Below, piece after piece: positions 1 through 64,000 of a stretch of 64,000 bases of DNA. The position numbers and the translations under genes were made by a program. The notes beneath the pieces are model-generated. The model saw nothing but the letters and a program-made list of their open reading frames with translations. It did not search any database and was not told the DNA's origin. The stretch covers positions 42,358 to 106,357 of IMG/VR virus record IMGVR_UViG_3300050343_000255; one strand, 5' to 3'. The stretch comes from a virus. How positions within the stretch are numbered: position 1 is the stretch's first letter; each line of letters opens with the position of its first letter.

Positions 1-60
1 GTGTGGCAACGTCCTAAGAATGATCCTCTATTAGAAGATCACATTCTTAATGACTTCTAA
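1..60 (+). CDS. 3' end of a truncated gene
   Basis: The first 19 codons of the window stay open in frame 1 and end at a TAA at position 58-60; the last residues read LEDHILNDF. The start lies outside the window. Nothing in this fragment identifies a family. It is followed by a 38-base AT-rich gap and a co-directional small gene. Confidence 0.45.
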   Translation: MWQRPKNDPLLEDHILNDF

Positions 61-98
61 CTACACTTTAATTAAGTAAATACATATTTTTAAGTTAA

Positions 99-335
99 AT
101 GAAATCCACAGATATCAAGATTGGTCAACGAGTATTTGTTGCGCCACATAATCGAATTGCATTAGTCGTAGGAAAGCCAGAGTATTACACTCCTCGTGCT
201 CGTCTCGTTCGGATCAAGTTTGAAAATAGTACTAGGTTTGAATACAAACTCAACCACCAACTAGACCTACTGCCTACTGAGTACCAATACAAAGCACATG
301 GTGGTAGTCACGTAAAGCCTGCTGGTGATTTTTGA
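99..335 (+). CDS. Small hypothetical protein (78 aa)
   Basis: I do not recognise this family. The protein is basic and rich in beta-prone residues (IKIGQRVFVAPHN near the start), and could be a small KOW/SH3-like fold, but that is a guess. Its TGA overlaps the ATG of the next gene by one base, so the two are probably translationally coupled. It opens with ATG after an AT-rich stretch. Confidence 0.6.
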   Translation: MKSTDIKIGQRVFVAPHNRIALVVGKPEYYTPRARLVRIKFENSTRFEYKLNHQLDLLPTEYQYKAHGGSHVKPAGDF

Positions 336-1135
336 TGCCTGAATCACAGCCCAGTAAAAAAGTAGGTGGGCACACTTACGGTCGAAGAAATTTAAACATG
401 TCTAATACCGCAGAAGAGGGAGCTCTCTGTCTCTATAGCGGTCACTCCATAGGCAGGTTTAGCTCTTCTTCTATGCGCTATGACAGTCACCAAGCTTGTG
501 TGCGCTGTGTAGCTGCTGCAAGAGAAGGGCGCATGTCTTTCAATATTGATCGGCTTCTCAAAAAAGAACGTAAGCGTGCACTGAAATTCTGGTCAAAAGT
601 TGATATTGGTCAACCTGATGACTGCTGGGAATGGCTTGGCTATAGGTGCAAAACAAATGGCATGCCTCAATTTCCATGGAGGCGTCCAGGAATTAGTACC
701 AGTACACAGCACCACCCACAAAGAGTTGCTATGTGGTTTACCTGGGGAGACCTTGGCTATACCGGAGTCAAGTCAACGTGTGGGAACAAGTACTGCTGTA
801 ACCCATTTCATCTTATACCCCAAAAGATTGGGGTTTTTGTTGACTGCGATTCCTATCTAGAAAGTTTTGAGTTGGCTTGTGAACTTCACACCTTAAAGCA
901 GCAAATTGCGGAATACAATTTAGAAGAAGCAATGAAAGAACAAGAGAAACTAATTAGTCAACAAGAACTTGAAGACCGATCAAATCTATTGTTCGAACCT
1001 GATTCAAATTTCTCAGACAGGTTCCAAGCTGTTGTGGAAGATATGTTGAGTGGGAGACACCCAAGTCAACAAATCAAAATCCTAATAGTCTTTTTCAAGA
1101 TGACGAGGAAAATACCACAGAAAACTTTTAATTAA
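335..1135 (+). CDS. HNH endonuclease-like protein with N-terminal Cys/His finger
   Basis: About 266 aa. An N-terminal cluster (CLYSGHS ... CVRCVAAARE) resembles a small zinc-binding finger. The middle (FWSKVDI...DDCWEWLG) matches the opening of phage HNH proteins, and the strand-loop CGNKYCCNPFHL matches the metal-binding end of that fold, where N and H are expected ligands. The last third is charged and helical. The final 20 or so codons look out of frame: a shift in the CAAAAT run near 1075 gives an acidic tail ending LFQDDEENTTENF with a TAA at 1129-1131. The chosen ATG follows an in-frame TTG and overlaps the upstream stop. Homing or DNA-processing nuclease is the likely role. Confidence 0.65.
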   Translation: MPESQPSKKVGGHTYGRRNLNMSNTAEEGALCLYSGHSIGRFSSSSMRYDSHQACVRCVAAAREGRMSFNIDRLLKKERKRALKFWSKVDIGQPDDCWEWLGYRCKTNGMPQFPWRRPGISTSTQHHPQRVAMWFTWGDLGYTGVKSTCGNKYCCNPFHLIPQKIGVFVDCDSYLESFELACELHTLKQQIAEYNLEEAMKEQEKLISQQELEDRSNLLFEPDSNFSDRFQAVVEDMLSGRHPSQQIKILIVFFKMTRKIPQKTFN

Positions 1136-1163
1136 TCTATCCTTAGTAAAGAGTCATAAGAAT

Positions 1164-1586
1164 ATGTCAAGACGAAGCGATCTTATTCAACAACTAATTT
1201 CATCCAAGAAATTTGGTCCTGAAAAGAAACAAGAGCAGGAGTTCCTCATGGCTACTGCAGAGTTGATTCTTTCTGACCTGATTAATATTGCACTTACTGG
1301 TGTTGAAAAAAGGGGAACTGGCTCATTAGTCATCAACCTTATGAATGACTCTACGACGTTCATGTGGCCTGAATCAATTGAGTTTGATTTGAAAACAGCT
1401 GAGCGAGAAGAAGACGAGGATATCGTTGACTTTCTACGTGATCTGCTTGAAGAAATCGAAACCAATGACTGGTCAAAAAATGTATTAATAACATTAATTA
1501 GCGATGCTGGAACAAGAACATTTGCAGTCGAAGCAGGTCGGTGCCAAGAGGGCCTTAGAGCGCTCGCAGAAGAATTTATCGGATAA
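1164..1586 (+). CDS. Hypothetical acidic protein (140 aa)
   Basis: No family recognised. The protein is acidic in the middle (AEREEDEDIVDFLRDLLEEIE) and probably alpha/beta. Its 3' end overlaps the next gene by 83 bases in a different frame, an unusually long overlap that may reflect an alternative start for the downstream gene. It lies in the replication-side gene cluster. Confidence 0.6.
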   Translation: MSRRSDLIQQLISSKKFGPEKKQEQEFLMATAELILSDLINIALTGVEKRGTGSLVINLMNDSTTFMWPESIEFDLKTAEREEDEDIVDFLRDLLEEIETNDWSKNVLITLISDAGTRTFAVEAGRCQEGLRALAEEFIG

Positions 1587-2172
1587 GCTTGCCGCCAAAG
1601 GTCTAAAGCTACCGTTATATCCGACACCTCAGATCATTGATCGAGCTCGTGCTGTCATGGGCAGTATCGACTTTGATCCAACTTCAGATCCTGTTCAACA
1701 GGTTCTTGTTGATGCAACATCCGTACCAAGCATTGAAGTCAATCCTTTGCAGGAGCATTGGCACGGAAACGTATGGGTAGCACCTAAAGGAGCTGTACGT
1801 GATTGCCGGATTTGGCTTAATAAAACACTGAGTGAATATCGCAATGGATATATTAATAGTTTTGTTTTATTCAGCAGTGCTTCAGAATTACTACGGGCTG
1901 CACCTGTTGTATGGGATTATCCAATCTGTATTCCGTTTAAACGGGTAAAGCAACTGCGTGCCACAGCTACTGGCTTTGAGCCAGTTTCTCCTTCTACTTG
2001 GAACCTAATCATATATGGTCCACCAATTAATCAAGCGCTAACTGATATTGACAAAGTCTCTCTGTTTTACGACAGCTTTAGAGACCTTGGTCGTGTCATC
2101 TATAGTGAATATGCAGGAGATGGTTGGAATAAAGATCTTGAGTACTACGAAGAAAACAAAGGTAGTATTTGA
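1504..2172 (+). CDS. Phage Dam-like N6-adenine methyltransferase fold, catalytic motif altered
   Basis: 222 aa. From residue ~38 the pattern YPTP...IDFDPTSDP...VNPLQEHWHGNVWV follows phage DNA N-6-adenine methyltransferases (Dam family, PF05869-like), where FDP(C/A)SD binds the methyl donor and the W-G-VWVNPPY segment carries the catalytic (D/N)PPY box. Here that box reads VWVAPKG, so the N-P-P-Y residues are missing. The rest (wi.K, then a vlLf.as strand) aligns by eye. It may be an inactive relative or bind DNA or cofactor in another role. The start is uncertain because of the overlap with the upstream gene; no other good ATG exists before the conserved part. Confidence 0.6.
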   Translation: MLEQEHLQSKQVGAKRALERSQKNLSDKLAAKGLKLPLYPTPQIIDRARAVMGSIDFDPTSDPVQQVLVDATSVPSIEVNPLQEHWHGNVWVAPKGAVRDCRIWLNKTLSEYRNGYINSFVLFSSASELLRAAPVVWDYPICIPFKRVKQLRATATGFEPVSPSTWNLIIYGPPINQALTDIDKVSLFYDSFRDLGRVIYSEYAGDGWNKDLEYYEENKGSI

Positions 2173-2585
2173 TGTCAAAACATATTGCACCGGACTGTCT
2201 GTTAACTCTTCCTTCTAACGATCGGGTTCATCCTTGTCGTTTGATTTTAAAAGATGGCACACTAATGTGGAAACATGCACTCTTCTATGAAGATAGTCTT
2301 GCATGTATCCCAAAATCCGTTGCACATGAGAGGCACATAATAAAAACTGCTCAGCGCCTAGAGGAACTGAACAGTTGGATATCACAAGGATTAGAGCCTT
2401 GGAACTCTTTAACTATCAAAGGGTGGTATCAGCCTTTCAATCCTGAACTAAGTGAAGGTATATCTGTATGCTTTACACACAGTTCACATGAGCTTGATTT
2501 TACGTTTGAGAATTTATTGCCACACATCCAAGATCATGAGAAGCTTGAACTAAGAAAAAATTATCTATTCTTTCAACGCTGCTGA
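2172..2585 (+). CDS. Hypothetical protein (137 aa)
   Basis: No family recognised. ATG overlaps the TGA of the Dam-like gene by one base, so it is coupled to it. The protein is mixed alpha/beta with several Trp residues (GLEPWNSLTIKGWYQPFNPE) and ends QRC. A rho-independent hairpin follows within ten bases. Confidence 0.6.
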   Translation: MSKHIAPDCLLTLPSNDRVHPCRLILKDGTLMWKHALFYEDSLACIPKSVAHERHIIKTAQRLEELNSWISQGLEPWNSLTIKGWYQPFNPELSEGISVCFTHSSHELDFTFENLLPHIQDHEKLELRKNYLFFQRC

Positions 2586-2591
2586 CAACAA

Positions 2592-2612
2592 GGCCGCATA
2601 TCTGCGGCTTTA
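2592..2612. terminator. Hairpin terminator GCCGCA/TGCGGC
   Basis: A 6-bp perfect stem (2593-2598 with 2603-2608) and a 4-base loop, followed by a short T run. It sits between convergent genes and could serve both strands. The stem resembles hairpins in the 53-63 kb array. Confidence 0.6.
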
Positions 2613-2927
2613 ATAGTTTAACGAATCAATCAACCTAGTAAGATACCATTGTGCTTTTTCAGCATCTTCTTTACTGTTTGACTTATGCCACATACGCAAT
2701 AAATACTTCAAGACTTGCGCTTGCAAAAATCCTTGCTTACAGCTCGGAGCTTTATCAATTGCATCTTCAATTACTTCAATTGCTTCATGGCGTCCTGCCG
2801 TGTAATGAGCAGGGCTATTTACCATGTCAGTTGTAACGGGCTCTGTATATTCCCAAGTACTGAACTTGCTATTACTAAACCCAGAAACATAATCACCGTT
2901 GCTAAAAAAGCTATTCTTTTCGTTCAT
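2610..2927 (-). CDS. DUF3310-like protein
   Basis: 105 aa. The C-terminal half carries the DUF3310 signature: NSPAHYTAGRHEAIEVIED, then QAQVLKYLLRMWHK and the end WYLTRLID. This is a common small phage protein of unknown function, sometimes described as nucleotide-kinase-associated. The N-terminal 35 residues are low complexity. It is alone on the minus strand between two + strand clusters. Confidence 0.8.
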   Translation of the reverse strand: MNEKNSFFSNGDYVSGFSNSKFSTWEYTEPVTTDMVNSPAHYTAGRHEAIEVIEDAIDKAPSCKQGFLQAQVLKYLLRMWHKSNSKEDAEKAQWYLTRLIDSLNY

Positions 2928-2991
2928 GAGTTTGTCTCGCGTATTGATTACTCCTTACTTAATATAGGAACTGGAATCATATATTGTGGAT

Positions 2992-3552
2992 ATGCCGAGC
3001 CCTAAAGGTGACCCGACTTACATCAAAAATAAAGAACGATTCTACATGAACGTTGCAAAGGCAATTAGCCAAGCATCAACACATCCAAAATGTCCAGGTG
3101 GATGTATTATTGTTCGTGATAGAGAGATTATTGGAGATGGTAGAAGCATACTGACGGATAGCATGGTTGAAATCGATTGCATTTCATATGCAGTCGCAGC
3201 TGCAGCCAAGGCAGGAACTCCTGCCATTGGTGGTGTGATCTATACAACAAGATATCCATTTTCAACTTCTGTGTTTCAAGCACACATGATGGGTATCAAA
3301 AAGATTGTTCTACTTGCCCATGACTGGGAACCGTATTACAAAGAAGAGTTCAGACGTTCTGCACGTCTAGCTCGTGAATTGAACATTGCTATTGAGCCAA
3401 TGTTTGAAGACGAAGACCCAAGATTTACTAAGAATTCAAATGACAGAGATATTGACGAAACTCTCTTCCCGGAAGCAAACCCGTTTGCGCCAGATGAATA
3501 TGATCCAAACAATGCAACACATACCTTCGATGAAAACACAACTCCTATTTGA
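2992..3552 (+). CDS. dCMP/cytidine-deaminase-like protein lacking zinc ligands
   Basis: 186 aa from ATG (a GTG lies two codons upstream). The fold pattern of deoxycytidylate deaminases is visible: FYMNVAKAISQAS, the strand GGCIIVRDREIIGDG, a helix ending AVAAAAKAG, the strand VIYTTRYPF, and the GIKKIVLLAHDW segment. The H-A-E motif is replaced by residues around VEIDCIS, and the P-C-x-x-C motif reads PFSTS. All three zinc ligands and the catalytic glutamate therefore appear lost, so it should not deaminate nucleotides in the usual way. The C-terminal 50 residues are acidic and Pro/Asn-rich. Its end overlaps the start of the exonuclease gene. Confidence 0.6.
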   Translation: MPSPKGDPTYIKNKERFYMNVAKAISQASTHPKCPGGCIIVRDREIIGDGRSILTDSMVEIDCISYAVAAAAKAGTPAIGGVIYTTRYPFSTSVFQAHMMGIKKIVLLAHDWEPYYKEEFRRSARLARELNIAIEPMFEDEDPRFTKNSNDRDIDETLFPEANPFAPDEYDPNNATHTFDENTTPI

Positions 3553-4054
3553 CCTTGAATCCACAGGCTTACTTCGACGTGGCTCCACAATTCACTGCAT
3601 GGTTATGCGTGATGCTGTTGATAGCAGCACTCATGTCTTTGATCACAAGCCTGAACGTGCATTGATTCAAGGCATCAAACAACTAGAAGATGCAGATGTA
3701 ATCATCGGGCACAACATTATTGGATACGATATCCCATTGCTCAAAGAGCAGTATCCAGACTTTGAACCTAAGGGTCAAGCAATGGATACCCTTGTGCTTA
3801 GTCGTTTGTTCTATCCACACATCATGGATAGAGATCACGAACGTCGTCCACTTGGCATGCCTCAACGTTTGTATGGCAGGCACTCACTGGAAGCGTGGGG
3901 TTACAGGTTGAAGTGCTTCAAAGGTGACTTTGGTAAGCATGATGGCAACTGGGCTGTCTATACACCTGAAATGCTGGATTACTGCATCCAAGACACCGAG
4001 GTCACCCTCAAACTATGGCAACTTATGCAACGGAGAATGAACGACTATGCCTGA
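3530..4054 (+). CDS. 3'-5' exonuclease domain of T7-type DNA polymerase, separate gene
   Basis: 174 aa starting at ATG 3530, inside the end of the upstream gene. Exo I (LLFDLESTG, the DxE pair), Exo II (GHNIIGYDIPLL) and Exo III (YCIQDTEVTLKL, YxxxD) are all present, so it should be a working proofreading nuclease. DTLVLSRLFYP and GRHSLEAWGYRLKCFKGDF match the T7 gp5 exonuclease domain closely. In T7 this domain is fused to the polymerase; here it stops with TGA and the polymerase is a separate gene 240 bases on. The two probably act as one replication enzyme in trans. Confidence 0.85.
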   Translation: MKTQLLFDLESTGLLRRGSTIHCMVMRDAVDSSTHVFDHKPERALIQGIKQLEDADVIIGHNIIGYDIPLLKEQYPDFEPKGQAMDTLVLSRLFYPHIMDRDHERRPLGMPQRLYGRHSLEAWGYRLKCFKGDFGKHDGNWAVYTPEMLDYCIQDTEVTLKLWQLMQRRMNDYA

Positions 4055-4304
4055 TAAAAATGCACCACTAACTTCTGAAGAAATTACAGAAGCAGCAGAT
4101 ATCTTTTTTCCGCTCTTTAATATTGTCGATGAGCGTATGCCTGAAACAGCATCTACAGAAGATACGTTGAAAGTTATGGAAAACATTGCTAAGTTGGCAC
4201 AGAAGGAACGAATTAAAAAACGAGAAGAAGCTGTAAAGCTTAAGTTCGGATTTAATAAAACTACTGATTCAGATGAGGATACTGTCAAAGATGAAAGTGA
4301 TTGA
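4047..4304 (+). CDS. Small acidic protein between exonuclease and polymerase genes
   Basis: 85 aa, no family recognised. Starts 8 bases before the exonuclease stop and ends 14 bases inside the polymerase gene, so all three are overlapped and probably translated together. It is highly charged (EEITEAADIFFP; KERIKKREEAVKLKFGF; acidic tail DSDEDTVKDESD). Being co-translated with a split polymerase suggests a linker or processivity role; that is inference only. Confidence 0.65.
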   Translation: MPDKNAPLTSEEITEAADIFFPLFNIVDERMPETASTEDTLKVMENIAKLAQKERIKKREEAVKLKFGFNKTTDSDEDTVKDESD

Positions 4305-5598
4305 TTCTGTCAAACTTGAAATGCGTATGGCCAGCATTATGGCCCAACAGGAAGCAAGCGGATTCCGTTTCGATCTAACCGCAGCTGAGCGAGTTCGTGG
4401 TGAGTTTGAACAAGAGATGTCTGATCTACAAGGTCAAATTTCTAAACGTTTTATTTATGTTCCTGGCAAGGTCTACACACCTAAGCGTTCAAATAAAACC
4501 AAGGGTTTTTTCGCTGGTGCTCCGATGACAAAGCTGCTCGACTTCAATGCAACGAGCCGTCAGCATATTGCGTGGGCTCTACAGAACTTCAGCAAAGCCA
4601 GGTTTATCAAGGTTACTGAGACCGGTAAGCCTAAAGTTGATGAAGCAACTCTGTCTGAGCTGCGAGATACCGCACTGCAGCAAGGGAATACCAAGCTGCA
4701 TGAGGAGTGTGAGATGTTTATCCGCCTGCTGACTTTGCAGAAGTGGATGGGACAGTTGTCGGAAGGATCTAACTCATGGTTCAACACCATTGAGGATGAC
4801 GGATGCATCCACCACAGCTGTTCACTGGCAACGATCAGCGGTAGAAATGCGCATCGGGGTCCCAACTTGGGGCAGGTCGTAAGTGCACCATGGGCACGTC
4901 AGCTATTCATTCCACACCCTGGCATGGTCATGGTGGGGGCTGACTTAGAAGGACTCGAACTTCGGGCGCTTGGGCACTACCTAGCCGTCTTCGATGAGGG
5001 CGCTTTTGCTGATGTTGTGGTCAACGGTGACATTCATACGCAGAATGCAGAGCGAGTTGGATGTACCAGATCTGAGGTCAAGTCGCTGGTCTATGGGTTC
5101 ATTTATGGGGCTGGCGATGTGAAGCTGGGTCATATTTTGCATCCCGAACTTAGTGACGCTCAGAAGAAATCTCTTGGCACAGAACTACGACGTAAGTTTC
5201 TTGATGCGATCCCTGGTCTAGAACCCCTGGTTGATGCAGTCAAAGCAAAAGTTCGTAGTGCTGGTCAGCTCAAAGCACTAGATGGTCGTCCAATCTTCTG
5301 CCGAGCAGAACACAGTTCACTCAACTTCCTGCTTCAGTCATGTGGTGCGATTTTGAGTAAGCGGTGGTGTGTCATCGGTCAAGACTTACTTGATCAAGCA
5401 GGGCTTGCCTATGACAACGACTACACCCGTTGTGCCTACGTCCATGATGAAGTTCAACTGTCTGTTGTACCAGCAGAGGTAGACCGTGTCAAAGAGCTCC
5501 TAGTGGCTGCTGCTCCTCAAGCAGGGCGTTACTACAACTTCCGTGTTCCGATTACAGCTGCCGCTGATCACGGAGACAACTGGGCAGCTACCCACTAA
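4291..5598 (+). CDS. T7-type family A DNA polymerase, polymerase domain
   Basis: 435 aa from ATG 4291 (an upstream in-frame ATG at 4273 is less likely). Motif A is GADLEGLELRALGHYLA, with the metal-binding Asp; motif B is KSLVYGFIYGAGDVKLG, with Lys, and Tyr at the nucleotide-selecting position; motif C is YVHDEVQLSV, with the second catalytic Asp. These align with T7 gp5. No exonuclease domain is present; it is encoded just upstream. The gene is intact, about the length of the polymerase half of T7 gp5, and will copy phage DNA. Helicase and primase genes are not visible and may lie before position 1. Confidence 0.93.
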   Translation: MKVIDSVKLEMRMASIMAQQEASGFRFDLTAAERVRGEFEQEMSDLQGQISKRFIYVPGKVYTPKRSNKTKGFFAGAPMTKLLDFNATSRQHIAWALQNFSKARFIKVTETGKPKVDEATLSELRDTALQQGNTKLHEECEMFIRLLTLQKWMGQLSEGSNSWFNTIEDDGCIHHSCSLATISGRNAHRGPNLGQVVSAPWARQLFIPHPGMVMVGADLEGLELRALGHYLAVFDEGAFADVVVNGDIHTQNAERVGCTRSEVKSLVYGFIYGAGDVKLGHILHPELSDAQKKSLGTELRRKFLDAIPGLEPLVDAVKAKVRSAGQLKALDGRPIFCRAEHSSLNFLLQSCGAILSKRWCVIGQDLLDQAGLAYDNDYTRCAYVHDEVQLSVVPAEVDRVKELLVAAAPQAGRYYNFRVPITAAADHGDNWAATH

Positions 5599-5606
5599 TA
5601 AATACC

Positions 5607-5795
5607 ATGGATATATCTACACAACGTTGTATTGTCGCTCAAAACATTTCTAATCTACTGGAATGGACTAAAGGCTCTGTTCGAATTAAACAATTGGTTT
5701 ATAGCGATGGTAAGTCGCACACTGAACTTATATTTGATATGGACTCTGATATGTATGATTTCTTTAAGGATCGAGTTGATGTAATAACATCTTGA
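5607..5795 (+). CDS. Small hypothetical protein (62 aa)
   Basis: No family recognised. Begins 8 bases after the polymerase stop, so is probably in the same transcript. Alpha/beta pattern with a cluster of acidic residues (ELIFDMDSDMYDFFKD). Confidence 0.55.
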   Translation: MDISTQRCIVAQNISNLLEWTKGSVRIKQLVYSDGKSHTELIFDMDSDMYDFFKDRVDVITS

Positions 5796-5812
5796 TTGAT
5801 ACAATAGTCTCT

Positions 5813-5998
5813 ATGGAAGACTTACATATTGCTGTTGAGTTTAATGAGCGTACAGTACGTGCGCTTCATTCTGCTGTGTCTATGACACTAGAGAAATGGA
5901 CAGGGCAAGGAGAAGTAGATCAAGAAGAGCTATTTAAGTTAAAACATTTCTTACAAGGAGCTATATTTGAATTTGATCTAGGTCGTTCGTTAAAATAG
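5813..5998 (+). CDS. Small helical hypothetical protein (61 aa)
   Basis: No family recognised. ATG 5813 is preferred over an in-frame TTG at 5792. The protein is almost entirely helical (RTVRALHSAVSMTLEKW; EELFKLKHFLQGAIFEF). It follows the replication genes by 17 bases. A TACAATAG element at 5800 lies too close to be its own promoter. Confidence 0.55.
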   Translation: MEDLHIAVEFNERTVRALHSAVSMTLEKWTGQGEVDQEELFKLKHFLQGAIFEFDLGRSLK

Positions 5999-6019
5999 TA
6001 GTATTTCAAAGAGTGTAAT

Positions 6020-6673
6020 ATGGCTGCTCCTTTGCTAAGTATATTTCGTCCGGCAGGACAACGTTTATTAGATAATCTTTCTAATAATACTTTTATTGGA
6101 GGAACAATATTGGCTGCACAAGAAGCTATTCCTGCAGTCTTTGGGACCAAACGCACGGATACAAATATTGATCCAAAGATGACAACAGCTATTATTGAAG
6201 CTAAAAAATTAGCAGAAAAAAGTGGCAGAAAAAATGTAAAGTATGAAGACTACAATAACTCAACTCCCGGAGGATTTGCCGCTGCCAGGACATTTGGTCA
6301 AATTGCAGACAATGAATTCAAACGAGACGACAAAGGAAATATTACTGGAGTAGTTCAACGCTACGATACAAATAAATCACCTACACAAGCTTTGTCTGAA
6401 TTTAATATTTCTAATCCAAGTACTTATTACAAACCTGTTGAAGCATTTCTATCTTCTAATCAAAATAAAGGTGTTACAACCCACGATATCAATTTTTCTT
6501 CACCTGTCACGATTGAATCTAATAAGCCACCCAAACCAGTATCATACAAAGTTCAACAAGGAGATACACTTACTTCTATTGCAAATAGCATGGGTGTAAA
6601 CGTAAGTGAGCTTGCTAAAAGAAACAATATTGCTAATGCAAATTTAATTAATATTGGTCAAACAATTGTCTAA
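6020..6673 (+). CDS. LysM-domain protein
   Basis: 217 aa. The last ~45 residues are a LysM peptidoglycan-binding domain (YKVQQGDTLTSIANSMGV, then SELAKRNNI and LINIGQTIV). The first 170 residues have Gly/Asn-rich segments and no recognised catalytic domain. Phage LysM proteins are often virion or lysis proteins that dock on the cell wall. It may be a virion-associated protein outside the main structural block; alternatively it assists the GH19 endolysin. No signal peptide is evident. Confidence 0.7.
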   Translation: MAAPLLSIFRPAGQRLLDNLSNNTFIGGTILAAQEAIPAVFGTKRTDTNIDPKMTTAIIEAKKLAEKSGRKNVKYEDYNNSTPGGFAAARTFGQIADNEFKRDDKGNITGVVQRYDTNKSPTQALSEFNISNPSTYYKPVEAFLSSNQNKGVTTHDINFSSPVTIESNKPPKPVSYKVQQGDTLTSIANSMGVNVSELAKRNNIANANLINIGQTIV

Positions 6674-6693
6674 TACGTTATTGCCAATAAACA

Positions 6694-6706
6694 GCTAGAA
6701 TATAAA
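6694..6706 (+). promoter_or_regulatory. Probable -10 region for the riboswitch transcript
   Basis: TAGAATATAAAT lies immediately upstream of the riboswitch 5' strand and would place transcription start at or just before CGTTC. No clear -35 box seen. Confidence 0.4.
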
Positions 6707-6708
6707 TA

Positions 6709-6793
6709 CGTTCATCCCCTAACATAAGGGGACGCAAGTACCTCAGGAATGGAGGGAAGGAACGGGAAACTACACCTCACTATGGAGTTTCCA
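6709..6793 (+). ncRNA. Downstream-peptide (glutamine-II) riboswitch with expression platform
   Basis: The aptamer at 6709-6764 has the conserved strands of the cyanobacterial glutamine riboswitches: CGTTCATCC, then GGGGACGCAAGTA, and the closing GAAGGAACG. CGTTC pairs with GAACG (P1), CCCC with GGGG around TAACATAA, and CCTC with GAGG. Downstream, GGAAACT (6765-6771) can pair with AGTTTCC (6786-6792), which covers part of the GGAG ribosome site at 6784-6787. That suggests glutamine-dependent control of translation. In this family the motif sits upstream of very short genes, exactly as here. Confidence 0.8.
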
Positions 6794-6979
6794 ATGACCC
6801 AATTACAAGCTCGTGCTATCGAAAATGCACGTCGTGATTTTAATCGCGCACGCAATGAACTGCGTACCCATCGTCTTTCTGAGACTGCTTACCGTGGAGT
6901 TCCCACTATCACTGAGCGTAAGCAAGCATCTGAAGTCCATGGTAATTTTGTTTATCGCGGACGAACCTACACTAAATAA
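6794..6979 (+). CDS. Riboswitch-controlled short protein, DUF4278-like
   Basis: 61 aa. ATG 6794 is chosen because GGAG lies 6 bases upstream and earlier ATGs fall in the riboswitch. The N-terminal half is a basic amphipathic helix (NARRDFNRARNELRTHR). The C-terminal half has the YRG..Y repeats of cyanobacterial DUF4278 (TAYRGVPT and FVYRGRTYTK). Such peptides are the usual product of Downstream-peptide motifs. Function is unknown; nitrogen-status signalling to the host is plausible from the riboswitch ligand. Confidence 0.75.
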   Translation: MTQLQARAIENARRDFNRARNELRTHRLSETAYRGVPTITERKQASEVHGNFVYRGRTYTK

Positions 6980-7000
6980 TTACTATCTAATTAAACATTA

Positions 7001-7026
7001 GCCCCCTTAACAGGGGGTCTTTTTTT
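7001..7026 (+). terminator. Strong intrinsic terminator
   Basis: CCCCCTTAACAGGGGG forms a 5-bp GC stem with a 6-base loop, followed by TCTTTTTTT. It ends the riboswitch-DUF4278 transcript. Confidence 0.9.
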
Positions 7027-7041
7027 GTGTTTTTATATTTA

Positions 7042-7055
7042 TACAATAGATAAAG
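7042..7055 (+). promoter_or_regulatory. TACAATAGATA-type -10 element
   Basis: TACAATAGATAAAG lies 17 bases upstream of the kinase-like gene. The same string recurs upstream of several genes on both strands. Confidence 0.5.
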
Positions 7056-7071
7056 ACTATGTAATAGATAG

Positions 7072-7740
7072 ATGCGTAAAGCGGGTGATCTAATTAATGA
7101 ATTTTTGCGTGAAGGTAAGCTAAAAGATAATCGCTCAGATCCTATTGGGAGTGGCGCTTATGGTGTTGTATATGAATCCGATACACCTGGTAATGTAATG
7201 AAGCAAGGTGTTACTGGTGGATTTGATAATGACTTTGTTCAAGAAGCTAACCTGCAGTCAATAGCAGCTGATATGGGCTTTGCACCACGTGTTGCAGGCG
7301 TTGAGCGCTTTACTGGTGGCATTGGTGATCGAATCGAAATGGAAGATGTACGTAGGAATTTTGAACCTGTCCAAGCTATCCAAGGCTTGTATCCAGCAGA
7401 TCCAATGTTTAATGTACGTTCATCACAACAGATAGGTCAACTAGCACTAAAAGGTGTGCGTTTAGATGATCGCAAAGCAGATAATATGATGCAAAATAAA
7501 ATGACAGGCAGACCAATGCAACTAGACTTTGGTATTGCTGATCGTGTAACAGCAGAAGATCAAGTAATGGCCTTAGCGGATGCTACAGAAGATGGCTTCC
7601 GTGCAGCAGGTATTGGTGATATAGGTGATATTTTTAGAGATACTGTTTATGATTTGATTAATGGTGGTCAAATTGATGAAGCTATGGATATAGCCAAGCA
7701 AGGCTTTAGTCGTTTGCAAAAGATCAAGCAAGTAGCTTAA
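7072..7740 (+). CDS. Protein kinase-like protein
   Basis: 222 aa. Eukaryote-type kinase hallmarks are in order: glycine loop IGSGAYGVVYES (~25-36), the VMKQG lysine (44), catalytic loop LDDRKADN (Asp133, Asn138) and DFG (152-154). The catalytic Asp, Asn, Lys and DFG Asp are all kept, so activity is possible. The C-lobe is short, below the usual ~270 aa of a full kinase, as in compact ABC1/RIO/aminoglycoside-kinase-like proteins. The target is unknown; virion association or modification of a host protein are both possible. It is preceded by its own promoter-like element and ends in a 4-base convergent overlap with the next gene. Confidence 0.7.
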   Translation: MRKAGDLINEFLREGKLKDNRSDPIGSGAYGVVYESDTPGNVMKQGVTGGFDNDFVQEANLQSIAADMGFAPRVAGVERFTGGIGDRIEMEDVRRNFEPVQAIQGLYPADPMFNVRSSQQIGQLALKGVRLDDRKADNMMQNKMTGRPMQLDFGIADRVTAEDQVMALADATEDGFRAAGIGDIGDIFRDTVYDLINGGQIDEAMDIAKQGFSRLQKIKQVA

Positions 7741-8048
7741 GCCGTAAATTCTTTGTATAGGTTTTCTTTCACCTGAGTTTCAGGTCGATAAGACTCCGCT
7801 CTTGCTTTGTCGTATGACGCCATTTGATTACGCATTTGTTGCGTAAATAATCCCCCTTTGAAGTCACCAAAACCACCACCAGCAGGTCCTCCATAAGGAA
7901 CTCCCTGCGTTCCTGGTGTTTGCTCAGTTCTGAATGGCTTACGACTTTGATTAAATCTATATGCTGCTGCACGTTGTTTTGCCAATGCAGGTCCACGCCT
8001 GCTTGGAGTGTAAGAATCACCTTGGCGTAAACGTCTTCGATCAACCAC
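7737..8048 (-). CDS. Basic Gly-rich hypothetical protein (103 aa)
   Basis: No family recognised. Basic N-terminus (MVDRRRLRQGDSYTPSRRG), a Gly/Pro-rich middle and a helical charged end. Chosen over an overlapping frame with less protein-like composition. A TATAATAGATAAG element lies about 23 bases upstream of the ATG. The composition resembles small phage virion proteins. Confidence 0.6.
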   Translation of the reverse strand: MVDRRRLRQGDSYTPSRRGPALAKQRAAAYRFNQSRKPFRTEQTPGTQGVPYGGPAGGGFGDFKGGLFTQQMRNQMASYDKARAESYRPETQVKENLYKEFTA

Positions 8049-8067
8049 TATAGATTCCTACTAATAC

Positions 8068-8250
8068 TTATCTATTATACTTTGGAAACCCTGGCTTACA
8101 TTCATCTTCAGCTTGAAAGCAAGTAACCCATTCTGCATCTGTACTCAATAGATGATCAGGCATTTGATCTTGAAGCATTGATATAGCAGCAAGATGGTGT
8201 GGATTCTCTGTAAACGCTTTGAAGTATTGCTGAAGCTTTATCTTTCTCAC
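8068..8250 (-). CDS. Small hypothetical protein (60 aa)
   Basis: No family recognised. Helical, with two Cys (VTCFQAEDECKPGF) and a basic start. Its ATG overlaps the upstream gene's stop by 4 bases, indicating translational coupling. Confidence 0.6.
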   Translation of the reverse strand: MRKIKLQQYFKAFTENPHHLAAISMLQDQMPDHLLSTDAEWVTCFQAEDECKPGFPKYNR

Positions 8251-8474
8251 TGAATGCCTACTTGTTGGTTCAATACCTTTACAGCTTTTGCTAGAGGAAC
8301 CATTGTTGCAACAAGCTTTTTAGGAAGTTCAGTCTCACGCTGATCCATTGTCTTTTCTACAAGAGCCATTTGCTCTTGCACTGCGGTAACTTTACTTTCA
8401 ATATTTTTCTGTTTATAGTCAGTAAATTTCATTGCAAGCAGCAATGTCAATACTGGTCCAATAATATATTCCAT
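8247..8474 (-). CDS. Small single-pass membrane protein with coiled coil
   Basis: 75 aa. The N-terminus MEYIIGPVLTLLLAMKF is a membrane segment; the rest is a helix with heptad character (NIESKVTAVQEQMALVEKTM). The architecture resembles the protein at 9252-9509. A lysis-related (holin- or spanin-like) role is possible but not shown. Confidence 0.6.
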   Translation of the reverse strand: MEYIIGPVLTLLLAMKFTDYKQKNIESKVTAVQEQMALVEKTMDQRETELPKKLVATMVPLAKAVKVLNQQVGIQ

Positions 8475-8507
8475 TGATATTAATTAACTGAGTAAAGTCT
8501 AGCTCAA

Positions 8508-8843
8508 TTAAACAAATTGTAAGCCATCATCTTCTAGATCATCATCTTCCCAACCTTCATCCATAATATCTGTTGGCATCTCTTCTGAGTTATCAACTGA
8601 TAATTCCAACAAATCACAGAAGGTTTCTTCTGAGATGATTTCAGGTAACCCTGCCTGTTGCTCGTCAATTTTAAAAACAATGCCACTAGCCATTAGTGTT
8701 TGTTGAACTCCATTCTTTTGCTCCATCCGTGACTTAAGCAGGCGCAAGGCCGTTTTTTCCAGAGCAGGTCTGCTCATTCGAGTTACTTCGTATCTTGCTC
8801 GTGTGAGAGCAAACCGTTGTTCGATGGTAAGTTGGTTGTTCAT
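8508..8843 (-). CDS. nblA: NblA-like phycobilisome degradation adaptor
   Basis: 111 aa. Residues 5-45 fit the NblA pattern: LTIEQRFAL, an Arg/Tyr-rich helix ending V..MS, then LLKSRMEQKNG. NblA is the small helical adaptor that brings phycobilisomes to the Clp protease; some freshwater and uncultured marine cyanophages carry functional copies. Canonical NblA is ~60 aa, so this one has an extra acidic C-terminal half (EEMPTDIMDEGWEDDD). If real, it would release amino acids or alter light harvesting during infection. The start overlaps the upstream HNH gene by 110 bases. An unrelated helical protein remains possible. Confidence 0.5.
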   Translation of the reverse strand: MNNQLTIEQRFALTRARYEVTRMSRPALEKTALRLLKSRMEQKNGVQQTLMASGIVFKIDEQQAGLPEIISEETFCDLLELSVDNSEEMPTDIMDEGWEDDDLEDDGLQFV

Positions 8844-9186
8844 CTAGTTCTTCCTCAATAAATCTCTTGTTTGTAATCCATTCTTCAATTAATTCTTGTG
8901 CAACTTCGTTATAGAAGGTTTGTCTTTTAAACCATACTAACCAAGGTTCTGTACCTTTTGAGTGATTACACTCAAGACATGCAGGAAGAAGATTACTGCG
9001 TAAACTTGAACCTCCATTGGCTCGTGGTTTGATGTGATCTAACGTTGTTGCTCGTTTAGATCTGCAGTAGCCACAAAGGCCACCCCAACCATATTTAATT
9101 GATTTTTTAAATCTGCGCTTGGCACTTTGTTTTGATAAACAAGTGAGGTCAAACAGTAGGTCCGACCAGTCTTCAGCAATACCCAT
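8734..9186 (-). CDS. HNH endonuclease
   Basis: 150 aa. Residues ~37-80 hold the HNH fold: CGYCRSKRATTLDHIKPR with the catalytic DH, GGSSLRSNLLPAC with Asn, and CLECNHSKG. Two CxxC pairs should bind a structural zinc. The last 35 codons overlap the NblA-like gene in another frame and are low in regular structure, so the true end may be earlier, through a small indel. Homing or packaging-linked nuclease is likely. Confidence 0.8.
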   Translation of the reverse strand: MGIAEDWSDLLFDLTCLSKQSAKRRFKKSIKYGWGGLCGYCRSKRATTLDHIKPRANGGSSLRSNLLPACLECNHSKGTEPWLVWFKRQTFYNEVAQELIEEWITNKRFIEEELDEQPTYHRTTVCSHTSKIRSNSNEQTCSGKNGLAPA

Positions 9187-9251
9187 TCGTTCTTATTTAA
9201 GGAACTTACTACGAATGTAACGGAACTGCGTTCTTTATGTGTATTTAAGTA

Positions 9252-9509
9252 TCAACGATTGCGTGTTTGAGTTAATACAAGTTCATCTAACTTATCTTCT
9301 ATGCGAATCATGTGAGCTTCAACTCTTTCCAAAGTAGTAGCAAAATCAGCTTTTGATATATACGAGCGAGCCATGCACAGCTCAACTTCATCAATACGTT
9401 TATCAACGCTATCAATTTTACTATTGATTCTTGAAGTCAAGATAAAGCCACCAGTTACAACCGCTAGTCCTGCACTGACAATTGACTCAATCATTTCAAG
9501 TATATGCAC
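9252..9509 (-). CDS. Small membrane/coiled-coil protein (85 aa)
   Basis: An N-terminal hydrophobic segment (IVSAGLAVVTGGFILTS) is followed by a long amphipathic helix (SKIDSVDKRIDEVEL; RVEAHMIRIEDKLDEL). Small phage proteins of this shape include haemolysin XhlA- and holin-accessory-like proteins. An ATACAATAGATAAAAAG element lies just upstream of the ATG, so the message may have a very short leader. Confidence 0.6.
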   Translation of the reverse strand: MHILEMIESIVSAGLAVVTGGFILTSRINSKIDSVDKRIDEVELCMARSYISKADFATTLERVEAHMIRIEDKLDELVLTQTRNR

Positions 9510-9518
9510 TTGGCTTTT

Positions 9519-9532
9519 TATCTATTGTATCT
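9519..9532 (-). promoter_or_regulatory. TACAATAGATA-type -10 element (minus)
   Basis: Reads GATACAATAGATA on the minus strand, about 10 bases upstream of the gene ending at 9252, implying an almost leaderless message. Confidence 0.45.
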
Positions 9533-9581
9533 CACAATTGCTTTTAATAAACTGTAGACTTTTACTAGAATTATTTAAAAT

Positions 9582-9982
9582 ATGAATCTAGAATTATCCG
9601 AACTATATCTAAATCCAATATTGTTATAGCTAGTTCCAAGGTCCATCGCTGGGGCGTTTTTGCTCATAAAGATATTGCCAAGCACGATGTATTGCAAGAG
9701 TCTCCCTATTGTACTTTCTCTACAAAAGAGCTTAAGAAAAAATCTGATGTAGTTGTTCGCTATACCTATGACTCATATGACAATCCAGGAGCAGATGACG
9801 TTGTACTTGGATTTGGGTTTGCAGCTTTGTATAACCACTCATCCAGTAACAATGCAGCTTATGAGCTAGATACTGTTAATGAGGTCATGCGCCATTACGC
9901 AGTAGAAGATATTCCTGCCGGTTCAGAAATCTTCATTGACTATGGATATGAAGATGATGATTGTAATTTTGGAGATTACTAA
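9582..9982 (+). CDS. SET-domain protein (lysine methyltransferase fold), frame break near 9612
   Basis: From ATG 9582 the frame reads MNLELSELYLNP and then stops; in the next frame it continues NIVIASSKVHRWGVFAHKDI. The SET elements are all there: RWGVFA (donor-binding Gly), GFGFAALYNHSS (the NHS motif that binds S-adenosylmethionine) and EIFIDYGYED (the catalytic Tyr). The total is ~133 aa, the size of a minimal stand-alone SET domain. A single missing base in CTAAATCC restores the whole protein. Target unknown; it could methylate a host or virion protein. Confidence 0.75.
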
Positions 9983-10176
9983 TCTTTCTTTGCTTTATGA
10001 CTGTACGAAATTGTCCAGCCATCTTGGCCAAACTCTCCAACCTCTTCAAATTTCCAATCCAACTCAGGATCAGGCTCTGGTGTTGAACGCTTGAAATCCT
10101 CCACCGCAGTATCTATCTTGTGCGGCAGAGTTGTATAAAATTTTCTTTCTTGTATCTTCCGTCGGACAGTTTCCAA
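9979..10176 (-). CDS. Hypothetical protein (65 aa, TTG start uncertain)
   Basis: No family recognised. The frame is open further upstream to about 10249 without an ATG (reads PSDGKWIYQFNSRSP), so the true start may be higher, or an indel separates it from its ATG. It is basic at the start and acidic in the middle. The end overlaps the SET gene by 4 bases, convergent. Confidence 0.5.
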   Translation of the reverse strand: METVRRKIQERKFYTTLPHKIDTAVEDFKRSTPEPDPELDWKFEEVGEFGQDGWTISYSHKAKKD

Positions 10177-10229
10177 TGGACTGCGACTATTGAATTGATA
10201 TATCCATTTCCCGTCTGACGGTATGTTGC

Positions 10230-10373
10230 CTAAGCCTTTTTTCCAGGCTTAATTGCATTGACTGCAGAAAGCACAAGCTGTACAACAGAGTTGGACTTCA
10301 GTGGAGTCAGTGCAATAATTTCACTTGCAGCAGCAATAATAATCCAAAAAATTGGAGACTCAATGATACCCAT
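10230..10373 (-). CDS. Small hydrophobic protein (47 aa)
   Basis: Starts MGIIESPIFWIIIAAASEII and ends NAIKPGKKA. One hydrophobic helix, a central LTPLKSNSVVQL segment and a basic tail. The size and pattern match small phage membrane peptides, possibly holin-like. Too short for ordinary ORF cut-offs. Confidence 0.5.
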   Translation of the reverse strand: MGIIESPIFWIIIAAASEIIALTPLKSNSVVQLVLSAVNAIKPGKKA

Positions 10374-10400
10374 GATTATATATGTAAGTTGATTTTATTC

Positions 10401-10527
10401 TAACTACTTTGCTACGCAAACTACGAGGTTTTCTATATACCTATCTTGTTAATCCTGGCTACGTAGCATCTATAGCCTATTTAAAAAAACAGTATATAAG
10501 CAGTAGCGTAGTCAGCGTAGTTTTTGC
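10401..10527. promoter_or_regulatory. Control region A: inverted clusters of GCGTAGTTT-type repeats
   Basis: Left arm 10401-10427 carries CTACTTTGCTACGCAAACTACG; the right arm 10503-10527 carries GTAGCGTAGTCAGCGTAG. Between them lie CTATATAC, CTATTTAAAAAAA and AGTATATAAG. A further GCGTAG occurs at 10559. The same arrangement is found at 52.3 and 61.5 kb. It lies between divergently transcribed genes (minus at 10373, plus at 10580), so it fits an operator-promoter region. Confidence 0.6.
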
Positions 10528-10579
10528 AGCTTTTATCTATTAGCTCTATGCTGAGTAAGCGTAGATGCATATATAGATT

Positions 10580-10858
10580 ATGGAATTCTCGACAGAGCAG
10601 CAATTGTTCCTGGCGATTCGCAGCCTCGACACCAAGCTCGACAGCGTGCTTCGTCGTCTCAACTCAGAAGAACAAGCAGAGTGGCTCGACACTAAAGACA
10701 CTTGCTCGATGCTTGGTTGCACCGACCGTCACCTCCGCAACTTGATGGCAGAGGGCACCATCGCTGGTGACTGCATCCGTAATGTCGGCACCATCAAACG
10801 TGCTCGTTACAAGTTTCACCGCAGCAAGGTTATGAGTCAGTACCTCAAGCGCGTTTGA
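10580..10858 (+). CDS. Helix-turn-helix protein, excisionase-like
   Basis: 92 aa. An N-terminal helix (TEQQLFLAIRSLDTKLDSVLR) precedes a winged-helix of the MerR/excisionase type: EWLDTKDTCSMLGCTDRHL, then LMAEGTIAGDC and a basic wing. Its end overlaps the integrase gene by 14 bases in convergent orientation, the usual place for a phage recombination directionality factor. It may equally be a regulator acting on the repeats just upstream. Confidence 0.65.
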   Translation: MEFSTEQQLFLAIRSLDTKLDSVLRRLNSEEQAEWLDTKDTCSMLGCTDRHLRNLMAEGTIAGDCIRNVGTIKRARYKFHRSKVMSQYLKRV

Positions 10859-11950
10859 ACTTGTCGCGCTGCTTTTCCCTCAGTGCACGCATGTTTTTCT
10901 TGTTGATCCACAGGTGGTAGTGCTTTCTATGTGTCGTTTCTGAGTGACCCATCAGCCTTGCAGCAGTGCTGATCTCTATCCCCTGCACTAGCGATCGAAT
11001 CGCATAGGCGTGACGCAGGTTGTACAGCGGCCTGTGCTTGAGATTGTTACGTTCCATGTAATCGGAGTACTGCCTGGCGACGTTCAAGCGGTGGCAGGTG
11101 GGCTTGTGTATCTCACACAGGTTCAGCTCCTTGATCCATTCTTCTGGCAACGCCCAAGCTTCACGCGAGTAAGGCTTGCCCTTGGTTTTGTAAGTCATCA
11201 GATTGATTACGTCATCCTCGAACTCGACGCTCAGTAATTCGCTGGGCCTGGTGCCAAAGGCCATGCTCATGCCATGCACCCATTTCCAGCGTGGATCTTC
11301 GATGCTGCTCCAGATCGACAGCAGTTCCTCATCACTAGGAATGTCCCGCTCAGTGAGCTGAGAAATTGTGTAGCCCTTCTCGCCTCGAACAGTGGCTGCT
11401 TATCCCACTTCAGTCCCATGTGATCAAGGGTGACTGAGACGATCGAGCCGAAGTTTTCCCGACTGCTCGGTGACTCGATGTCCTTAATCACCTGGCAGAT
11501 CGCCTCTAGATCAGCAGCTCCATAGAACTTGCTGAACAGGCTGATCGTCGGTTTGTACTTAGCGGTGTAGATGCCCGCGCCTGTCTTGGGCTTGTCTGGG
11601 TAATAGGCATCGAAGCGTGCCTCGATCGCCTGGCACAGCTCTGTGAACAGGATCGAATCACGTGGAGCACTGCTTTTCTTTGCAGTGATCTTGTCTTTGC
11701 TCCAGTTGCTCCAGCTGAAAGTGCCCATCGAAAGCTCCTCGTCCAAGCGGAACGCCAGCTCTTTGGCCTTATCAGGTGTACTTAAATCGCTGGCCCTTCA
11801 GCCTGTCGGAATTTGCTGCTGCTTACGCTTGCTCGGCTCCGTTTTGCAGGGCAGTGTGGCGACTAAGTACACAGCCTGTCGATCTGGCAGGGTTTTGATA
11901 GCGCAACGGTCCAGCTTCTTATTGAGGAACGTGACCCAATTTCTGTCCAT
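10845..11950 (-). CDS. int: Tyrosine integrase, frame-broken
   Basis: ~368 aa when joined. Start ATG 11950 (MDRNWVTFLNKKLD); breaks occur near 11800 (before TPDKAKELAFRLDEELS) and near 11400 (one missing G in GAGGCGAG restores GEKGYTISQLTERDIP). The catalytic domain has Arg in GTRPSELLSVEF, a beta-hairpin Lys in YKTKGK, the box YNLRHAYAIR where the usual first His is Tyr, GHSE, and the nucleophile in HYHLW. The N-terminal half is a SAM-like arm/core-binding domain. By eye the gene is more GC-rich than its neighbours. With the adjacent tRNA-half it should insert the phage into a host tRNA-Pro gene. Confidence 0.88.
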
Positions 11951-12066
11951 CACTGACTTCTCGGCTCCCCCGAGTATGCCCCAAACTCACTGATCCTGTG
12001 TACTTAAAAACCGTCTTAAATCCCTGGTTTTGGTGCCGGAACAGACCGGAACACAGGTGAACCAAT

Positions 12067-12090
12067 AAAAAAGGGACCCTTGCGGATCCC
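12067..12090 (-). terminator. Intrinsic terminator between virion operon and integrase
   Basis: On the minus strand GGGATCC-GCAA-GGGTCCC forms a 7-bp stem (one G-U) with a GNRA-type loop, then TTTTTT. It would stop minus-strand transcription coming from the virion block before it reaches int, and may be the host tRNA terminator captured with att. Confidence 0.85.
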
Positions 12091-12123
12091 CTGGTATGAC
12101 TGGTGTTTAAGTCGGTGACTCAA

Positions 12124-12171
12124 TCGGAGCGGCGGGATTTGAACCCACGACCCCTACTACCCCAAGGTAGT
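12124..12171 (-). other. Probable attP: 3' half of tRNA-Pro(GGG)
   Basis: The minus strand reads as a tRNA 3' half: anticodon arm CTACC-TTGGGGT-AGTAG, a variable region, the T arm GTGGGTTCAAATCCC and an acceptor strand ending GCTCCGA. The loop gives anticodon GGG, with one C-A mismatch at the base of the loop. No D arm or 5' acceptor strand exists on the other side, so it is not a full tRNA. Phages that integrate into tRNA genes carry exactly this piece beside int. The likely target is the host tRNA-Pro(GGG). Confidence 0.75.
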
Positions 12172-12256
12172 GACAATTCTTTATAAACCCGCTTCGTAAC
12201 TGGCTTTTGATTCGTCAATTTTGTAAATGTACTTAATTTTGTACTTAAGTTCAGAA

Positions 12257-12634
12257 TTAGCTGACGGCTGTAATTGCCGCTCCACGCAGGGGTACTCGGT
12301 AATCAGTGCCGACTTTCAAGGCAGCATCTGATGTAACGAAAATACGAGTGACGTATTTACGCTTGTCATCTCCGTCAAAGACATAGGCAGAGCCGTTCCA
12401 CTCCACTTTCAAATGTGGGTTGGAGTCAGAAACTGCGATGTAAACAGACTGGCTGTTGTCACTGTTGTCAACACGCACGCAGCCTTCGTAGATCGTGTTA
12501 TCCCCATTCCACCACCAACGTGGGACATTCCAATAATTGCGAGGGCGATCAGTAGTCCTTGGACTGACGAAAGTTAAGTCGCCTGATTGGTCCTCAAAGG
12601 AATGCAATCCTGTAATAGTAATTGCACCAGCCAT
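12257..12634 (-). CDS. Hypothetical virion-type protein (125 aa)
   Basis: Beta-rich, Trp-rich (NYWNVPRWWWNGDN) with no recognised domain. Begins MAGAITITGLHSFEDQ, a short phage-structural style start. Last gene of the minus-strand block before att. Its ATG overlaps the stop of the upstream 49-aa gene. Confidence 0.6.
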   Translation of the reverse strand: MAGAITITGLHSFEDQSGDLTFVSPRTTDRPRNYWNVPRWWWNGDNTIYEGCVRVDNSDNSQSVYIAVSDSNPHLKVEWNGSAYVFDGDDKRKYVTRIFVTSDAALKVGTDYRVPLRGAAITAVS

Positions 12635-12783
12635 TAACCTTTGCCTCGCTGCATTACTTTACGCATTTTCTTATCCTTGAAATCTTGAGCATCAGGTTCT
12701 TTAGATGCTTCTTTCATAGGTTCTTGTTTGTCCCCATCTCCATCAATATCAAGGAAATCAGGTTTCATGCTTTGTCCTGGCAT
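12634..12783 (-). CDS. Small EF-hand-like protein (49 aa)
   Basis: Begins MPGQSMKPDFLDIDGDGDK; the DIDGDGDKQEPM stretch has the D-x-D-G-D-G-x spacing of a calcium loop. The rest is lysine-rich. Similar short MPG..MKPDFLDID proteins are common in cyanophage. TAATG overlap with the next gene. Below usual ORF size limits. Confidence 0.65.
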   Translation of the reverse strand: MPGQSMKPDFLDIDGDGDKQEPMKEASKEPDAQDFKDKKMRKVMQRGKG

Positions 12784-13019
12784 CAGTCTTTACTAATAAT
12801 GTTTTTATAGAAGTTAGCCTTCTTCTTCATTTTAGATGATGCATCTGAATCATTTAAAACTTCATTAGCAAAAGCCTTACGTCCTTCTGGTGTATCTGGA
12901 TGTCCAGCTTTTGTTGCTGCAGCAGTGAAGGTTCCTTTAGTTCCACCTTTCTTGCCATGCGACATTTTCTTGAATGCTTTGGCTAAGCCTTTTGCCTGCT
13001 TGCGGGGTTCCTTTGACAT
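12783..13019 (-). CDS. Lysine-rich small protein (78 aa)
   Basis: Very basic (KEPRKQAKGLAKAFKKM; KMKKKANFYKNIISK). No domain recognised. Overlaps both neighbours by one base (TGATG and TAATG), part of a tightly coupled run of basic small genes that may be DNA- or virion-associated. Confidence 0.6.
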   Translation of the reverse strand: MSKEPRKQAKGLAKAFKKMSHGKKGGTKGTFTAAATKAGHPDTPEGRKAFANEVLNDSDASSKMKKKANFYKNIISKD

Positions 13020-13274
13020 TACGAACGATGCTTAGAAGTTTTCTTGGCAACATCTTTAGGCTGCTTACTGAACTGCTGACCTTTACGAGCAGCAGCGCGT
13101 TTTTTAGCAGTACTTCTTGCATACTCTTCATCAGTCAAAGCTTCCCTAGCTTTCTTAGGCAGGTAGCGTTCACCAGTTGCTTTCTTGCCTTGAGTACTGT
13201 TTTTACCCTGACTTAGTACCCCAATCTTCTTTAGTCCAACTATCTAGAGAATTTTGTGATTTTGCTTTAGCCAT
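13019..13274 (-). CDS. Basic cyanophage small protein, frame-broken
   Basis: ~85 aa if joined: MAKAKSQNSLDSWTKEDWG, then after a break near 13215 in a GGGTAAAAA run, KATGERYLPKKAREAL and AARKGQQFSKQPKDVAKK. This W..E.W...(K)..GERYLPEKA pattern is a recurrent cyanophage/myophage small protein (DUF5872-like). Function unknown; likely a nucleic-acid-binding virion protein from its charge. Confidence 0.6.
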
Positions 13275-13457
13275 TAGTCTTTATACCCGCCACCTTTGGC
13301 TTTATATTGCTTGGCTAACATCTGTGCTTTACGAGCAGACCACTGACCAGGCTTTCCACCTTTACCACTAGCTTTAATTTGAGAGAATAGTTTCTTACGC
13401 ATACCTGGCATTGTGTAATTGCCAGCTTCGTTGACTTTATGATTTCTTGTCAGCCAT
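13274..13457 (-). CDS. DUF5872-like small protein, frame-broken
   Basis: ~60 aa if joined. After MADK the frame shifts at an A run (13445-13449) and continues HKVNEAGNYTMPGMRKKLF, QIKASGKGGKPGQWSARK and AQMLAKQYKAKGGGY. The KGGKPGQWSARKAQ.LA..Y motif is typical of DUF5872-type phage proteins. One inserted A explains the break. Confidence 0.6.
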
Positions 13458-13899
13458 CAGTCTGCTCCATCATGTATTCATCTGACCCTTCTTGATTATA
13501 TTCATTTTTTGGCATGCATTCATCGGTAATTGGTCCTCCATGCACCCAAGCATCACATGTACGATCGCCTGCACATTTAAATTTAAATAGCTGACAATAA
13601 CCAATGTTGGCATTCATGATGACCTTACGTGGATCAACGTATGGCTCTTCATCTGTACCAATGCCTTTGCCAATGCAGCACATGACTTTCCATGTCTGAT
13701 CGAACGCGGCACAGTTACCACAGCGGGTAGACTTTGCCTCTTCAACTGATGTATGAAAGATGTCTGCCTTTTGTTCCCAGAACTCATCGTTAGGGAAGGA
13801 CCATCGAAGGATTGTCCAATTTCATTCTTTGGAACATCTTGATAACCTGAAACGTGTCCTAAGTTCGCCTTGCGTCCTTGATAATTAAAATTCGAACAT
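13450..13899 (-). CDS. Cys-rich small protein, frame-broken
   Basis: ~150 aa when joined. Start ATG 13899 (MFEF, then a break in TTTT), NYQGRKANLGHVSGYQDVP, a second break near 13800, PNDEFWEQKADIFHTSVEE, then the conserved core STRCGNCAAFDQTWKVMCC and KCAGDRTCDAWVHGGP. Eight or so cysteines in CxxC-like spacing suggest metal or Fe-S binding. Proteins with the RCGNCAAFD...FKFKC..ARTCDAW pattern are common in marine cyanophage; role unknown. Confidence 0.65.
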
Positions 13900-14079
13900 T
13901 TAATATTCAATTTAGTATTCAACAATAATAAGGCCGTGAACATCAGTACAAACGGCTGAGTTAGCGTAAAGAATTGCATTAATGAAAGAGTTCCCAGCCA
14001 CGCACTAATGACTTCACTACTTAGATGATATTAGCTGTAACCTCGTGACGTCTCTGATGAAATAACAACAATTACTTAC

Positions 14080-14192
14080 TTAAGCTTCTGCAATTGCTTC
14101 TGCTTCTTCTAGCTGTGAGCTTCGCGCAATGAAGCAGCACCCATCATTAGGCAAACCTTGATAATCCTTTGTCCACAATCATTAGTCACCAT
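14080..14192 (-). CDS. Tiny helical protein, frame-broken
   Basis: ~37 aa: MVTNDCGQRIIKVCLMMGA, ASLREAH, then after a one-base gap near 14112, LEEAEAIAEA and TAA. Amphipathic, with two Cys. Coupled to the upstream gene by overlap. Function unknown. Confidence 0.45.
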
Positions 14193-14490
14193 TTTATGTG
14201 ACCAGTAACGTGCACTAAAAATGATCTGGCTTACTATCCTGTGCATTATGCCTAGCGTAGTAAGACTTCTTACGTGCTTTGTCTTTTGCAGACTTAGGAT
14301 TTTTACCAGCACCTTTTACGCCTTGCTGACCAAAACGGATGATCTTTTCTTTACCGTTTTTACAGGCTTTTACAACGTGTGATTTTGTTGCGTGACCTTT
14401 AGTACGCATTGGTTTATTGCACTTAAGTTTATCTTTGTCTAAGTGAGACTTAGCTTTTGATTTAGCTTTAGCGCGAGCAGATGCTGCCAT
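14186..14490 (-). CDS. Basic small protein, frame-broken at end
   Basis: ~100 aa. MAASARAKAKSKAKSHLD, MRTKGHATKSHVVKACKNG, KEKIIRFGQQGVKGAG, then KARKKSYYARHNAQD. After a break in the TTTTT run near 14217 it ends FSARYWSHKW. The H.TKSH.VK.C..GKEKIIRFG motif is a recurrent cyanophage small-protein family of unknown function; strongly basic, so likely nucleic-acid-binding. Confidence 0.65.
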
Positions 14491-14511
14491 GTTATCTACA
14501 CAATCCTTCTA

Positions 14512-14649
14512 TTATTTTAACGGTTCTAAAGGATCAGATTTACCATCTACGATTGCACAAGCACGTTTATAAAAGAAATTATCTGTAGTACCTTTCTCCT
14601 CCATAACTTCTTTAATCTTTAGCCAATTAGCTTTTTCTTCGTCACTCAT
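14512..14649 (-). CDS. Small hypothetical protein (45 aa)
   Basis: Begins MSDEEKANWLKIKEVMEEKG and ends SDPLEPLK. Acidic, helical. Its ATG overlaps the stop of the 90-aa gene upstream, so is coupled. Below usual ORF size limits. Confidence 0.6.
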   Translation of the reverse strand: MSDEEKANWLKIKEVMEEKGTTDNFFYKRACAIVDGKSDPLEPLK

Positions 14650-14918
14650 TGGTTAGCTGCAATGTGATCCATCTCTGCATGCATGAGGTCACTAAGGTTT
14701 GACACCTGAGCACAGCAGCTCATAATCAATCCGCGTTGATTAGGGGTGAGATTGTCTGCATCAATAGCATCTTCTGATAGCACTACTGCTACGTCACCTA
14801 GTGCCATGATGATTGCAGGCATTCCCCACTTTTCAACCAATCCAGACATTACAGATAGAAGTGGATTGTCACCACTTTCTACTGATTGCCAGAATTGTTT
14901 GCGTTCTTCCGCAGTCAT
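14646..14918 (-). CDS. Hypothetical helical protein (90 aa)
   Basis: No family recognised. Contains a hydrophobic stretch (WGMPAIIMALGDVAVVL) and an acidic helical remainder (SEDAIDADNLTP). It is preceded on the minus strand by TCTACAATAG about 21 bases upstream of the ATG. Divergent from the GH19 gene. Confidence 0.6.
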   Translation of the reverse strand: MTAEERKQFWQSVESGDNPLLSVMSGLVEKWGMPAIIMALGDVAVVLSEDAIDADNLTPNQRGLIMSCCAQVSNLSDLMHAEMDHIAANQ

Positions 14919-14938
14919 AATTAGAGCCCTAAGTATTA

Positions 14939-14951
14939 CTATTGTAGATAG
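14939..14951 (-). promoter_or_regulatory. TACAATAG-type -10 element (minus)
   Basis: Minus strand reads CTATCTACAATAG, 21 bases upstream of the ATG at 14918. On the + strand the GATAGAATACC next to it could serve the divergent endolysin gene. Confidence 0.45.
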
Positions 14952-14977
14952 AATACCTGTAGAGATATGTAGACATT

Positions 14978-15726
14978 ATGGCACAGATATCCGTAGAGAG
15001 TTTCAAGAACTTTTTTAAATTTTACGAAGGTGAAGCACATCAACAACTTGCTGTTGAAAAGCTATATAAGTTAATTCCGTTAGATGCATTAGAAAATAAT
15101 TGTGAATGGATTCTTCAGTATCGTGATCAACTGAAAGATCAAACGGTAGAAACAAAGCAGTGGCCCATCACTAAAGTGCAAATGGGACTAATCATGAACT
15201 GTAGTACTGAAAGTCTTCCTGACTCACTGATGGATGACTTTGCTAGATGCGTAGATCTATATCAAATGGATCGTTTGAGCATTGCATATTTCTTAGGTCA
15301 ATGCGGTCATGAGTCAGCAGGACTCAGATATCCAGTAGAAATTGCATCAGGTAAAATTACGAGGGAAGAGATGATTTAAATAATATTTATCGAGGTGATG
15401 GCGTCAAGTTTGCTGGAACTGGTTGGATTGCAAGTTACTGGCAGATATTGGCATCAGCAGTACAGTCAGACTATCTTCAGAAGAGTGAATTTGACGATAA
15501 AATTATGGAAGTTGGAAAGACATATACAAGTGAAAAATATCCGTGGTCAATTAGTGGATACTGGTGGCATGAAATAATATGAATGATTTTTGCAAAATAA
15601 AACCACCCGTTGATCAAGTAGGTCAACGAGTGAATGGTAAGTATTTACCTAACGGATATGAAGACAGACGTCGTATATTCTAAAAAAGCTTTTGAAGTAT
15701 TAGGTTTACCATATCCTGGTAATTAG
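14978..15726 (+). CDS. GH19 chitinase-type endolysin, frame-broken
   Basis: ~245 aa when joined. The first frame holds FLGQCGHESAGLRYPVEIA, the usual Q..HES catalytic-helix start of phage GH19 lysozymes, and stops at 15379. The next frame continues NNIYRGDGVKFAGTGWIASY, where this family has GDG..F.GRG.IQLTG, and PWSISGYWWHE. After further breaks in A runs near 15580 the end reads QVGQRVNGKYLPNGYEDRR, the (V)T..VNGG.NG...R pattern that closes GH19 domains, then AFEVLGLPYPG. It should cleave peptidoglycan for host lysis. The IASY segment is divergent from the usual IQLTG. Confidence 0.75.
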
Positions 15727-15794
15727 TCAAAAGTTACTTCGTCGCCTCTATCTAAATACCGGCACCACTGCCACAACAATGATTATCTTCAATC

Positions 15795-16267
15795 TCAGGA
15801 GTCTTCTGATTTCTCTGGAGCTTCTAGGTGTAACGGTGGCTCCCACTCTGAATAAGAAGCTGATGTAATATATGCAGCTAATTCTTCAGTCGTTGTTGTT
15901 GCACTGATGGCTTCACGTTTGGTGTCACAGTAAGTACGAATCTCACCACGACGATCAAGAACATCTTGAGGAACTGCTACTTCTGTTTCTTGCTTACGAA
16001 TGACATACCAATCGCTAGGAGCAAGCAATGTATATGCAGTTTGATTGGTGTTATTAATCCAAAGAGTAACTAGATCTTCGTGATCTTTCGGAAGCTCTGG
16101 ACCCCAGTAGAAGCGTTGGTCATACCAAGGAGCATCAGCAACTTCTGTAATTCCAATGGCTGTTTTTTCTTCAAGTGAAGCCAATCGTAGCCAATTAGCT
16201 GGATACTGAATTCATTATGTGTGAATGCACGATCGTAAGATAGTGGACGTCCGTCTAAGATAAGCAT
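15795..16267 (-). CDS. Tail-fibre-associated protein/chaperone-like, frame-broken
   Basis: ~157 aa. MLILDGRPLSYDRAFTHNEF, then a missing base near 16207, and QYPANWLRLASLEEKTAIGI, TEVADAPWYDQRFYW and a helical charged end. The DGRPLS.DRAFTH...YPANWLRLA..EK..IGITEV pattern is found next to cyanophage tail-fibre genes and is thought to belong to fibre-assembly helpers. It directly follows the large fibre gene in transcription order, which fits. Confidence 0.6.
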
Positions 16268-16312
16268 GACAATTTCTCTGATGTTACTATTTTAGCTATT
16301 TAAATTGATTAA

Positions 16313-19300
16313 TTAGTTACGTGCACGTGCAGTTTTGAAGGGGTTAGAAGCAAAAGCGATATATATGTAAGTATTTCCACTGCCATTGTTTCGGCTTGTA
16401 GAGCTACGTAACTTAAATCCATTGCTTAAAATATCATACACTATTAATTGGTGACACTATCAAACTCAGCGTCACTGGTATGTGGCTGAAGAAGTTTAGA
16501 AACACGTTGTCAGGATCACGAATCATTCACTGTCGTGAAGCATCCACATCTCAGTCGTATTGGTGCATCTCAAAAGCAAGAATGCAACTTTAAACCCGGT
16601 ATACACAAACGGACCATCAGTAGGATCCATTTCCAACGTACGAACCCATTGCGCTATAGCCTTCGACAGGTGAGAAGCAGTAGGCGATGTTAAATCACCT
16701 ATGTATCCGTTACTACTTGGAGTCCATGCAGAATCGGTACCATTTAACTTAACGTTTGTGGTTGAAGCTAAAGAACTATGTTTAACCATCCATCCTGTGA
16801 GTGACACAGCACTTCTGCTTTTTGTAATAACCATTCCAGGTGTAGCATTCAATCCGTGCGCAACTGTTGCCGTTGTATTTGTACCGGTATAAGTGCAAAT
16901 ACTGAACCCAGCACTTGGGTTGGCACGTACTGTTGATGCGATGCTTGGGACGTTGGGTACTGATACGCCGGAGTCAACTAAAGTTTTTCCTGCTACTCTA
17001 ATTCCATAAATTAAAATTCCAGCCGAACCTAAGCCCGCCGAACTATCGTGTGAAGATCCACCAAATTGAATTTCATTTATATCAGCAAATGATCCACAAT
17101 TTATCCAACCACGAGATGATGGTGTATCCGATGCTTTTGTTCCGTTTACATAAACATCATAAACACCACTAGAACTCCAACAATTTATTTCAAGAGTTCC
17201 GGAAAGTGTATAGCTTGTTGTATCCCAGGTGACGTACTGACCACCTGCATTATTATTAATATTGTTATCAAAATTGGCATCAAAGCCATAGGATGGAGGT
17301 TGAGCCCCGAAGCCGTTTCCAGAAGCAGTCCAGTTATTACTCCACGTCTGACTCTGGTCATACAACGAGCTATTTAAACTACCAGCAGCAATCGTTGTGT
17401 TGGAAGATCCGGCGTCCCACGCCCATGCTACGTGAGCTTCTCCAGAAGGATAGTTTGTGCTATTTTGCCCTATATCATCGCCTAATGTAAATCCGTTCGA
17501 GTCAAAAGAATTAAATGTACCTGTACCATAACCAGAACCTGATGTTGTGTGCTCAGCGTTTGTTCTGTTAGAGGATAGAAATTGATTTGCTCCCCGAACA
17601 ACATCAAACAATCCGTGCATTTGTGCAGACGACCGATTCTTAATCCATACAAACGATGGAGAAAACTTGTAACCTGTTACTGACAAGCTTGATGAGTTAC
17701 TTGTATATAACTTCGTATCAAAATACTGACTGCCATCCGCAATCGTTGGCTCAGGTAAGTTCGCTGTGCAAAGTGACTTGAATCCTGAAATGTTGTTGCT
17801 ATAGGCAAACGGTCTTTGTCCCCAATTTGAATGTATTTTTTCGGCGGCCGAAATTCCAACTGCAAAAACGTACGTCCCGGTCAATCCTGTAAAGGCCGCA
17901 TTGCTTCCCGAATCAGGGTCGCCTGAAGCAAACCATGTTCCATTCTTGCCCCACCAGATCTTGCCGTTATCTAAATCAACAGCCATCATTATTTTGTCGT
18001 TTAGCGACATCCCAGACCCGTAGCTAGCGTCACTGCTATTCGTCCGTTTTGCCCCGCTAAAGCAATTTAAAGCATAACTATTAGCAGTCATGCCGACAAA
18101 ATTATTACTAAAACTTGCAGGATTAAATTGATCGTTGTCTTCCGGCACCTTTTGGATGCCGATCATCAAACCACCGTTTTGGCTACCAACTGTGTCAAAT
18201 TCTGCGTACCATTTACCTGAAAACACTGCCATGGTTGATGCAATGTTTCTCCAGCCACTTGACCCAGAGCCACTATGAGTGACAGTTAAATTTGCTTGTG
18301 AAAAAGTCGGACCTGTAGTTGATAATGGATTCCAAGTGCAGTAGTTACCAACAACCTCACCGCCCGCTCCAGTGTCTGTCTGCGTGCCATTGGTTGGGGA
18401 GTCAACTAGGGAGTCAATTTCTGCGGGATCAGCAACACCATAAGACGCAATAGTCACTGCGCTTGACATCTGGGTGTATTGAATGAAGCCAAAATAAAGA
18501 TCACCCGTAGAAGGTAGGGAAAAGGAAGGAGTAGAACTTGTGTTAGTTGGGTTTCCACCTCCTACCCAAGAGCTTCCATTATGAGTAACCCATGCCTTAT
18601 GATTCTTTCTATCAATAACCCAGGTAAGGGTGTCAGTTCCTTCGGGGTTTGTATCACTAAAACCAGTAATACTTCCGCTGCCGTCTGCAACACCATTAGC
18701 AGTCGAAAAAGAGCCAATAGTGCCTAAGCTAGCTGTCCCTCCTCGCTGTCCGATACTATTTGTGCCGCGCCCTTCATTTGGGTGACTACCACTAAGACTA
18801 GTGCTGTTGGAGTCGCAAATAAACCAACCACCATTAGTGTCGCCGCCAGTCCAATATGTCGTAAAGCCATAAACTTTGTTGGTCTGCAGAAGACCACTAA
18901 ATACGTCGGCATAACCAGCTGCACTCATGGAGGCTGAACCACCTCCACTGGCTATCGTCCATTCTGAATCGCCTGAAGTCCAAACTGTGCTGCTGTCAGC
19001 AATGCCTGCACCAACAGAAAGATTATTAACAGTCCACGTATTGCTGTTGCCACTTGTGTCCGTACCAAGCGCAGCGTTTGAACTGTTGTCCGCAAAGTCG
19101 AGGTGAAAACCGTTTACGCCTGGAGCGAATACAGCTGGTGTGCCAGTTGGGCTTGCAAACGTACTTCCGTTAGTAGAAAACTGTAAATTTCCGAGAGCCC
19201 AACCATCACTCGCAGATACAATCTCAAATGATGTGATATTTGTAGAACTGATTGTTTCAGTTCTTACTGCATAACTACTGTTTGTAGTTAAACCAGAATG

Positions 19301-20215
19301 AGTGACAGTACCATTAACTTTAATATCAAAAACTGCATTTACGCTATATCCACCACCATTGAACTTTATGTGAGTTACGTTGCTAATAGCCGGTGAAAAC
19401 TCTACTTTAATTGAACCCGACCCAGTGTTGCTAGTAGAACTAAATACGCCAGAGCTACTGTTTATGCCAGCAACAGTTCCGTATACTCCTGTTGAGCTTG
19501 TATATACAGCTGGGTATGTAATAGTTGGAGTATAGTTATAGCTACCATTAAACTTCTTCGGCTGCCACACACCGTTGTCATCAGTCTCACCAAAATCTGT
19601 TGCTGCTAATGCTTGACCATCGATGAAATGTACGTCAGCTAGATAAGCATCAAGATATTCAGAATAAGTTGGAATACGCCCAATACTATTTACGACTCCA
19701 GACAAATTTACAAGAGTGTCAGTATTTTGTGCTGCTATCGTTGCACTGCCAGTTCCACCAGCATCGACTTGATTTGTCAATTCACTATTAACATATATCT
19801 TGACGCGTTCGGCTGCTGCTGACTTCGTAAAATCTACAGAGAGTACTAAATGGTACCAAGCTGCGGGATCTCTTATAAATCTTTCGGTGTAAATATCAGT
19901 AATTGTACCGCCGTCATACATCTGAAAACAAAGTTTATAGGATCTTGATGCTGTGGGATCATCACCCATAAATCTAAATTCTGCATACTTAGACCCATCA
20001 TCAGCGGAAAAAAGAGCTTGGTCGTTTTTGTCAATATTTGCAAATTTTACCCATCCACTCCAAGTCCACGTCTTGCGATTACCTGTAGAACTTGGGGTTC
20101 TATTTAAGTACGCAGAATCACCTGAGTTAAACCTAAGACTACGTTCGATCTCGTAGCCACCTGCGCCTCCTTGTCCAGAGGCACCAGCGAGTATATTGCT
20201 TCCTACGAAACTCAT
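16313..20215 (-). CDS. Large LamG/SPRY-containing receptor-binding protein
   Basis: About 1,300 aa; the largest gene here. Residues ~25-230 form a LamG/concanavalin-like domain (LRFNSGDSAYLNRTPSSTG; WTWSGWVKF; AWYHLVLSVDF). The middle has two SPRY-like lectin folds (KWYAEFDTVGSQNGGLMIG; GKIWWGKNGTW). The C-terminal third has the repeat type seen in the neighbouring fibre gene (FSPSFVWIKNRSS; AHVAWAWDAG). The ORF as read stops at 16523, but the frame-shifted continuation (YDILSNGFKLRSS; YIYIAFASNPFKTARAR) runs to 16313 and is the expected fibre tail. A carbohydrate-binding host-recognition protein is likely. Confidence 0.75.
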
Positions 20216-20931
20216 GAGTAATTAAGGGTAGCGACGGCTTGAATAGAGGTAGAGCTACGTACGATGTAATCGATACGATCTACCTGACTAGCTCCGGTTG
20301 AAAGTGTGGGTGCAGTTCCGCCTGCCCAATCCCAATAGGAGCCCCAACTTGCTGTACGACTTCCTGTTCCATCCTGTGTAATAAAGATTGAACCTGATTG
20401 TCCAGCTGTGATATTTGTTGGGTTAGCAATCGTCCGATTGCCTGCCAGAACTACAACGTAGTTATTTGAATCATTTAGATCTGGGGTAATTGTTGCTCCG
20501 TCTGTAAGAGTTGTAATCTCTGCACGTTGTCCTGCAGTCCAAGTATTTGCAACTGATAGGGATACACCACCAGCAGGGCTACTCCAGGAGAGTACGCCAC
20601 TACCATTAGTAGTTAGGAACTGACTATTAGTACCTGTGTTATTCGGGAGAGTTAGTGTATAACTTGCCGCCGCACTATGTGGGGGACCTTTAATCTTTAC
20701 ACCGTGTGAGTTGTTTTCACAATTTAGTGTAATTTGACCGGAGCCATTTGTTGCATCGCCTTTCGCTACAATCTCTCCATCAAAGTTGACGTCTCCAGTA
20801 AATGTAGCTCCTGCAAGCAGTGCGTAGTTACTCAAGCTTCCACCTGCTGTAATAGCAGATACCGTCAGTTCTACATCACTTCCACTGTTGTCATAAACTA
20901 AGGTATCAACTTTAATTTTCCCGTAAGCCAT
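20212..20931 (-). CDS. Tail-fibre/adaptor protein (239 aa)
   Basis: Starts MAYGKIKVDTLVYDNSGSD, the same opening as the gene at 23505-23981. The middle is low-complexity beta repeat (SYTLTLPNNTGTNSQFLTTN) typical of phage fibres, and the end (NRTIANPTNITAGQSGSIFI; SWGSYWDWAGG) resembles fibre-head domains. It overlaps the next gene by 4 bases. Likely a fibre segment that attaches through the shared N-terminus. Confidence 0.7.
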   Translation of the reverse strand: MAYGKIKVDTLVYDNSGSDVELTVSAITAGGSLSNYALLAGATFTGDVNFDGEIVAKGDATNGSGQITLNCENNSHGVKIKGPPHSAAASYTLTLPNNTGTNSQFLTTNGSGVLSWSSPAGGVSLSVANTWTAGQRAEITTLTDGATITPDLNDSNNYVVVLAGNRTIANPTNITAGQSGSIFITQDGTGSRTASWGSYWDWAGGTAPTLSTGASQVDRIDYIVRSSTSIQAVATLNYS

Positions 20932-20961
20932 AATTAAATACTAGGCATCAATTCTCTAAAC

Positions 20962-20976
20962 CTATTGTAGTAGATA
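20962..20976 (-). promoter_or_regulatory. TACAATAG-type -10 element (minus)
   Basis: Minus strand reads TATCTACTACAATAG, about 31 bases upstream of the fibre gene at 20212-20931. Confidence 0.4.
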
Positions 20977-20999
20977 TTGGTCCTTACTCTACTTATTAA

Positions 21000-21505
21000 C
21001 TAAGAAGGATTAGTAGGCCAAGTAATAGTGTGTGGAAAACCTTCTGCAGTGGGTACGTCACGTAATGCCTGGCGATATGTAACCCAAGTTGCCTTAACAG
21101 AATCAGACAGTGGGCAATCAGCTAATTGTGTCCAATCAGATTCAGCAATGAGCCTGTCTCGTTGAGCACGTACAGACGTTGCAGCTTCTGCATCAATACG
21201 TGCTTTGTATGCAACTTCGTTAGCTGCTGCTGTGGTTACAGCACCTTCGTCATCTGTAGTGTCGGTAAAAACTGGACCAGCGATGAACTTGGTAAACCAC
21301 TTGCCATCAACCTCTTCAATACCGTCACGAATACTGACGCCATAAGGGCCGTGACAGTTGCTGCTGGACCGTTTAGTACAGCGTCATAGCCAAAGCTATT
21401 TAAGACTTCTATCGTGATCTGTTTCGGAAAGCTGGTAGTGGGGTGTTCAGACTTGAACTGGCTGACAGTAGTGACAGCGCCTGTGGAGCGGTTGCGGATT
21501 TCCAT
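21000..21505 (-). CDS. Tail-fibre assembly chaperone-like, frame-broken
   Basis: ~168 aa. MEIRNRSTGAVTTVSQFKSE and TSFPKQITIEVLNSFG, then a break near 21355 and GPYGVSIRDGIEEVDGKWF. The end, RDRLIAESDWTQLADCPL, VKATWVTYRQALRDVP and GFPHTITWPTNP, is the classic C-terminus of phage tail-fibre assembly chaperones. It sits between two fibre genes, as such chaperones do. Confidence 0.75.
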
Positions 21506-21511
21506 GATTAA

Positions 21512-23503
21512 TTAAGCGATTGCGAGGAATAAGTAGGTGCCGCCACTAGCGTTAATGTCGGCAGAATTGCTGTTAGCAATAAAACCTGAGGAAAGTGGAT
21601 CAATATAATCAGTGTTTGTTACTTGTGATTCAGCATGGTTTACCTTTAAATATGGATCATTGCCACTACTAATTCCTCTTGTTGTGTCGTAAAGAAACCA
21701 GTCAGCGGTACTATCAGTGCGTTTAATCAATACAAACCTTGCACCATTCGTAAACCCACAGTCAACGTTAATGTCACTACCAGTTCCAGTGTAACTACCT
21801 ACTTTACTGATGCCGGGTAGGGTTGCAAATAGGTAGGCGACGTAGCGTTCTCCACTACCATTGGCTTCACTGTCAGATCCAACATAAAAGTTAGACGCAG
21901 TGGGTGCTGAGGCACCATTAAATGCAGACCCTGCTGCTACAGCACCAGCATCGTCTAAGCGCAATGCTGTACCAGCACCAAAAATACCAGTGTACTGAAC
22001 CCTCCAAGGATCAATATTATCAAATCTTTTTACTATTAATAGCTCTGGTGTAACACCTAAATTATGATCTACAGCACGATTGCTGGCTGCATCTCCTTTA
22101 TACACCACATTATCCATAAAACCTGGGGCACGTTTGAACATCCAAGCGTAATTAGCTGAATCCACGCCAGTATCTGTTCCAGCTCCATCCATCCGATCAA
22201 ATGTTACTCTTGTCAATGCGTTGTCACCTGTAGCGTTTGTGCTATTTAATTGAAGGTACTTGGATTTACCGGTCAATCTTGCCCTTGCTTGCCAGTTGGA
22301 TGCAGTAGTATCTCTAGTCCAAATCCAGTCAAGTGGAAAACCTGAATTATATGTTGGTGGAGTAGGACTTGTACCACCTCTGGTATCAATAGCAAACACT
22401 TCCGTCGCAGCTTCCGGCGGCTTATTCGGACGGCGAATTGCCATGTAGATGTAGGTGTCGCCGGACGAATTTACAACATCGCTAGATTGACTATCAATTG
22501 TAAATCCAGTACTTGTGACGTGGATTCTATACGCAGAAGTTTCTTGACCTGCGGAATCAAACTCCAACCGAGGTTGATCTAAACCATTAGATGCTGCTCC
22601 ACGCATAATATCAAACGTCTGCCAACTAGTAGAGCTAGTCGTAGAATTTTTTATAAAAAACCATTGTGGCTCAAAGCCCACATCAATGGCTTTAGTACCA
22701 CCATTACCTGTATAGCTTCCACATTTAATAATGCTTTCATCCTCATCAGTGCCAAACACTGGTTCGTCATGAGCAAAGACGTAGGCGACAAAATCATCAT
22801 TATCTTTATTTACAGACCCATGATCACCAAGTGTAAAATGCGTAGAAGTAGCTGTTGTGCTGTTCCAATAATTATTAGTACTTTCTGCTGTTGCAGTACT
22901 ATTTAACCGCATGTAATGAGTATTGGCAAGCGATCGATGGTAAACAGACCAGTCGTAACTGGAATCAAGATTTTTTATAATTATCATCCCAGGCACACTG
23001 CCTAAGCTATGTGCAATGGTTTTACCTGCAATACCATCTCCCGTCCAAGTAACTACATCAAAGAAACCAGGCGCTTTACGAAATGACCAGGAGACGAATT
23101 TTTTTCCACTCTGGTTAATAAGATTTGCAGCATCATCCGTAGAATTTGATGTAATTGTGAATCCATTAGAATTATATGAGTCTAAATAAGTATCTGACTG
23201 ACTCCCTTGGCTCGAGTCCGATCGTAATCTACCACCTCCACCTGCGCTTCCAGCAGAAGCTCCTGTTCTAACATTATCAAATAAACAGTGAAATTCAAGA
23301 TTAGTGTAAGGTGAAGATAAGGGCTCTCTAGCTTTAAACCAAACTAACCCCTTTTCACCAGCTAAATCAAGTCCATTTGTAATTTGCTTGGATAGCCCTG
23401 TACCCTCATACAAATACGTACTAAAAACATCATCAACGTAAACCTTCTCTCCACCTGCTGCACCTGCTGCAGCTAATACTGTTTGTTGTGTAATAGGATC
23501 CAT
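21512..23503 (-). CDS. Tail-fibre protein with repeated lectin-like domains
   Basis: 663 aa, intact. Four repeats share the pattern (W)FVSWSFRKAPGFFDVVTW - GxGIAGKTIAHSLGSVPGM - iKN-W.vYhr - L.lN.t - STHFTLGD (the DUF7483-type phage repeat); compare YAWMFKRAPGFMDNVVYKG and VDHNLGVTPELLIVKR. The C-terminal copies end YVAYLFATLPGISKVGSYTG and TYLFLAIA. Starts MDPITQQTVLAAAGAAGG. It is probably a trimeric host-recognition fibre; the same repeat type ends the 16313-20215 protein. Confidence 0.75.
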   Translation of the reverse strand: MDPITQQTVLAAAGAAGGEKVYVDDVFSTYLYEGTGLSKQITNGLDLAGEKGLVWFKAREPLSSPYTNLEFHCLFDNVRTGASAGSAGGGGRLRSDSSQGSQSDTYLDSYNSNGFTITSNSTDDAANLINQSGKKFVSWSFRKAPGFFDVVTWTGDGIAGKTIAHSLGSVPGMIIIKNLDSSYDWSVYHRSLANTHYMRLNSTATAESTNNYWNSTTATSTHFTLGDHGSVNKDNDDFVAYVFAHDEPVFGTDEDESIIKCGSYTGNGGTKAIDVGFEPQWFFIKNSTTSSTSWQTFDIMRGAASNGLDQPRLEFDSAGQETSAYRIHVTSTGFTIDSQSSDVVNSSGDTYIYMAIRRPNKPPEAATEVFAIDTRGGTSPTPPTYNSGFPLDWIWTRDTTASNWQARARLTGKSKYLQLNSTNATGDNALTRVTFDRMDGAGTDTGVDSANYAWMFKRAPGFMDNVVYKGDAASNRAVDHNLGVTPELLIVKRFDNIDPWRVQYTGIFGAGTALRLDDAGAVAAGSAFNGASAPTASNFYVGSDSEANGSGERYVAYLFATLPGISKVGSYTGTGSDINVDCGFTNGARFVLIKRTDSTADWFLYDTTRGISSGNDPYLKVNHAESQVTNTDYIDPLSSGFIANSNSADINASGGTYLFLAIA

Positions 23504-23504
23504 G

Positions 23505-23981
23505 TCAGTTCACGTAATCAGCAAGGGCAGCGCCGCGATAACGCGTACCACCATCATCAGTTACAAAAACAAAAAGATGCGTTTTGCCTGCAGTAAGCGT
23601 TGGAGCAGTATCAGCAGGAAACTTAACACTATCAGGCCAAGTAACAGTGCCTGATGTATGAGTAAGTTCTAAAGTAAAGCTACACGCAGTACCACTTGCA
23701 GGAGGGTTAGAGAAGGTAAACGTAGAGTTAGCGCTGATAGTCTTGGTAAAATAATTACCAGTAGCAAGATCAATATCAAGAGCACCTACTGCTTCTGCTG
23801 TTTGCTTGTAAGGACCGTCAACAGCTACTCCTGCATTCAATGTTTGTAATGCTGTAAAGGTATTTGCACTTCCTGTGCCTGCCGTAGATCCCGCGCCAGC
23901 TAGTGCTGATATTGATACAGTTACATCAGTACCACTGTTGTCGTAGATGAGAGAATCAACTTTTAAATTACCGTAGGCCAT
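23505..23981 (-). CDS. Short fibre/adaptor protein (158 aa)
   Basis: Opens MAYGNLKVDSLIYDNSGTD, paralogous to the start of the 20212-20931 protein. The C-terminal part (YFTKTISANSTFTFSNPP; TWPDSVKFPADTAPTLTAG; HLFVFVTDDGGTRYRGAA) is a beta-sandwich pattern found at the tips of phage fibres. One base separates it from the 663-aa fibre gene. Confidence 0.7.
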   Translation of the reverse strand: MAYGNLKVDSLIYDNSGTDVTVSISALAGAGSTAGTGSANTFTALQTLNAGVAVDGPYKQTAEAVGALDIDLATGNYFTKTISANSTFTFSNPPASGTACSFTLELTHTSGTVTWPDSVKFPADTAPTLTAGKTHLFVFVTDDGGTRYRGAALADYVN

Positions 23982-23983
23982 AA

Positions 23984-24539
23984 TTACTTTAGTACAAATA
24001 GAAGTGAGTTCGCTCCGACAGAAATAGTTATCGACGGATTGATGGCAACTGTCGGTCCCATCATTCCTGCATTTAGGTTTTCACCAATATCTTTATTAGT
24101 GATTAATGCTTTAGGTGTCTCTACAATGGTAACTTCTTTTGAATCAACGTACTGTTTTGTAGCAGCATGCAAAATTGCTGTGGGATCTCCATTAAGGGTT
24201 AGAAACCCTGTCATAGTTCCACCAGTAATTGGTAGACCCTCTGCACCTCCTCCCTGCCCCAGACTTACCTGAAAGAGTTCTAAAAGTAGAACTCGAAGGA
24301 ACTGTTAATACAACACCTGAGTTAATTGCAAGAGTTCCAACTGCACCTGTATTGGTGTTAGCAGGAACTACTTTATTAATAGTAAGTACAGTAGGTGTCT
24401 CTAGAAATTGACCCTCAGTTCCAACAGTTGAGGTTCCAAGTGTTTTCCACTTTTCACCATCATACGTATAGCGAATGCCATTACCTGCAACAAAAAGGTC
24501 ACCTGCACTGGGATTATTTGGAAACTGAATAGCGGCCAT
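23984..24539 (-). CDS. Fibre protein with GGTMTG repeat, frame-broken
   Basis: ~185 aa. MAAIQFPNNPSAGDLFVAG and GIRYTYDGEKWKTLG form the start; after a break near 24255 it continues GGGAEGLPITGGTMTGFLTL and ATKQYVDSKEVTIVE. The GGTMTG.L.L...P....HAATK.YVD motif is the hallmark repeat of T4 gp12/phage short tail-fibre type proteins. Confidence 0.7.
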
Positions 24540-24648
24540 TATTGCACTCCCTGCAGGTCCATGACATCAACAATGTATCTTTAGTATATCGAAAATTGCT
24601 ATTCGACTTCTTCTTTGGTTTCGCTTTGATCTTTAACTTGATTGTTCC

Positions 24649-24795
24649 TTATTCACCTTCACCTTCAAACTCTAATGTGTCTATCAGGCTTTGTACTAGG
24701 TTCACACTAAATGCTAGGAGTGTATTGTCACCGCTAGCTCTAGCTGCACCGAATGAGTTAATAGCAGATATTAGATCTGTTTTTTTGCAAGGCAT
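24649..24795 (-). CDS. Small hypothetical protein (48 aa)
   Basis: Reads MPCKKTDLISAINSFGAARA, then LAFSVNLVQSLIDTLEFEGE. This short MP.KTDLISAINSF.AAR..GD...F..NLV pattern recurs in cyanophages. It is wedged between fibre genes and is below usual ORF limits. Function unknown. Confidence 0.6.
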   Translation of the reverse strand: MPCKKTDLISAINSFGAARASGDNTLLAFSVNLVQSLIDTLEFEGEGE

Positions 24796-24837
24796 TTATA
24801 TAATTCAGCTATAAAGATTCTACTGTATTTATATTGA

Positions 24838-27283
24838 TCAGACTGCAGCCACTGTAAGACTTCCTGCGTTACTCACAGTAATTCTATATCGTGTGCTATC
24901 TGGGGATCTAATAATAATCCCAGCACCGTCTCCATTAATTTCAAGACGATCTCCTGGTGTTGCCGTACCAATTCCTAGATTGCCAGACGTATCCCAGTTA
25001 GGACCACCTGTACTTAAGTAGCTCGGAGTAATTGAACCAGTTGGAATACCACCATTCCAACTTGGATTCCCTTCTACCCATTGTGCAGAGTCTGTATCTA
25101 CATAGTAAATATAAGTACGTCCCTCATCCGAGTCATACCACTGATCACCTTCGTTAGCTGATGTTGGAGCAGCTGTCCCTACAAATGTTTGACGGCTACC
25201 AACTGTGATCCAACTTCCATCAGCACGCAGGAATTTCTGTGTACCTCCTCCAGAGAAGGGAACTAAACCGTTGTAGTTAGAAGTGAATGTAGGTAGAGCA
25301 ACACCAGTGCCTGTACTCGATGTAATAGTGGAGCTACTCGTTGTAAATCCAAGATTAGTTGCTGTACCAGGAGGAGATGCCCATGTTCCGTCTGCTCTTA
25401 AATAGTTAACTGATCCACCACCTGATGCTCCAGTAAGTCCTGCGGCAGTGCTGGTAAATAAAGGAATTGTTGCATCTGTACCTGTATCTGATTCAACAGT
25501 ACGTGTACCGATGTTATAACTCAGATTAGTCGTACCAGTAAAACTTGCGCTGGTATTAATAGAGACATCAGCGGAGCCATCAAAACTTACTGAACCTGTC
25601 AGATCTCCTGTTAATGAAATTGTGCGAGCTGTTTCAAGTGTTGTTGCAGTTGATGCGTTACCGATTAAGGCTGCTGTGATATTACGAGCAGTAAAATCAC
25701 CCGAACCATCCCGAGAAACAATTGCATTTCCTGAGTTTAAGTTCGTAGCAGTAGTTGCAGAGTTAGCAACCTTACCTGCTGCAGTAATAGTTGCCAAGTA
25801 GGTGTCTACAATTTCAGTTCCCTGCCAGACACCTGTACTGATTGTCCCTAGTCCAGTGAGGCTTGATCCTGTAATTCCACTTCCTAGTGAAGATGTATTT
25901 AATACTTCAGATCCATTAATATAATACGCTTTCCCTGTTGCTAAATTAAAGTGCTCACTAGACGTCCAGGCATCTGTACTATTCACCCATGACAATGTTT
26001 TATCTGTCGAACCTTTAAGAGTAATTCCTCCACCATCGGCAGTTGTATCCGTTGGTGTACTAACAACACCTAGCTGAATATTTCCATCTTTAATAGTGAC
26101 GATATTTGCATCTAGTGATACTGTCGAACCTGTGACAGATAAGATTACCCGCAACGCTTACATTGCTATCAAACGTGTTCCTATCCCTGTTACATCAAGT
26201 GTTCCAGGCACATCAATATTCGATGACCACTCAACATCGTTGCCAGCGGCATTAGTTTGTAGTAGTTGATATGCATTGCCATCAGCTAATTTACTAACTT
26301 GGATTTCAGCTGATCCACTGATGTCAGCATTGACAATACTTCCATCAACAATATTTGTAGATGTGACCGTCACATTGTTTGGTAAAGCACCAGCTGCAAT
26401 ATCACTTGGAGATACTCCACCAGCAATGCCAGACGAAGTAATCGTGATACCTGACGGCAAGCACCTGTCCCGAGTTTGGTTAATGCAATTGCTGCTGATG
26501 CATTAATGTCTGCATCAACAATTGTTCCATCAACAATATTTGAACTAGATACAGTAATCCCTGTTGGCAAACTACCTGTTGCCAGCTTTGACAATCCAAT
26601 AGCTGCACTATTACTTACATCTGCATCTTGAATTGTCCCATCAGCAATCATGGTACTGGTGACAGATCCTGTATCTCCAGTAGATACTAATGTTCCTGTA
26701 GTATCTGGCAGAGATAAAGTCCTGTCAGCAGTTGGCTCAATACTGTTAAGCGAATCTCATGAGCGTTGGCATTTGCCCCCTCAAAACAACCTTACCGTTG
26801 TTGAGATAAACATCTGATGAGTTAAGGTTTACACCTGCATTCAGGACAAGATTGCCTGTCATTGTGTCGCCGTTAGAATTCACATAGCGATCATCTAATG
26901 TCCCACTTTGATGACTAAGATTTGTAGGATCTGGAATTATAGTTACATCAAATTTTTCAGTACTAGCATCTACCCATTGAGTAGTTGTGCCATTATTGTA
27001 GTAGTAGTAAAGTCTATTATCGTCAGTATCAAAATATAGATTTCCTGCTTCTAATCCTGCAGGAGGTGTTGAAGCTGCTTGAATTGATGCCTCATATCCA
27101 GTAAATGATAGGTTATCTTTACCTGCAATTCGTACAATATTCACCATTACTATTTTTGATGAAGATAGCAGGATCACTAGCATTAAAGTTAACAGCTAAT
27201 TCACCATCCAGCATGTTAGGAGCTGTTGGTTGTTTTGCTGAACTACTGTCTAATACATTAGAGTGCTTTAATTGAATCTTCAT
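24838..27283 (-). CDS. Long tail-fibre protein, frame-broken
   Basis: ~815 aa when joined; currently split into at least four open pieces with breaks near 26157, 26460, 26700 and 27140-27180. The start MKIQLKHSNVLDSSSAKQPT continues NMLDGELAVNFNASDPAIF, a fibre N-terminus seen in cyanophages. The middle has three ~43-residue repeats of the form GTIVDADINASAAIALTKL - G.LP.GITV (26200-26660). The last part carries NYLRADGTW / KFLRADGSW and NLGIGTATPGDRLEINGDG, a common fibre repeat end. Host recognition or fibre shaft. Confidence 0.75.
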
Positions 27284-27320
27284 CGAAAACGCCCTAGACT
27301 ATCTTCTTGATATATCTATT

Positions 27321-27554
27321 TTAACTGTATCTGTTAATTGGACTTTCTTCCTCAAACATCTTTGCTAAGTTTGAATGGATCTGATCTTGCAAGACTTTGC
27401 CTAGCATGTGTTGATATGTCATTAATAACTTAGTTGTATCTTTCAGACTATTTTGTAGTACCCCAACGTCTTTGCATGACTCAATGTCATCAGTAATTAC
27501 TCGTAGTGTTAATACCTTTTCAAGTGGAAGCTGATAATCTTCTGACTTAAACAT
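27321..27554 (-). CDS. Small hypothetical protein (77 aa)
   Basis: Reads MFKSEDYQLPLEKVLTLRVI, DDIESCKDVGVLQNSLK, TYQHMLGKVLQDQI. All helical. This LPLEK.L.LRVI.DEIE pattern recurs as a small gene beside virion genes in marine cyanophages. Function unknown. Confidence 0.6.
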   Translation of the reverse strand: MFKSEDYQLPLEKVLTLRVITDDIESCKDVGVLQNSLKDTTKLLMTYQHMLGKVLQDQIHSNLAKMFEEESPINRYS

Positions 27555-27598
27555 AAGAATCTATACGCAACTCTTATTTCTCACGATAACGTATATCT

Positions 27599-29489
27599 TT
27601 ATTGTTTGCCTTCAAATACTATATATGCTGTCTTGGTTGGATCTAAGTTAAGACCTCTAGATAATGCAAATACAATTTCTGATATTGAGATACCAGTACG
27701 TCTATACGAACGATCAAAGTTGTCATAACTCTCTTGTATTTCTTTAGCTAGTTTTTCTTCAAACCCTTCTCTTGCTTCTAATGTTGGATATTTATTCGGC
27801 TCGATTACTTTTATGTCTTCATTGAACATTGTTGCAATTGTATGCTTGCAAAGCTTGAAGCTTAATCGATGAGATTCTGATTCCCAACTACTGACTTTAC
27901 CTGCTGCTAATGATTGTCCTGCAATTCCATAGTCATCTTGTCCCTGTGCAGTAGGCAATGGATATCTTTTTTGCCTATTTGTTTTTCTTGTATCCTCATT
28001 CTGATTTGCTTGAGGCATACTCAACATAGACTGTGAATGGTTTGGACAGCTGCATGAGTACATGTCTGCTGGAAGTAACGTAGCACCAACAGTAAATACT
28101 TCATCCATCCATGGATTTACATCTGTATCTAAGTTTGTCCACTTAGTATCAGTTGTAGTATGACTTAGTAAAACTGTTGTCTGAGAATACTAATGTAGTC
28201 CCATTTGTTAGATCTGGATATAAATTGATCTCTGAAAAATATGGTTGAGCTTCAAATATAAAATTACCGTTTACAATATCTGACTTTTGTACTACAAAAG
28301 GCAAGATCGAATAAGAAATATCTTGTACTTTTGGTGATATGAAATCACCAGTTATATAGATTCCAGGAAAAAACTTTTGATAATCAGACTTTCTAAATAT
28401 GTATGATCCATCAATTGTAATAGATGCATTAGTCGTGCTAAATACTGTTGGCAGTGCAGTTAGATCTAGCATCGCTGGAGGCAGTGCGTTCACACCTTGA
28501 TCTAGTCCAACCAATGTTTGACTTGTTTCTGTCTCTCGCATTGAAAATTCAAAGAAGCGATCATCATCTGTGTAAGCTGAACTATCAAGTGATGCAATTG
28601 ACTTTTCAATAAAAAGTTGTCTACATAAATTACTTTGCCATCAAGCAAACTGGGATTGCTCAAGATATCTACTGAGCTTGTTCAGGCTTGTCTTTATAGT
28701 TGATACCTTGGTTTGGTACAAAACTTCCTGTATTATCACTAACAATTACATCTGCAATTGGTATGCTTACGTTTACAGTTGTTTTACTTTGAGTAAAACT
28801 TACTATCTTTTCTAATTCTGTCGATAACGTTTTGCCTTTATATAAACTTGGTAAACCCTCTGATGTCAATACTCTTTTTAATGTTGCTTCAGTTTTACCA
28901 TTTTGAGATAGTGGTCCATCAGCTATCCTGTCACCAATCATTTGAGGAAGTAAGTCTCTATTAGTAGTGTCTGGATTTATAGTTACATATATTTCTCCGT
29001 TTGCTTTGTTTGTTGGATAACAAGTGGATCGTTTTGAATACTGACAATTGTTCCTAACGATTTTGCTTCTGTGATTTTTTAACAACGTAATACGTATTGG
29101 TATCAGCATTGGCTGTGGGATACTCATATCCTGTGTAGGTATTATCAATCTCGTACGGCTTTCCTTTGTATAGTGTTGAATTAATTATTGCATCTTTAAA
29201 TGGTTTGTTGGTGACTGACTTTGGTAAGACCTGGATCGTAGCTAGTATCTTTGACTTTTAGATTTTCCCATGCAGCACGATTATAAATTTCAAAGCCTTT
29301 TCTCCACTTCACCCAATCACTATCTAGGTTCCATTTTTCAATAACAGTACGTTGCACAATGGATCCGTACTGACGATTACCTGGATAATATCCAGCAGCG
29401 CCAGTACCTTTACCTTTATCTAATCGTCCAAAGCCTTTAAATGCAAATGACTCTGAACTACCAAAGCCGTTCTGCTTTCTTGGCATCAA
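27599..29489 (-). CDS. Large virion structural protein, frame-broken
   Basis: ~630 aa when joined; open pieces at 29196-29489, 28669-29148, 28149-28541 and 27599-28108 follow each other with breaks near 29200, 29050-29070, 28600-28670 and 28145. Start: MPRKQNGFGSSESFAFKGFG, RLDKGKGTGAAGYYP. Middle: TIDGSYIFRKSDYQKFFPG and NGTTLVFSDNSFTKSYYN. End: PWMDEVFTVGATLLPADMYS, CSCPNHSQSML (a Cys-His pair), NRQKRYPLPTA and LCKHTIATMF. The order matches a single conserved cyanophage structural protein; possibly a neck or tail component. Its exact role is unknown. Confidence 0.65.
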
Positions 29490-29996
29490 TAGAATCCGCC
29501 GTGCACTCCAAGCAATGGAGCAGCTGTTGCAGTATCGTTTGCACTTTGTTTCTTAACAGCTGCCCATAGAGCTTTCCCTTTAGGAATATAAAGCGCTTGG
29601 AACTGAGTACCAATAACAATACTAGAATCTGTAGAACCTACTCCTGGTACTGGATTTAATACAATAGGCATTCCACCATAAACAGTCTTAGATCCTTCAG
29701 TTGTAGCTCCATTAAAGGTACCCAAGAAACAGCTTGAGAAGGAATCAAGAATATCCTTCACAGTTGCCAGATACATGTTCACTGTATAAGCAGTAGTTGT
29801 CTGCCTTGCAAGTGTATAGATCTCACCAAGGATTGCACCATCATTTGTGGTGCAATCAACGATCAGCTTAGCTCCGTTTGAACCACCAATGGTGATAACA
29901 GATGTTTGCTCAACTGTTGCACCGGCAAGGTCAACAATATTGTGCAGTACGTTATCAACTAGTAAGCGGTTGCTTATTAGTAGATGTAGAAGCCAT
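29486..29996 (-). CDS. Virion structural protein, frame-broken
   Basis: ~170 aa. ATG 29996 (MASTSTNKQPL), break near 29965, then VDNVLHNIVDLAGATVEQTS, KLIVDCTTNDGAILGEIYT and TYLATVKDILDSF-like helices, ending PLLGVHGGFY. The beta-sandwich-like pattern is compatible with a head or tail completion protein. Overlaps neighbours by 4 and 1 bases. Confidence 0.6.
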
Positions 29997-30505
29997 TATG
30001 CATTACCTTTGTTTGATTTACCTTTCTTGGCGATAGTTGTTTTAGTGCTACCAGGAACCATTGCCATTGGGTCCGGCATCATTGCTGGCTGACCAGTTAG
30101 TCCCATAGCACTCTGTGGTTTACCATCATTGAGGTCCTGAGTTAATACCAACTGCTGCCATGTATAGTCTGCAGGAGCTTGCAGTGGTTTACAACCAAAT
30201 GGTGTGTTGCCTTGATTTTGCCAATGGCATTGATGTAGGAACTTCTGAACGTCCAATCATTGATGGGTCAACAGCACCCAATTGTGTTGCATTGACTAGA
30301 CCTTTATCTTGATAAGGGAATTTATTTACAGTCATGCCATTTGGTCCCTGTGGCATTGCACTAATTGAGGACCAAAGCTAACAACATTGTCTGGATTGTT
30401 ATTCTGTGTTGTTGGATCCCCTGGTGTCACTGACATGTTCATTGACAGCATCGCCCGTTTTGGATCCAGGTTGATTGAATTCTGTTGTGCTTTACTTAGA
30501 GCCAT
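29996..30505 (-). CDS. Hypothetical virion protein, frame-broken
   Basis: ~170 aa. Starts MALSKAQQNSINLDPKRAML, SMNMSVTPGDPTTQNNNP, break near 30345, MPQGPNGMTVNKFPYQDKG, second break near 30240, then CHWQNQGNTPFGCKPLQAP and a Pro/Met/Lys-rich tail. No domain recognised. Gly/Pro-rich, non-globular composition. Confidence 0.5.
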
Positions 30506-30507
30506 TA

Positions 30508-30813
30508 TCAAATCCTCGTAGTTTGTTGACGATCATTGTTGCCATCGTCTGAATTACCAACAGCATTCCGATACATGGCAAGCTTTCTGTCTAGAGCATC
30601 TGAGGCCATATCAGTTTGTTGCTCTGCTTGAGGTTCAGGTTTTTCAAACCTTTCGTCAGGCATGGGTTCGCCAGTTGTAATTTGTGGCTGTACTCCTCCT
30701 ACATAAGGATTACCATCTGCTTGAGCTTGTGCTTGCTTAAGTTTCATCTGATAGTCAGCTTCCTGACTATTCATGGTAATTTTAGGAGCACCGTGTGTAT
30801 TTACGGCATGCAT
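30508..30813 (-). CDS. Hypothetical Gln-rich protein (101 aa)
   Basis: Low-complexity polar sequence (QMKLKQAQAQADGNPYVGG; KPEPQAEQQTDMASDALDRK). No family recognised. Likely a disordered virion or scaffold-associated protein. A TAGAATAG element lies ~25 bases upstream on the minus strand. Confidence 0.55.
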   Translation of the reverse strand: MHAVNTHGAPKITMNSQEADYQMKLKQAQAQADGNPYVGGVQPQITTGEPMPDERFEKPEPQAEQQTDMASDALDRKLAMYRNAVGNSDDGNNDRQQTTRI

Positions 30814-30848
30814 AATTGTATGGTTTAAATCCTAAGACTATTCTACAC

Positions 30849-31345
30849 TTAACACCAACTTGTGCTGAGCATCATTCGAGTTCCCACAGCAGTATCAGCT
30901 GGTCCAGGTACTGCCAAGATAAACTCTGCACCAGCACGTTCAAATGCATATCGACGTACTTCTGGACGTCTGTAGTTTGGTACGTACAAGCTTTCAGCTA
31001 AACGATCAATTTCTCGAAGGTAGATCTCTCTAAAGTAATCATCACCTTTGAGTGGATCTGACGTTGAATTGTCCGATCAACGTCACCAGAAATAATTTCT
31101 TGACGTGATGGATTCAAGATCCTGCTTCCATTTGCATCGAAGTAATCATCTGGAATAGCAGCACTTGCTCGCCATGCAATATCACAACGTTTGATGTGAT
31201 ACACAATTTGCTCATACCAGTAGTTATCTGGAATAAGTGCCATCGCCTCTTCTAGGCGGGAACGATCACCAGCAGGAATCTGAGCACCAGCATTAAAGCC
31301 TAAGTGAAATCTAGTTTTTGACTTTAGATAATCGTCTAGTTCCAT
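30849..31345 (-). CDS. Neck/head-completion-type protein, frame-broken
   Basis: ~165 aa. MELDDYLKSKTRFHLGFNAG, AQIPAGDRSRLEEAMALIPD, YWYEQIVYHIKRCDIAWRA; after a break near 31045 it continues GDDYFREIYLREIDRLAESL and YRRPEVRRYAFERAGAEFI. Helical. It follows the capsid-side genes and resembles small head-tail connector proteins of cyanophages by composition only. Confidence 0.55.
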
Positions 31346-31790
31346 TACGCAGCTCCAGTGATGTTGCTGTAGGTATCAGCAAGGACAGATTGCAATTGCT
31401 GTGTTTCAGAAGGTGTTAGTGAACCTTCTGTCTGGAGTTTTGCTAGAAGTACTGGCTGCAGGATTGTCTTGCATTGCAGCTACCCTGTGCACCTGCTCCA
31501 AGTGCTCCACCTAGGATTGCTCCTACCAAACCCCCTGCAAAACGTGGTCCAGGTTTTACAGCTCTTACGCATTCTGCATTGGACCACTTACTACTAAGCC
31601 TTCTCCACCTGCTAAGCCGATCTTTAATTTATTAATTTGATTTCCACCTTGCATATGGAACTTCACCAGCTGCAGCACCAACAATGCACCTGCACCACTA
31701 CCTAATAAAGCAGTGGTGCCCAGTGCCCATTTGATTTTGTTGATCTTGCTGCGCTTTAGCTAGTAACGCCTCTTCAATACTAATTGCCAT
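31345..31790 (-). CDS. Gly-rich membrane-type small protein, several frame breaks
   Basis: About 150 aa if three or more indels are corrected. Start MAISIEEALLAKAQQDQQNQ, later VRAVKPGPRFAGGLVGAILG, GALGAGAQ, and the end LTPSETQQLQSVLADTYSN. The glycine-zipper-like core (FAGGLVGAILGGALGAG) suggests membrane insertion, as for DNA-ejection proteins. This is the most damaged gene in the window; a real pseudogene cannot be excluded. Confidence 0.45.
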
Positions 31791-31819
31791 TACTATACTT
31801 TGACTTTAATATTACTAGT

Positions 31820-32254
31820 TTAACTAATAAAGATTAAGTCCTCTTCAATCAATTGATCCCAGTTAACCCTAGGAATATTTTCTAGTTGTTTGAGATTGGC
31901 AAAGCGCTCACCACTTAAAGACATACGTAGTTCAACAATTTTTTTAGCTGTTGCAAATCCAACGCCAGGTAGACGTTTGGCAATCTGCTCTGCTTGTGCT
32001 GCATTCAGATTCAATCGCATATCTTCAATAGGAACAATTGGATCAGGCAATGGCTCTTCAGGAAGCTCTTGTTCTAGTTGTGCAATCTTGACCATCCGAC
32101 CTTTTTCACGGTCATAAGGAACAAGTTGTTCCAAGGTCATAAATGTGACGTTACCTCCAGCATCTTTAACCATTGCAAATTCTTTATCGTGAGTACTGAT
32201 AAACTCAACTAGTTTTCCAGTCTTACTATCTTGAAATAACTTTTGTTCAGCCAT
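31820..32254 (-). CDS. Helix-hairpin-helix (ComEA-like) protein
   Basis: 144 aa. The C-terminal ~65 residues form a helix-hairpin-helix DNA-binding motif pair: LNLNAAQAEQIAKRLPGVGF, TAKKIVELR, then FANLKQLENIPRVNWDQL. The first 75 residues are beta-rich (LVEFISTHDKEFAMVKDAGG). It lies beside the capsid genes, so may bind packaged DNA or act in head assembly. Confidence 0.7.
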   Translation of the reverse strand: MAEQKLFQDSKTGKLVEFISTHDKEFAMVKDAGGNVTFMTLEQLVPYDREKGRMVKIAQLEQELPEEPLPDPIVPIEDMRLNLNAAQAEQIAKRLPGVGFATAKKIVELRMSLSGERFANLKQLENIPRVNWDQLIEEDLIFIS

Positions 32255-32295
32255 ATTTTTGGGGTATTCCTTTTCATATTATAGGCACAAAAAAA

Positions 32296-32313
32296 GCGCC
32301 TCATAAGAGACGC
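32296..32313 (-). terminator. Intrinsic terminator after capsid/decoration genes
   Basis: On the minus strand GCGTCTC-TTAT-GAGGCGC (7 bp, one G-U) is followed by TTTTTTT (32289-32295). Ends the 32336-34141 transcript. Confidence 0.9.
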
Positions 32314-32335
32314 CTTAGTTATCTGATTGTTATTA

Positions 32336-32977
32336 TCAGGTGCCTTGACCAGCTTCAATTCCATAAGGAATGTGAGCGTCGCTTGCATCAGGTGCGGGAG
32401 CGGGACGGTAGTAGCAGATCTCGACCAAGATGGCAGAGGGGCTCTTACGGTCTGCACCAGCAGAAGGGTTCTGCTCAGCAGTGAAGTTGGCAGAAGTGAT
32501 GACTTGAACAGCAGTGTCAGCAGAAGTGCTGATAGCAGTGCCATTGACAATTCCCAACATTGCGGAGGCAGCGCCATCAGCAGGGAAGAACTTGTCAGAG
32601 CCTGCAGTCAGGGTTACTTCACTACCAGTGTCACCAGGAGCGTTACTACCAAGAGCAACGATCTTGACGGTGTTACCGGAAGCAGCAGCTTTGACGCCAG
32701 GTGCGTTCAATGCGGTGCGATAAACAACGGAATTCTTAGGAATCACGAATGCTTTATCTACACGTGGCTTGTCATCCTGACGAAGATCAGGGGACAGAAC
32801 CTTCAAGTTGTAGGTGCCAGCCGCCAAAACACCACCGGAAAGAACTCCAGCGTTATCGGGATCTAGAACGAGAGCACCGACGATGCGGTAGAACTCAACA
32901 CCTGGGAGAGCCTCAACACCCTGTTCGCGATATGCGTTCAGGTGGGCTACATAATTACCGGGAAAAATTACGGACAT
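32336..32977 (-). CDS. Capsid decoration/minor head protein candidate
   Basis: 213 aa, intact, no named domain. Beta-rich with Ala/Gly-rich stretches (VLSGGVLAAGTYNLKVLSPD; VKIVALGSNAPGDTGSEVTL). It follows the major capsid gene by 16 bases and ends at a strong terminator, so the two are probably highly expressed together; this is where phages encode decoration or stabilising proteins. By eye, codon use here (many C/G third positions) is closer to the capsid gene than to surrounding genes. Confidence 0.6.
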   Translation of the reverse strand: MSVIFPGNYVAHLNAYREQGVEALPGVEFYRIVGALVLDPDNAGVLSGGVLAAGTYNLKVLSPDLRQDDKPRVDKAFVIPKNSVVYRTALNAPGVKAAASGNTVKIVALGSNAPGDTGSEVTLTAGSDKFFPADGAASAMLGIVNGTAISTSADTAVQVITSANFTAEQNPSAGADRKSPSAILVEICYYRPAPAPDASDAHIPYGIEAGQGT

Positions 32978-32993
32978 AGTTAGTTAGCTCCTA

Positions 32994-34141
32994 TCAATAT
33001 ACGAAAGAGTAACCAACCGTAATGAAATCGCGGTTAAGCGTTTCAAAACCGGCAAACAGCGACCAGATCATGATGATGAAACGGCTGAAGTCGTCGTTGT
33101 TGTTCAACAGAATCTGTGCGTTGTTACCACCAATACCCACGCCAACAGCCTGAGGGCCGAAGAAGACAAGTTGAGATGCTGTGTAATCAGCAGCGCCTGC
33201 GGCCTCATCAGTCACAATCAAGTTGTAAGTGGTTTCGGGCAGGTTGGTGGACTCGAACCAACGGACACCCTCAAAGAGGAAGCCAGTAGGCATAACGGGT
33301 TGACCGGCAACAAAGCCAGCTTGACCGTAAGCAGGACCCATGCCTTGGTAGAAGTTGGCATTAGGTGCTTCACCAGGGTTCATAGGATTAACAATCCCTT
33401 GACCTGGATAACGTGCGATTTCGCGGAAGTCGGCGTTCTGACGCAGATGCATCATTGCGGTCGGATCCACGATGCAACGGTAGTAACCATCAGCGAAGGT
33501 AGGAACGTTGCGCTTACGCATGTCCTTGACCACTTCGAGGAGGTCAGTCTTGACATCGAATTTGGCGGACTCACCAGCGGCGTACGTCACACCCAAGGTT
33601 CCACCAGCGCCACCCTTAGGCTTACCGCCGGGCAGGTAGTAACCACCTTGATCTTTGCTGGCTTGACCAGCAGCTTCTGCCTTCAGCAGTTCGTTTGCGA
33701 AGACACGATCACGCCAACGACGATAGTCATCCAGCAAGGTCAAAGAACCGATGCTTTGGTGGAAGACATTCAGGTTGCCGGTATCAAGCAGCAGACGCTG
33801 AGCAGTGATCAGGGTTTCACGAGCCACCTTGAAAGTAGAAGGCTGTGAAGCATCGCGAGAATCAGCAGGGCCGGTGTACTCACGAAGAGTAACGAGCACT
33901 TTGTCCTTAACGATGTTGCGTGCGGAGGCGGATCCAAGTGTTTGATCGGCAGTCCGCTCACGGGACTCCTTAGTACCAGGCTTACCCCAGAAGCGATACC
34001 GGTCAACTGAACAGTTTGACCAGGTTGCTTGGAGAAGTCATGAACAACTACTGGCTCAACTGCCATCTCAATGATGTAGGCAGGATGAGGACGGTAAAGT
34101 TCTGCACCAAGAAGCTTCGGAAAATCATTATCAATCCACAT
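32994..34141 (-). CDS. Major capsid protein, one frame break
   Basis: ~382 aa. Starts MWIDNDFPKLLGAELYRPHP, AYIIEMAVEPVVVHDF, then a break near 34005 and YRFWGKPGTKESRERTADQT. Later HQSIGSLTLLDDYRRWRDRV, DLLEVVKDMRKRNVPTFADG (a typical HK97-fold spine region), GFLFEGVRWFESTNLPE and FFGPQAVGVGIGG, ending RDFITVGYSFVY. The size, position between scaffold/portal side and a terminator-ended decoration gene, and optimised codon use support the major capsid call. Confidence 0.82.
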
Positions 34142-34255
34142 AGGATCGTAACTCCGTAAGCTAAAAAAGTTATAAGTGACTTCGACTTAGTCACATATAA
34201 CGATAGTACTTGTTATTGCTATACTTTTAACTATATACCCCAATATTTTGTGGTT

Positions 34256-34632
34256 ATGGAATTTATAGACGATAAAATTTGGACACCTATTCATTTTTGC
34301 CTGGATATGAGTGCTGTATTGAGTACTACATAAACTCAGTAGGGTGAAATAAAAAGTACCAAAGGTAAGTCAGAAAAGCTTCTAAACAACGTAAAAATAA
34401 GAATGGATATATGCAGGTTAATCTTGACGCAGCGTATTGGTCGAAGAGAACTATAACTGTTACAGTTCATAAGTTAGTTGCCCTTGCATTTTTAAAACCT
34501 CCACTGACAATGCCTGGTAGAACAAAAGCATGCAGTCGTGTAGCGCATGTTGATGGACATAAACATAACAACTCAGCTTGTAATCTTAAATGGACTAAAA
34601 TAGAAGAAAGTTGTAATAGCAAAAATGGCTGA
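34256..34632 (+). CDS. NUMOD4-HNH homing endonuclease, frame-broken
   Basis: ~125 aa when joined. From ATG 34256 MEFIDDKIWTPI, then after breaks EYYINSVG and KSTKGKSEKLLK, NKNGYMQVNLDAAYWSKR: the NUMOD4 pattern W..I.....Y.iSn.G.v.S. The second half is a clean HNH domain: VHKLVALAFLKPP, VAHVDGHKHNNSACNLKW. Free-standing homing nucleases of this type are mobile and insert between phage genes. It interrupts the minus-strand virion block, in opposite orientation, just upstream of the capsid gene. Confidence 0.75.
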
Positions 34633-34811
34633 TAGTCTTATTCTTACTGGTGTGAAAGATGTTACAAAAACACACCGGCAAGGAACTCTTGCTTACTCGC
34701 CCTAAGCGGGGTGGTGATACTCACAAGATCAAAGAATGGTGGCATGGAACAAATGGTGTTCAGTATGTTGACTGCACCATTTTTGATGTGACTGCCAAAG
34801 GAGAAAGATGA
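34625..34811 (+). CDS. Small hypothetical protein, frame-broken
   Basis: ~60 aa: MADSLILTGVKDVTK, break near 34673, then GKELLLTRPKRGGDTHKIKE, WWHGTNGVQYVDCTIFDVTA. No family recognised. Starts 8 bases before the HNH stop and overlaps the next gene (ATGA), so travels with the HNH cassette. Confidence 0.5.
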
Positions 34812-35123
34812 AGCTTGCTGTAGCTTCTACAAACGGAACCTTTGTGCGCATTGATCATGACGGTGAATTGAACTTCGCGTTCTATGCCTCACGCAATGTC
34901 ACTCGTGCTGCTCTATTCACTCAAGAACTTCAGCTTGTAGAGCACTATGTTCTACCTTCTATGAGCGGTGGCAAAGTGATGACTGTTACTCCTCATGGTG
35001 CAGTAACCAAGCCTGTATTTGTAATCAAAGAGGCAGTCAAAGCCTGCAGCACCTGTTAAAACAAAAGCCACAAAGAAAGTAGTTACTAAAGAATATAAGT
35101 CTGCTATCAAAAAAGAAGACTAG
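34808..35123 (+). CDS. Hypothetical protein with Lys-rich tail, frame-broken
   Basis: ~104 aa. MKLAVASTNGTFVRIDHDGE and a beta-rich middle; the printed frame stops after KACSTC, but one base corrected near 35045 gives AAPVKTKATKKVVTKEYK and a TAG at 35121. No family recognised. Last of a three-gene + strand island; convergent with the next minus gene. Confidence 0.5.
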
Positions 35124-35809
35124 AAGCTAGGACGATCTGAAGTTCTCATAATATAATTCTTGTCACTGATTGATTCCAGTGACTTGTATTCATTACCAAT
35201 ATCAATTTGAATGTTATAAGGCAATCGTCTTAGTGTTTCTTGCGTGAATGCCAACATAGAAAAAGTCACGTGGTTTGATATACATCAAATCGTAAGGATG
35301 CTCTTCATGCTCACTTGTATATAAACGTACGTCTAAGTTTGCATCGTTATACATATTAGAAGTTTTTAAGTTAGTGAAGATCAATACTTAGGTAAGCATC
35401 TAAACCAATTGCAGGCAATGTAAGTGGAGGTGTAGCAGCAGATGAATATCCTGTATCTAGTTCTGCTCCTGCTCTGATCAAGGGCACTAGTTACAAATCC
35501 TGTATCGTCTTCTGTTTCAAAAAATTAATATCAGCTTTTATATAACCTGGCTCCATATATTCTTTAAGAACAATGTCACCAATAATATTTAGCTTTACTT
35601 TTATAAAGTGATTCTCTACTCCGAATAAACCAACAGCATCAGAATACGCAATGAAAAAGGTACAACGTTTACTTCAGCGAGTTCCGCTTTGTAATGCTTG
35701 CACCTGTTGCATAGTTAAGTGATCGACTAGATGAGTAGCGATCAGGGTTTGTATTATCACTAGCAGAATACGTTTGGTTTTGCTTTAGTAATTCTGTTGT
35801 GACATCCAT
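35120..35809 (-). CDS. Hypothetical beta-rich protein, several frame breaks
   Basis: ~228 aa if joined. Start MDVTTELLKQNQTYSASDNT and NPDRYSSSRSLNYATGASIT; later YMEPGYIKADINFFETEDD, GYSSAATPPLTLPAIGLDAY, LDVRLYTSEHEEHPYDLMY and the end LRRLPYNIQIDIGNEYKSLE, SISDKNYIMRTSDRPSF. No family recognised; beta-rich, perhaps a virion protein. At least four indels are needed. Confidence 0.45.
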
Positions 35810-35830
35810 GTCCGCATTGCTTCTTTACCT

Positions 35831-35844
35831 CTATTGTATTAAAG
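35831..35844 (-). promoter_or_regulatory. TACAATAG-type -10 element (minus)
   Basis: Minus strand reads TTTAATACAATAG, 22 bases upstream of the ATG at 35809 and just inside the end of the sigma-factor gene. Confidence 0.4.
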
Positions 35845-36778
35845 ATAGTCATTGACAGATTCTGATTCCTCACGCAAGTTCTTAAGTGCTTTGTGCTCTA
35901 ACGTTCTTACACGGTCACGGCTCATGTTCAACACTTGACCAATTGCTGTCATTGACATTGGTTCAAGAATATCCTCTCCAATTCCATATCTCATACTAAT
36001 TACAGCAGCTTGCATTTCAGGAAGCTCACCAATTAGTTCTCGAATATCATCTTTAATGAACTGTTGCTCTAGCAGCATTTCTGGTAGTTGTGTTTTATCT
36101 TCTAATAGATCAATCAATGCTGTATCCCGATTCTCTCCAATTTTAATTTCTAATGATGTAGGTTGACGAGCCTTACACATTAAATCTTTAATTTCATCTA
36201 CCTTTAGATTTAGGTATTCAGATAATTCAAATACATTTGGAAGCTGTCCATTGATCTGACTTAATTCACGTTGGGCTTTCTTAAGTTTGTTGAGGTTCTC
36301 AGTAACATGGATTGGTAACCGGATCGCCCTCGATTTCTCAGCGATTGCGCGAGTGATCCCTTGACGGATCCACCAGTAGGCGTAAGTAGAAAACTTGTAA
36401 CCACGGCCAGGATCAAACTTCTCGACGCCACGTACGAGACCGATCGTGCCTTCTTGGATAATGTCCAGAAGGTCCATGTTCCGCTTGGTGTATTTCTTAG
36501 CAACGGACACCACAAGCCGGAGGTTGGCAGTAACCATTTTGTCTTTGGCTTTTTCACCATCTCTGATTTGTTTGCGTAGATCCTTGTAAGGAACATCCAG
36601 CACTCGTGATACATCTTTGTGTCATCTAGCTGTAGTTCATCTTTAATGTTTTGATTTCCATCAAACGTTGAACTTGTCTGCCTAACAAGATTTCTTCGTC
36701 ATGCTCAAGTAAAGGAATTCGTCCGATATCACGGAGATATGCACGGACAGAATCTCCTGTACTCTTTGTAGATGCCAT
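35839..36778 (-). CDS. Group-2-like RNA polymerase sigma-70 factor
   Basis: ~312 aa when joined. ATG 36778 gives region 1.2: [37 protein letters not shown]. After breaks near 36645 and 36602 come region 2 ([52 protein letters not shown]), region 3 ([20 protein letters not shown]) and region 4 ([29 protein letters not shown]). The -10-recognition helix and -35 HTH are therefore complete. No long region 1.1, as in cyanobacterial group 2 factors. It would redirect host RNA polymerase to phage promoters; position amid virion genes suggests middle or late control. Confidence 0.9.
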
Positions 36779-36819
36779 ATTTGTCTTTTCGCTTATATTT
36801 AATTCTATCAGCCTAAGTG

Positions 36820-37135
36820 TTATTTATCAACTATAGATTCCAGCAAACCTAATGTACTTTCTTTTGGATTTTCTCCTGACTCAAGTGATTCAACTGCCAT
36901 CGCTTGTGCAGCATGTTCGTTATATCCTTTCTCTTTATAGTTAGTCAGATTTCGTTCGTACTGCTCAATCGAACTTTCAAAGTCTTCACCATGGTGAATC
37001 ATCTCAGCTGCCATTTGATTTGCAGCTTGATCTTCTACACCATCAGATTTCAGATGTTTCCATATTGCCTGAAAAATATCAGGATCACTTGCTAATCACC
37101 AGCCTTTCTTGTATTCACTTGGCAACACTATGAAT
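36820..37135 (-). CDS. Hypothetical helical protein (~104 aa), start disrupted
   Basis: The secure part is MAAEMIHHGEDFESSIEQYE onward to LGLLESIVDK. In frame upstream the sequence stays protein-like (LASDPDIFQAIWKHLKSDGV) to a TGA at ~37106, beyond which PSEYKKGW leads to a TTG at 37135. So either the TGA is an error or the start is lower. Contains EGYNEHAAQAMA-type helix repeats. No family recognised. Confidence 0.45.
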
Positions 37136-37159
37136 CTCTATTTATTCTATCAATTACTA

Positions 37160-37457
37160 CTAAACTAATCCTTTAAGTCGAGACTGTTGTGCAACAGATG
37201 CCAATGCTGCAGCGTAGTTTGGATCTGCCATTCTTGCCATTTCACTATCTTTTCACCTTTGGCAGCAAGAATTGCCATGAAATTTACGTGACCTGACTTC
37301 TGTTGATTTGCAATTTGTGCAGCACTAAGTCCTTGAACCTTTTGCATGCCTTCCATGGCTACACGTCCTTGGGTTTCATTGGTAATAGCTTGTTGACCAG
37401 CATTACTAACAAGTTGCTGATCTGAATGCCTTGTTGAAATTCTTGTGAGTTAAGCAT
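37160..37457 (-). CDS. Small virion-type protein, frame-broken
   Basis: ~100 aa. MLNSQEFQQG, break near 37425, SDQQLVSNAGQQAITNETQG, VAMEGMQKVQGLSAAQIANQ, then break near 37240 and MARMADPNYAAALASVAQQS. Gln/Ala-rich, helical. No family recognised. A TACAATATAGATAA element lies ~25 bases upstream on the minus strand. Confidence 0.5.
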
Positions 37458-37500
37458 GTCTACAATTAGCTTTAATTCTGTTATCTATATTGTACGTAAA

Positions 37501-37865
37501 TTAAATACGTCCTTGTTCAGGACCATCTACGTAATCAACTGCTGCCAATAAAGCAGCTAGTCCACCAGCTCCGGCTAGTACTTCTCCAGCCATGCGCTTT
37601 TCCTTGTCTTTCTTCAGGGCGTATGAACCACCTTCTCTAAGTAGTTCTTTGACAAAAATGTCAAGGTTTTTGTTCTCAGGTCGTGAGGCAAGCTCTAGTG
37701 CCTGAGCTACATCTTCTGACGTTGGCTTACGACCTAAGACTTTTTCTAAAACCTCAGGAGTAGTTTGCCGTGAAAGACATAATCCAAATCTGGATTAGAA
37801 GGCAACGACCCCGAAGAGCCGATGCCTAGTTCTCTTGCACGTCTGCCAGAGTTGTAGTAACCCAT
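37501..37865 (-). CDS. Hypothetical protein, frame-broken
   Basis: ~121 aa. MGYYNSGRRARELGIGSSGS, LPSNPDLDYVFHGK, break near 37770, then TTPEVLEKVLGRKPTSEDVA, EALELASRPENKN-like helices and a hydrophobic Ala/Gly segment (AGEVLAGAGGLAALLAAVDY). Shares one base with the scaffold gene stop. Role unknown; a membrane-active virion protein is possible. Confidence 0.5.
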
Positions 37866-39418
37866 TACATGTCTTGAATAAGAGCCTTAGCTTGCAGGGC
37901 ACCTTGAGGAGCCTGTGAGAGGTAACGCCATGCGTTCTCAGGGGAGCTATCCATCATTTCGCTGAAGGAGCCCCAGAAGTCATTTGCCTGGTTGACCTGA
38001 CGGCCAGGGGTAGGCATGTCCATTTGAGGACGCTGGAAGTTCTGTGGGACTTGTCCTTGCTCTTGAGCTTGGATCTCAGCTTCGAACTGTGCACGAGCTT
38101 CTTGCTGCTGACGGACTTGTGTCTCATCAGCGGTCTCGGTTGGGTAAGGACCCTGAGGACCGAAGAACTCATTGACGTAATCAGCCAACACATCAGGGTT
38201 GGTGAGCATCAGGTTCATTGCACCGTTCTCTTCGGTAGAAGCTTCGAATGCACTAAGGACATTGTTGCCACGCTGAACTTGCTCGATCAGTGCGTCTTCA
38301 ACTGCACAGGCATAGGTGTTCAGGAGAGCAGGGGCTTCAGCACCAAAGTGCTCAAGAACCTCAAGACTTTCTCCGCTGATTCCGCTTAGGTACTGATCCT
38401 GAGCCTGACTGGCTCCGTGCTGCACCGCTTGCTGCACCAGGCTGCTGACGTCGGATTCCGTATAGCTCTGGGTTGAAACTTGGGGCTGCGAAATCTGCTG
38501 AACCTGTGGGGCCATTGAAGCCCAACTGGGTTGAGTAGTTGCCTGCGGCGTCGGTGTCGTCTGGTATGCCGAGGGTGAAACCTGGGCCTGGGAGGGGCTG
38601 GACGTATTCAGGCTTGCGCTGAGCGCCTGGAACGCCTGCTGCCATGGATTGCCCTGAGTTGGAGCCGAAGGCTGCGGGGCCGGGGCCGATGCCTGGTAAG
38701 CCGGTGCCTGGGGTGCCATTGGCTGACCCATTGATGCCGGGGAGGTTGGGACTGGCTCGTCGCGTACTGGCTGGCCGCGCTGGGCACGTAGTTGGTCGGC
38801 GCTGCTGAGCTCGTCGGGGATACTTGTTGTGCTGGCTGGCTTGTAACTTCCACTGTAACTTAACTCCTTACGTAAGAATTCTAAAGATCGATATAAGAAC
38901 CCTGTCATATCAAGGTTCGGGTCAGAAGCCAAAGGCATGTCTGGCATCTGTGGATGAGGCAATTGATAGAACTGCCCAAGTAAACTAATAAAACTATTAA
39001 TACTGCTTTGTGTTTGCTGGACCATTCTGAAGGGGAAGCCACTTAACATTGCAGCTCGTTCTTCATCAGTTTTTCCAGGGAATAAGTATTTGAGAGCTTC
39101 AATAGAATCAACTCCCAATTCTTGAAGGTTGCGAACGACGATACTGTTATTAAGCAGATCTTCAGTGCTTTCTTCAAAGACTTCTCCCATCCAACGCCAA
39201 CTGACTTTTGATGCTCCGTCAGGAACAAGGCCAGTAACACCAGGGGGTATTTCACCTGCGTCTAGTTTAGCACGCATCTCTTTATCACGTTTCTGAATAA
39301 ACTTCTGATAGTTGTCTTGATATTTACCATAAGCTTTTTCATATTCTTTCTCATCTTCAAACTCTTCAGGCAAAGGAAGTTCTGGTTCTTCAATCCATTG
39401 CAGCAGCGAATGAATCAT
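37865..39418 (-). CDS. Scaffolding-like protein, Gln/Pro-rich
   Basis: 517 aa, intact. N-terminal ~190 residues are helical and acidic (PLPEEFEDEKEYEKAYGKYQ; FPGKTDEERAAMLSGFPF). The middle (~200-330) is Pro/Gln/Ala/Ser low complexity (APAYQASAPAPQPSAP). The C-terminal part is helical with Q/E-rich coiled coil (RQQQEARAQFEAEIQAQEQ). It lies directly after portal in the packaging-to-capsid order, and disorder plus terminal helices are typical of capsid assembly scaffolds. The start at ATG 39418 overlaps the portal stop by 29 bases. Confidence 0.6.
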   Translation of the reverse strand: MIHSLLQWIEEPELPLPEEFEDEKEYEKAYGKYQDNYQKFIQKRDKEMRAKLDAGEIPPGVTGLVPDGASKVSWRWMGEVFEESTEDLLNNSIVVRNLQELGVDSIEALKYLFPGKTDEERAAMLSGFPFRMVQQTQSSINSFISLLGQFYQLPHPQMPDMPLASDPNLDMTGFLYRSLEFLRKELSYSGSYKPASTTSIPDELSSADQLRAQRGQPVRDEPVPTSPASMGQPMAPQAPAYQASAPAPQPSAPTQGNPWQQAFQALSASLNTSSPSQAQVSPSAYQTTPTPQATTQPSWASMAPQVQQISQPQVSTQSYTESDVSSLVQQAVQHGASQAQDQYLSGISGESLEVLEHFGAEAPALLNTYACAVEDALIEQVQRGNNVLSAFEASTEENGAMNLMLTNPDVLADYVNEFFGPQGPYPTETADETQVRQQQEARAQFEAEIQAQEQGQVPQNFQRPQMDMPTPGRQVNQANDFWGSFSEMMDSSPENAWRYLSQAPQGALQAKALIQDM

Positions 39419-40618
39419 TAAAGTTACGCTCCTCTGCATAAATCATCATTGAGAACAGAGGACATAAGCCATATGTAAATAAGTGCTCTTGCTTTCTTTT
39501 CAGCAGTAGCTGCTACACGTCCATATAGTGTTTTAATTTCATATGCTGTAGCAGCAGTATTAATGTCAATATCGTCTACGCCACCAAGGCAAGTCGAATT
39601 TCAGATCGGTACTGTTTGACGTATAAATTCTGGTCACCAGATACACTGTCAGGTGTCATATAACCAACTCGATCAGTTGGCTCTAGGTTTGCAATAACTC
39701 GTGGAACTTTGATCTGTCCATCAAGTGTTCCAGCCACCAAAAGGTTGACTTACACGTGTACTTGCTCTACCTGTGCCTCCAATAGGAGCAAATCCTGCTT
39801 GAGAGCTAATCGTAGGACGGAAACTATTGTCATCTCCACTATCAAGGATGTCATGACGTGGACGACTAGAGATAAGTGTTGGGTTACCGAAGAACTTCAT
39901 GTTCTTACGGATGTTGCGCACTAATTCATCGTGATACAAGATCTGATGTGCTAACCAATCAAATTCACCATTACCTGTTGCTTCACCTGTGCAGTCCATG
40001 TGGTTAAACACTTCAACCGCAGGAATAAATCCAAGACTGTTAGTCAATACTTCTGTTTGACCAGGCATCTTGAAGGGCATTGCACCCATTTGATTTGAGA
40101 ACTCAATTTTCTCGTCTGAGATCGTTTGCTCAATACGATCTTTGTAGACCTTCAGTTGAATCCACTTCTTTTTACCATTCGATCCATTTGAACCTGGCAG
40201 ATTGTCTGCTAATCCAATGGTTTGCTGAACATTAAAGGAATAAACAAGAACTAATGACTCAAGATCTCCAGCTTGGTCGCGATATGCCCTATAACTGTCC
40301 TTAGGGAAGTAGAGAATCTGATAACTTTCTCCTGCTGGTCGGAAATAAAATAGACCTTGCCATCACATAGGAAGTAATCAACAATGCTTTCGAATTTCAT
40401 CTCAAGCATGTTCTCTTCACAGAGTTTATTTATAAATTCCCTACGTTTCCAAATGAATCTTGTTCTGCATAGAACTCAATGCCTCTGCGAAGCATAAATG
40501 TTCTCATCTGTGCTAGATGAGAGGACACAATCATTGTGTCTACAGATAAATCTCCTCGCCTTTCTTTGGCAGCTAATAGTATTTGTTGAAATTCGCTATT
40601 AATTGAATTCATTGACAT
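39390..40618 (-). CDS. Portal protein, frame-broken
   Basis: ~410 aa when joined. MSMNSINSEFQQILLAAKER, MRTFMLRRGIEFYAEQDS, break near 40440, CEENMLEMKFESIVDYFLCD, VYFYFRPAGESYQILYFP, WIQLKVYKDRIEQTISDEKI; then the intact piece with VFNHMDCTGEATGNGEFDWL and LAHQILYHDELVRNIRKN. After breaks near 39725 and 39600, VDDIDINTAATAYEIKTLYG, RVAATAEKKARAL. The long helix and beta pattern, size and place between terminase and scaffold fit a portal. It is not close to the T7 portal. Confidence 0.7.
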
Positions 40619-40644
40619 ATTTCATGCTGTCTTATAGTTCAATA

Positions 40645-41572
40645 CTACTTGATTTTGTCTAATGTGTCCTCATAAATCTTCTCAGCATTTGATGTGATTG
40701 GTGAGGGCATTCCAGGAATCTCAAAGTTGAAATCAAACGGACTCTTGCCTTTGAAGATCTTTTCACGTCCAGCATCAGGCTCGATTACGTGACTCTTGAA
40801 TTGAATTTTTAGTCCAGCATTTAGTTCAGCATCACGCTGAGGATTGTTCGGACTATAGTCAACATTCTTGTAAGTATCATACTCTCTACGATTAGCCCGT
40901 TGTGCTAAACGGTTGGAATCAATGTACATATCCATAAACTTTTGAGATGCTGCAGGACTGTCGTCCACATCATAGAATCCACCCATCGTTGCACTAGATA
41001 CAGGTGTGTCATAAAGCTTACTTTCACCATCTCCACCTGTGTAATTAAATGTGCGAGTACTGCCTCCATAAAAACGTCTTGAATTATCTGTGTTATCAAC
41101 ACTATTATCTATAGTCTGGGTAATGGAGTTATCCTGATTTGCTTGATTATTATTACCGTTGATGGTTTGTGGATTTGCTTGTGAAATTGGTGAATTAATA
41201 GATCCATCTCCTAGAATGTTCCAGCACTAAATGGTACGGGAGTTTGTGCAGCAGCTGGATCACTGTCAGTACTTTCTGGCTTATTAAAATGTAACACCAC
41301 TGCTTTTCTAAGTAAGATCGTTGCTTGACCTATTAAACTTGGCACCGTCATTAACTAGCCCTTGATATTTCGCAACCATACTATTATCACCTTCATCAAT
41401 AGATACTCCTTCAGGACGTTCACGGAATTCAGAAATTACTTCTTTAGCTGAGTATCTGCCATCTTTAGTTGGGTCTTGCTGACCTTCAGCTGAAATACGA
41501 TTGTATTCTTGATGTGCCAAGACGTTCTTCTAAAGCGTTTCTAAATCCATTACTACCTGCTTTACGAGCCAT
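40645..41572 (-). CDS. Virion protein with GDGSINSPISQ segment, frame-broken
   Basis: ~309 aa when joined. MARKAGSNGFRNALEERL, break, AHQEYNRISAEGQQDPTKDG, ISEFRERPEGVSIDEGDNS, breaks near 41325 and 41220, then GDGSINSPISQANPQTINGN, QDNSITQTIDNSVDNTDNS, and the intact C-terminal piece MGGFYDVDDSPAASQKFMDM. The Asn/Gln/Ser-rich GDGSINSPISQ...DNS region is repeated in the + strand protein at 60869-61508. It lies between terminase and portal. No catalytic domain seen. Confidence 0.55.
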
Positions 41573-41580
41573 CTCACTAT

Positions 41581-43121
41581 TTATAAATTAAAGCTGTCAC
41601 TATTGTAGTCCATTTGTAAACTACCTCTTCTTAGTAGTCCACCCATTGTTAGTACCATTGAATCTACAGCGTCATCATGTGGTGAATGTCCAAAGTTAAG
41701 TAGCTCTTCTTCTAGTACATCCCACTTACGCCATTTATTCCATATAACTTTCTTGTGTTCATATAAACCAAGTACACCTCGAAGCCTTGCAAGTTTATCT
41801 CCTTTAAATCCTTTAACTGGAGAAACAGATAAGGTTATACAGTGCACGTTGTTCCAAGAATTATTCTTTTAAAATCACCTTCAAATGAGTTTTGATAAGC
41901 AACGGCTTCAGGCCATATTATGCACGGCGACATTGTTGGAAAAAATTGACCTTCGTCATTCTCAAGGACTATATTCCAATCAGCAAGCATTTGGCAGAGC
42001 AGATCCATCTTATCGAGATTGCCCATCGTGCGAGCACGCCGTTGATCGATCATGTAGATTTTGCCTTCTTTAATTCCACCAAGAGTCATGACAGTCCAGT
42101 CATTCTTCTCTTTTAATCCAGCACTTAGGTCAATACCTACACCAAGACAATCGTAATCATCTGGTACTTCTCCTTTAATAATAAGTTCTGGTGAGATGCC
42201 AACATCAGTTGACTTAACTGCTGTATTCAAGTACTGATATGCAAAGGCAACACGATCTTCTAACTTACGATCATTAAGATATTTCATTGACCAAAACTCT
42301 GGCCAATAGGAACGCTGCTTTCCGTCAGCGTCTGTTATGACTGCTCGCTGAACAATCTGTTTCCACTTGTTTTTTGGAACGAATAACGTGGCGTGAATAT
42401 CGTCAAAGTGGAAGCGGGTTCCCAAACAGATAGCCCGTGCACCTTGAAACATCGTTGGTGCGATAACGTTAGACCACGTCTGCTCCATCTCACGGCGAAT
42501 GTCTGGGTTGTTGATCGAAGCGGCAGATTTGATAGGGTCATCAATAAGCACCAGCTGCGATCGTTTAGAGGTGATTGCACCTTTGAGACCACCACACGCA
42601 ATTGTGAAAGCTTCTTCACCTGCTGTGTCAATTCCTGCAAACTCATAATCAATAGACCAGTATTCATCCGAACGTTTTATTTTTGAGAGTCTGACCATTG
42701 GAAAGATCTCTCGATATTTGTTACTTATAAGTATCCCTTTAATCGTTGCTGACTTGGCACGACTAATGTCTACCATGTAAGCGATGTAAAGGATACGCAG
42801 CATCTGCTTGGCAGCTGCATGTCGTCCAATCATCCATGCTGCAAACAAACCAAGGACAGTACTTTTGGCAGAACCACGTGGTGCAAGGATCGATGTATTC
42901 GGACCTGCGATTCCTATTAAGCATTCACTATCTTCACCAGTACATAACTCTGCATGCCACTCCAGCATATGTTTTGCAGGAGCTTTACCCATGAACTTAC
43001 AAAAGTCTTGGAAATTATCTCTTGCTTTTAAAACTTCTTCACTAGGTGGTTTTACAGTTACCTTCGTTGCGTTCATCAACGCTATTCGTCTGTATGCTAA
43101 TGAAGCGCTAGGTATTGCCAT
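41581..43121 (-). CDS. terL: Terminase large subunit, one frame break
   Basis: ~513 aa. The ATPase half has Walker A LAPRGSAKST and Walker B SQLVLIDDPI with Glu/Asp, plus ICLGTRFHFDD as the coupling motif. The nuclease half has GVGIDLSAGLKEKND (first Asp) and, after a break near 41845, the end FGHSPHDDAVDSMVLTMGG, which holds the last catalytic acidic pair of RNase-H-like terminase nucleases. It packages DNA into proheads. Breaking at a GTGCACGTTG junction suggests a sequencing slip. Confidence 0.92.
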
Positions 43122-43152
43122 AAGTTAGCCTTTCCTTAAGTCTAACTAATAT

Positions 43153-43440
43153 TTAAGCTTTTGCTAAGCCAAAACTCTTTGCCATACGATCAGCAGCTTT
43201 GTCTTTCATCCTTCTAATTGCTTTCATTCTTGCTTCTCTTGCCTTACTCTCTGCAAACGATAACCCCATATCTCGTAAGAAAATAGCAGCCTCTTCTGCT
43301 CGTGCATTAGTTCCCGAACTACCATCAGGCATTCCTGGCAATGCTTTAGGTAAATTACTTAGAGACCGAATTGTAGTTACTGATGCATCTGATAATGCAG
43401 GTAATTCTTTTGATTTAGGTAAGTATGGAGAAACGCTCAT
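43153..43440 (-). CDS. Small hypothetical protein (95 aa)
   Basis: Pro/Ser-rich start (PYLPKSKELPALSDASVTTI), then a basic helix (AESKAREARMKAIRRMKDK). Between the terminase large subunit and the candidate small subunit. Could be a small packaging-associated or DNA-binding protein; not recognised. Confidence 0.6.
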   Translation of the reverse strand: MSVSPYLPKSKELPALSDASVTTIRSLSNLPKALPGMPDGSSGTNARAEEAAIFLRDMGLSFAESKAREARMKAIRRMKDKAADRMAKSFGLAKA

Positions 43441-43979
43441 TAGCCTAGTTCACTATAAATCTTGGCAAACACTGCATTGATTGCGTTATCAATTGGTTCA
43501 GCTAGGTGTGGATCATCTTTAAATATAGAAGTCATCTCACGCATCACACGATCAGCACCAGCAAGGATTAACCCACGCTTATCTGTTGTACGATTCATTC
43601 GATCAGACGTCTCAATGTGCGAACGTAGTTCCTTTTCAAGCGAAGCAAGGCGTGCCGCACCATCCGAACCTTTGATCTCTCCCGAGGTAATGGCCATTCG
43701 TAAGTCTTGTATATCGGAGTGGAGAGCAGCAATCTCGCTATTGAGTATTTCACGGCGATTGAGTTTCTTAAATTTCATCTTGACCCAACGGGCCATATCA
43801 TTGAATGTACCAGGATAGTTAAGGATTCCGGCATATACCCAAATTTCAATGATCGATGGAGTTACTTCAGCAAATTCTTTGAACTCTTCTGATTCAGACG
43901 CTGGCAAAGTATCCAACCACTGATCGACATACGTCATATAAACTTTACCAGTTTTGCTATTAGTTGTTGACGAGGTCAT
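43440..43979 (-). CDS. Candidate terminase small subunit
   Basis: 179 aa, intact. Helical throughout: SESEEFKEFAEVTPSIIEIW, a helix-turn-helix-like PSIIEIWVYAGILNYPGTF, then a coiled-coil segment (NSEIAALHSDIQDLRMAITS; RLASLEKELRSHIETSD). DNA-binding N-terminus plus oligomerising coiled coil is the plan of small terminases, and it lies two genes upstream of terL. Identity is inferred from position and shape only. Confidence 0.5.
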   Translation of the reverse strand: MTSSTTNSKTGKVYMTYVDQWLDTLPASESEEFKEFAEVTPSIIEIWVYAGILNYPGTFNDMARWVKMKFKKLNRREILNSEIAALHSDIQDLRMAITSGEIKGSDGAARLASLEKELRSHIETSDRMNRTTDKRGLILAGADRVMREMTSIFKDDPHLAEPIDNAINAVFAKIYSELG

Positions 43980-44612
43980 CAGAAACCTCTAGCTAAACCA
44001 AGAGCTCGTGATTTATTCCGTGCTTCTCCACGTGCATTAATGTTGTCTTCAAATTCATAACTCTTTCTATCTTGATCACCTTGTGCTGCAATACCCAGTC
44101 GTTGCTGCTCCCCTTGTGTAACTGTACCTAAACGATTTTCAACTCCTTGTGCTCGGTAGTTTTTACGGGTCTGCTCGCCTTGAGCAGCCATTGTTCCAAT
44201 GTTCCTTCCGTAGCTCCTATCTGCATATTCATTAGTCAATTCAAACTGCTTATCTAAACTGCGCATTCCATATTCAAATGTATCAGCTCTGTTTTCACGG
44301 TTATTGCGCATTTCAAGGTTTGCACCAAATAGTGAATTATCCTTATACAACCCAGATCCAAAGTCAGCTTGTTGCTCTGACCTAGCCATATCCATATTTT
44401 TTCCAACCTGATCCGCATACATACCAGTCTGCAGATTAGTCATCCTGTCATAATCTTTATCTACTGGTTGAAAGAAGTTATCACTAAAGGTACTACCAAA
44501 GTTTGCATAACCACTAGAAATTTTATCAATAGCTTCTGATCCGCCTCACCTGATCGTTATTGTCATCTACGCCATCTTTATTTACGTCTACAAATTCTCT
44601 TGGTCTAGTCAT
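43979..44612 (-). CDS. Coiled-coil virion-type protein, frame-broken start
   Basis: ~211 aa. ATG 44612 gives MTRPREFVDVNKDGVDDNND (EF-hand-like D-x-N-x-D-G loop); after breaks near 44555 EAIDKISSGYANFGSTFSDN, FFQPVDKDYDRMTNLQ joins the intact piece MTNLQTGMYADQVGKNMDMA. The rest is Gln/Arg-rich helix (QGEQTRKNYRAQGVENRLG; AAQGDQDRKSYEFEDNI). Likely an internal virion or ejection protein. Confidence 0.55.
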
Positions 44613-44637
44613 TGTTCTTTTTAACCACTGATATAAA

Positions 44638-44663
44638 TATTGTATCTAACTACAATAGATATA
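44638..44663. promoter_or_regulatory. Divergent paired -10 elements
   Basis: TATTGTATCTA-AC-TACAATAGATATA: the left half reads TAGATACAATA on the minus strand (26 bases from the 44612 ATG), the right half TACAATAGATATA on the plus strand (20 bases from the 44683 ATG). The pair is near-palindromic. Confidence 0.5.
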
Positions 44664-44682
44664 TAAAAGACGTAGACGTGTC

Positions 44683-45047
44683 ATGCAATTTAACTATGGT
44701 AATTCCGCAAACTACCTTGCTGGTGGTGCAGCTGTAGCTAATACTTATCTTGATACCTATGACACGTCTCAGAAGACTGGTACTGATGTTAATAAGTTAG
44801 TACAAGCGGAAAGCAAGAAACGGAATCAACAGAGGGTCAATGCAATTGATCAGGTGACTACTGTTGGACAGTTAATACAGATACAGCTGTAGACATTCAG
44901 ACTGGGATGAAGATCACAGATATGGATGCAAAGCTTAAGAAGGATATTGCAAAAATACAGAAGCCTGCGAAGATGGCTGGTGCATTGGCAGCAACATTAA
45001 TAGTTCACCAAATTATTACTGACATTACCCAGCCCTTGCAGAATTAA
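44683..45047 (+). CDS. Small hypothetical + strand protein, frame-broken
   Basis: ~121 aa. MQFNYGNSANYLAGGAAVAN, TYLDTYDTSQKTG; break near 44880; then NTDTAVDIQTGMKITDMDAK, LKKDIAKIQKPAKMAGALAA. An isolated + gene inside the minus virion block with its own promoter-like element. It overlaps the downstream minus gene by ~50 bases if the second frame runs to its TAA. Function unknown. Confidence 0.45.
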
Positions 45048-45797
45048 AGCCAACGCCTCACGTTGATCCCTACGGTTGCTACGAGCGTTTTCCATATCTA
45101 ACCTACGGTTGTTCATTCCCATCTGACCCATTTGCAGTTGGAAATTATTTTGCGATTGCATTTGTTGAAATTGACGGTCAGCAAGATTCTGCTCCATCAA
45201 ATCAAGATACCTAGATTGTTCTTTAGACCGATCTTCAAGTAATCGATTTTCTTGTCGTTCTGCTCTTGATTCTGGACTGCCTTTTTGAGATTTGCGGAAT
45301 CTTTCACCTTCAGCATCAAGTTCATAACTACTCTTACCGAGTAAGCCATCAACTGCTAAACCTGGATAACTAGCTTTAAGGTTTTGCAAAGAGTTTAATT
45401 TCTTTAGTTCATCTTGAACACGTAGTGATGCTTCAGAAGTACCCTCACCCTCTCTGTAGCCAAGATTAGTTGGCATCCGATCTTTATAGCCAAGGTTTGT
45501 GTATCCTTGTTCAATTTGTTTAATACCCGTTCTTAGGCTGCTATTTACAGCATCAATAGCTTGTTGCCTAGCAGCATCTTTTACTTGTTTTGTAGAGATT
45601 CCTGTTCTTAATGCCCTTAAATTATCACCAATATCATCTTTGTAACTATCAGGCTTGTTTAGATCAAAGCTTTCACCTTTGGCAATTGATTCTGGTGTAT
45701 AGCCAATTGATTCTTTTAATCCTGGAATTAAATCAATAGCCGCTTTGGTAGCTAATGCACCGCCGGATAGAATTCCTGCTCCTGCTAAAAATGGCAT
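44997..45797 (-). CDS. Internal virion/ejection-type protein (266 aa)
   Basis: Intact. N-terminal hydrophobic Gly/Ala segment (FLAGAGILSGGALATKAAID), long polar helices and a Gln/Arg-rich coiled coil near the end (DRQFQQMQSQNNFQLQMGQM). No enzyme motif. Such Gly-start plus coiled-coil proteins in a row (44-52 kb) resemble internal core proteins that are ejected with DNA in short-tailed phages; this is inference. Confidence 0.55.
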   Translation of the reverse strand: MPFLAGAGILSGGALATKAAIDLIPGLKESIGYTPESIAKGESFDLNKPDSYKDDIGDNLRALRTGISTKQVKDAARQQAIDAVNSSLRTGIKQIEQGYTNLGYKDRMPTNLGYREGEGTSEASLRVQDELKKLNSLQNLKASYPGLAVDGLLGKSSYELDAEGERFRKSQKGSPESRAERQENRLLEDRSKEQSRYLDLMEQNLADRQFQQMQSQNNFQLQMGQMGMNNRRLDMENARSNRRDQREALALILQGLGNVSNNLVNY

Positions 45798-46340
45798 CAG
45801 ACTAATCCTCGCTGTTGTAGCAATTTAAGCGCTTCTTCTAGTTTACGATCTTCTGCAGACTTACCTCCACCAAGTAAGAACTGAAGTCCATCACTTGCAG
45901 CTTTACCAAGAGATGCACCACCTGCAGCTACCAGAGGATTACCCATTCCAAGTACTCCACCAATAGTTCCACCAAACCCCATTGCCGCAGCATCCATAAC
46001 TTTATTACCAAAGACTGTCGTCACCTAAGACAATATCTCCAACATCACCAACAGCTTGAACGGCACCAAGTACAGGTAACGCTCGTCCTGCAAACCTCAT
46101 AGGTGCGGATCTAACAACACCCATTGCTCCTGCACGAAGCCCTTTAGGTAGAGCCTTAACTCCTGCTGCAACTAGCTGATCTCCTCCCATAACCCTGTTG
46201 GCATCATCAGCCATATTGCCGATGCCACTAAGGGTTTGTCCACCTAAGTTTCTTAGTGCTTTGCCTTGTACAACACCACCCATAAATTCAGGATTATTTT
46301 GAATGGCTTTTAGAAGTAGATCCCTTTCAAGTGGAGTCAT
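45797..46340 (-). CDS. Gly/Ala-rich membrane-active virion protein, one frame break
   Basis: ~181 aa. MTPLERDLLLKAIQNNPEFM, GAVQAVGDVGDIVLGDDS, break near 46020, then NKVMDAAAMGFGGTIGGVLG, GGASLGKAASDGLQFLLGGG and a charged tail. Glycine-zipper repeats suggest membrane interaction. Overlaps the next gene by one base. Confidence 0.5.
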
Positions 46341-46362
46341 GACATTGTATTTAATAGTTTAA

Positions 46363-46793
46363 TTAACCGAATAGATTGCCGAGCATTTGCCCGCCTTTAG
46401 ATGCAAGTGCACCCACCATAGGATTGCCACCGGAAAGGATTGTTCCACCAATGCCAGCTACGGCACCAAGGCAGAACCCCACATGGATTTACTAGCGGCA
46501 TCTTTAGCATCCGCCTTCAGTTGCTTAGCTTCCTTTTCTGCAGCAGATACCAGTCCAATCGAGCCTAAACTTTTACCCATTGCATAAGCATCTGCATTAC
46601 TTGCTGCAGTTTCTACTGCTGACTTATTGGCAATATCTTGCGCAATAAAATCAGAGGGGCTAAAGGACTGACCTCTATTTGTTTTCCAGATCTTACCAAG
46701 ATCTACAGCATTTCCATAACGAGCGGCATTGCTGCTTGGCTCATTAAATGTTATAGGACTTAAGTTAAGACCTGTAGAAAAGCTGGTAGCCAT
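46363..46793 (-). CDS. Gly-rich virion-type protein, one frame break
   Basis: ~144 aa. MATSFSTGLNLSPITFNEPS, VETAASNADAYAMGKSLGS, EKEAKQLKADAKDAASKSM, then after a break near 46475 GAVAGIGGTILSGGNPMVGA. C-terminal glycine-zipper segment like its neighbours. No family recognised. Confidence 0.5.
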
Positions 46794-46803
46794 ATCTTTT
46801 TAA

Positions 46804-47239
46804 TTAGCCTTTATTAAGTGTATCAATATTATCCAATGTAACCATGCATGTCAATTCCAAAACCTAAGGATTCTAATGTTCTTTCCAAAAATATCCGCAG
46901 GGCTTCTTCCAAATGATTGTAGTTCAGATACACCACTTGATCTGTTCCTCCACCAAAGTTACCAAACCCACCAGCTGCACCAAAAGATCCAACATTGCCG
47001 AGCCAGTCAAGACCTGCCACTTTACCGCACCTGCTGATCTGTTGTTGATTTGCAGATTGCTAGCATCATCCATAGATTTCTTTGTTCTCATTTTTCCAAA
47101 GATGTCTACACCTGCTCCACCAACCATAGCAGTATTAAGAAATGCATTAGCACTTCTTTTGCATCTTTCTGAGCACTAGTGCCTACTATTTTCCAGTATC
47201 AAATGAATCAAGAAAACCTGTGAAAACTCCAAAAGCCAT
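46804..47239 (-). CDS. Gly-rich virion-type protein, several frame breaks
   Basis: ~145 aa if joined. MAFGVFTGFLDSFDTGK, breaks near 47190 and 47160, SANAFLNTAMVGGAGVDIFG, DDASNLQINNRSAG, break near 47030, LDWLGNVGSFGAAGGFGNFG, and probably an end VTLDNIDTLNKG. Same composition class as the neighbouring Gly-rich genes. Confidence 0.45.
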
Positions 47240-47247
47240 AGTAATTA

Positions 47248-48482
47248 CTATAAATATTGTTCAGCGTTTCCGCCTTGCATTTGATTCTCTAGAGAATTCC
47301 TGCGACGTCGCTCTCCTTCAATTATATTACCTCCAACTTGACCTGCTGCTAATCCTCCAAGTCCACCAAGTAGTCCACCAATTGCAGCTTGTTTAGATCT
47401 TGCACCATACTTAGCTCCTGCTAAGTCCACCAGCCAATGCTGCTGTATAAGGAACTATTCCTGTAGTAACTGGTAAGCCTCGACCAAGGAACTGAACCTC
47501 AGGTCCGTGAATACCTTCGTCGGTAAACTTCAGTGCTCCTGCACCAATAGTTAGATCACCATCTGTTGGATTGTAGTCTTCACGCTTGTCATACTTAAAG
47601 GCTTGATAACGCTTGTACTCATCTCGGCTTACATCAGGTCGTACTTTTTTGAACTCTTCGTAAGGAAGTAGTTGACCTGTACGTCCCATCAAATACTTAA
47701 GACCAACCTCACCAAGAACGTTTGAACTCTTTGTTGGATCGTCTTCTGAAGGTAGTGCCGCTTTGTATCCCTCAGCCCCACCAAATGGGCTCATAAGCCC
47801 TAGTCCGGTGTTAATTGCAATACCTGTAGGAATTGCTAACGACTGCACCATACCGGGGCTGTAGTTGCGCTTTTGAAGATCACCTGAATCATCAAAGCTA
47901 TAGCCACGTGATGCTTTAATTTATCGTCAACATACTTTGCCTTTTTTAGTATCCACCATTTCTTTGATGGCATCCTTATCACTGATGTTTAGATACCTTG
48001 GTGATTTTCCTTCAGGGGTAACAGTGAATGGAATCTCAGCGCTTTGTACACGAGACTTTTTGTATAGCTCTGGTACTACACGGGATAGTGCTTGCTCATT
48101 GATCACTTCACCTGTGGCCTGTAGTGCATTCAATAGCCAGTACACACTACGGGTAGTGTCTTGGGTTAAGTCATTAGCAATATCTCCTGTTAGCTGTCCA
48201 CTCTTTCGTGCAGTACTACCTTTTAGCTGCATATCAAACTCTTCAAGAGCTTGACGCTTCTCAGGTCTTAATGTGCCAGTAAGCTCCTGTAACCGAAAGG
48301 CAGCAGGGTGGGTTCCCATAAGAGAATCTGCTTTGGTTGATTCTTCTGTTAGACCACTTAGCTTGCGATCTCGAAGCATCACATTTCTACGATCCTCACG
48401 ACCTATCCCATAACTATCTCTAAAGCCCTTCACCAAAGTCGCTAAGGATATTCCGTATTTGCTGCATGCGATCTTTAGCCAT
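47248..48482 (-). CDS. Large Gly-ended virion protein, frame-broken
   Basis: ~410 aa when joined. ATG 48482 MAKDRMQQIRNILSDFG, break near 48432, KGFRDSYGIGREDRRNVMLR, a helical domain (RPEKRQALEEFDMQLKG; VYWLLNALQATGEVINEQAL), break near 47935, KASRGYSFDDSGDLQKRNYS, then PTGIAINTGLGLMSPFGG, KYLMGRTGQLLPYEEFKKVR, and after a break near 47425 AGAKYGARSKQAAIGGLLGG, a glycine-zipper end. Unknown; possibly the main DNA-ejection protein. Confidence 0.5.
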
Positions 48483-48987
48483 TAACCAATACCTTGATTT
48501 CCGTATAGAAGCTTTGTGTAGATCCAGGCAGTAGTCCTAATTCAGCTAACAGCTTTCCTGTTTGATCCTGTCGGATCATGTTCTCCAGTGCTTCACGATC
48601 CTGTGCACTTAGCTTTTCATAAGGTGTCTGACCTTTTCCACCCATAGCAAGGTCTTTACCTTGTTGTAGTTTTTCAGAAACTACTCGACCACCCATATCT
48701 CCACCAATTGATCCAGCCATATCTAGCACCCTTGCTAGGTTTACATTTGTACCACCAAGTCGTCCTAAAGCTAATCCACCTAAGCCTCCACCCACTACTG
48801 AACCACCAGCAATTAATTTGTCTCCAATATCGCCAGGTGTCATTGCCAGCTTCCATGCCACCAAATAACATGATTCTGGAAGAAGACGTTCTCCAAGAGC
48901 CATATTGCCCATATATTTACCTGTAGCTGGATTACTGAATAAACCTTTGACAGCACTACCTGCAAATCTTCCTACTTTACCAATCAT
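48475..48987 (-). CDS. Gly-rich virion-type protein (170 aa)
   Basis: Intact ORF, though a short stretch (LPESCYLVAWKLAMTPGDIG) may be locally out of frame. Glycine-zipper core GGSVVGGGLGGLALGRLGG, then a charged helical end (AQDREALENMIRQDQTG). Composition matches the neighbouring membrane-active set. Confidence 0.5.
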   Translation of the reverse strand: MIGKVGRFAGSAVKGLFSNPATGKYMGNMALGERLLPESCYLVAWKLAMTPGDIGDKLIAGGSVVGGGLGGLALGRLGGTNVNLARVLDMAGSIGGDMGGRVVSEKLQQGKDLAMGGKGQTPYEKLSAQDREALENMIRQDQTGKLLAELGLLPGSTQSFYTEIKVLVNG

Positions 48988-48993
48988 TATTTC

Positions 48994-49322
48994 TTACGCA
49001 TTTTGTGGGTTGTTCATATTATATCTAGGCATGAAAGAATTGTTCTCCTGGAGGAATTGACCTTGTTGAAAGTACTCCATGAATTCATATATGATCTGTT
49101 TTCCATCATCATTGTCCGCGTACTTTTGTGCAAGAAGTTTTGCACTTTGATCTGTTCTGCTGAAGCAGGGCGGCTAGGTCACGAGGTGTTCTTGATTCAG
49201 CTGCACCACTACTTGTTCCAAACCTTGTACCTTTCCTGAATCTCTTTGAACGTCAGCACCTGCAGCTTACGTAGGGATCCAAGGTCTACTCTTGCTTTAC
49301 CTGGATTATTACTGTTGCGCAT
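48994..49322 (-). CDS. Small hypothetical protein, frame-broken
   Basis: ~110 aa. MRNSNNPGKARVDLGSLRKL, breaks near 49255 and 49165, GTSSGAAESRTPRDLAALL, SAKLL-AQKYADNDDGKQ, YEFMEYFQQGQFLQENNSF. Asn/Gln-rich. No family recognised. Confidence 0.45.
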
Positions 49323-49324
49323 GA

Positions 49325-50834
49325 TTAAGCTCTAGGGAAACGTGAACGACGGCCTACAGGGAGGCAGTTGGGAAATAATTGAACTCATCGCATCTGCACG
49401 ACGAGAGAGATCTTCATCTGCTCTGCGTTGTACAGCTTGTGCACCAATGATGTTGGATTCATTGCGCTTACGGCGAATAGCCGCATCTGCTCTGGATTCA
49501 GTCTTCTTGGCACGACCTTCACTCAACTGTTCAAGTTTTGAGCGAATCGCGGCAGGGTCTGTTTCACCAGTGCGGTTATAGACCTCTTGCTGTCCAAACG
49601 TAGACAGTGGGTTTGTTGAGCGCTGCGCGGGCATCCCGATATATGGCTTTGCGGCTCCAGGGCTTTGAAGCTTTGCCATTGCAGCAACTACGTCCTCACC
49701 TGTGCTCTTCACACGAGTTCCACCCTTCTGTTGAGCAATACCTACGTTTCCGAAGCCCTCTTGTGGGGAATCAAAGGTGATACCAGCAGTGGGACCACCG
49801 GTACGGTCTAGGTAAGTGCCAGTTGGGTTCTGATTTACCGAAGAACGGCGTGCAGCATCCAGTTGGAACATGGAGTTAGCCAAACGTTGCTCATCTCCAC
49901 TGCTCATACCCAGTTTCTGCATGAGACCACTAACAACCTGTGTTCCTGCAGGGATGTTCTTACGAGTTTCGGGATCTACAACAAACAGTGTGTCTCCTTT
50001 GCGCTCTAGTTCCTGATTAACGAAGGTTGCAGCCTTCTCAAGCTCATCGATTGAACGAATATTGCCTGATACTTGCTGCAGAGAAGGGGAATCAATACGA
50101 ATACCCAGTTCTCGCAGTTTGTTTGAGAAGTTTGTCGTCTCTTTAGAGATATTTGCCTGTGGATACCGAGGAGGAGTGCTTCCTGTGTCCTGAACCATGG
50201 CAGGAAGGTTGCTTGCAGTCCACTCACGTGCAGTTTGTGGATTCTGTGGAGAGTTCATCATCTGAGCAGTGTCAGGTGTATTAGCTCCTTGGGTTGAGAG
50301 GCTGATTCCCAAAGCAGGATCCAAAGCAATAGGTGCCTTGGTCACTGGATCTGCGTATCCAACAATCCGTCCGGTGTTATCGACGATCTCTTCTGCATTA
50401 GACATGACTGCTTTAGCACCATCGAAGTCTTGCTGCGCTTGCTCCATACCTCCAAGGGAGCCTGCGGCTCCGAGGCGGCGAATTTCACCAATACGGCCAA
50501 TAGCTTCATCAGCCATGGCACCATCACTGCCACCTAAGAATTGAGTACGAGCAATGTTCTGTGCTTCTGCATCAGCACGGTTGTCGTTGTACTCCATCAT
50601 CTCTGGATTAAACCGAGCACGGTCACGACTTGCGGTTGCTCGTCCAATCGTGCGTCAGCTGCGCGTTCATTCCCTAAATAAACTTTGAGAGCGTCCATTG
50701 CTGTGGATGTTTCGCTATCAACCCCAGATCCACCGAATACACGGGCAATAGATCCACCAATTCCTTGCTGTTGACGTTCAGCAGAGCGTTGAAGGTCCGA
50801 CTAATGCATCAGTAAGCACTGATTTAGGTGCCAT
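49325..50834 (-). CDS. Long coiled-coil virion protein, frame-broken ends
   Basis: ~500 aa. MAPKSVLTDALV, break near 50795, AERQQQGIGGSIARVFGGSG, VDSETSTAMDALKVYLGNER; break near 50650; then the long intact piece (MMEYNDNRADAEAQNIARTQ ... KKTESRADAAIRRKRNESNI), and a last break near 49365 giving GRRSRFPRA. Ala/Gln/Arg-rich helices, beta segment LFVVDPETRKNIPAGTQVVS. No enzyme motif. Probably an internal core or ejection protein. Confidence 0.55.
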
Positions 50835-50889
50835 TACTGGAAAATCTTCTGGATTCAGCGCTAAATGTTTTCAGCACTCAAATCAGCGA

Positions 50890-51299
50890 TTAGCCCTTTT
50901 TACTCCTAGATCCTTTGTATTCTTTGGCATCTAGCAGGTCTTCTTTGATTCTTCTTGCGTTCTTGATCAGTCATATTGACTGTCAAAACCTCGATATTCG
51001 TAGAATGTCTGCTCATTGATCTCTACCAAATCCTGCATCTAATTCGTCATCATCTAGGAACTTAATACCATCAAGCTCTGGACGTCCCACATTTGCAGTA
51101 GTTGTCTTCTCTGACTGTGCAATCTGCCGTAGATATTGGTCTGGATCAAACTGTTGGTCAGCCCTGGCCTGGCGACGTTGCTGACGAGACACAGCAGAAG
51201 CATTTCTTCTTGCGACAACCCAAGGGTTTGTCGGGCGGCCTGGAATTGTGCACTTTGGATTAATGCATTATTGAGGCTTTGTTTAGCTTCTAGTGACAC
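50890..51299 (-). CDS. Small virion-type protein, frame-broken
   Basis: ~134 aa. MSLEAKQSLNNALIQSAQFQ, AARQTLGLSQEE, break near 51200, AVSRQQRRQARADQQFDPDQ, YLRQIAQSEKTTTANVGRPE, LDGIKFLDDDELDAGFG, and a last part with EINEQTFYEYRGFDSQYD and DLLDAKEYKGSRSKKG. Gln-rich, charged. No family recognised. TCTACAATAG lies ~25 bases upstream. Confidence 0.5.
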
Positions 51300-51323
51300 T
51301 ATTTCTACTGCGTAAACCTACAA

Positions 51324-51337
51324 CTATTGTAGATAAT
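51324..51337 (-). promoter_or_regulatory. TACAATAG-type -10 element (minus)
   Basis: Minus strand reads ATTATCTACAATAG, 25 bases upstream of the ATG at 51299. Confidence 0.45.
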
Positions 51338-51352
51338 TTAAATATCTTTTAT

Positions 51353-52241
51353 TTACCTAGCATGCTTGTTCATAAAAAGATCTTTCAAACCCTGGGATGC
51401 AAATCTTTTAGTAGGAATATCTAAACCTTTTGCTAATTGATTCATTACTCCATCTTCCATCTCAGCTTTGTAATCAGGTTTCACAGCTGTAGACAATTCA
51501 ATGCCTTCAATCATTGGAGTGACACCTGGAATAATTGGAGTGGATCCTGCATTCATCGAAGAGGGCAGTTGACCTTTTGCAACTAACTGGGCAGCAGCAT
51601 TTTTAAAAGCTTGAGCATCTTGTGGAGTTGAATTACCAATAGAACTGCCATCAATTACAGTCTCAAGTCCACCATTGTTAATAGCAATAATGTCATCACG
51701 GGATCTACCCGTATCATCCATTTGATCTTGGATATCAGCATTTTTCATACGAGTGCTTTGGAATCCGCTTTTGGCAAACTCCTTTTGTGCCAAAGCAGGG
51801 TTAGCCTTTGCCCATTCTTGAAGATCTTTACGGTCGGCATACATCTCTTGGATGTCACTCATATTTGCCTGACCGGCTTTAAAGTTAGATGCATACCTTG
51901 CTCTGTAGCATTTGGATCTAATTTTGGACCCTTTGCAGTATCTGGTGCTGATTGATTGCTTAGTTAATTGCTTCTTGTGTCTCTTCAGGTGAGAGCGTAT
52001 CAAAGCCTTGAATAGGTTTCTTATCTTCGATTTTGTTTTTTGAGCTTACCTGCCAAAAATTGCTTGAGAAAGTCGTCTTGCTCTAGTCCTAATGCTTGAC
52101 GTAAGTTTTTACCGTATTCACCATATGCTTGTGAAACTGCAGCACCTGCATTCATCAATGGATTAATTATTCCTGCATTTATATTTTTGACGTTCACACC
52201 TGGGATAAAATTTCACCAAAATATTTAATAGCCATTGTCAT
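51353..52241 (-). CDS. First gene of the virion block, frame-broken
   Basis: ~296 aa. ATG 52241 (or 52235) MTMAIKYFGE, break near 52212, GVNVKNINAGIINPLMNAGA, AVSQAYGEYGKNLRQALGLE, break near 52045, PIQGFDTLSPEETQEAINQ, break near 51900, then FKAGQANMSDIQEMYADRKD and the intact C-terminus NQLAKGLDIPTKRFASQGLK. No domain recognised. It is the most upstream minus-strand gene, with GATACAATTGATTC about 20 bases above its start. Confidence 0.5.
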
Positions 52242-53083
52242 TTTTAATACTGAATCAATTGTATCTAATGCAAAAACTACTCTTGCTACGCTGTTTCCCT
52301 ATATTGTTTATTTAAAAAGGTAAGAGTAATAGGTAGCTAGGAATTAACAAAGGATATATACAAAACAAGCGTAGTTTGCGTAGTTCGTAGCAAGGATTCA
52401 AACAAAGCAGCGTTGCCTCGATATTCCCACGATTGTCAACGTCCGCTCACACAGCCATATATAGTATGTACCCTAAGTTATGGGACATATACCCAAATTT
52501 AAAAGGGTAGGAGTCGGTCAATATTGACATATGGCACAAAAGAGTTCCCTATAGGACCCTAAATTAGTTAGAAAATTTTCGACACGTCTAATCCCTTCTG
52601 TACCCCGGTAACCGGTGGAACAAAAAAAATATACACACGTTTCACATGTGATTAACATTTGTTTTGAACACAAGTAACAACAGAAGGATTCAACTCAAGT
52701 TAACAACAGTAAAGTTTACACATAATGTTTCACATTTGTTTTACTTATGTTGTAACAGTTGAGTTCTTACACACGTCACGTTCGCTTTACAGAAGTATCA
52801 CTTTCGTTTATAGGAACATCTGTCGTTGACGTATGTGTATACATTGTTCCCCTGTGAAATTCATGGGCGTCATTTCGAGTCACACGATGACTACGATACA
52901 CGAGAGCTGGAATGTAACACAATGGCGTCAATGACGCCTCTAATTGTGTTCTTTATGTGTCACACATGCAATCACATGATCGGTCTTGTTCACTTAGCTG
53001 GCTATTTACCTTGTCCAGATTGGTACACAATGGCGTCAATTGACGCCTCTATTTCATTGTGTTCTTTCGATACTAAGTATCTC
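52242..53083. promoter_or_regulatory. Control region B, long non-coding stretch
   Basis: Divergent gap between the virion block and the + strand array. 52275-52295 holds ACTACTCTTGCTACGC; 52369-52391 holds GCGTAGTTTGCGTAGTTCG followed by TAGC; between lie TATTTAAAAAGG and GGATATATAC. From 52630 to 52775 two imperfect repeats (GTTTCACATGTG / GTTTCACATTTG) and an imperfect inverted pair (TCAACTCAAGTTAACAACA and GTTGTAACAGTTGAGTT) surround AT-rich DNA, which could be a replication origin. GGCGTC-AAT-GACGCC (52924) and GGCGTCAATTGACGCC (53032) are hairpins followed by T/C-rich tracts; a TTG-started reading frame through here (52826) is not convincing. Confidence 0.5.
53032..53047 (+). terminator. 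Hairpin GGCGTCAATTGACGCC
   Basis: Perfect palindrome upstream of the gene starting at 53084, followed by TCTATTTC and the box GTGTTCTTT. A near copy (GGCGTC-AAT-GACGCC) sits at 52924-52938. Confidence 0.5.
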
Positions 53084-53419
53084 ATGCGTAAACTCGCTAC
53101 CCTTACCAAGATGACTGCCAAAGGTCTGTCAACTTGGACATTCGCTCAATGTGACAGTGTCTACGTCGCATTCGGTGGTACTACTAACCGATGCAGAGTA
53201 TTCACTACACATGCACAGCTTCAGGACTGCATGCTCAACTATGCGTCCTATGGCTATCAAGTAGAACGTCATACGACCAAGCGTCGTTGGGACGGAGCTA
53301 CTCCTAAGCCTATTAAGCGTGTACCACCATCAATGCAGCAGGAGCTTGCACTACTTGAGACTATGACTCAAGAGACTGCTCCCCGTCCTGCAGAAGATAC
53401 CTTGGTGGCACTCTATTGA
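53084..53419 (+). CDS. Hypothetical protein sharing SSB-like C-terminal tip (111 aa)
   Basis: ATG 53084 chosen because it lies 23 bases after a GTGTTCTTT box and the upstream extension overlaps hairpins. Basic N-terminal half (MRKLATLTKMTAKGLSTW), then beta strands with two Cys (CRVFTTHAQLQDCMLNY). The end, QETAPRPAEDTLVALY, shares the last residues LVALY with the SSB-like protein at 57235-57720. No family recognised; probably works at DNA with the same partner. Confidence 0.6.
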   Translation: MRKLATLTKMTAKGLSTWTFAQCDSVYVAFGGTTNRCRVFTTHAQLQDCMLNYASYGYQVERHTTKRRWDGATPKPIKRVPPSMQQELALLETMTQETAPRPAEDTLVALY

Positions 53420-53433
53420 GCAACAAGAGTCTT

Positions 53434-53452
53434 GGCGTCTATCGACGCCTTT
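53434..53452 (+). terminator. Hairpin GGCGTC-TATC-GACGCC + T-rich
   Basis: 6-bp stem and TTTCTCTTTC tail, 15 bases after the preceding stop codon. Confidence 0.7.
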
Positions 53453-53498
53453 CTCTTTCTATGCCCTTTTGGGCTTATTCACTTATTCGTTATCACTT

Positions 53499-53753
53499 AT
53501 GCGTATCAAAGTCCCTGGTCAAGATTTCAACGTCCGTCTCTTCGAGCGTGTTGAAACTGTTGACAACCAGTACGACATCTTCGATGTAGGCATCGAGCAA
53601 GCTGATGGCACTATCGACAGTGTCTGTGTCGGTGGTTCCTTTGCATATGCCAAGTCACTCGTCAAAACTATTGATGAGAAGGCTGAGCAAGCTAAGGCTT
53701 CCAAAGCTAACGAGCCTCTCGTCGCCGTCGCGCCTCCCGCCTCTGCGGCTTAG
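53499..53753 (+). CDS. Small hypothetical protein (84 aa)
   Basis: ATG 53499. Alternating beta strands (RIKVPGQDFNVRLFERVETV; YDIFDVGIEQADGTIDSV), a helix and an Ala/Pro-rich tail (EPLVAVAPPASAA). No family recognised. One of the individually terminated small genes. Confidence 0.6.
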   Translation: MRIKVPGQDFNVRLFERVETVDNQYDIFDVGIEQADGTIDSVCVGGSFAYAKSLVKTIDEKAEQAKASKANEPLVAVAPPASAA

Positions 53754-53771
53754 CGCTTGACGCTGTGTCCA

Positions 53772-53796
53772 CCGCTATTGCGGGGGCTTTTTTCAT
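53772..53796 (+). terminator. Hairpin CCGC-TATT-GCGG + T run
   Basis: CCGCTATTGCGGGGGCTTTTTTC after the 53753 stop; followed by TTGTCCTTT. Confidence 0.7.
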
Positions 53797-53819
53797 TTGT
53801 CCTTTACATCTGTATCACC

Positions 53820-53978
53820 AATGTTAAGTCCATTCAAAGTGATCTGTGCATTCAGAGAATCTCCTCTGTCATTGATGCACTAGATCTATCATTTGATGAC
53901 TATTCCAACGACCCTACTGCCAACTATTACTGGCGTAGGATGCTCACTCGTGCTATAACTCCTTACATTCTGTACTGA
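53820..53978 (+). CDS. Small hypothetical protein (~53 aa), start frame broken
   Basis: ATG 53820 lies ~20 bases after the TTGTCCTTT box but leads into a short dead frame; one base near 53829 joins it to the protein-like IQSDLCIQRISSVIDALDLS, FDDYSNDPTANYYWRRM. Helical. Without correction the frame has no good start codon. Confidence 0.4.
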   Translation, partial: NVKSIQSDLCIQRISSVIDALDLSFDDYSNDPTANYYWRRMLTRAITPYILY

Positions 53979-54029
53979 GTTTCGATTACACCCAAGGTGG
54001 CACTCGAACATGGCACAAATGTACTGTTA

Positions 54030-54386
54030 TCACATAAGTGATATCTGACCGGACTCCTGTTGGTCTGCGGGTCCTCCGAAGCCAGCAGCAATATCCATAA
54101 CTCCACGACCTGCTAAGGCTACGCCTGCGGCTGGAATTATGTATTTGGGGACTGTACTAGCTACTGGAAGTGCATACTCCATAGCTGTTTGTACAGCTCC
54201 CCCAGGTCCGTCTATCTCTCCCTTACGTAAGGAAGGGTGACCACCACCTGCAATTACTGCAGCAGCTTGAACAGCTGGGTTAGCTCCCTCGTACATCTTA
54301 TTGATACGAGTGGTGTAACCATCATCAAACTCACGAAGTTTGTTGACAATACTGTTCAGCATGTCACCTGCCTTACGTCTATCCAT
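54030..54386 (-). CDS. Isolated virion-type protein (118 aa)
   Basis: Helical N-terminus (GDMLNSIVNKLREFDDGYTT) and Gly/Ala/Pro-rich hydrophobic C-terminus (YIIPAAGVALAGRGVMDIAA). Composition matches the Gly-rich virion genes of 44-49 kb, but it stands alone on the minus strand inside the + array. Has its own GTAGATACAATG element ~23 bases upstream. Confidence 0.55.
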   Translation of the reverse strand: MDRRKAGDMLNSIVNKLREFDDGYTTRINKMYEGANPAVQAAAVIAGGGHPSLRKGEIDGPGGAVQTAMEYALPVASTVPKYIIPAAGVALAGRGVMDIAAGFGGPADQQESGQISLM

Positions 54387-54407
54387 ATCCTTATCCTGTT
54401 TTATACC

Positions 54408-54420
54408 TCATTGTATCTAC
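54408..54420 (-). promoter_or_regulatory. TACAAT-type -10 element (minus)
   Basis: Minus strand reads GTAGATACAATGA, 23 bases upstream of the 54386 ATG. Confidence 0.4.
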
Positions 54421-54466
54421 ATGTGGGATAACTAACAGTTACTATTGAATTGAGATTATTAACATA

Positions 54467-54739
54467 ATGGCACCTATACTTATAACTATATTGATGACTA
54501 CCTTGGTCAACAATGTTTCCCCGCTGATAAGTACTCCAACCCGTCCTTTGAACGTGTGTGAAGAGATCGGTATCGAATTACAACTCGCTATCGATGCTTC
54601 CGTACTCACTCCCAAAGAGGCTCAAGGAATACTTAATCGCTGTTACGAACTACAAGAGTCACAAGAACCTGATGGTCTATACGTACGTCATAATCCTAGG
54701 TACATGGGGCATAGCCTCAGTCGTACTGCTACTACTTAA
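54467..54739 (+). CDS. Small exported/membrane protein (90 aa)
   Basis: Hydrophobic start MAPILITILMTTLVNNV (signal or anchor), then a helical acidic domain with two Cys (NVCEEIGIELQLAIDAS; EAQGILNRCYELQE). Possibly a periplasmic or lysis accessory protein. The C-terminal 15 residues look less regular and may be out of frame. Confidence 0.5.
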   Translation: MAPILITILMTTLVNNVSPLISTPTRPLNVCEEIGIELQLAIDASVLTPKEAQGILNRCYELQESQEPDGLYVRHNPRYMGHSLSRTATT

Positions 54740-54873
54740 GCTTCTATAGCTTATTGAGAACTATTATCAACTATATATAGAATGGGTATTCACTACTCCC
54801 ATTACCGTATATACCGTTGCCTGTCCTATGAATTACATAGGTAAATTAGGGGAGCGGTATATATAAATAAGCA
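54740..54873 (+). promoter_or_regulatory. Leader with two small hairpins
   Basis: ATGGG...CCCAT (54783-54804) and CCTATG-AATTA-CATAGG (54826-54842) are perfect short stems; GCGGTATATATAAATAAG just before the 54874 ATG is a plausible -10. Confidence 0.4.
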
Positions 54874-55113
54874 ATGTCCGTATTTGACCTTATGAGCCCA
54901 TTTGATCCATGGCTGACTTCACGAAGTCCGTCCGTTTATGTTATATCTGATTCAGAAATGAAGGCATATAAACAGAAACAAGCAGTCGCGGAAATCGCTG
55001 AACTGCAACGGCTAGTCGATGGTCACAAGAGTTCTATTGAACGCCTTGAGACACACATCAGCCAACTCGAAACAGAGCTTCCAAAGCTCACCGAAACATC
55101 TAATGCCGCATAA
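54874..55113 (+). CDS. Small coiled-coil protein (79 aa)
   Basis: The C-terminal 50 residues are a clear coiled coil (IAELQRLVDGHKSSIERLET; HISQLETELPKL). The N-terminal part is Ser/Pro-rich (LMSPFDPWLTSRSPS). No family recognised. Its stop codon lies inside the GCCGCA/TGCGGC hairpin region. Confidence 0.55.
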   Translation: MSVFDLMSPFDPWLTSRSPSVYVISDSEMKAYKQKQAVAEIAELQRLVDGHKSSIERLETHISQLETELPKLTETSNAA

Positions 55114-55120
55114 CTGCGGC
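55105..55120 (+). terminator. Hairpin GCCGCATAACTGCGGC
   Basis: 6-bp stem, 4-base loop, overlapping the end of the coiled-coil gene; weak T tract. Confidence 0.55.
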
Positions 55121-55155
55121 TGTAGATATAAATGTTCAATATATAGAAACAAGCA

Positions 55156-55266
55156 GTGATTGTCTTCGATCAAACTACCATCATTCTCGCTGTAATCGGC
55201 ATGGTTGGGCTCCTCTCCACAGGAGTTGTCCTAACCACAGCATTCAAGCGTAGACCTTTGAGTTAG
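55156..55266 (+). CDS. Tiny membrane protein (36 aa)
   Basis: GTG start; IILAVIGMVGLLSTGVVLTT is one transmembrane helix, followed by a basic tail FKRRPLS. Followed directly by a hairpin. Too short for ordinary ORF limits; could be a photosystem-type small subunit or lysis peptide, unknown. Confidence 0.5.
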   Translation: MIVFDQTTIILAVIGMVGLLSTGVVLTTAFKRRPLS

Positions 55267-55273
55267 TAACACT

Positions 55274-55289
55274 GGCGCTTATCAGCGCC
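55274..55289 (+). terminator. Hairpin GGCGCT-TATC-AGCGCC
   Basis: 6-bp stem after the 36-aa gene, followed by TGTAATTACTT and the box ATGTCCTTT. Confidence 0.6.
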
Positions 55290-55321
55290 TGTAATTACTT
55301 ATGTCCTTTGGATATTATTCC

Positions 55322-55519
55322 ATGACTACTATCACCAGCCGCAAAACAGCTGAACTTAAAGCCTTTCCTCCTATTACAGACACCGTTGTCTGGATTAAAC
55401 AGGTGGATTGGGCAGACGTTCGTCAACGCTGCCGTGGCGGAGTTAACAACGTCGGACTTGTCCTCGCTGTAACTGGTGAAAAGATCCATGACCTTGGCGC
55501 TTGGTTAGCTGAGGTCTGA
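55322..55519 (+). CDS. Small hypothetical protein (65 aa)
   Basis: ATG 55322 chosen because it lies 20 bases after ATGTCCTTT, as in neighbouring genes (another ATG at 55301 is part of that box). Beta strands around VVWIKQVDWADVRQRCRGG and a helical end KIHDLGAWLAEV. No family recognised. Confidence 0.55.
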   Translation: MTTITSRKTAELKAFPPITDTVVWIKQVDWADVRQRCRGGVNNVGLVLAVTGEKIHDLGAWLAEV

Positions 55520-55594
55520 TCTATCTGGGGATAACAGTGTGGGAGCTCTGCGTTTCGCATGACGAGGCATGACAACCCCAGAGTGCACAAGATT

Positions 55595-55617
55595 GCCGCT
55601 TAATCGCGGCTTTCTTT
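55595..55617 (+). terminator. Hairpin GCCGC-TTAATC-GCGGC + T-rich
   Basis: 5-bp GC stem and TTTCTTTTT tail. The ~75 bases between the previous stop and this hairpin (55520-55594) contain GGGGATAAC...CAACCCC and may be a small structured RNA. Confidence 0.75.
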
Positions 55618-55640
55618 TTGTGTACTCTTTGCAAGATTAC

Positions 55641-56159
55641 ATGAACGCTATTGCTTCAACTCACTACGTAGGTATACACCGTACGTCTCCATCTAAACAA
55701 CGCATCGTGCATGCGTTTGACTTGGACGACACTATTACGATCAAGCCTGATCACTTCAACAACATAGGCATGACCAAAGACGAGTTCTTTGATGCCTCCA
55801 GGTCATTCAAACCTGATGACCGTGTTGTTGATTTACTACGGATGATGCATCAGTGGGGCGATTCAATCGCTATCTGCACTGCTCGTCCATCCGACAGGCT
55901 CACTGAATCCTATAACTGGCTTCGCAAGTGGTCTATTCCATTCGATTGCATCCTTGTTTCCACTGGTGTGGACAACAGCGGTAATACCAAGCAGCACATG
56001 CTTCAGTATTTACGCAAGCAATACCGGATGGTTGGCACCCTTATCGATGACAGTCCATACAACATTGAAGGTGCACGCCTTCAGAGGATCAAGCGTATCC
56101 ATGTACTCAAGAATTGTGAGTACTGGGCTGCCCATCCTGAGAGCGTGGTCAAGGTATGA
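55641..56159 (+). CDS. HAD-superfamily phosphatase
   Basis: 172 aa from ATG 55641, 22 bases after the box. HAD motif I HAFDLDDTIT (nucleophile Asp and acid Asp), motif II ICTARPSD (Thr), and motif IV GTLIDDSPYNIEGA with the metal-binding DD; a Lys (motif III) may be in TKQHML. Compact cap. Likely a 5'-nucleotidase/polynucleotide-phosphatase-type enzyme acting in nucleotide salvage or nucleic-acid end repair. Its stop overlaps the next gene (ATGA). Confidence 0.8.
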   Translation: MNAIASTHYVGIHRTSPSKQRIVHAFDLDDTITIKPDHFNNIGMTKDEFFDASRSFKPDDRVVDLLRMMHQWGDSIAICTARPSDRLTESYNWLRKWSIPFDCILVSTGVDNSGNTKQHMLQYLRKQYRMVGTLIDDSPYNIEGARLQRIKRIHVLKNCEYWAAHPESVVKV

Positions 56160-56281
56160 AGTTAGTTCTCTATTTCCTTCTAGCCTTCTACTTCAATGCA
56201 GAAGCTACATCCATAGGTCTATGCCTACTACCTCCACTTAGTGGGACGGTTAAGCATGACATTTGTTCCGATGAACAATAG
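56156..56281 (+). CDS. Small exported peptide (41 aa)
   Basis: MKLVLYFLLAFYFNAEATSI is a good signal peptide; the rest has two Cys (IGLCLLPPL; HDICSDEQ), which could form a disulfide in the periplasm. ATGA overlap with the HAD gene. Unknown function. Confidence 0.5.
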   Translation: MKLVLYFLLAFYFNAEATSIGLCLLPPLSGTVKHDICSDEQ

Positions 56282-56304
56282 CCGCTAACTCGCGGCTCTC
56301 TTTT
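56281..56304 (+). terminator. Hairpin GCCGC-TAACTC-GCGGC + T-rich
   Basis: 5-bp stem with TCTCTTTTCT tail; the box GTGTCCAAT follows. Confidence 0.75.
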
Positions 56305-56327
56305 CTCGTGTCCAATGAATTGTCACT

Positions 56328-56450
56328 ATGACTGATGTACAACTACGTGCTGCTGCTCGCCTTAAGGCTGAACTCCTACGTCAGACTAAAGAGCGAGTAC
56401 GTGACGCCTATTACCTGCGTAAAGCAGGGGTCATGACAGCCATCGTGTGA
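56328..56450 (+). CDS. Tiny basic helical protein (40 aa)
   Basis: MTDVQLRAAARLKAELLRQT and KERVRDAYYLRKAGVMTAIV. Amphipathic basic helix, about the spacing of the other array genes. Unknown function; DNA- or RNA-polymerase-binding peptides of this size occur in phages. Confidence 0.5.
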   Translation: MTDVQLRAAARLKAELLRQTKERVRDAYYLRKAGVMTAIV

Positions 56451-56460
56451 ACACTTGAGG

Positions 56461-56487
56461 GTCGCTGACTCGCGACTCTCTTTTTTA
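56461..56487 (+). terminator. Hairpin GTCGC-TGACTC-GCGAC + T run
   Basis: 5-bp stem and TCTCTTTTTT, then AGTGTTCTTC. Confidence 0.75.
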
Positions 56488-56510
56488 GTGTTCTTCAAAT
56501 CGAATGCTTA

Positions 56511-56720
56511 ATGGCAATCACCTACGACTTCACCATTGTTGCTACCAACATTACTGGTTTGTCTAAGGTGGTTCCTCAGAACGAAGCTGCGTTCTGCTAT
56601 CTCGTAGATGAAACCGATTACACCGTCTTTGCTGACGGTTCCACCGCTCTATTCCAGGAGCGTGTCGGTGACTTTATCTCCGATGCAGGCCACGCACACA
56701 TGTGCTGCGATATCGCTTGA
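56511..56720 (+). CDS. Small hypothetical protein (69 aa)
   Basis: Beta-rich acidic protein (AITYDFTIVATNITGLSKVV; YLVDETDYTVFADGSTALF) ending HAHMCCDIA, a His/Cys-rich tip that might bind metal. No family recognised. Confidence 0.55.
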   Translation: MAITYDFTIVATNITGLSKVVPQNEAAFCYLVDETDYTVFADGSTALFQERVGDFISDAGHAHMCCDIA

Positions 56721-56733
56721 GTTGACCACCACT

Positions 56734-56765
56734 GGCGCAAATTTGCGCCTTTCTCATTTTTTGTA
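56734..56765 (+). terminator. Palindrome GGCGCAAATTTGCGCC + T-rich
   Basis: Perfect 8-bp inverted repeat with TTTCTCATTTTTT tail. Confidence 0.75.
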
Positions 56766-56780
56766 ATTTAAGAGGTTTAT

Positions 56781-57173
56781 TTGACCCAATCTTTCAACGT
56801 CCCTGATGGCATCTCTATGGATGAGCTTACGTCTCATCTTAAGGATGCGCCAAATGAATCAGATATTCACGATGAGTGCACCTGTGAACGTGCAGAAAAT
56901 ACAGAAGATCTTATGGAGCTTGCTTCAGAACAGATCGCATTAACTGGACGCATGACAGATGATCCTGTTGCATTCCACAAAATCATGATAGTCATGATCA
57001 TTTCTAACATGATCGACTTTCACATGAATGTTGCAACTAAATCAGGTGGAATGGATGACGATACATCTCAAGCGTGGATTCGTGACGCTGGCAAATTACA
57101 AGCAGTCATGAACATCCTTACGACTATCTCATGTGGTCCTGATGACCCATATGTAACAGCATCCTGCAACTGA
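56781..57173 (+). CDS. Hypothetical acidic helical protein (130 aa)
   Basis: TTG start preceded by AAGAGG, a good ribosome site. Acidic with Cys-x-Cys (DECTCERAENTEDLMELAS), a Met/Ile-rich helix (HKIMIVMIISNMIDFHMNVA) and a second helical part. No family recognised. Confidence 0.55.
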   Translation: MTQSFNVPDGISMDELTSHLKDAPNESDIHDECTCERAENTEDLMELASEQIALTGRMTDDPVAFHKIMIVMIISNMIDFHMNVATKSGGMDDDTSQAWIRDAGKLQAVMNILTTISCGPDDPYVTASCN

Positions 57174-57184
57174 TTGCCTCAATA

Positions 57185-57208
57185 GCCGCTTAACAGCGGC
57201 TTTCTTTT
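57185..57208 (+). terminator. Hairpin GCCGCT-TAAC-AGCGGC + T-rich
   Basis: 6-bp stem and TTTCTTTTT, then ACATGTTCTTTATC. Confidence 0.8.
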
Positions 57209-57234
57209 TACATGTTCTTTATCAAAGGTTTCCT

Positions 57235-57720
57235 TTGAACAACACTTCACCTCGCTACGCTCAGTTCAACGCTCTCACCGTCACCGGTCGCATCTTCAAT
57301 GCTGAGATCGTGGACAACAAAGGCAACAAGTTCTTGAGTGTATCCGTAATCAGCACTGCCTCCAAGGATGGCGCTGACTTGGTCTACACCTTCAACAACT
57401 CCAATGGCTTGATGGGCCTCTTTGAGAAGGGTTACTTCTGCAAAGGTCGTCAAGTCACTATCACTGGACACCTTCACAACGTCTCTGAGGTCTACACCAC
57501 ACAGACTGGTGAAGTTCGCATGCGTAAGCGCCCTGAGATCCACCTCACAGGCGTAAACGTGCTTGATGGTGGCCTTGGTCCTATGCCTAACGCAGATGGA
57601 CAAGCACAGCGTCTCTCAGCAGGCACTGTCATCACTCAAGTGGGAACACCTGAGGTTGACGAAACTCCATCTATGGAGCCTGTTGAAGAAGCAGAAGAAG
57701 AGCTTGTAGCTCTTTATTGA
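57235..57720 (+). CDS. ssb: Single-stranded DNA-binding protein, OB fold
   Basis: 161 aa, TTG start 23 bases after the box ATGTTCTTT. OB-fold strands: FNALTVTGRIFNAEIVDNKG, FLSVSVISTASKDGADLVYT, RQVTITGHLHNVSEVYTTQT, RPEIHLTGVNVLDGGLGP. A flexible linker leads to an acidic tip, EEAEEELVALY, as in SSBs whose tail recruits partners. Tail ends LVALY, shared with the 53084 protein, not the bacterial DIPF. It should coat single-stranded phage DNA during replication. Confidence 0.75.
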   Translation: MNNTSPRYAQFNALTVTGRIFNAEIVDNKGNKFLSVSVISTASKDGADLVYTFNNSNGLMGLFEKGYFCKGRQVTITGHLHNVSEVYTTQTGEVRMRKRPEIHLTGVNVLDGGLGPMPNADGQAQRLSAGTVITQVGTPEVDETPSMEPVEEAEEELVALY

Positions 57721-57730
57721 TAACAACTCC

Positions 57731-57767
57731 CGGCCGTGTATCCCACGGCTGGGTTTTTTCTTTTTTT
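57731..57767 (+). terminator. Strong terminator after ssb
   Basis: GCCGTG-TATCC-CACGGC stem extended by CCC/GGG, then GGGTTTTTTCTTTTTTT. Confidence 0.9.
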
Positions 57768-57772
57768 AAACT

Positions 57773-57853
57773 ATGGACATCGCAATCTATCTAACTATCT
57801 ATGCCACGTTCGCAATCTACTGCTACGTCCTCACCAAAGTCCAAGAGGACTGA
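57773..57853 (+). CDS. Possible 26-aa membrane peptide
   Basis: MDIAIYLTIYATFAIYCYVL then TKVQED: one hydrophobic helix with a charged tail. Right after a terminator and before a gene that overlaps it, so it may be a leader peptide or non-coding. Confidence 0.3.
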   Translation: MDIAIYLTIYATFAIYCYVLTKVQED

Positions 57854-58049
57854 TTGGACATACACCCTAAGTAAAAGCAGGTATGGGTTATACACATCTA
57901 TTCTTACTGACGGCACCCGAATGGTCACTGGAATGACAGAAGAAGGTGTTCGTGTAGTTACGGACACTATTCACATCCCTGTCATGAAAGGTGAGTTCGA
58001 TGGATACACATCAATACCACGTAAGGGTGTAGTGGACGGGAAGCTTTAG
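57801..58049 (+). CDS. Small hypothetical protein (82 aa)
   Basis: Ser/Lys-rich start (MPRSQSTATSSPKSKRTDWT) and a beta-rich body (LYTSILTDGTRMVTGMTEEG; VRVVTDTIHIPVMKGEF). Convergent 4-base overlap with the next minus gene. No family recognised. Confidence 0.5.
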   Translation: MPRSQSTATSSPKSKRTDWTYTLSKSRYGLYTSILTDGTRMVTGMTEEGVRVVTDTIHIPVMKGEFDGYTSIPRKGVVDGKL

Positions 58050-58954
58050 TGCTTGCCGTTCTTGCCGTTACCGTTGATCGCCTTATTCATGTAGACCTTG
58101 TCAGCAATGACAGTGACTGCCTTACCTTGGTCAGATGTATTGACATCACCCTGAAGTGCTTGACGGTATGCATCTAAGACAGACTTGTCTGCAAATCGTT
58201 TGTCATTAAATCCGTAATTCATTGCACGACCTTCCTGTTTGCCAACCATATTTTGAAAATCTTTGTACTTTAATAAACGTTGAATATCAACGTCATCTAA
58301 TACTTTACTATTGTATAACCCAGCAGCATTAATACGACGACGTGCACCGTCAATTAACTCAAGTCGTTTTGGACCTTCAGAATCTCCAAGCATTTGATTG
58401 ATTAATGATAATTCTGGACGCAACCTAGTACCACCTTGACTATTAGATTCTAAATGTCCTTGATCTTGTGATCTACCAATGATTGGTGCATCTGTATAAA
58501 GATCTCTTCCATATGAGCCTTTGTATAGCAACTCTTTTACAGCATCAACCTTTGAATCACGATTGCCTGCAGCCTTGCCATGCAATCCTCGTGTTGCAAG
58601 CATTTCAAGAGATTGTCCGTCTAATAAATTAGCCAATATCTCTGCACGTTCATAATCTAAATCATTTGCACTTGGATTTTCTCCTGCAGATAACTCTCTT
58701 TTGCCTGTTTTTATAAAGTCTTTTTCAACTCGCTCTGCAGCATCAAGAGCTTGCATGAGTAATGAAGGTGTATAAGCTTCTGCTTCAACAGCTTCAACTC
58801 CTAATGAACCCTCGCTGCCAACCCGAGTAGACGATAAATCAGCAATATTTCCTGAGTTATCACGTACAAATTTTAAATTAGACGGTGCCAGTAAATCACG
58901 TTCAATTGCTTTCAACGAATAATCATTATTACTGTTTAAATTTCTTGCACGCAC
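58046..58954 (-). CDS. HNH-like or virion-associated protein (302 aa)
   Basis: Intact. Charged helices at both ends; the middle DAPIIGRSQDQGHLESNSQG, GTRLRPELSLINQMLGD and RARRRIN-like stretches keep the spacing of an HNH motif (D/GH, then N, then N), as in the GH..s.sGG..N form, but lacks a CxxC pair. It might be a nuclease or only look like one. Lone minus gene in the + array, with AT-rich divergent DNA upstream (58955-59066). Confidence 0.45.
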   Translation of the reverse strand: MRARNLNSNNDYSLKAIERDLLAPSNLKFVRDNSGNIADLSSTRVGSEGSLGVEAVEAEAYTPSLLMQALDAAERVEKDFIKTGKRELSAGENPSANDLDYERAEILANLLDGQSLEMLATRGLHGKAAGNRDSKVDAVKELLYKGSYGRDLYTDAPIIGRSQDQGHLESNSQGGTRLRPELSLINQMLGDSEGPKRLELIDGARRRINAAGLYNSKVLDDVDIQRLLKYKDFQNMVGKQEGRAMNYGFNDKRFADKSVLDAYRQALQGDVNTSDQGKAVTVIADKVYMNKAINGNGKNGKH

Positions 58955-59066
58955 TCATACACATACCTATGATTATTAATTCACATAGATATCACTTACT
59001 TCAATATCTATTCTATTAATTATTAATTACTAACTAATATATTTAGAAGCTGCTAACTAATATCTA

Positions 59067-59516
59067 TTGCATAAATCTTCGGACAAACGTAAGCAAAGTA
59101 AATATCAAGCATTTCACTATTTGTTAAAACAGCTTGCTGACTTTTATAAAGATGCAGATGAAGCAGCTCAACAGTTGCTAGAAACAACTGTGGGTGCAAC
59201 GATCTTCTATCTACCTACCCGTAAAAAGCTTCATTACTCAGGCATGATTTCTGCTGAAGCGTTGGAATCTGGCAAAGAAACTCAAGAACATATGTTTCCA
59301 CGCAAGATTGCAGCAACAGCTTTACTTAAATCTGTGCCTGATACTGTTCAACTATTAATTGACAAGTGTGATGGTCTGTACCTCAGGTATCACATCGTCA
59401 CACCTTCACAGAACAAACAACTATGTCCCTTTCAAAAACACGACGTATTTGTTAATCCTGAAACTGCTTACTTCAAAGCAGGTATTCAGTTGATTAACGA
59501 TCCACGGCTTGCATAA
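59067..59516 (+). CDS. Hypothetical protein with HMFPRK motif (149 aa)
   Basis: TTG start. Helical beginning (KYQAFHYLLKQLADFYKDAD) and a conserved-looking centre QEHMFPRKIAATALLKSVPD. EH..PRK..A motifs occur in phage proteins related to restriction-like nucleases, but nothing else here proves that. Cys pair absent. Ends right at a hairpin terminator. Confidence 0.5.
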   Translation: MHKSSDKRKQSKYQAFHYLLKQLADFYKDADEAAQQLLETTVGATIFYLPTRKKLHYSGMISAEALESGKETQEHMFPRKIAATALLKSVPDTVQLLIDKCDGLYLRYHIVTPSQNKQLCPFQKHDVFVNPETAYFKAGIQLINDPRLA

Positions 59517-59521
59517 GATTT

Positions 59522-59545
59522 GCCGCTGACTCGCGGCTTTCTTTT
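59522..59545 (+). terminator. Hairpin GCCGC-TGACTC-GCGGC + T-rich
   Basis: 5-bp stem, TTTCTTTTCT tail, then the box GTGTCCTTTGAC. Confidence 0.75.
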
Positions 59546-59570
59546 CTCGTGTCCTTTGACATCTAGATCT

Positions 59571-59792
59571 ATGGAACAACAAATGATCCTGATCTCTAAA
59601 CCAGAAGTTGAAAGGTTGCTAGGCAAACTTCAACGAGCAGAAGGCTATTGCCGTAATGCACGTTCGTCTACTCCTTTCAATCCTGAAACGGACATCCATG
59701 CAGAACCGTGGGAGTTCTTTGTCGGATCCTCTGGATTCGCAGGAGCTGTCATGCGTGATGCAATTCAATCACTCGAATCACATCTGAACTAA
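59571..59792 (+). CDS. Small hypothetical protein (73 aa)
   Basis: ATG 59571, 20 bases after GTGTCCTTT. Helical (LISKPEVERLLGKLQRAEGY; SSGFAGAVMRDAIQSLESH). TAATG overlap with the next gene. No family recognised. Confidence 0.55.
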   Translation: MEQQMILISKPEVERLLGKLQRAEGYCRNARSSTPFNPETDIHAEPWEFFVGSSGFAGAVMRDAIQSLESHLN

Positions 59793-60229
59793 TGGGAACT
59801 CGATCTGCTATTGGCTATCTACAACCGTCCGGTTCCGTCCGTGCGGTTTATTGCCATTGGGATGGCTACCCAGAAAATCAACTCCCGATACTGAAGTCGA
59901 GGTACAACACTCTCGCCAAAGTAAAGGCTTTGATTAAACCTGGGTTTATGTCATGCCTAGAAACTACCCACACGTGGGAATCTGAATACCAGCGTGATGC
60001 CAACGGTAAAGCATTATTTGATTTACCACAGACACATAGCCGTGAACCACAACCTCTGTATCACGCAGAGCGTGGGCACGGTGAAAAACCCAAAACCAGT
60101 GGCAATGCCTTTGATTACTGGCGCGATATGGATTGTGAGTACTTGTATGTCTTTACTGGCACTTCGTGGATTACTTATTCACTACGCGACTCACCTCATA
60201 CACGTATGCATATCCATGATGAAACCTAA
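59792..60229 (+). CDS. Conserved phage protein, MGTRS...YCHWDGYP family
   Basis: 145 aa. The start MGTRSAIGYLQPSGSVRAVY and CHWDGYPENQLPIL match a widespread phage protein family of unknown function that always begins M.TRS.I...DG....VYCHWDGYPE. The C-terminal YLYVFTGTSWITYSLRD also fits. Intact. Coupled to the upstream gene. Confidence 0.7.
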   Translation: MGTRSAIGYLQPSGSVRAVYCHWDGYPENQLPILKSRYNTLAKVKALIKPGFMSCLETTHTWESEYQRDANGKALFDLPQTHSREPQPLYHAERGHGEKPKTSGNAFDYWRDMDCEYLYVFTGTSWITYSLRDSPHTRMHIHDET

Positions 60230-60408
60230 CCCATCTAAGTATATTTTTACCTAGTATGGATTGGTGTTCCCGTAGAAGAACAGCGGCAGGGACACTCAAT
60301 TAGGTTTCAGGCATTTTTGCTGTTTCTGTCTGAGTAATTAACCGGGTCGCCCCTTTTGGTGGCTCGGTCCCTTACTCGATCACATATATACACTCAAAAA
60401 GATTCACC
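60230..60408 (+). promoter_or_regulatory. Structured leader upstream of ferredoxin gene
   Basis: 179 non-coding bases. GTGTTCCC pairs with GGGACAC (60270-60297) around an internal hairpin-sized loop; GGGTCGCCCC...GGTGGCTCGGTCCC (60344-60373) is a second structured segment; ATATATACAC before the ATG is AT-rich. No known motif recognised. Confidence 0.4.
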
Positions 60409-60702
60409 ATGGCTAATTACACAATCGAAGTCACTACTGAAGATGGTGGCAACTTTACTTTCCCTTGTGAAAGTGACCAGTACATCATTGAAGCTGCAGA
60501 AGAAGCAGGCGTTGAACTCAACTATTCATGCCGTGCTGGTGCATGCTCAACCTGTGTAAGCAAGCTTGTGTCTGGCACTGTTGATCAATCAGATCAAAGC
60601 TATTTGGACGATGACCAACAAGCAGAGGGCTTCTTTATGTCCTGTGTTGCTTATCCAACCTCTGACGTAAAGATGATCTCTGATGTTGAAGACCAACTCT
60701 GA
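60409..60702 (+). CDS. petF: Plant-type [2Fe-2S] ferredoxin
   Basis: 97 aa, intact. Cluster ligands are Cys41, Cys46 and Cys49 in SCRAGACSTC plus Cys79 in FFMSCVAYP, the exact C-x4-C-x2-C...C pattern of cyanobacterial photosynthetic ferredoxin. Acidic surface (SDQSYLDDDQQ) for partner docking. Phage-encoded ferredoxins keep electron flow from photosystem I, or feed bilin/nucleotide-reducing enzymes, during infection. Likely acquired from the host and probably an auxiliary metabolic gene. Confidence 0.96.
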   Translation: MANYTIEVTTEDGGNFTFPCESDQYIIEAAEEAGVELNYSCRAGACSTCVSKLVSGTVDQSDQSYLDDDQQAEGFFMSCVAYPTSDVKMISDVEDQL

Positions 60703-60712
60703 CCTAACATTT

Positions 60713-60835
60713 ATGACTGAACAACCTGACAAGTTCCCCTTCGACGACATCGAAGAACTAGAACGTGAAGAAGATGAGCTCCCTGCTATCCCTGCATGGC
60801 CCTCTATCTTCGAATCAAGCATCCTTAATAATTAA
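60713..60835 (+). CDS. Tiny acidic protein (40 aa)
   Basis: MTEQPDKFPFDDIEELEREE and DELPAIPAWPSIFESSILNN. Acidic, Pro-rich. Begins 10 bases after the ferredoxin stop, so co-expressed with it. Unknown function. Confidence 0.5.
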   Translation: MTEQPDKFPFDDIEELEREEDELPAIPAWPSIFESSILNN

Positions 60836-60868
60836 GTAAAATATCCATAGCATCTAAATTTATTAGCT

Positions 60869-61508
60869 ATGGGTAAGAAAAAAGATTTTGATAATTTCAG
60901 AAATCGTTTTAATAGTACTGGCAAAGTAGGCAAAAACGAATTTAGTGTTGACGGCAAATCCTTTGACTACCGTGATCCTAAAAATCTAGAAAATGCACAA
61001 GTTGGATCTAGAGGTGATCGTGGCATTAGAGACGATCAAAAATATAATCCAAATGCGTATGACTATACTGATCCTCTGTACGATTATTCAAAGGGAGCGG
61101 TACGTGATGCTGCAAAAGCACTAGGCATTGGTAATGTCAATGAAAAGTCTGAAGTAAAGCAAATCCTCAAATACATTCAAGATGTTCCAGATAAACCAGG
61201 AAGATGATAAACCAAAAGAGTTCTTGAAAAGATATATTGACAAGAAAGTGTCTCCTGCTGAAAACGAATCCACACAAGCAGAAGTAGAAATCCCCTCTAC
61301 TCCTACTGCGTCAGGTGATGGCAGTATTAATTCACCAATCTCACAAGCTAGTCCTATAAACATTGATGGCAATCGAAATAGTGTTAAGCAAAATAATGCT
61401 ATTTCTCAGGAAATTGACAATTCAACTGATAACTCAGACAACAGCTCCAAGATTTTTTTAGATAGCTATAAGCTCAATCTTGGCGATAAATTTAAAATGT
61501 TTGCTTAA
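60869..61508 (+). CDS. Protein with GDGSINSPISQ segment, one frame break
   Basis: ~213 aa. MGKKKDFDNFRNRFNSTGKV, FDYRDPKNLENAQVGSRGDR, KSEVKQILKYIQDVPDKPG, break near 61203, EDDKPKEFLKRYIDKKVSPA, then GDGSINSPISQASPINIDGN, NAISQEIDNSTDNSDNSS. The Asn/Ser-rich end is a paralogue of the middle of the virion protein at 40645-41572, and the part before it has the same helix-then-linker order. Possibly a related virion protein encoded on the opposite strand. Confidence 0.55.
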
Positions 61509-61520
61509 AATCCCCTTAAA

Positions 61521-61656
61521 ACTACAAAGCTACACTTGCTACGCTACTTTTCCTATATGTGCATTTTTAAAAAGATAGTAATAAGAGAGGAGACTGCGTA
61601 ATAAAAAAAGATATATATAGGGAACTTGTGCGTTTTGCGTAGTTTACGTAGTTTGC
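61521..61656. promoter_or_regulatory. Control region C: inverted clusters of GCGTAGTTT-type repeats
   Basis: Left arm 61521-61551 holds ACTACAAAGCTACACTTGC, TACGCTACTTTT; right arm 61628-61656 holds GTGCGTTTTGCGTAGTTTAC, GTAGTTTGC. Between are CTATATG, TTTTTAAAAAG and GATATATATAG. Same plan as regions A and B. Directly upstream of the two ribbon-helix-helix-like genes. Confidence 0.6.
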
Positions 61657-61851
61657 CTAGTACCCCAAAAAAGGCATTTTTAATTGCGGCGCAAGCACAT
61701 TCACGCAAAAAAACGCTTTTTAAAAACCGCTACAAAACCTATCTGCGACTCTTGTCAGCGACAGTTACAATTCGTAACCGAGCCCAGAATTGGCAACAAT
61801 GCTCTATTTGGACCAATTTTTAGTTATTTTATTCCCATTCAAGTCGCTTTC

Positions 61852-62199
61852 ATGCAGCGCATCGACGTTCCTTGTGACGAAAAATTCGCTGCTGTTCTCA
61901 AAGAGTACTGCGCCTACTGGGGCATGACTATGGGAGAACTCATGTACGAAGCAGCGAAACAGCACATCCACTCATCTGCACAAGTGTGTGACCTTGCAGA
62001 TGGCCTTTTGCGTAAGCAAGGGATGATTCCTGACAAACGCTCAGCAAAGCACTGTTATGGCTATTTATGCCGGTGCTGCAAACATCAGCTTGCTTGCAGA
62101 ACTGGTCTTTATAAAAACGAATGGGAAATTGCTGAACAACACCAGCATTTGTTAAAAGAACAACCTGAAGCATGTTCATGTGACAGTTGTATTTCATGA
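61852..62199 (+). CDS. Ribbon-helix-helix-like protein with Cys cluster, copy 1
   Basis: 115 aa from ATG 61852 (the frame is open upstream to 61684 but that part covers the promoter region). N-terminal beta strand MQRIDVPCDEKFAAVLKEYC and helix WGMTMGELMYEAAKQHI follow the Arc/CopG-type DNA-binding pattern. C-terminal KHCYGYLCRCCKHQLACRTG has at least four Cys that could bind zinc or an Fe-S cluster, then ACSCDSCIS. Paralogous to the next gene; they overlap by ATGA. Probably a metal- or redox-sensitive regulator. Confidence 0.55.
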   Translation: MQRIDVPCDEKFAAVLKEYCAYWGMTMGELMYEAAKQHIHSSAQVCDLADGLLRKQGMIPDKRSAKHCYGYLCRCCKHQLACRTGLYKNEWEIAEQHQHLLKEQPEACSCDSCIS

Positions 62200-62513
62200 A
62201 AAAACTTCAAGTGCAAATGCCTGACCCATGTCATGCGGTATTAAAGGACTATGCCAATGCTTGGGGCATGACAATGTCTGAAGTGATGTATGAAGCCACT
62301 CGTTGCTTTATGCACAAACATTCAGAGAATTGTGGATACATCAATTCATTATTTACATTTAGACGTATCAAAGCTGACAAACGACTTACCAAAGAATGTT
62401 ATGGACATCCTTGTTTTGCCTGTGAGCACCTAGTTGCTTGTAAAACAGGACAATACAAAGGTGGCTGGGAAATGTCTGAGAAAGTTTCTGAGTACATTAA
62501 TCTGCAAGCATAA
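62196..62513 (+). CDS. Ribbon-helix-helix-like protein with Cys cluster, copy 2
   Basis: 105 aa. KKLQVQMPDPCHAVLKDYAN, AWGMTMSEVMYEATRCFM, then RIKADKRLTKECYGHPCFAC, EHLVACKTGQYKGGWEMSE. Shared with copy 1: LK.Y....GMTM.E.MYEA, the DKR..K.CYG..C..C.H..AC.TG.Y...WE pattern. A tandem duplication with divergence; heterodimer formation is possible. ATG overlaps the previous stop (ATGA). Confidence 0.55.
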   Translation: MKKLQVQMPDPCHAVLKDYANAWGMTMSEVMYEATRCFMHKHSENCGYINSLFTFRRIKADKRLTKECYGHPCFACEHLVACKTGQYKGGWEMSEKVSEYINLQA

Positions 62514-62587
62514 TTTTTTTTGCATGAAAGCTTAACAATAAGTTAGACGATTGATATCTGTATGTCTCGATATATTTAATCAAAAAA

Positions 62588-62647
62588 ATGTATCAACGCA
62601 AACGTTGCACTTGTGGTGTGAATAATCATACTTTCATTGTCGCTTAG
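62588..62647 (+). CDS. Possible 19-aa peptide
   Basis: MYQRKRCTCGVNNHTFIVA; CxC...H could bind metal. It runs into the hairpin at 62639, so it may be a leader peptide or chance. Confidence 0.25.
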   Translation: MYQRKRCTCGVNNHTFIVA

Positions 62648-62654
62648 CAGCGAC
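62639..62654 (+). terminator. Hairpin GTCGCT-TAGC-AGCGAC
   Basis: 6-bp stem followed by TTTCACAACTG and the box GTGTCCAATAC, just before the DUF932 gene. Confidence 0.6.
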
Positions 62655-62676
62655 TTTCACAACTGGTGTCCAATAC

Positions 62677-63651
62677 ATGGCTACAACCAAATGCCCTCAA
62701 ATTTCACATCTGGCTGGCTCGGCAATGGAGAACGTGCATGGCACGGGCAAGGGGTTGTCACCCCTGGCACACTCCCAGCGCGAGAAGCGTTTGAAACAGC
62801 AGACGCACTATTTTCTGTCGAGAAGCGCGAGCTCTTCTTCCCCAACAGCAACGCACTTCCAACCAATGATGAGTCCTTGTGGCTCCCATCAAACTCCTAC
62901 GGAGTTGTCCGAACTGACACCCAAGCCTTGCTCGGAGTTGTCACCAAGCAATACGAGATCGTCCAAAACGAATCGCTCCTACGCATGGCGGAGTTCATCC
63001 GTGAAGAGGCAGACATGGACTGCGTCATCGTTCTATCGGACGGAGCCAAAGTCTGTTTTACCGCCACACTCCGTGGTGCGGAGACGGACATCGTCCCTGG
63101 AGACACCGTCAAACGACGAATTGTTGGTTACTTGGGCCACGACGGTAAAACCGGCTGTGGAGCAAAGTTCACAAACATCCGTGTGGTTTGCCAAAACACT
63201 TTGACTGCAGCCTTATCTGGGACTGGTGCTTCTTCAAGCATCACTCACAAGGGAACTGCTAACGCTAACTTCGATGCTCTTATCAACAGTATCGATGTAG
63301 CACGTCAAGACTTCACTACTGAATGTGACCTGATGCGTGAGTTCTCACGATTCAGTATTACTTCTAGTCAATTTAATGACTTTGTAGATGAGGTCTACAA
63401 CATCGACGAAGGTCAAGCCTTCGTAAACGTGACAAAAGCTTGAGCAAGCATTCCGTGAATTGGATACGGTTCTGAATATGCCTCTTTCAGTCTTTGGAAT
63501 GGCTTTAATGCCATCACACAAGCTAGAAACAAGCACACGTAATCAAACTGCTGCTAAGTCTCGTGCACAGTTCGCACGTGGTACTTTCGGCCTTGGTGCT
63601 GTTATAAGCAAGAAAGCTTTCTCTATTGCACAAGAACTAGTTACAGCTTGA
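62677..63651 (+). CDS. DUF932 phage/plasmid-like protein, frame-broken at both ends
   Basis: ~325 aa. ATG 62677 lies 10 bases after GTGTCCAAT; one missing C near 62687 gives MATTQMPSNFTSGWLGNGER, AWHGQGVVTPGTLPAREAFE, the DUF932 start (WHG.G). The body (PSNSYGVVRTDTQALLGVVT; KVCFTATLRGAETDIVPGDT; KFTNIRVVCQNTLTAALSG) is the DUF932 core. It stops at 63441, but the next frame continues EQAFRELDTVLNMPLSVFGM to a TGA at 63651. Break at ACAAAAGCTTGA. DUF932 proteins occur on plasmids and phages; function unknown. Confidence 0.8.
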
Positions 63652-63662
63652 TCGTTAACATT

Positions 63663-63684
63663 GAGGGTACGCATGAGTGCCCTC
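63663..63684 (+). terminator. Hairpin GAGGGTAC-GCATGA-GTGCCCTC
   Basis: 8-bp stem (one G-U); short T tract. Ends the DUF932 transcript. Confidence 0.6.
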
Positions 63685-63728
63685 TAATTGTTACTTTATA
63701 TCTTCATGCAAACTAAGAATAATCTTAT

Positions 63729-64000
63729 ATGTTTATTAAATCAATCAGCACTATTGCTGCTGCTGTCCTCCTCAGTGTCAGCACATCAGTTAGTGCCACA
63801 AACTCAATGTTATCTTCCTGGTACGGTGGATATTTCCACGGCAGGACTACAGCGAACGGTGAAACTTACAATATGTACGGACTTACCGCCGCACATAAAA
63901 CGCTACCTTTCGGTACAAAGCTACGTGTCTGCTATCAAGGATGCGTGGACGTACGTATTAACGATCGTGGTCCTTACATTGGCAGTCGTGAGCTTGATCT
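63729..64000 (+). CDS. RlpA-like double-psi beta-barrel protein, cut by window end
   Basis: 90 codons visible. [20 protein letters not shown] is a signal peptide cleaved near SVSA. The domain [60 protein letters not shown] is the RlpA/DPBB fold, with the DRGP loop including the catalytic Asp known from RlpA lytic transglycosylases. A peptidoglycan-cleaving or cell-wall-modifying exported enzyme; the C-terminus lies outside the window. Confidence 0.85.

What the first reader, a model, noticed from the sequence alone, without database searches (positions are those of the whole stretch)
61521..62513. Candidate three-site regulon: GCGTAGTTT repeat clusters and a tandem RHH/Cys-cluster gene pair
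Seen: three intergenic regions (10.40-10.53, 52.28-52.39, 61.52-61.66 kb) share one layout: a left arm with (A)CTAC..TTGCTACGC, an AT core with TATAT and TTTAAAAA, then TATATA, then a right arm of tandem GCGTAGTTT-like units, the arms inverted to each other. Copy C lies just upstream of two tandem, diverged genes whose N-terminus resembles a ribbon-helix-helix and whose C-terminus has a conserved CYG..C..C.H..AC cluster. Known: RHH repressors (Arc, MetJ, omega) bind tandem short repeats. Inference: these proteins are phage master regulators (lysogeny, copy control or partition) acting at all three sites, perhaps sensing metal or redox state. I know of no named family with this domain pair.
Basis: partly seen in the sequence, partly recalled or inferred. 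Interest (0 to 1): 0.8.

Follow-up and report, generated by a model that had tools for sequence, protein, structure and literature searches.

The report
Three paired control sites in cyanophages
A family of viruses of photosynthetic bacteria carries exactly three copies of the same two-sided DNA control element, at the starts of its main gene blocks, with a small DNA-binding (ribbon-helix-helix) protein gene always beside one of them, which points to a genome-wide switch that appears not to have been described.

Summary
The window is part of a 106-kb IMG/VR record that runs once round an ~81-kb cyanophage genome and 25 kb into a diverged second copy, so its five repeat sites are three per genome. 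Each site is two outward-pointing half-elements, WTTWAAAA-n4-TATATAGR-n5-14-(GYGTRGTT)x2, with cores mostly 41-56 bp apart. A model trained only on marine relatives finds exactly these six halves in the window (worst E=4e-5, next hit 4.7). Thirteen related records show the same: three sites in each near-complete genome, always paired, at homologous places. Site A lies beside a tyrosine integrase, B between late and early genes, C upstream of a ribbon-helix-helix (RHH) gene. RHH genes sit after C in every record holding C and nowhere else. The Cys cluster is a clade-specific addition. S-EIV1, the nearest isolate found, lacks the element and the RHH gene. Best reading: an RHH repressor reads the arms of three bidirectional promoter/operators, controls the gene modules and autoregulates. 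Binding and promoter activity are inferred. Redox sensing is possible but not general. ParA-type partition was searched for and not found. No integrated prophage was found.

The parts
10402..10531 (.). Site A: paired element (left half 10402-10444 on -, right half 10479-10531 on +), between the 47-aa membrane-protein gene and the Xis-like/integrase genes
   Evidence: syntenic in relatives
52267..52385 (.). Site B: paired element (left half 52267-52318 on -, right half 52344-52385 on +), between the leftward structural module and the rightward early module
61519..61654 (.). Site C: paired element (left half 61519-61573 on -, right half 61601-61654 on +), upstream of the RHH pair
61852..62199 (+). 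Gene 1: RHH domain (aa 1-42) plus Cys-cluster domain, 115 aa; start codon taken at 61852 rather than the mechanical ORF start 61684
62196..62513 (+). Gene 2: RHH plus Cys-cluster domain, 105 aa; overlaps the stop of gene 1 by 4 nt
62677..63651 (+). DUF932 gene downstream of the RHH pair, frameshifted in this record (one reading frame in relatives, 313-330 aa)
10230..10373 (-). 47-aa membrane-type protein gene, constant left neighbour of site A
10580..10858 (+). HTH_17 (putative excisionase) gene reading away from site A
   Evidence: Pfam PF12728, E=6.7e-5, just below the family cut-off
10845..11746 (-). Tyrosine integrase, broken into two frames here; intact 368-aa relative in G006; 3' end faces site A
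   Evidence: PF00589
35839..36603 (-). Phage-encoded sigma-70 family factor (regions 2-4 here; 1.2-4 in the 313-aa relative), in the late module; possible reader of the TATATAG cores

Best explanation
The three sites are copies of one bidirectional promoter/operator element that together start nearly all gene modules of this cyanophage lineage. Each half has an AT-rich core (WTTWAAAA-TATATAG) that probably acts as the promoter, followed by two tandem ~9-bp units that probably bind dimers of the RHH protein encoded just downstream of site C. When the protein is present it covers both arms of a site, represses (or switches) transcription in both directions and limits its own expression through site C. 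SHOWN here: the element, its pairing, its number, its synteny, its conservation, the constant RHH neighbour, an RHH-type fold prediction, and concerted change of the repeats at all sites. INFERRED: that RHH binds the repeats, that the cores are promoters, and that the switch serves lysogeny or infection timing. In the clade of the window the RHH gene is duplicated and carries a five-Cys domain that could add metal or redox sensing; that step is speculation.
For: Exactly three paired sites in each of the near-complete relatives G001, G005, G006, G007 and in the held-out G009 and G010 (one half of G010's third pair is weak, E=0.07); fragments have one or two. No solitary half in these genomes, and in a 2.9-million-contig scan 19 of 20 hits were this lineage and all 19 were paired. 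RHH genes lie immediately after site C in every record that holds C, including G010 (E=6.5e-13, not in the model), and nowhere else in these genomes. Repeats changed in concert: a GTGG unit is in 10 of 10 halves of G007/G008 but in 1 of 47 halves of the nine other genomes outside G012/G015. Modules read away from sites: early genes from B, replication genes from C, late genes leftward from B, a short block leftward from A. Fold-search hits are mostly RHH DNA-binders. The nearest isolate found, S-EIV1, has no element and no RHH match.
Against: No binding or transcription data. The cores have no conserved -35 hexamer (about zero information 14-35 bp upstream), so they are not standard sigma-70 promoters. 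The C-left half, and in several relatives the integrase-side half of A, point into the 3' end of an opposing gene and still keep strong cores, which simple divergent promoters do not explain. The phage sigma factor is a rival reader of the cores. No integrated prophage was found in 84,980 species genomes, so a lysogeny role is not shown. Fold-search E-values are individually weak (all above 1) and the models are of low to middling confidence (mean pLDDT 50 and 66).
Confidence: 0.62

Rival explanations
1. The elements are promoters for the phage-encoded sigma factor (late or middle promoters); the GCGTAG units are part of the promoter's initial transcribed region and the RHH gene is only an early gene that happens to follow site C.
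For: A sigma-70 family factor is encoded in all seven genomes tested, with regions 1.2-4 in the intact copy examined; the most conserved part of each half is TATATAG.
Against: Halves never occur singly, as promoters would be expected to; no -35 motif; the tandem units are separated from the core by a variable gap and change in concert, as operator sites do; sigma sits in the late module while sites head the early modules too.
Confidence: 0.15
2. The paired elements are replication origins or other nucleoprotein assembly sites (initiator-type boxes flanking an AT-rich core), in which the symmetry, not transcription, matters.
For: Symmetry is kept even where one half has no gene to drive; unconserved spacer but constrained core spacing, clusters at 41-43 and 49-56 bp; AT-rich boxes.
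Against: Three per genome, each at a module boundary and reading into genes; the RHH partner has a repressor-type fold rather than that of a known initiator; no independent evidence of origin activity.
Confidence: 0.12
3. Plasmid-type partition centromeres (parS-like) bound by an RHH ParB, for a plasmid-like prophage.
For: Closest analogue in layout: RHH Omega of pSM19035 binds short direct and inverted repeats overlapping the promoters of its regulon (PMC9499535); weak Omega_Repress and ParG hits for gene 1 of G008.
Against: No ParA-type ATPase found with PF13614 in any of 7 genomes, with all 14 control genomes positive; an integrase is present instead; only two or three units per arm here, while full ParA activation on pSM19035 needs four or more contiguous repeats (PMC9499535).
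Confidence: 0.04
4. The element is an integrase arm-site/att structure copied to three places.
For: Site A lies against the integrase 3' end in all relatives seen.
Against: B and C are far from the integrase and head gene modules; three att sites in one genome would promote self-recombination; the TATATAG cores and RHH linkage are unexplained.
Confidence: 0.02

Closest known systems
Omega (RHH) regulon and parS sites of plasmid pSM19035
   Same: An RHH protein reading tandem short units in direct and inverted orientation, overlapping promoters of several genes including its own; more than one site per replicon (PMC9499535)
   Different: ~9-bp GYGTRGTT-type units instead of 7-bp WATCACW; two or three units per arm with two mirrored arms round a core instead of 7-10 contiguous heptads; no ParA found; a phage with integrase and sigma factor; binding not shown here
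Arc/Mnt-type RHH repressors of phage P22 (from own knowledge)
   Same: Small phage RHH protein, operator overlapping divergent promoters, autoregulation
   Different: P22 uses this at one immunity region; here three genome-wide copies of a symmetric element; clade-specific C-terminal Cys domain
L5-type stoperators / lambda OL-OR operators (from own knowledge)
   Same: Several genome sites read by one repressor to shut down gene modules
   Different: Different fold (HTH repressors), different site architecture; stoperators are many and lie largely within transcribed regions
Synechococcus phage S-EIV1 (KJ410740)
   Same: Same virus group by terminase (56% aa identity) and major head protein (67%); similar genome size
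   Different: Element and RHH genes not found; no integrase in its annotation
WhiB-like [4Fe-4S] regulators (from own knowledge)
   Same: Similar Cys spacing: C-x26-C-x2-C-x5-C against C-xn-C-x2-C-x5-C
   Different: A fifth invariant Cys (C68); no Pfam match to WhiB at E<=10 in any of 12 members; fused to an RHH domain

Membership tests
RHH (Arc/CopG/MetJ) DNA-binding superfamily | Strand-helix-helix core of ~45 aa with helices about 10-22 and 27-42 | tested here: met
   Predicted helices 10-22/23 and 27-42 in both genes; fold hits mostly RHH entries, about 1.1-1.6 A rmsd over 34-42 residues for CopG, Arc, VapB, StnY. The strand is not formed in the monomer models and single E-values are weak
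RHH (Arc/CopG/MetJ) DNA-binding superfamily | Sequence-profile relation to a known RHH family | tested here: inconclusive
   Own genes: no Pfam hit at E<=1. Gene 1 of G007/G008: Antitox_RHH 0.0036, Omega_Repress 0.011, ParG 0.02, RHH_3 0.16 at best, all below cut-off; it aligns to the window family over aa 3-43 (hhalign E=2.7e-5, probability 75%)
RHH (Arc/CopG/MetJ) DNA-binding superfamily | Dimeric DNA binding through the ribbon | not testable with these tools
   Needs protein and DNA
pSM19035-type parABS partition | ParA Walker ATPase partner | tested here: not met
   PF13614 absent in 7 of 7 genomes, present in 14 of 14 controls; other ParA models were not tried
pSM19035-type parABS partition | Long contiguous repeat arrays (7-10 units) | tested here: not met
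   Usually two to three units per arm
Temperate-phage repressor/operator (immunity) system | Integrase and excisionase in the phage | tested here: met
   Tyrosine integrase beside site A (own, G005, G006, G007 by Pfam; others by similarity); HTH_17 putative Xis in own, G001, G006, below the Pfam cut-off
Temperate-phage repressor/operator (immunity) system | Stable prophage in a host genome | tested here: not met
   No RHH-pair match in the species genomes; the only terminase match is a 26.7-kb contig in a Rhodobiaceae MAG. Two pattern-seeded scans only, so absence is weak evidence
Temperate-phage repressor/operator (immunity) system | Repressor represses the promoters and itself | not testable with these tools
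   Needs expression data
WhiB-like regulators | WhiB profile match | tested here: not met
   No Pfam WhiB hit at E<=10 in 12 members; motif resemblance only
Sigma-70 promoter | -35 hexamer 16-18 bp upstream of -10 | tested here: not met
   About zero information 14-35 bp upstream of TATATAG over 64 halves

The most novel reading that the evidence does not exclude
A hitherto unknown, obligately paired cis-element, present exactly three times per genome in a widespread cyanophage group and read by an RHH protein with or without the phage's own sigma factor, works as one coupled nucleoprotein switch in which the two halves must act together, controls all modules including the one with psbA, and in one clade has gained a Cys-cluster sensor linking host redox or metal state to the infection programme.
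Probability: 0.25. Interest if true: 0.85.

Novelty: new variant of a known kind. Interest (0 to 1): 0.63.

Why it matters
This virus group carries psbA and has hundreds of relatives in environmental metagenomes (324 terminase relatives in IMG/VR), yet only one distant isolate in the collection searched and no control logic that I could find described. A three-copy, symmetric element tied to an RHH gene and an integrase gives a concrete, testable model for how integrase-bearing cyanophages switch gene modules on, which bears on the open question of whether picocyanobacterial phages lysogenise. The change from RHH to RHH-plus-Cys within one lineage is a natural experiment for how a phage repressor could gain a sensor.

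Tried and rejected
Chance matches: the tandem motif alone (GCGTAGTTTRCGTAGTT) hits 15 IMG/VR stretches; 14 lie outside the lineage and none of these has a paired half. Partition: no ParA found. S-EIV1 at the equivalent of site B: inspected; it has TAACGTAGTCAG direct repeats but no paired element. WhiB membership: motif only, no profile support. Solved-structure sequence search: nothing useful. Phage and species-genome collections: no RHH-pair relatives. Divergent-promoter-only reading: weakened, since the C-left half is kept with no divergent gene to drive. GC skew was not used because it follows gene direction. Literature: no paper found in the open library linking RHH proteins to cyanophage control sites; the S-EIV1 genome paper is not held, so a prior mention there cannot be excluded.

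Full report
WHAT THE WINDOW IS. The window is bases 42358-106357 of a 106,357-base IMG/VR virus record. The first 25.0 kb and last ~24.4 kb of that record align to each other at 86-98% identity in many blocks, so the record is one lap of an ~81.35-kb circular or terminally redundant genome plus part of a second lap through a diverged strain. The five exact or near repeat sites in the record are therefore three per genome: A (window 10.4 kb), B (52.3 kb) and C (61.5 kb). The nearest isolate found is Synechococcus phage S-EIV1 (terminase 56% aa). Relatives carry photosystem II D1 (psbA), ribonucleotide reductase, exonuclease and helicase-primase, and matches to S-EIV1's DNA polymerase A and ThyX. 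This is a cyanophage lineage.

THE ELEMENT. Alignment of sites from own and related genomes shows that each site is two outward-pointing halves. A half reads WTTWAAAA, 4 bases, TATATAG(R), 5-14 bases, then two (sometimes three) units GYGTRGTT spaced 8-11 bp. The ~20 bp between the two halves carry no information, but the core-to-core distance clusters at 41-43 and 49-56 bp (five entries of that script, at 6, 17 and 18 bp, are mis-picked cores and are set aside). There is no conserved -35 hexamer.

STATISTICS. A profile trained on own-clade halves finds, in nine virus records, only the paired sites: 48 halves with E<=0.018, then a gap to E=2.4. Applied to five marine records not used for training, it finds three pairs in each of the two near-complete genomes (G009, G010; one G010 half is weak, E=0.07) and two pairs in each of three fragments. 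Conversely, a profile trained only on the marine records finds exactly the six halves of the window, E=1.3e-10 to 4.1e-5, next E=4.7. In 100 dinucleotide-shuffled windows there was no outward pair. A scan of 2.9 million IMG/VR contigs for a single half gave 20 stretches: 19 belong to this lineage and all 19 contain the opposite half.

SYNTENY. Site A lies between a 47-aa membrane-type protein gene and the 3' end of a tyrosine integrase; in the window, G001 and G006 an HTH_17 putative excisionase gene is inserted between A and the integrase. Site B lies between the structural module and the early module. Site C lies upstream of the RHH gene(s), then DUF932 in most and psbA further on (G010 lacks DUF932 there). 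Modules read away from the sites: rightward from B (early) and C (replication), leftward from B (late) and from A (short block) in the window's orientation. The exceptions matter: C-left faces the 3' end of the early module, and in G005, G007 and G009-G011 the integrase-side half of A faces the 3' end of int, yet these halves keep cores about as good as the others. The pair, not the single half, therefore looks like the functional unit.

THE RHH GENES. Genes 61852-62199 and 62196-62513 encode 115 and 105 aa. AlphaFold models (mean pLDDT 50 and 66) have helices at 10-22/23 and 27-42, and Foldseek lists are dominated by RHH proteins (NikR, AtaR, Arc, CopG, VapB, AmrZ, MatP; StnY, MazE6, PrpA, CdbA, NikA), although no single E-value is significant. 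In the distant relatives G007/G008 gene 1 is a bare RHH with weak Antitox_RHH, Omega_Repress and ParG hits, aligned by hhalign to the window family over residues 3-43. Marine G009, G010, G012 and G015 have one bare RHH gene of about 46-85 aa after site C. A small RHH profile finds these genes after site C in every record holding C, including G010, which was not in the profile, and none elsewhere or in S-EIV1. The Cys domain (invariant C46, C68, C73, C76, C82) is thus an addition in one clade. The spacing C-x26-C-x2-C-x5-C recalls WhiB-type iron-sulphur proteins, but there is no profile support.

WHY RHH AND THE SITES BELONG TOGETHER. First, constant linkage of an RHH gene to site C while the RHH protein itself changes form. 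Second, concerted change: in G007/G008 a GTGG unit occurs in all 10 halves over all sites, against 1 of 47 halves in the nine other genomes outside G012/G015, where 4 of 8 have one. Such a change fits one factor reading all sites. Third, the nearest isolate lacks both. Fourth, other RHH proteins bind tandem short units overlapping promoters, for example Omega of pSM19035 (PMC9499535). None of this is a binding experiment.

MECHANISM. Most likely the arms are RHH operators just downstream of outward-facing promoter cores, so one protein switches all modules and its own gene. An integrase and a putative excisionase next to site A suggest a temperate switch, but no integrated prophage was found. 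A phage sigma-70 factor present in all seven genomes tested may read the cores, which lack a -35 box. Replication-origin function is not excluded. ParA-type partition is not supported.

LIMITS. All evidence is comparative. The RHH fold rests on low to middling confidence models plus weak profile hits. The profiles were partly trained on the sites they find; the held-out and reciprocal tests are the ones to rely on. Some records contain frameshifts. The S-EIV1 paper is not in the library, so an earlier mention of such repeats cannot be ruled out.

Noticed in passing
record G000 1-25000 and ~81900-106357 (window ~39.6-64.0 kb): The source record overlaps itself by ~25 kb at 86-98% identity, a join of two strains round a circular map; it also has frameshifts in DUF932, integrase and other genes. 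Copy numbers taken from the raw record are inflated.
   Followed up: yes
window 35839-36603 (-): Phage-encoded sigma-70 family factor, with regions 1.2-4 in the intact relative, in the structural module; present in all seven genomes tested.
   Followed up: partly
window 6707-6768 (+): Glutamine riboswitch aptamer (RF01739, 45.9 bits) directly before the ORF at 6749.
   Followed up: no
window 61655-61850 and equivalents in relatives: Leader between site C and the RHH gene has conserved short motifs, GTACCCCAA (or its inverse TTGGGGTAC) and CGAGCAAAAAAC; G007/G008 instead have a further inverted operator-like pair ACCACAC..AACGTGGT.
   Followed up: partly
L097 (NYTN01000033.1): A contig in a Rhodobiaceae MAG carries a terminase 89% identical to this cyanophage lineage, probably a virus contig mis-binned.
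   Followed up: no
G010:10864-11919, G012:6153-7217: A second reaction-centre gene, ~33% identical to the phage psbA and probably psbD, next to psbA in marine relatives.
   Followed up: no
G012, a few genes upstream of site C (- strand, near 12 kb): A tRNA-Leu-like sequence seen by eye in the output, not run through ARAGORN.
   Followed up: no
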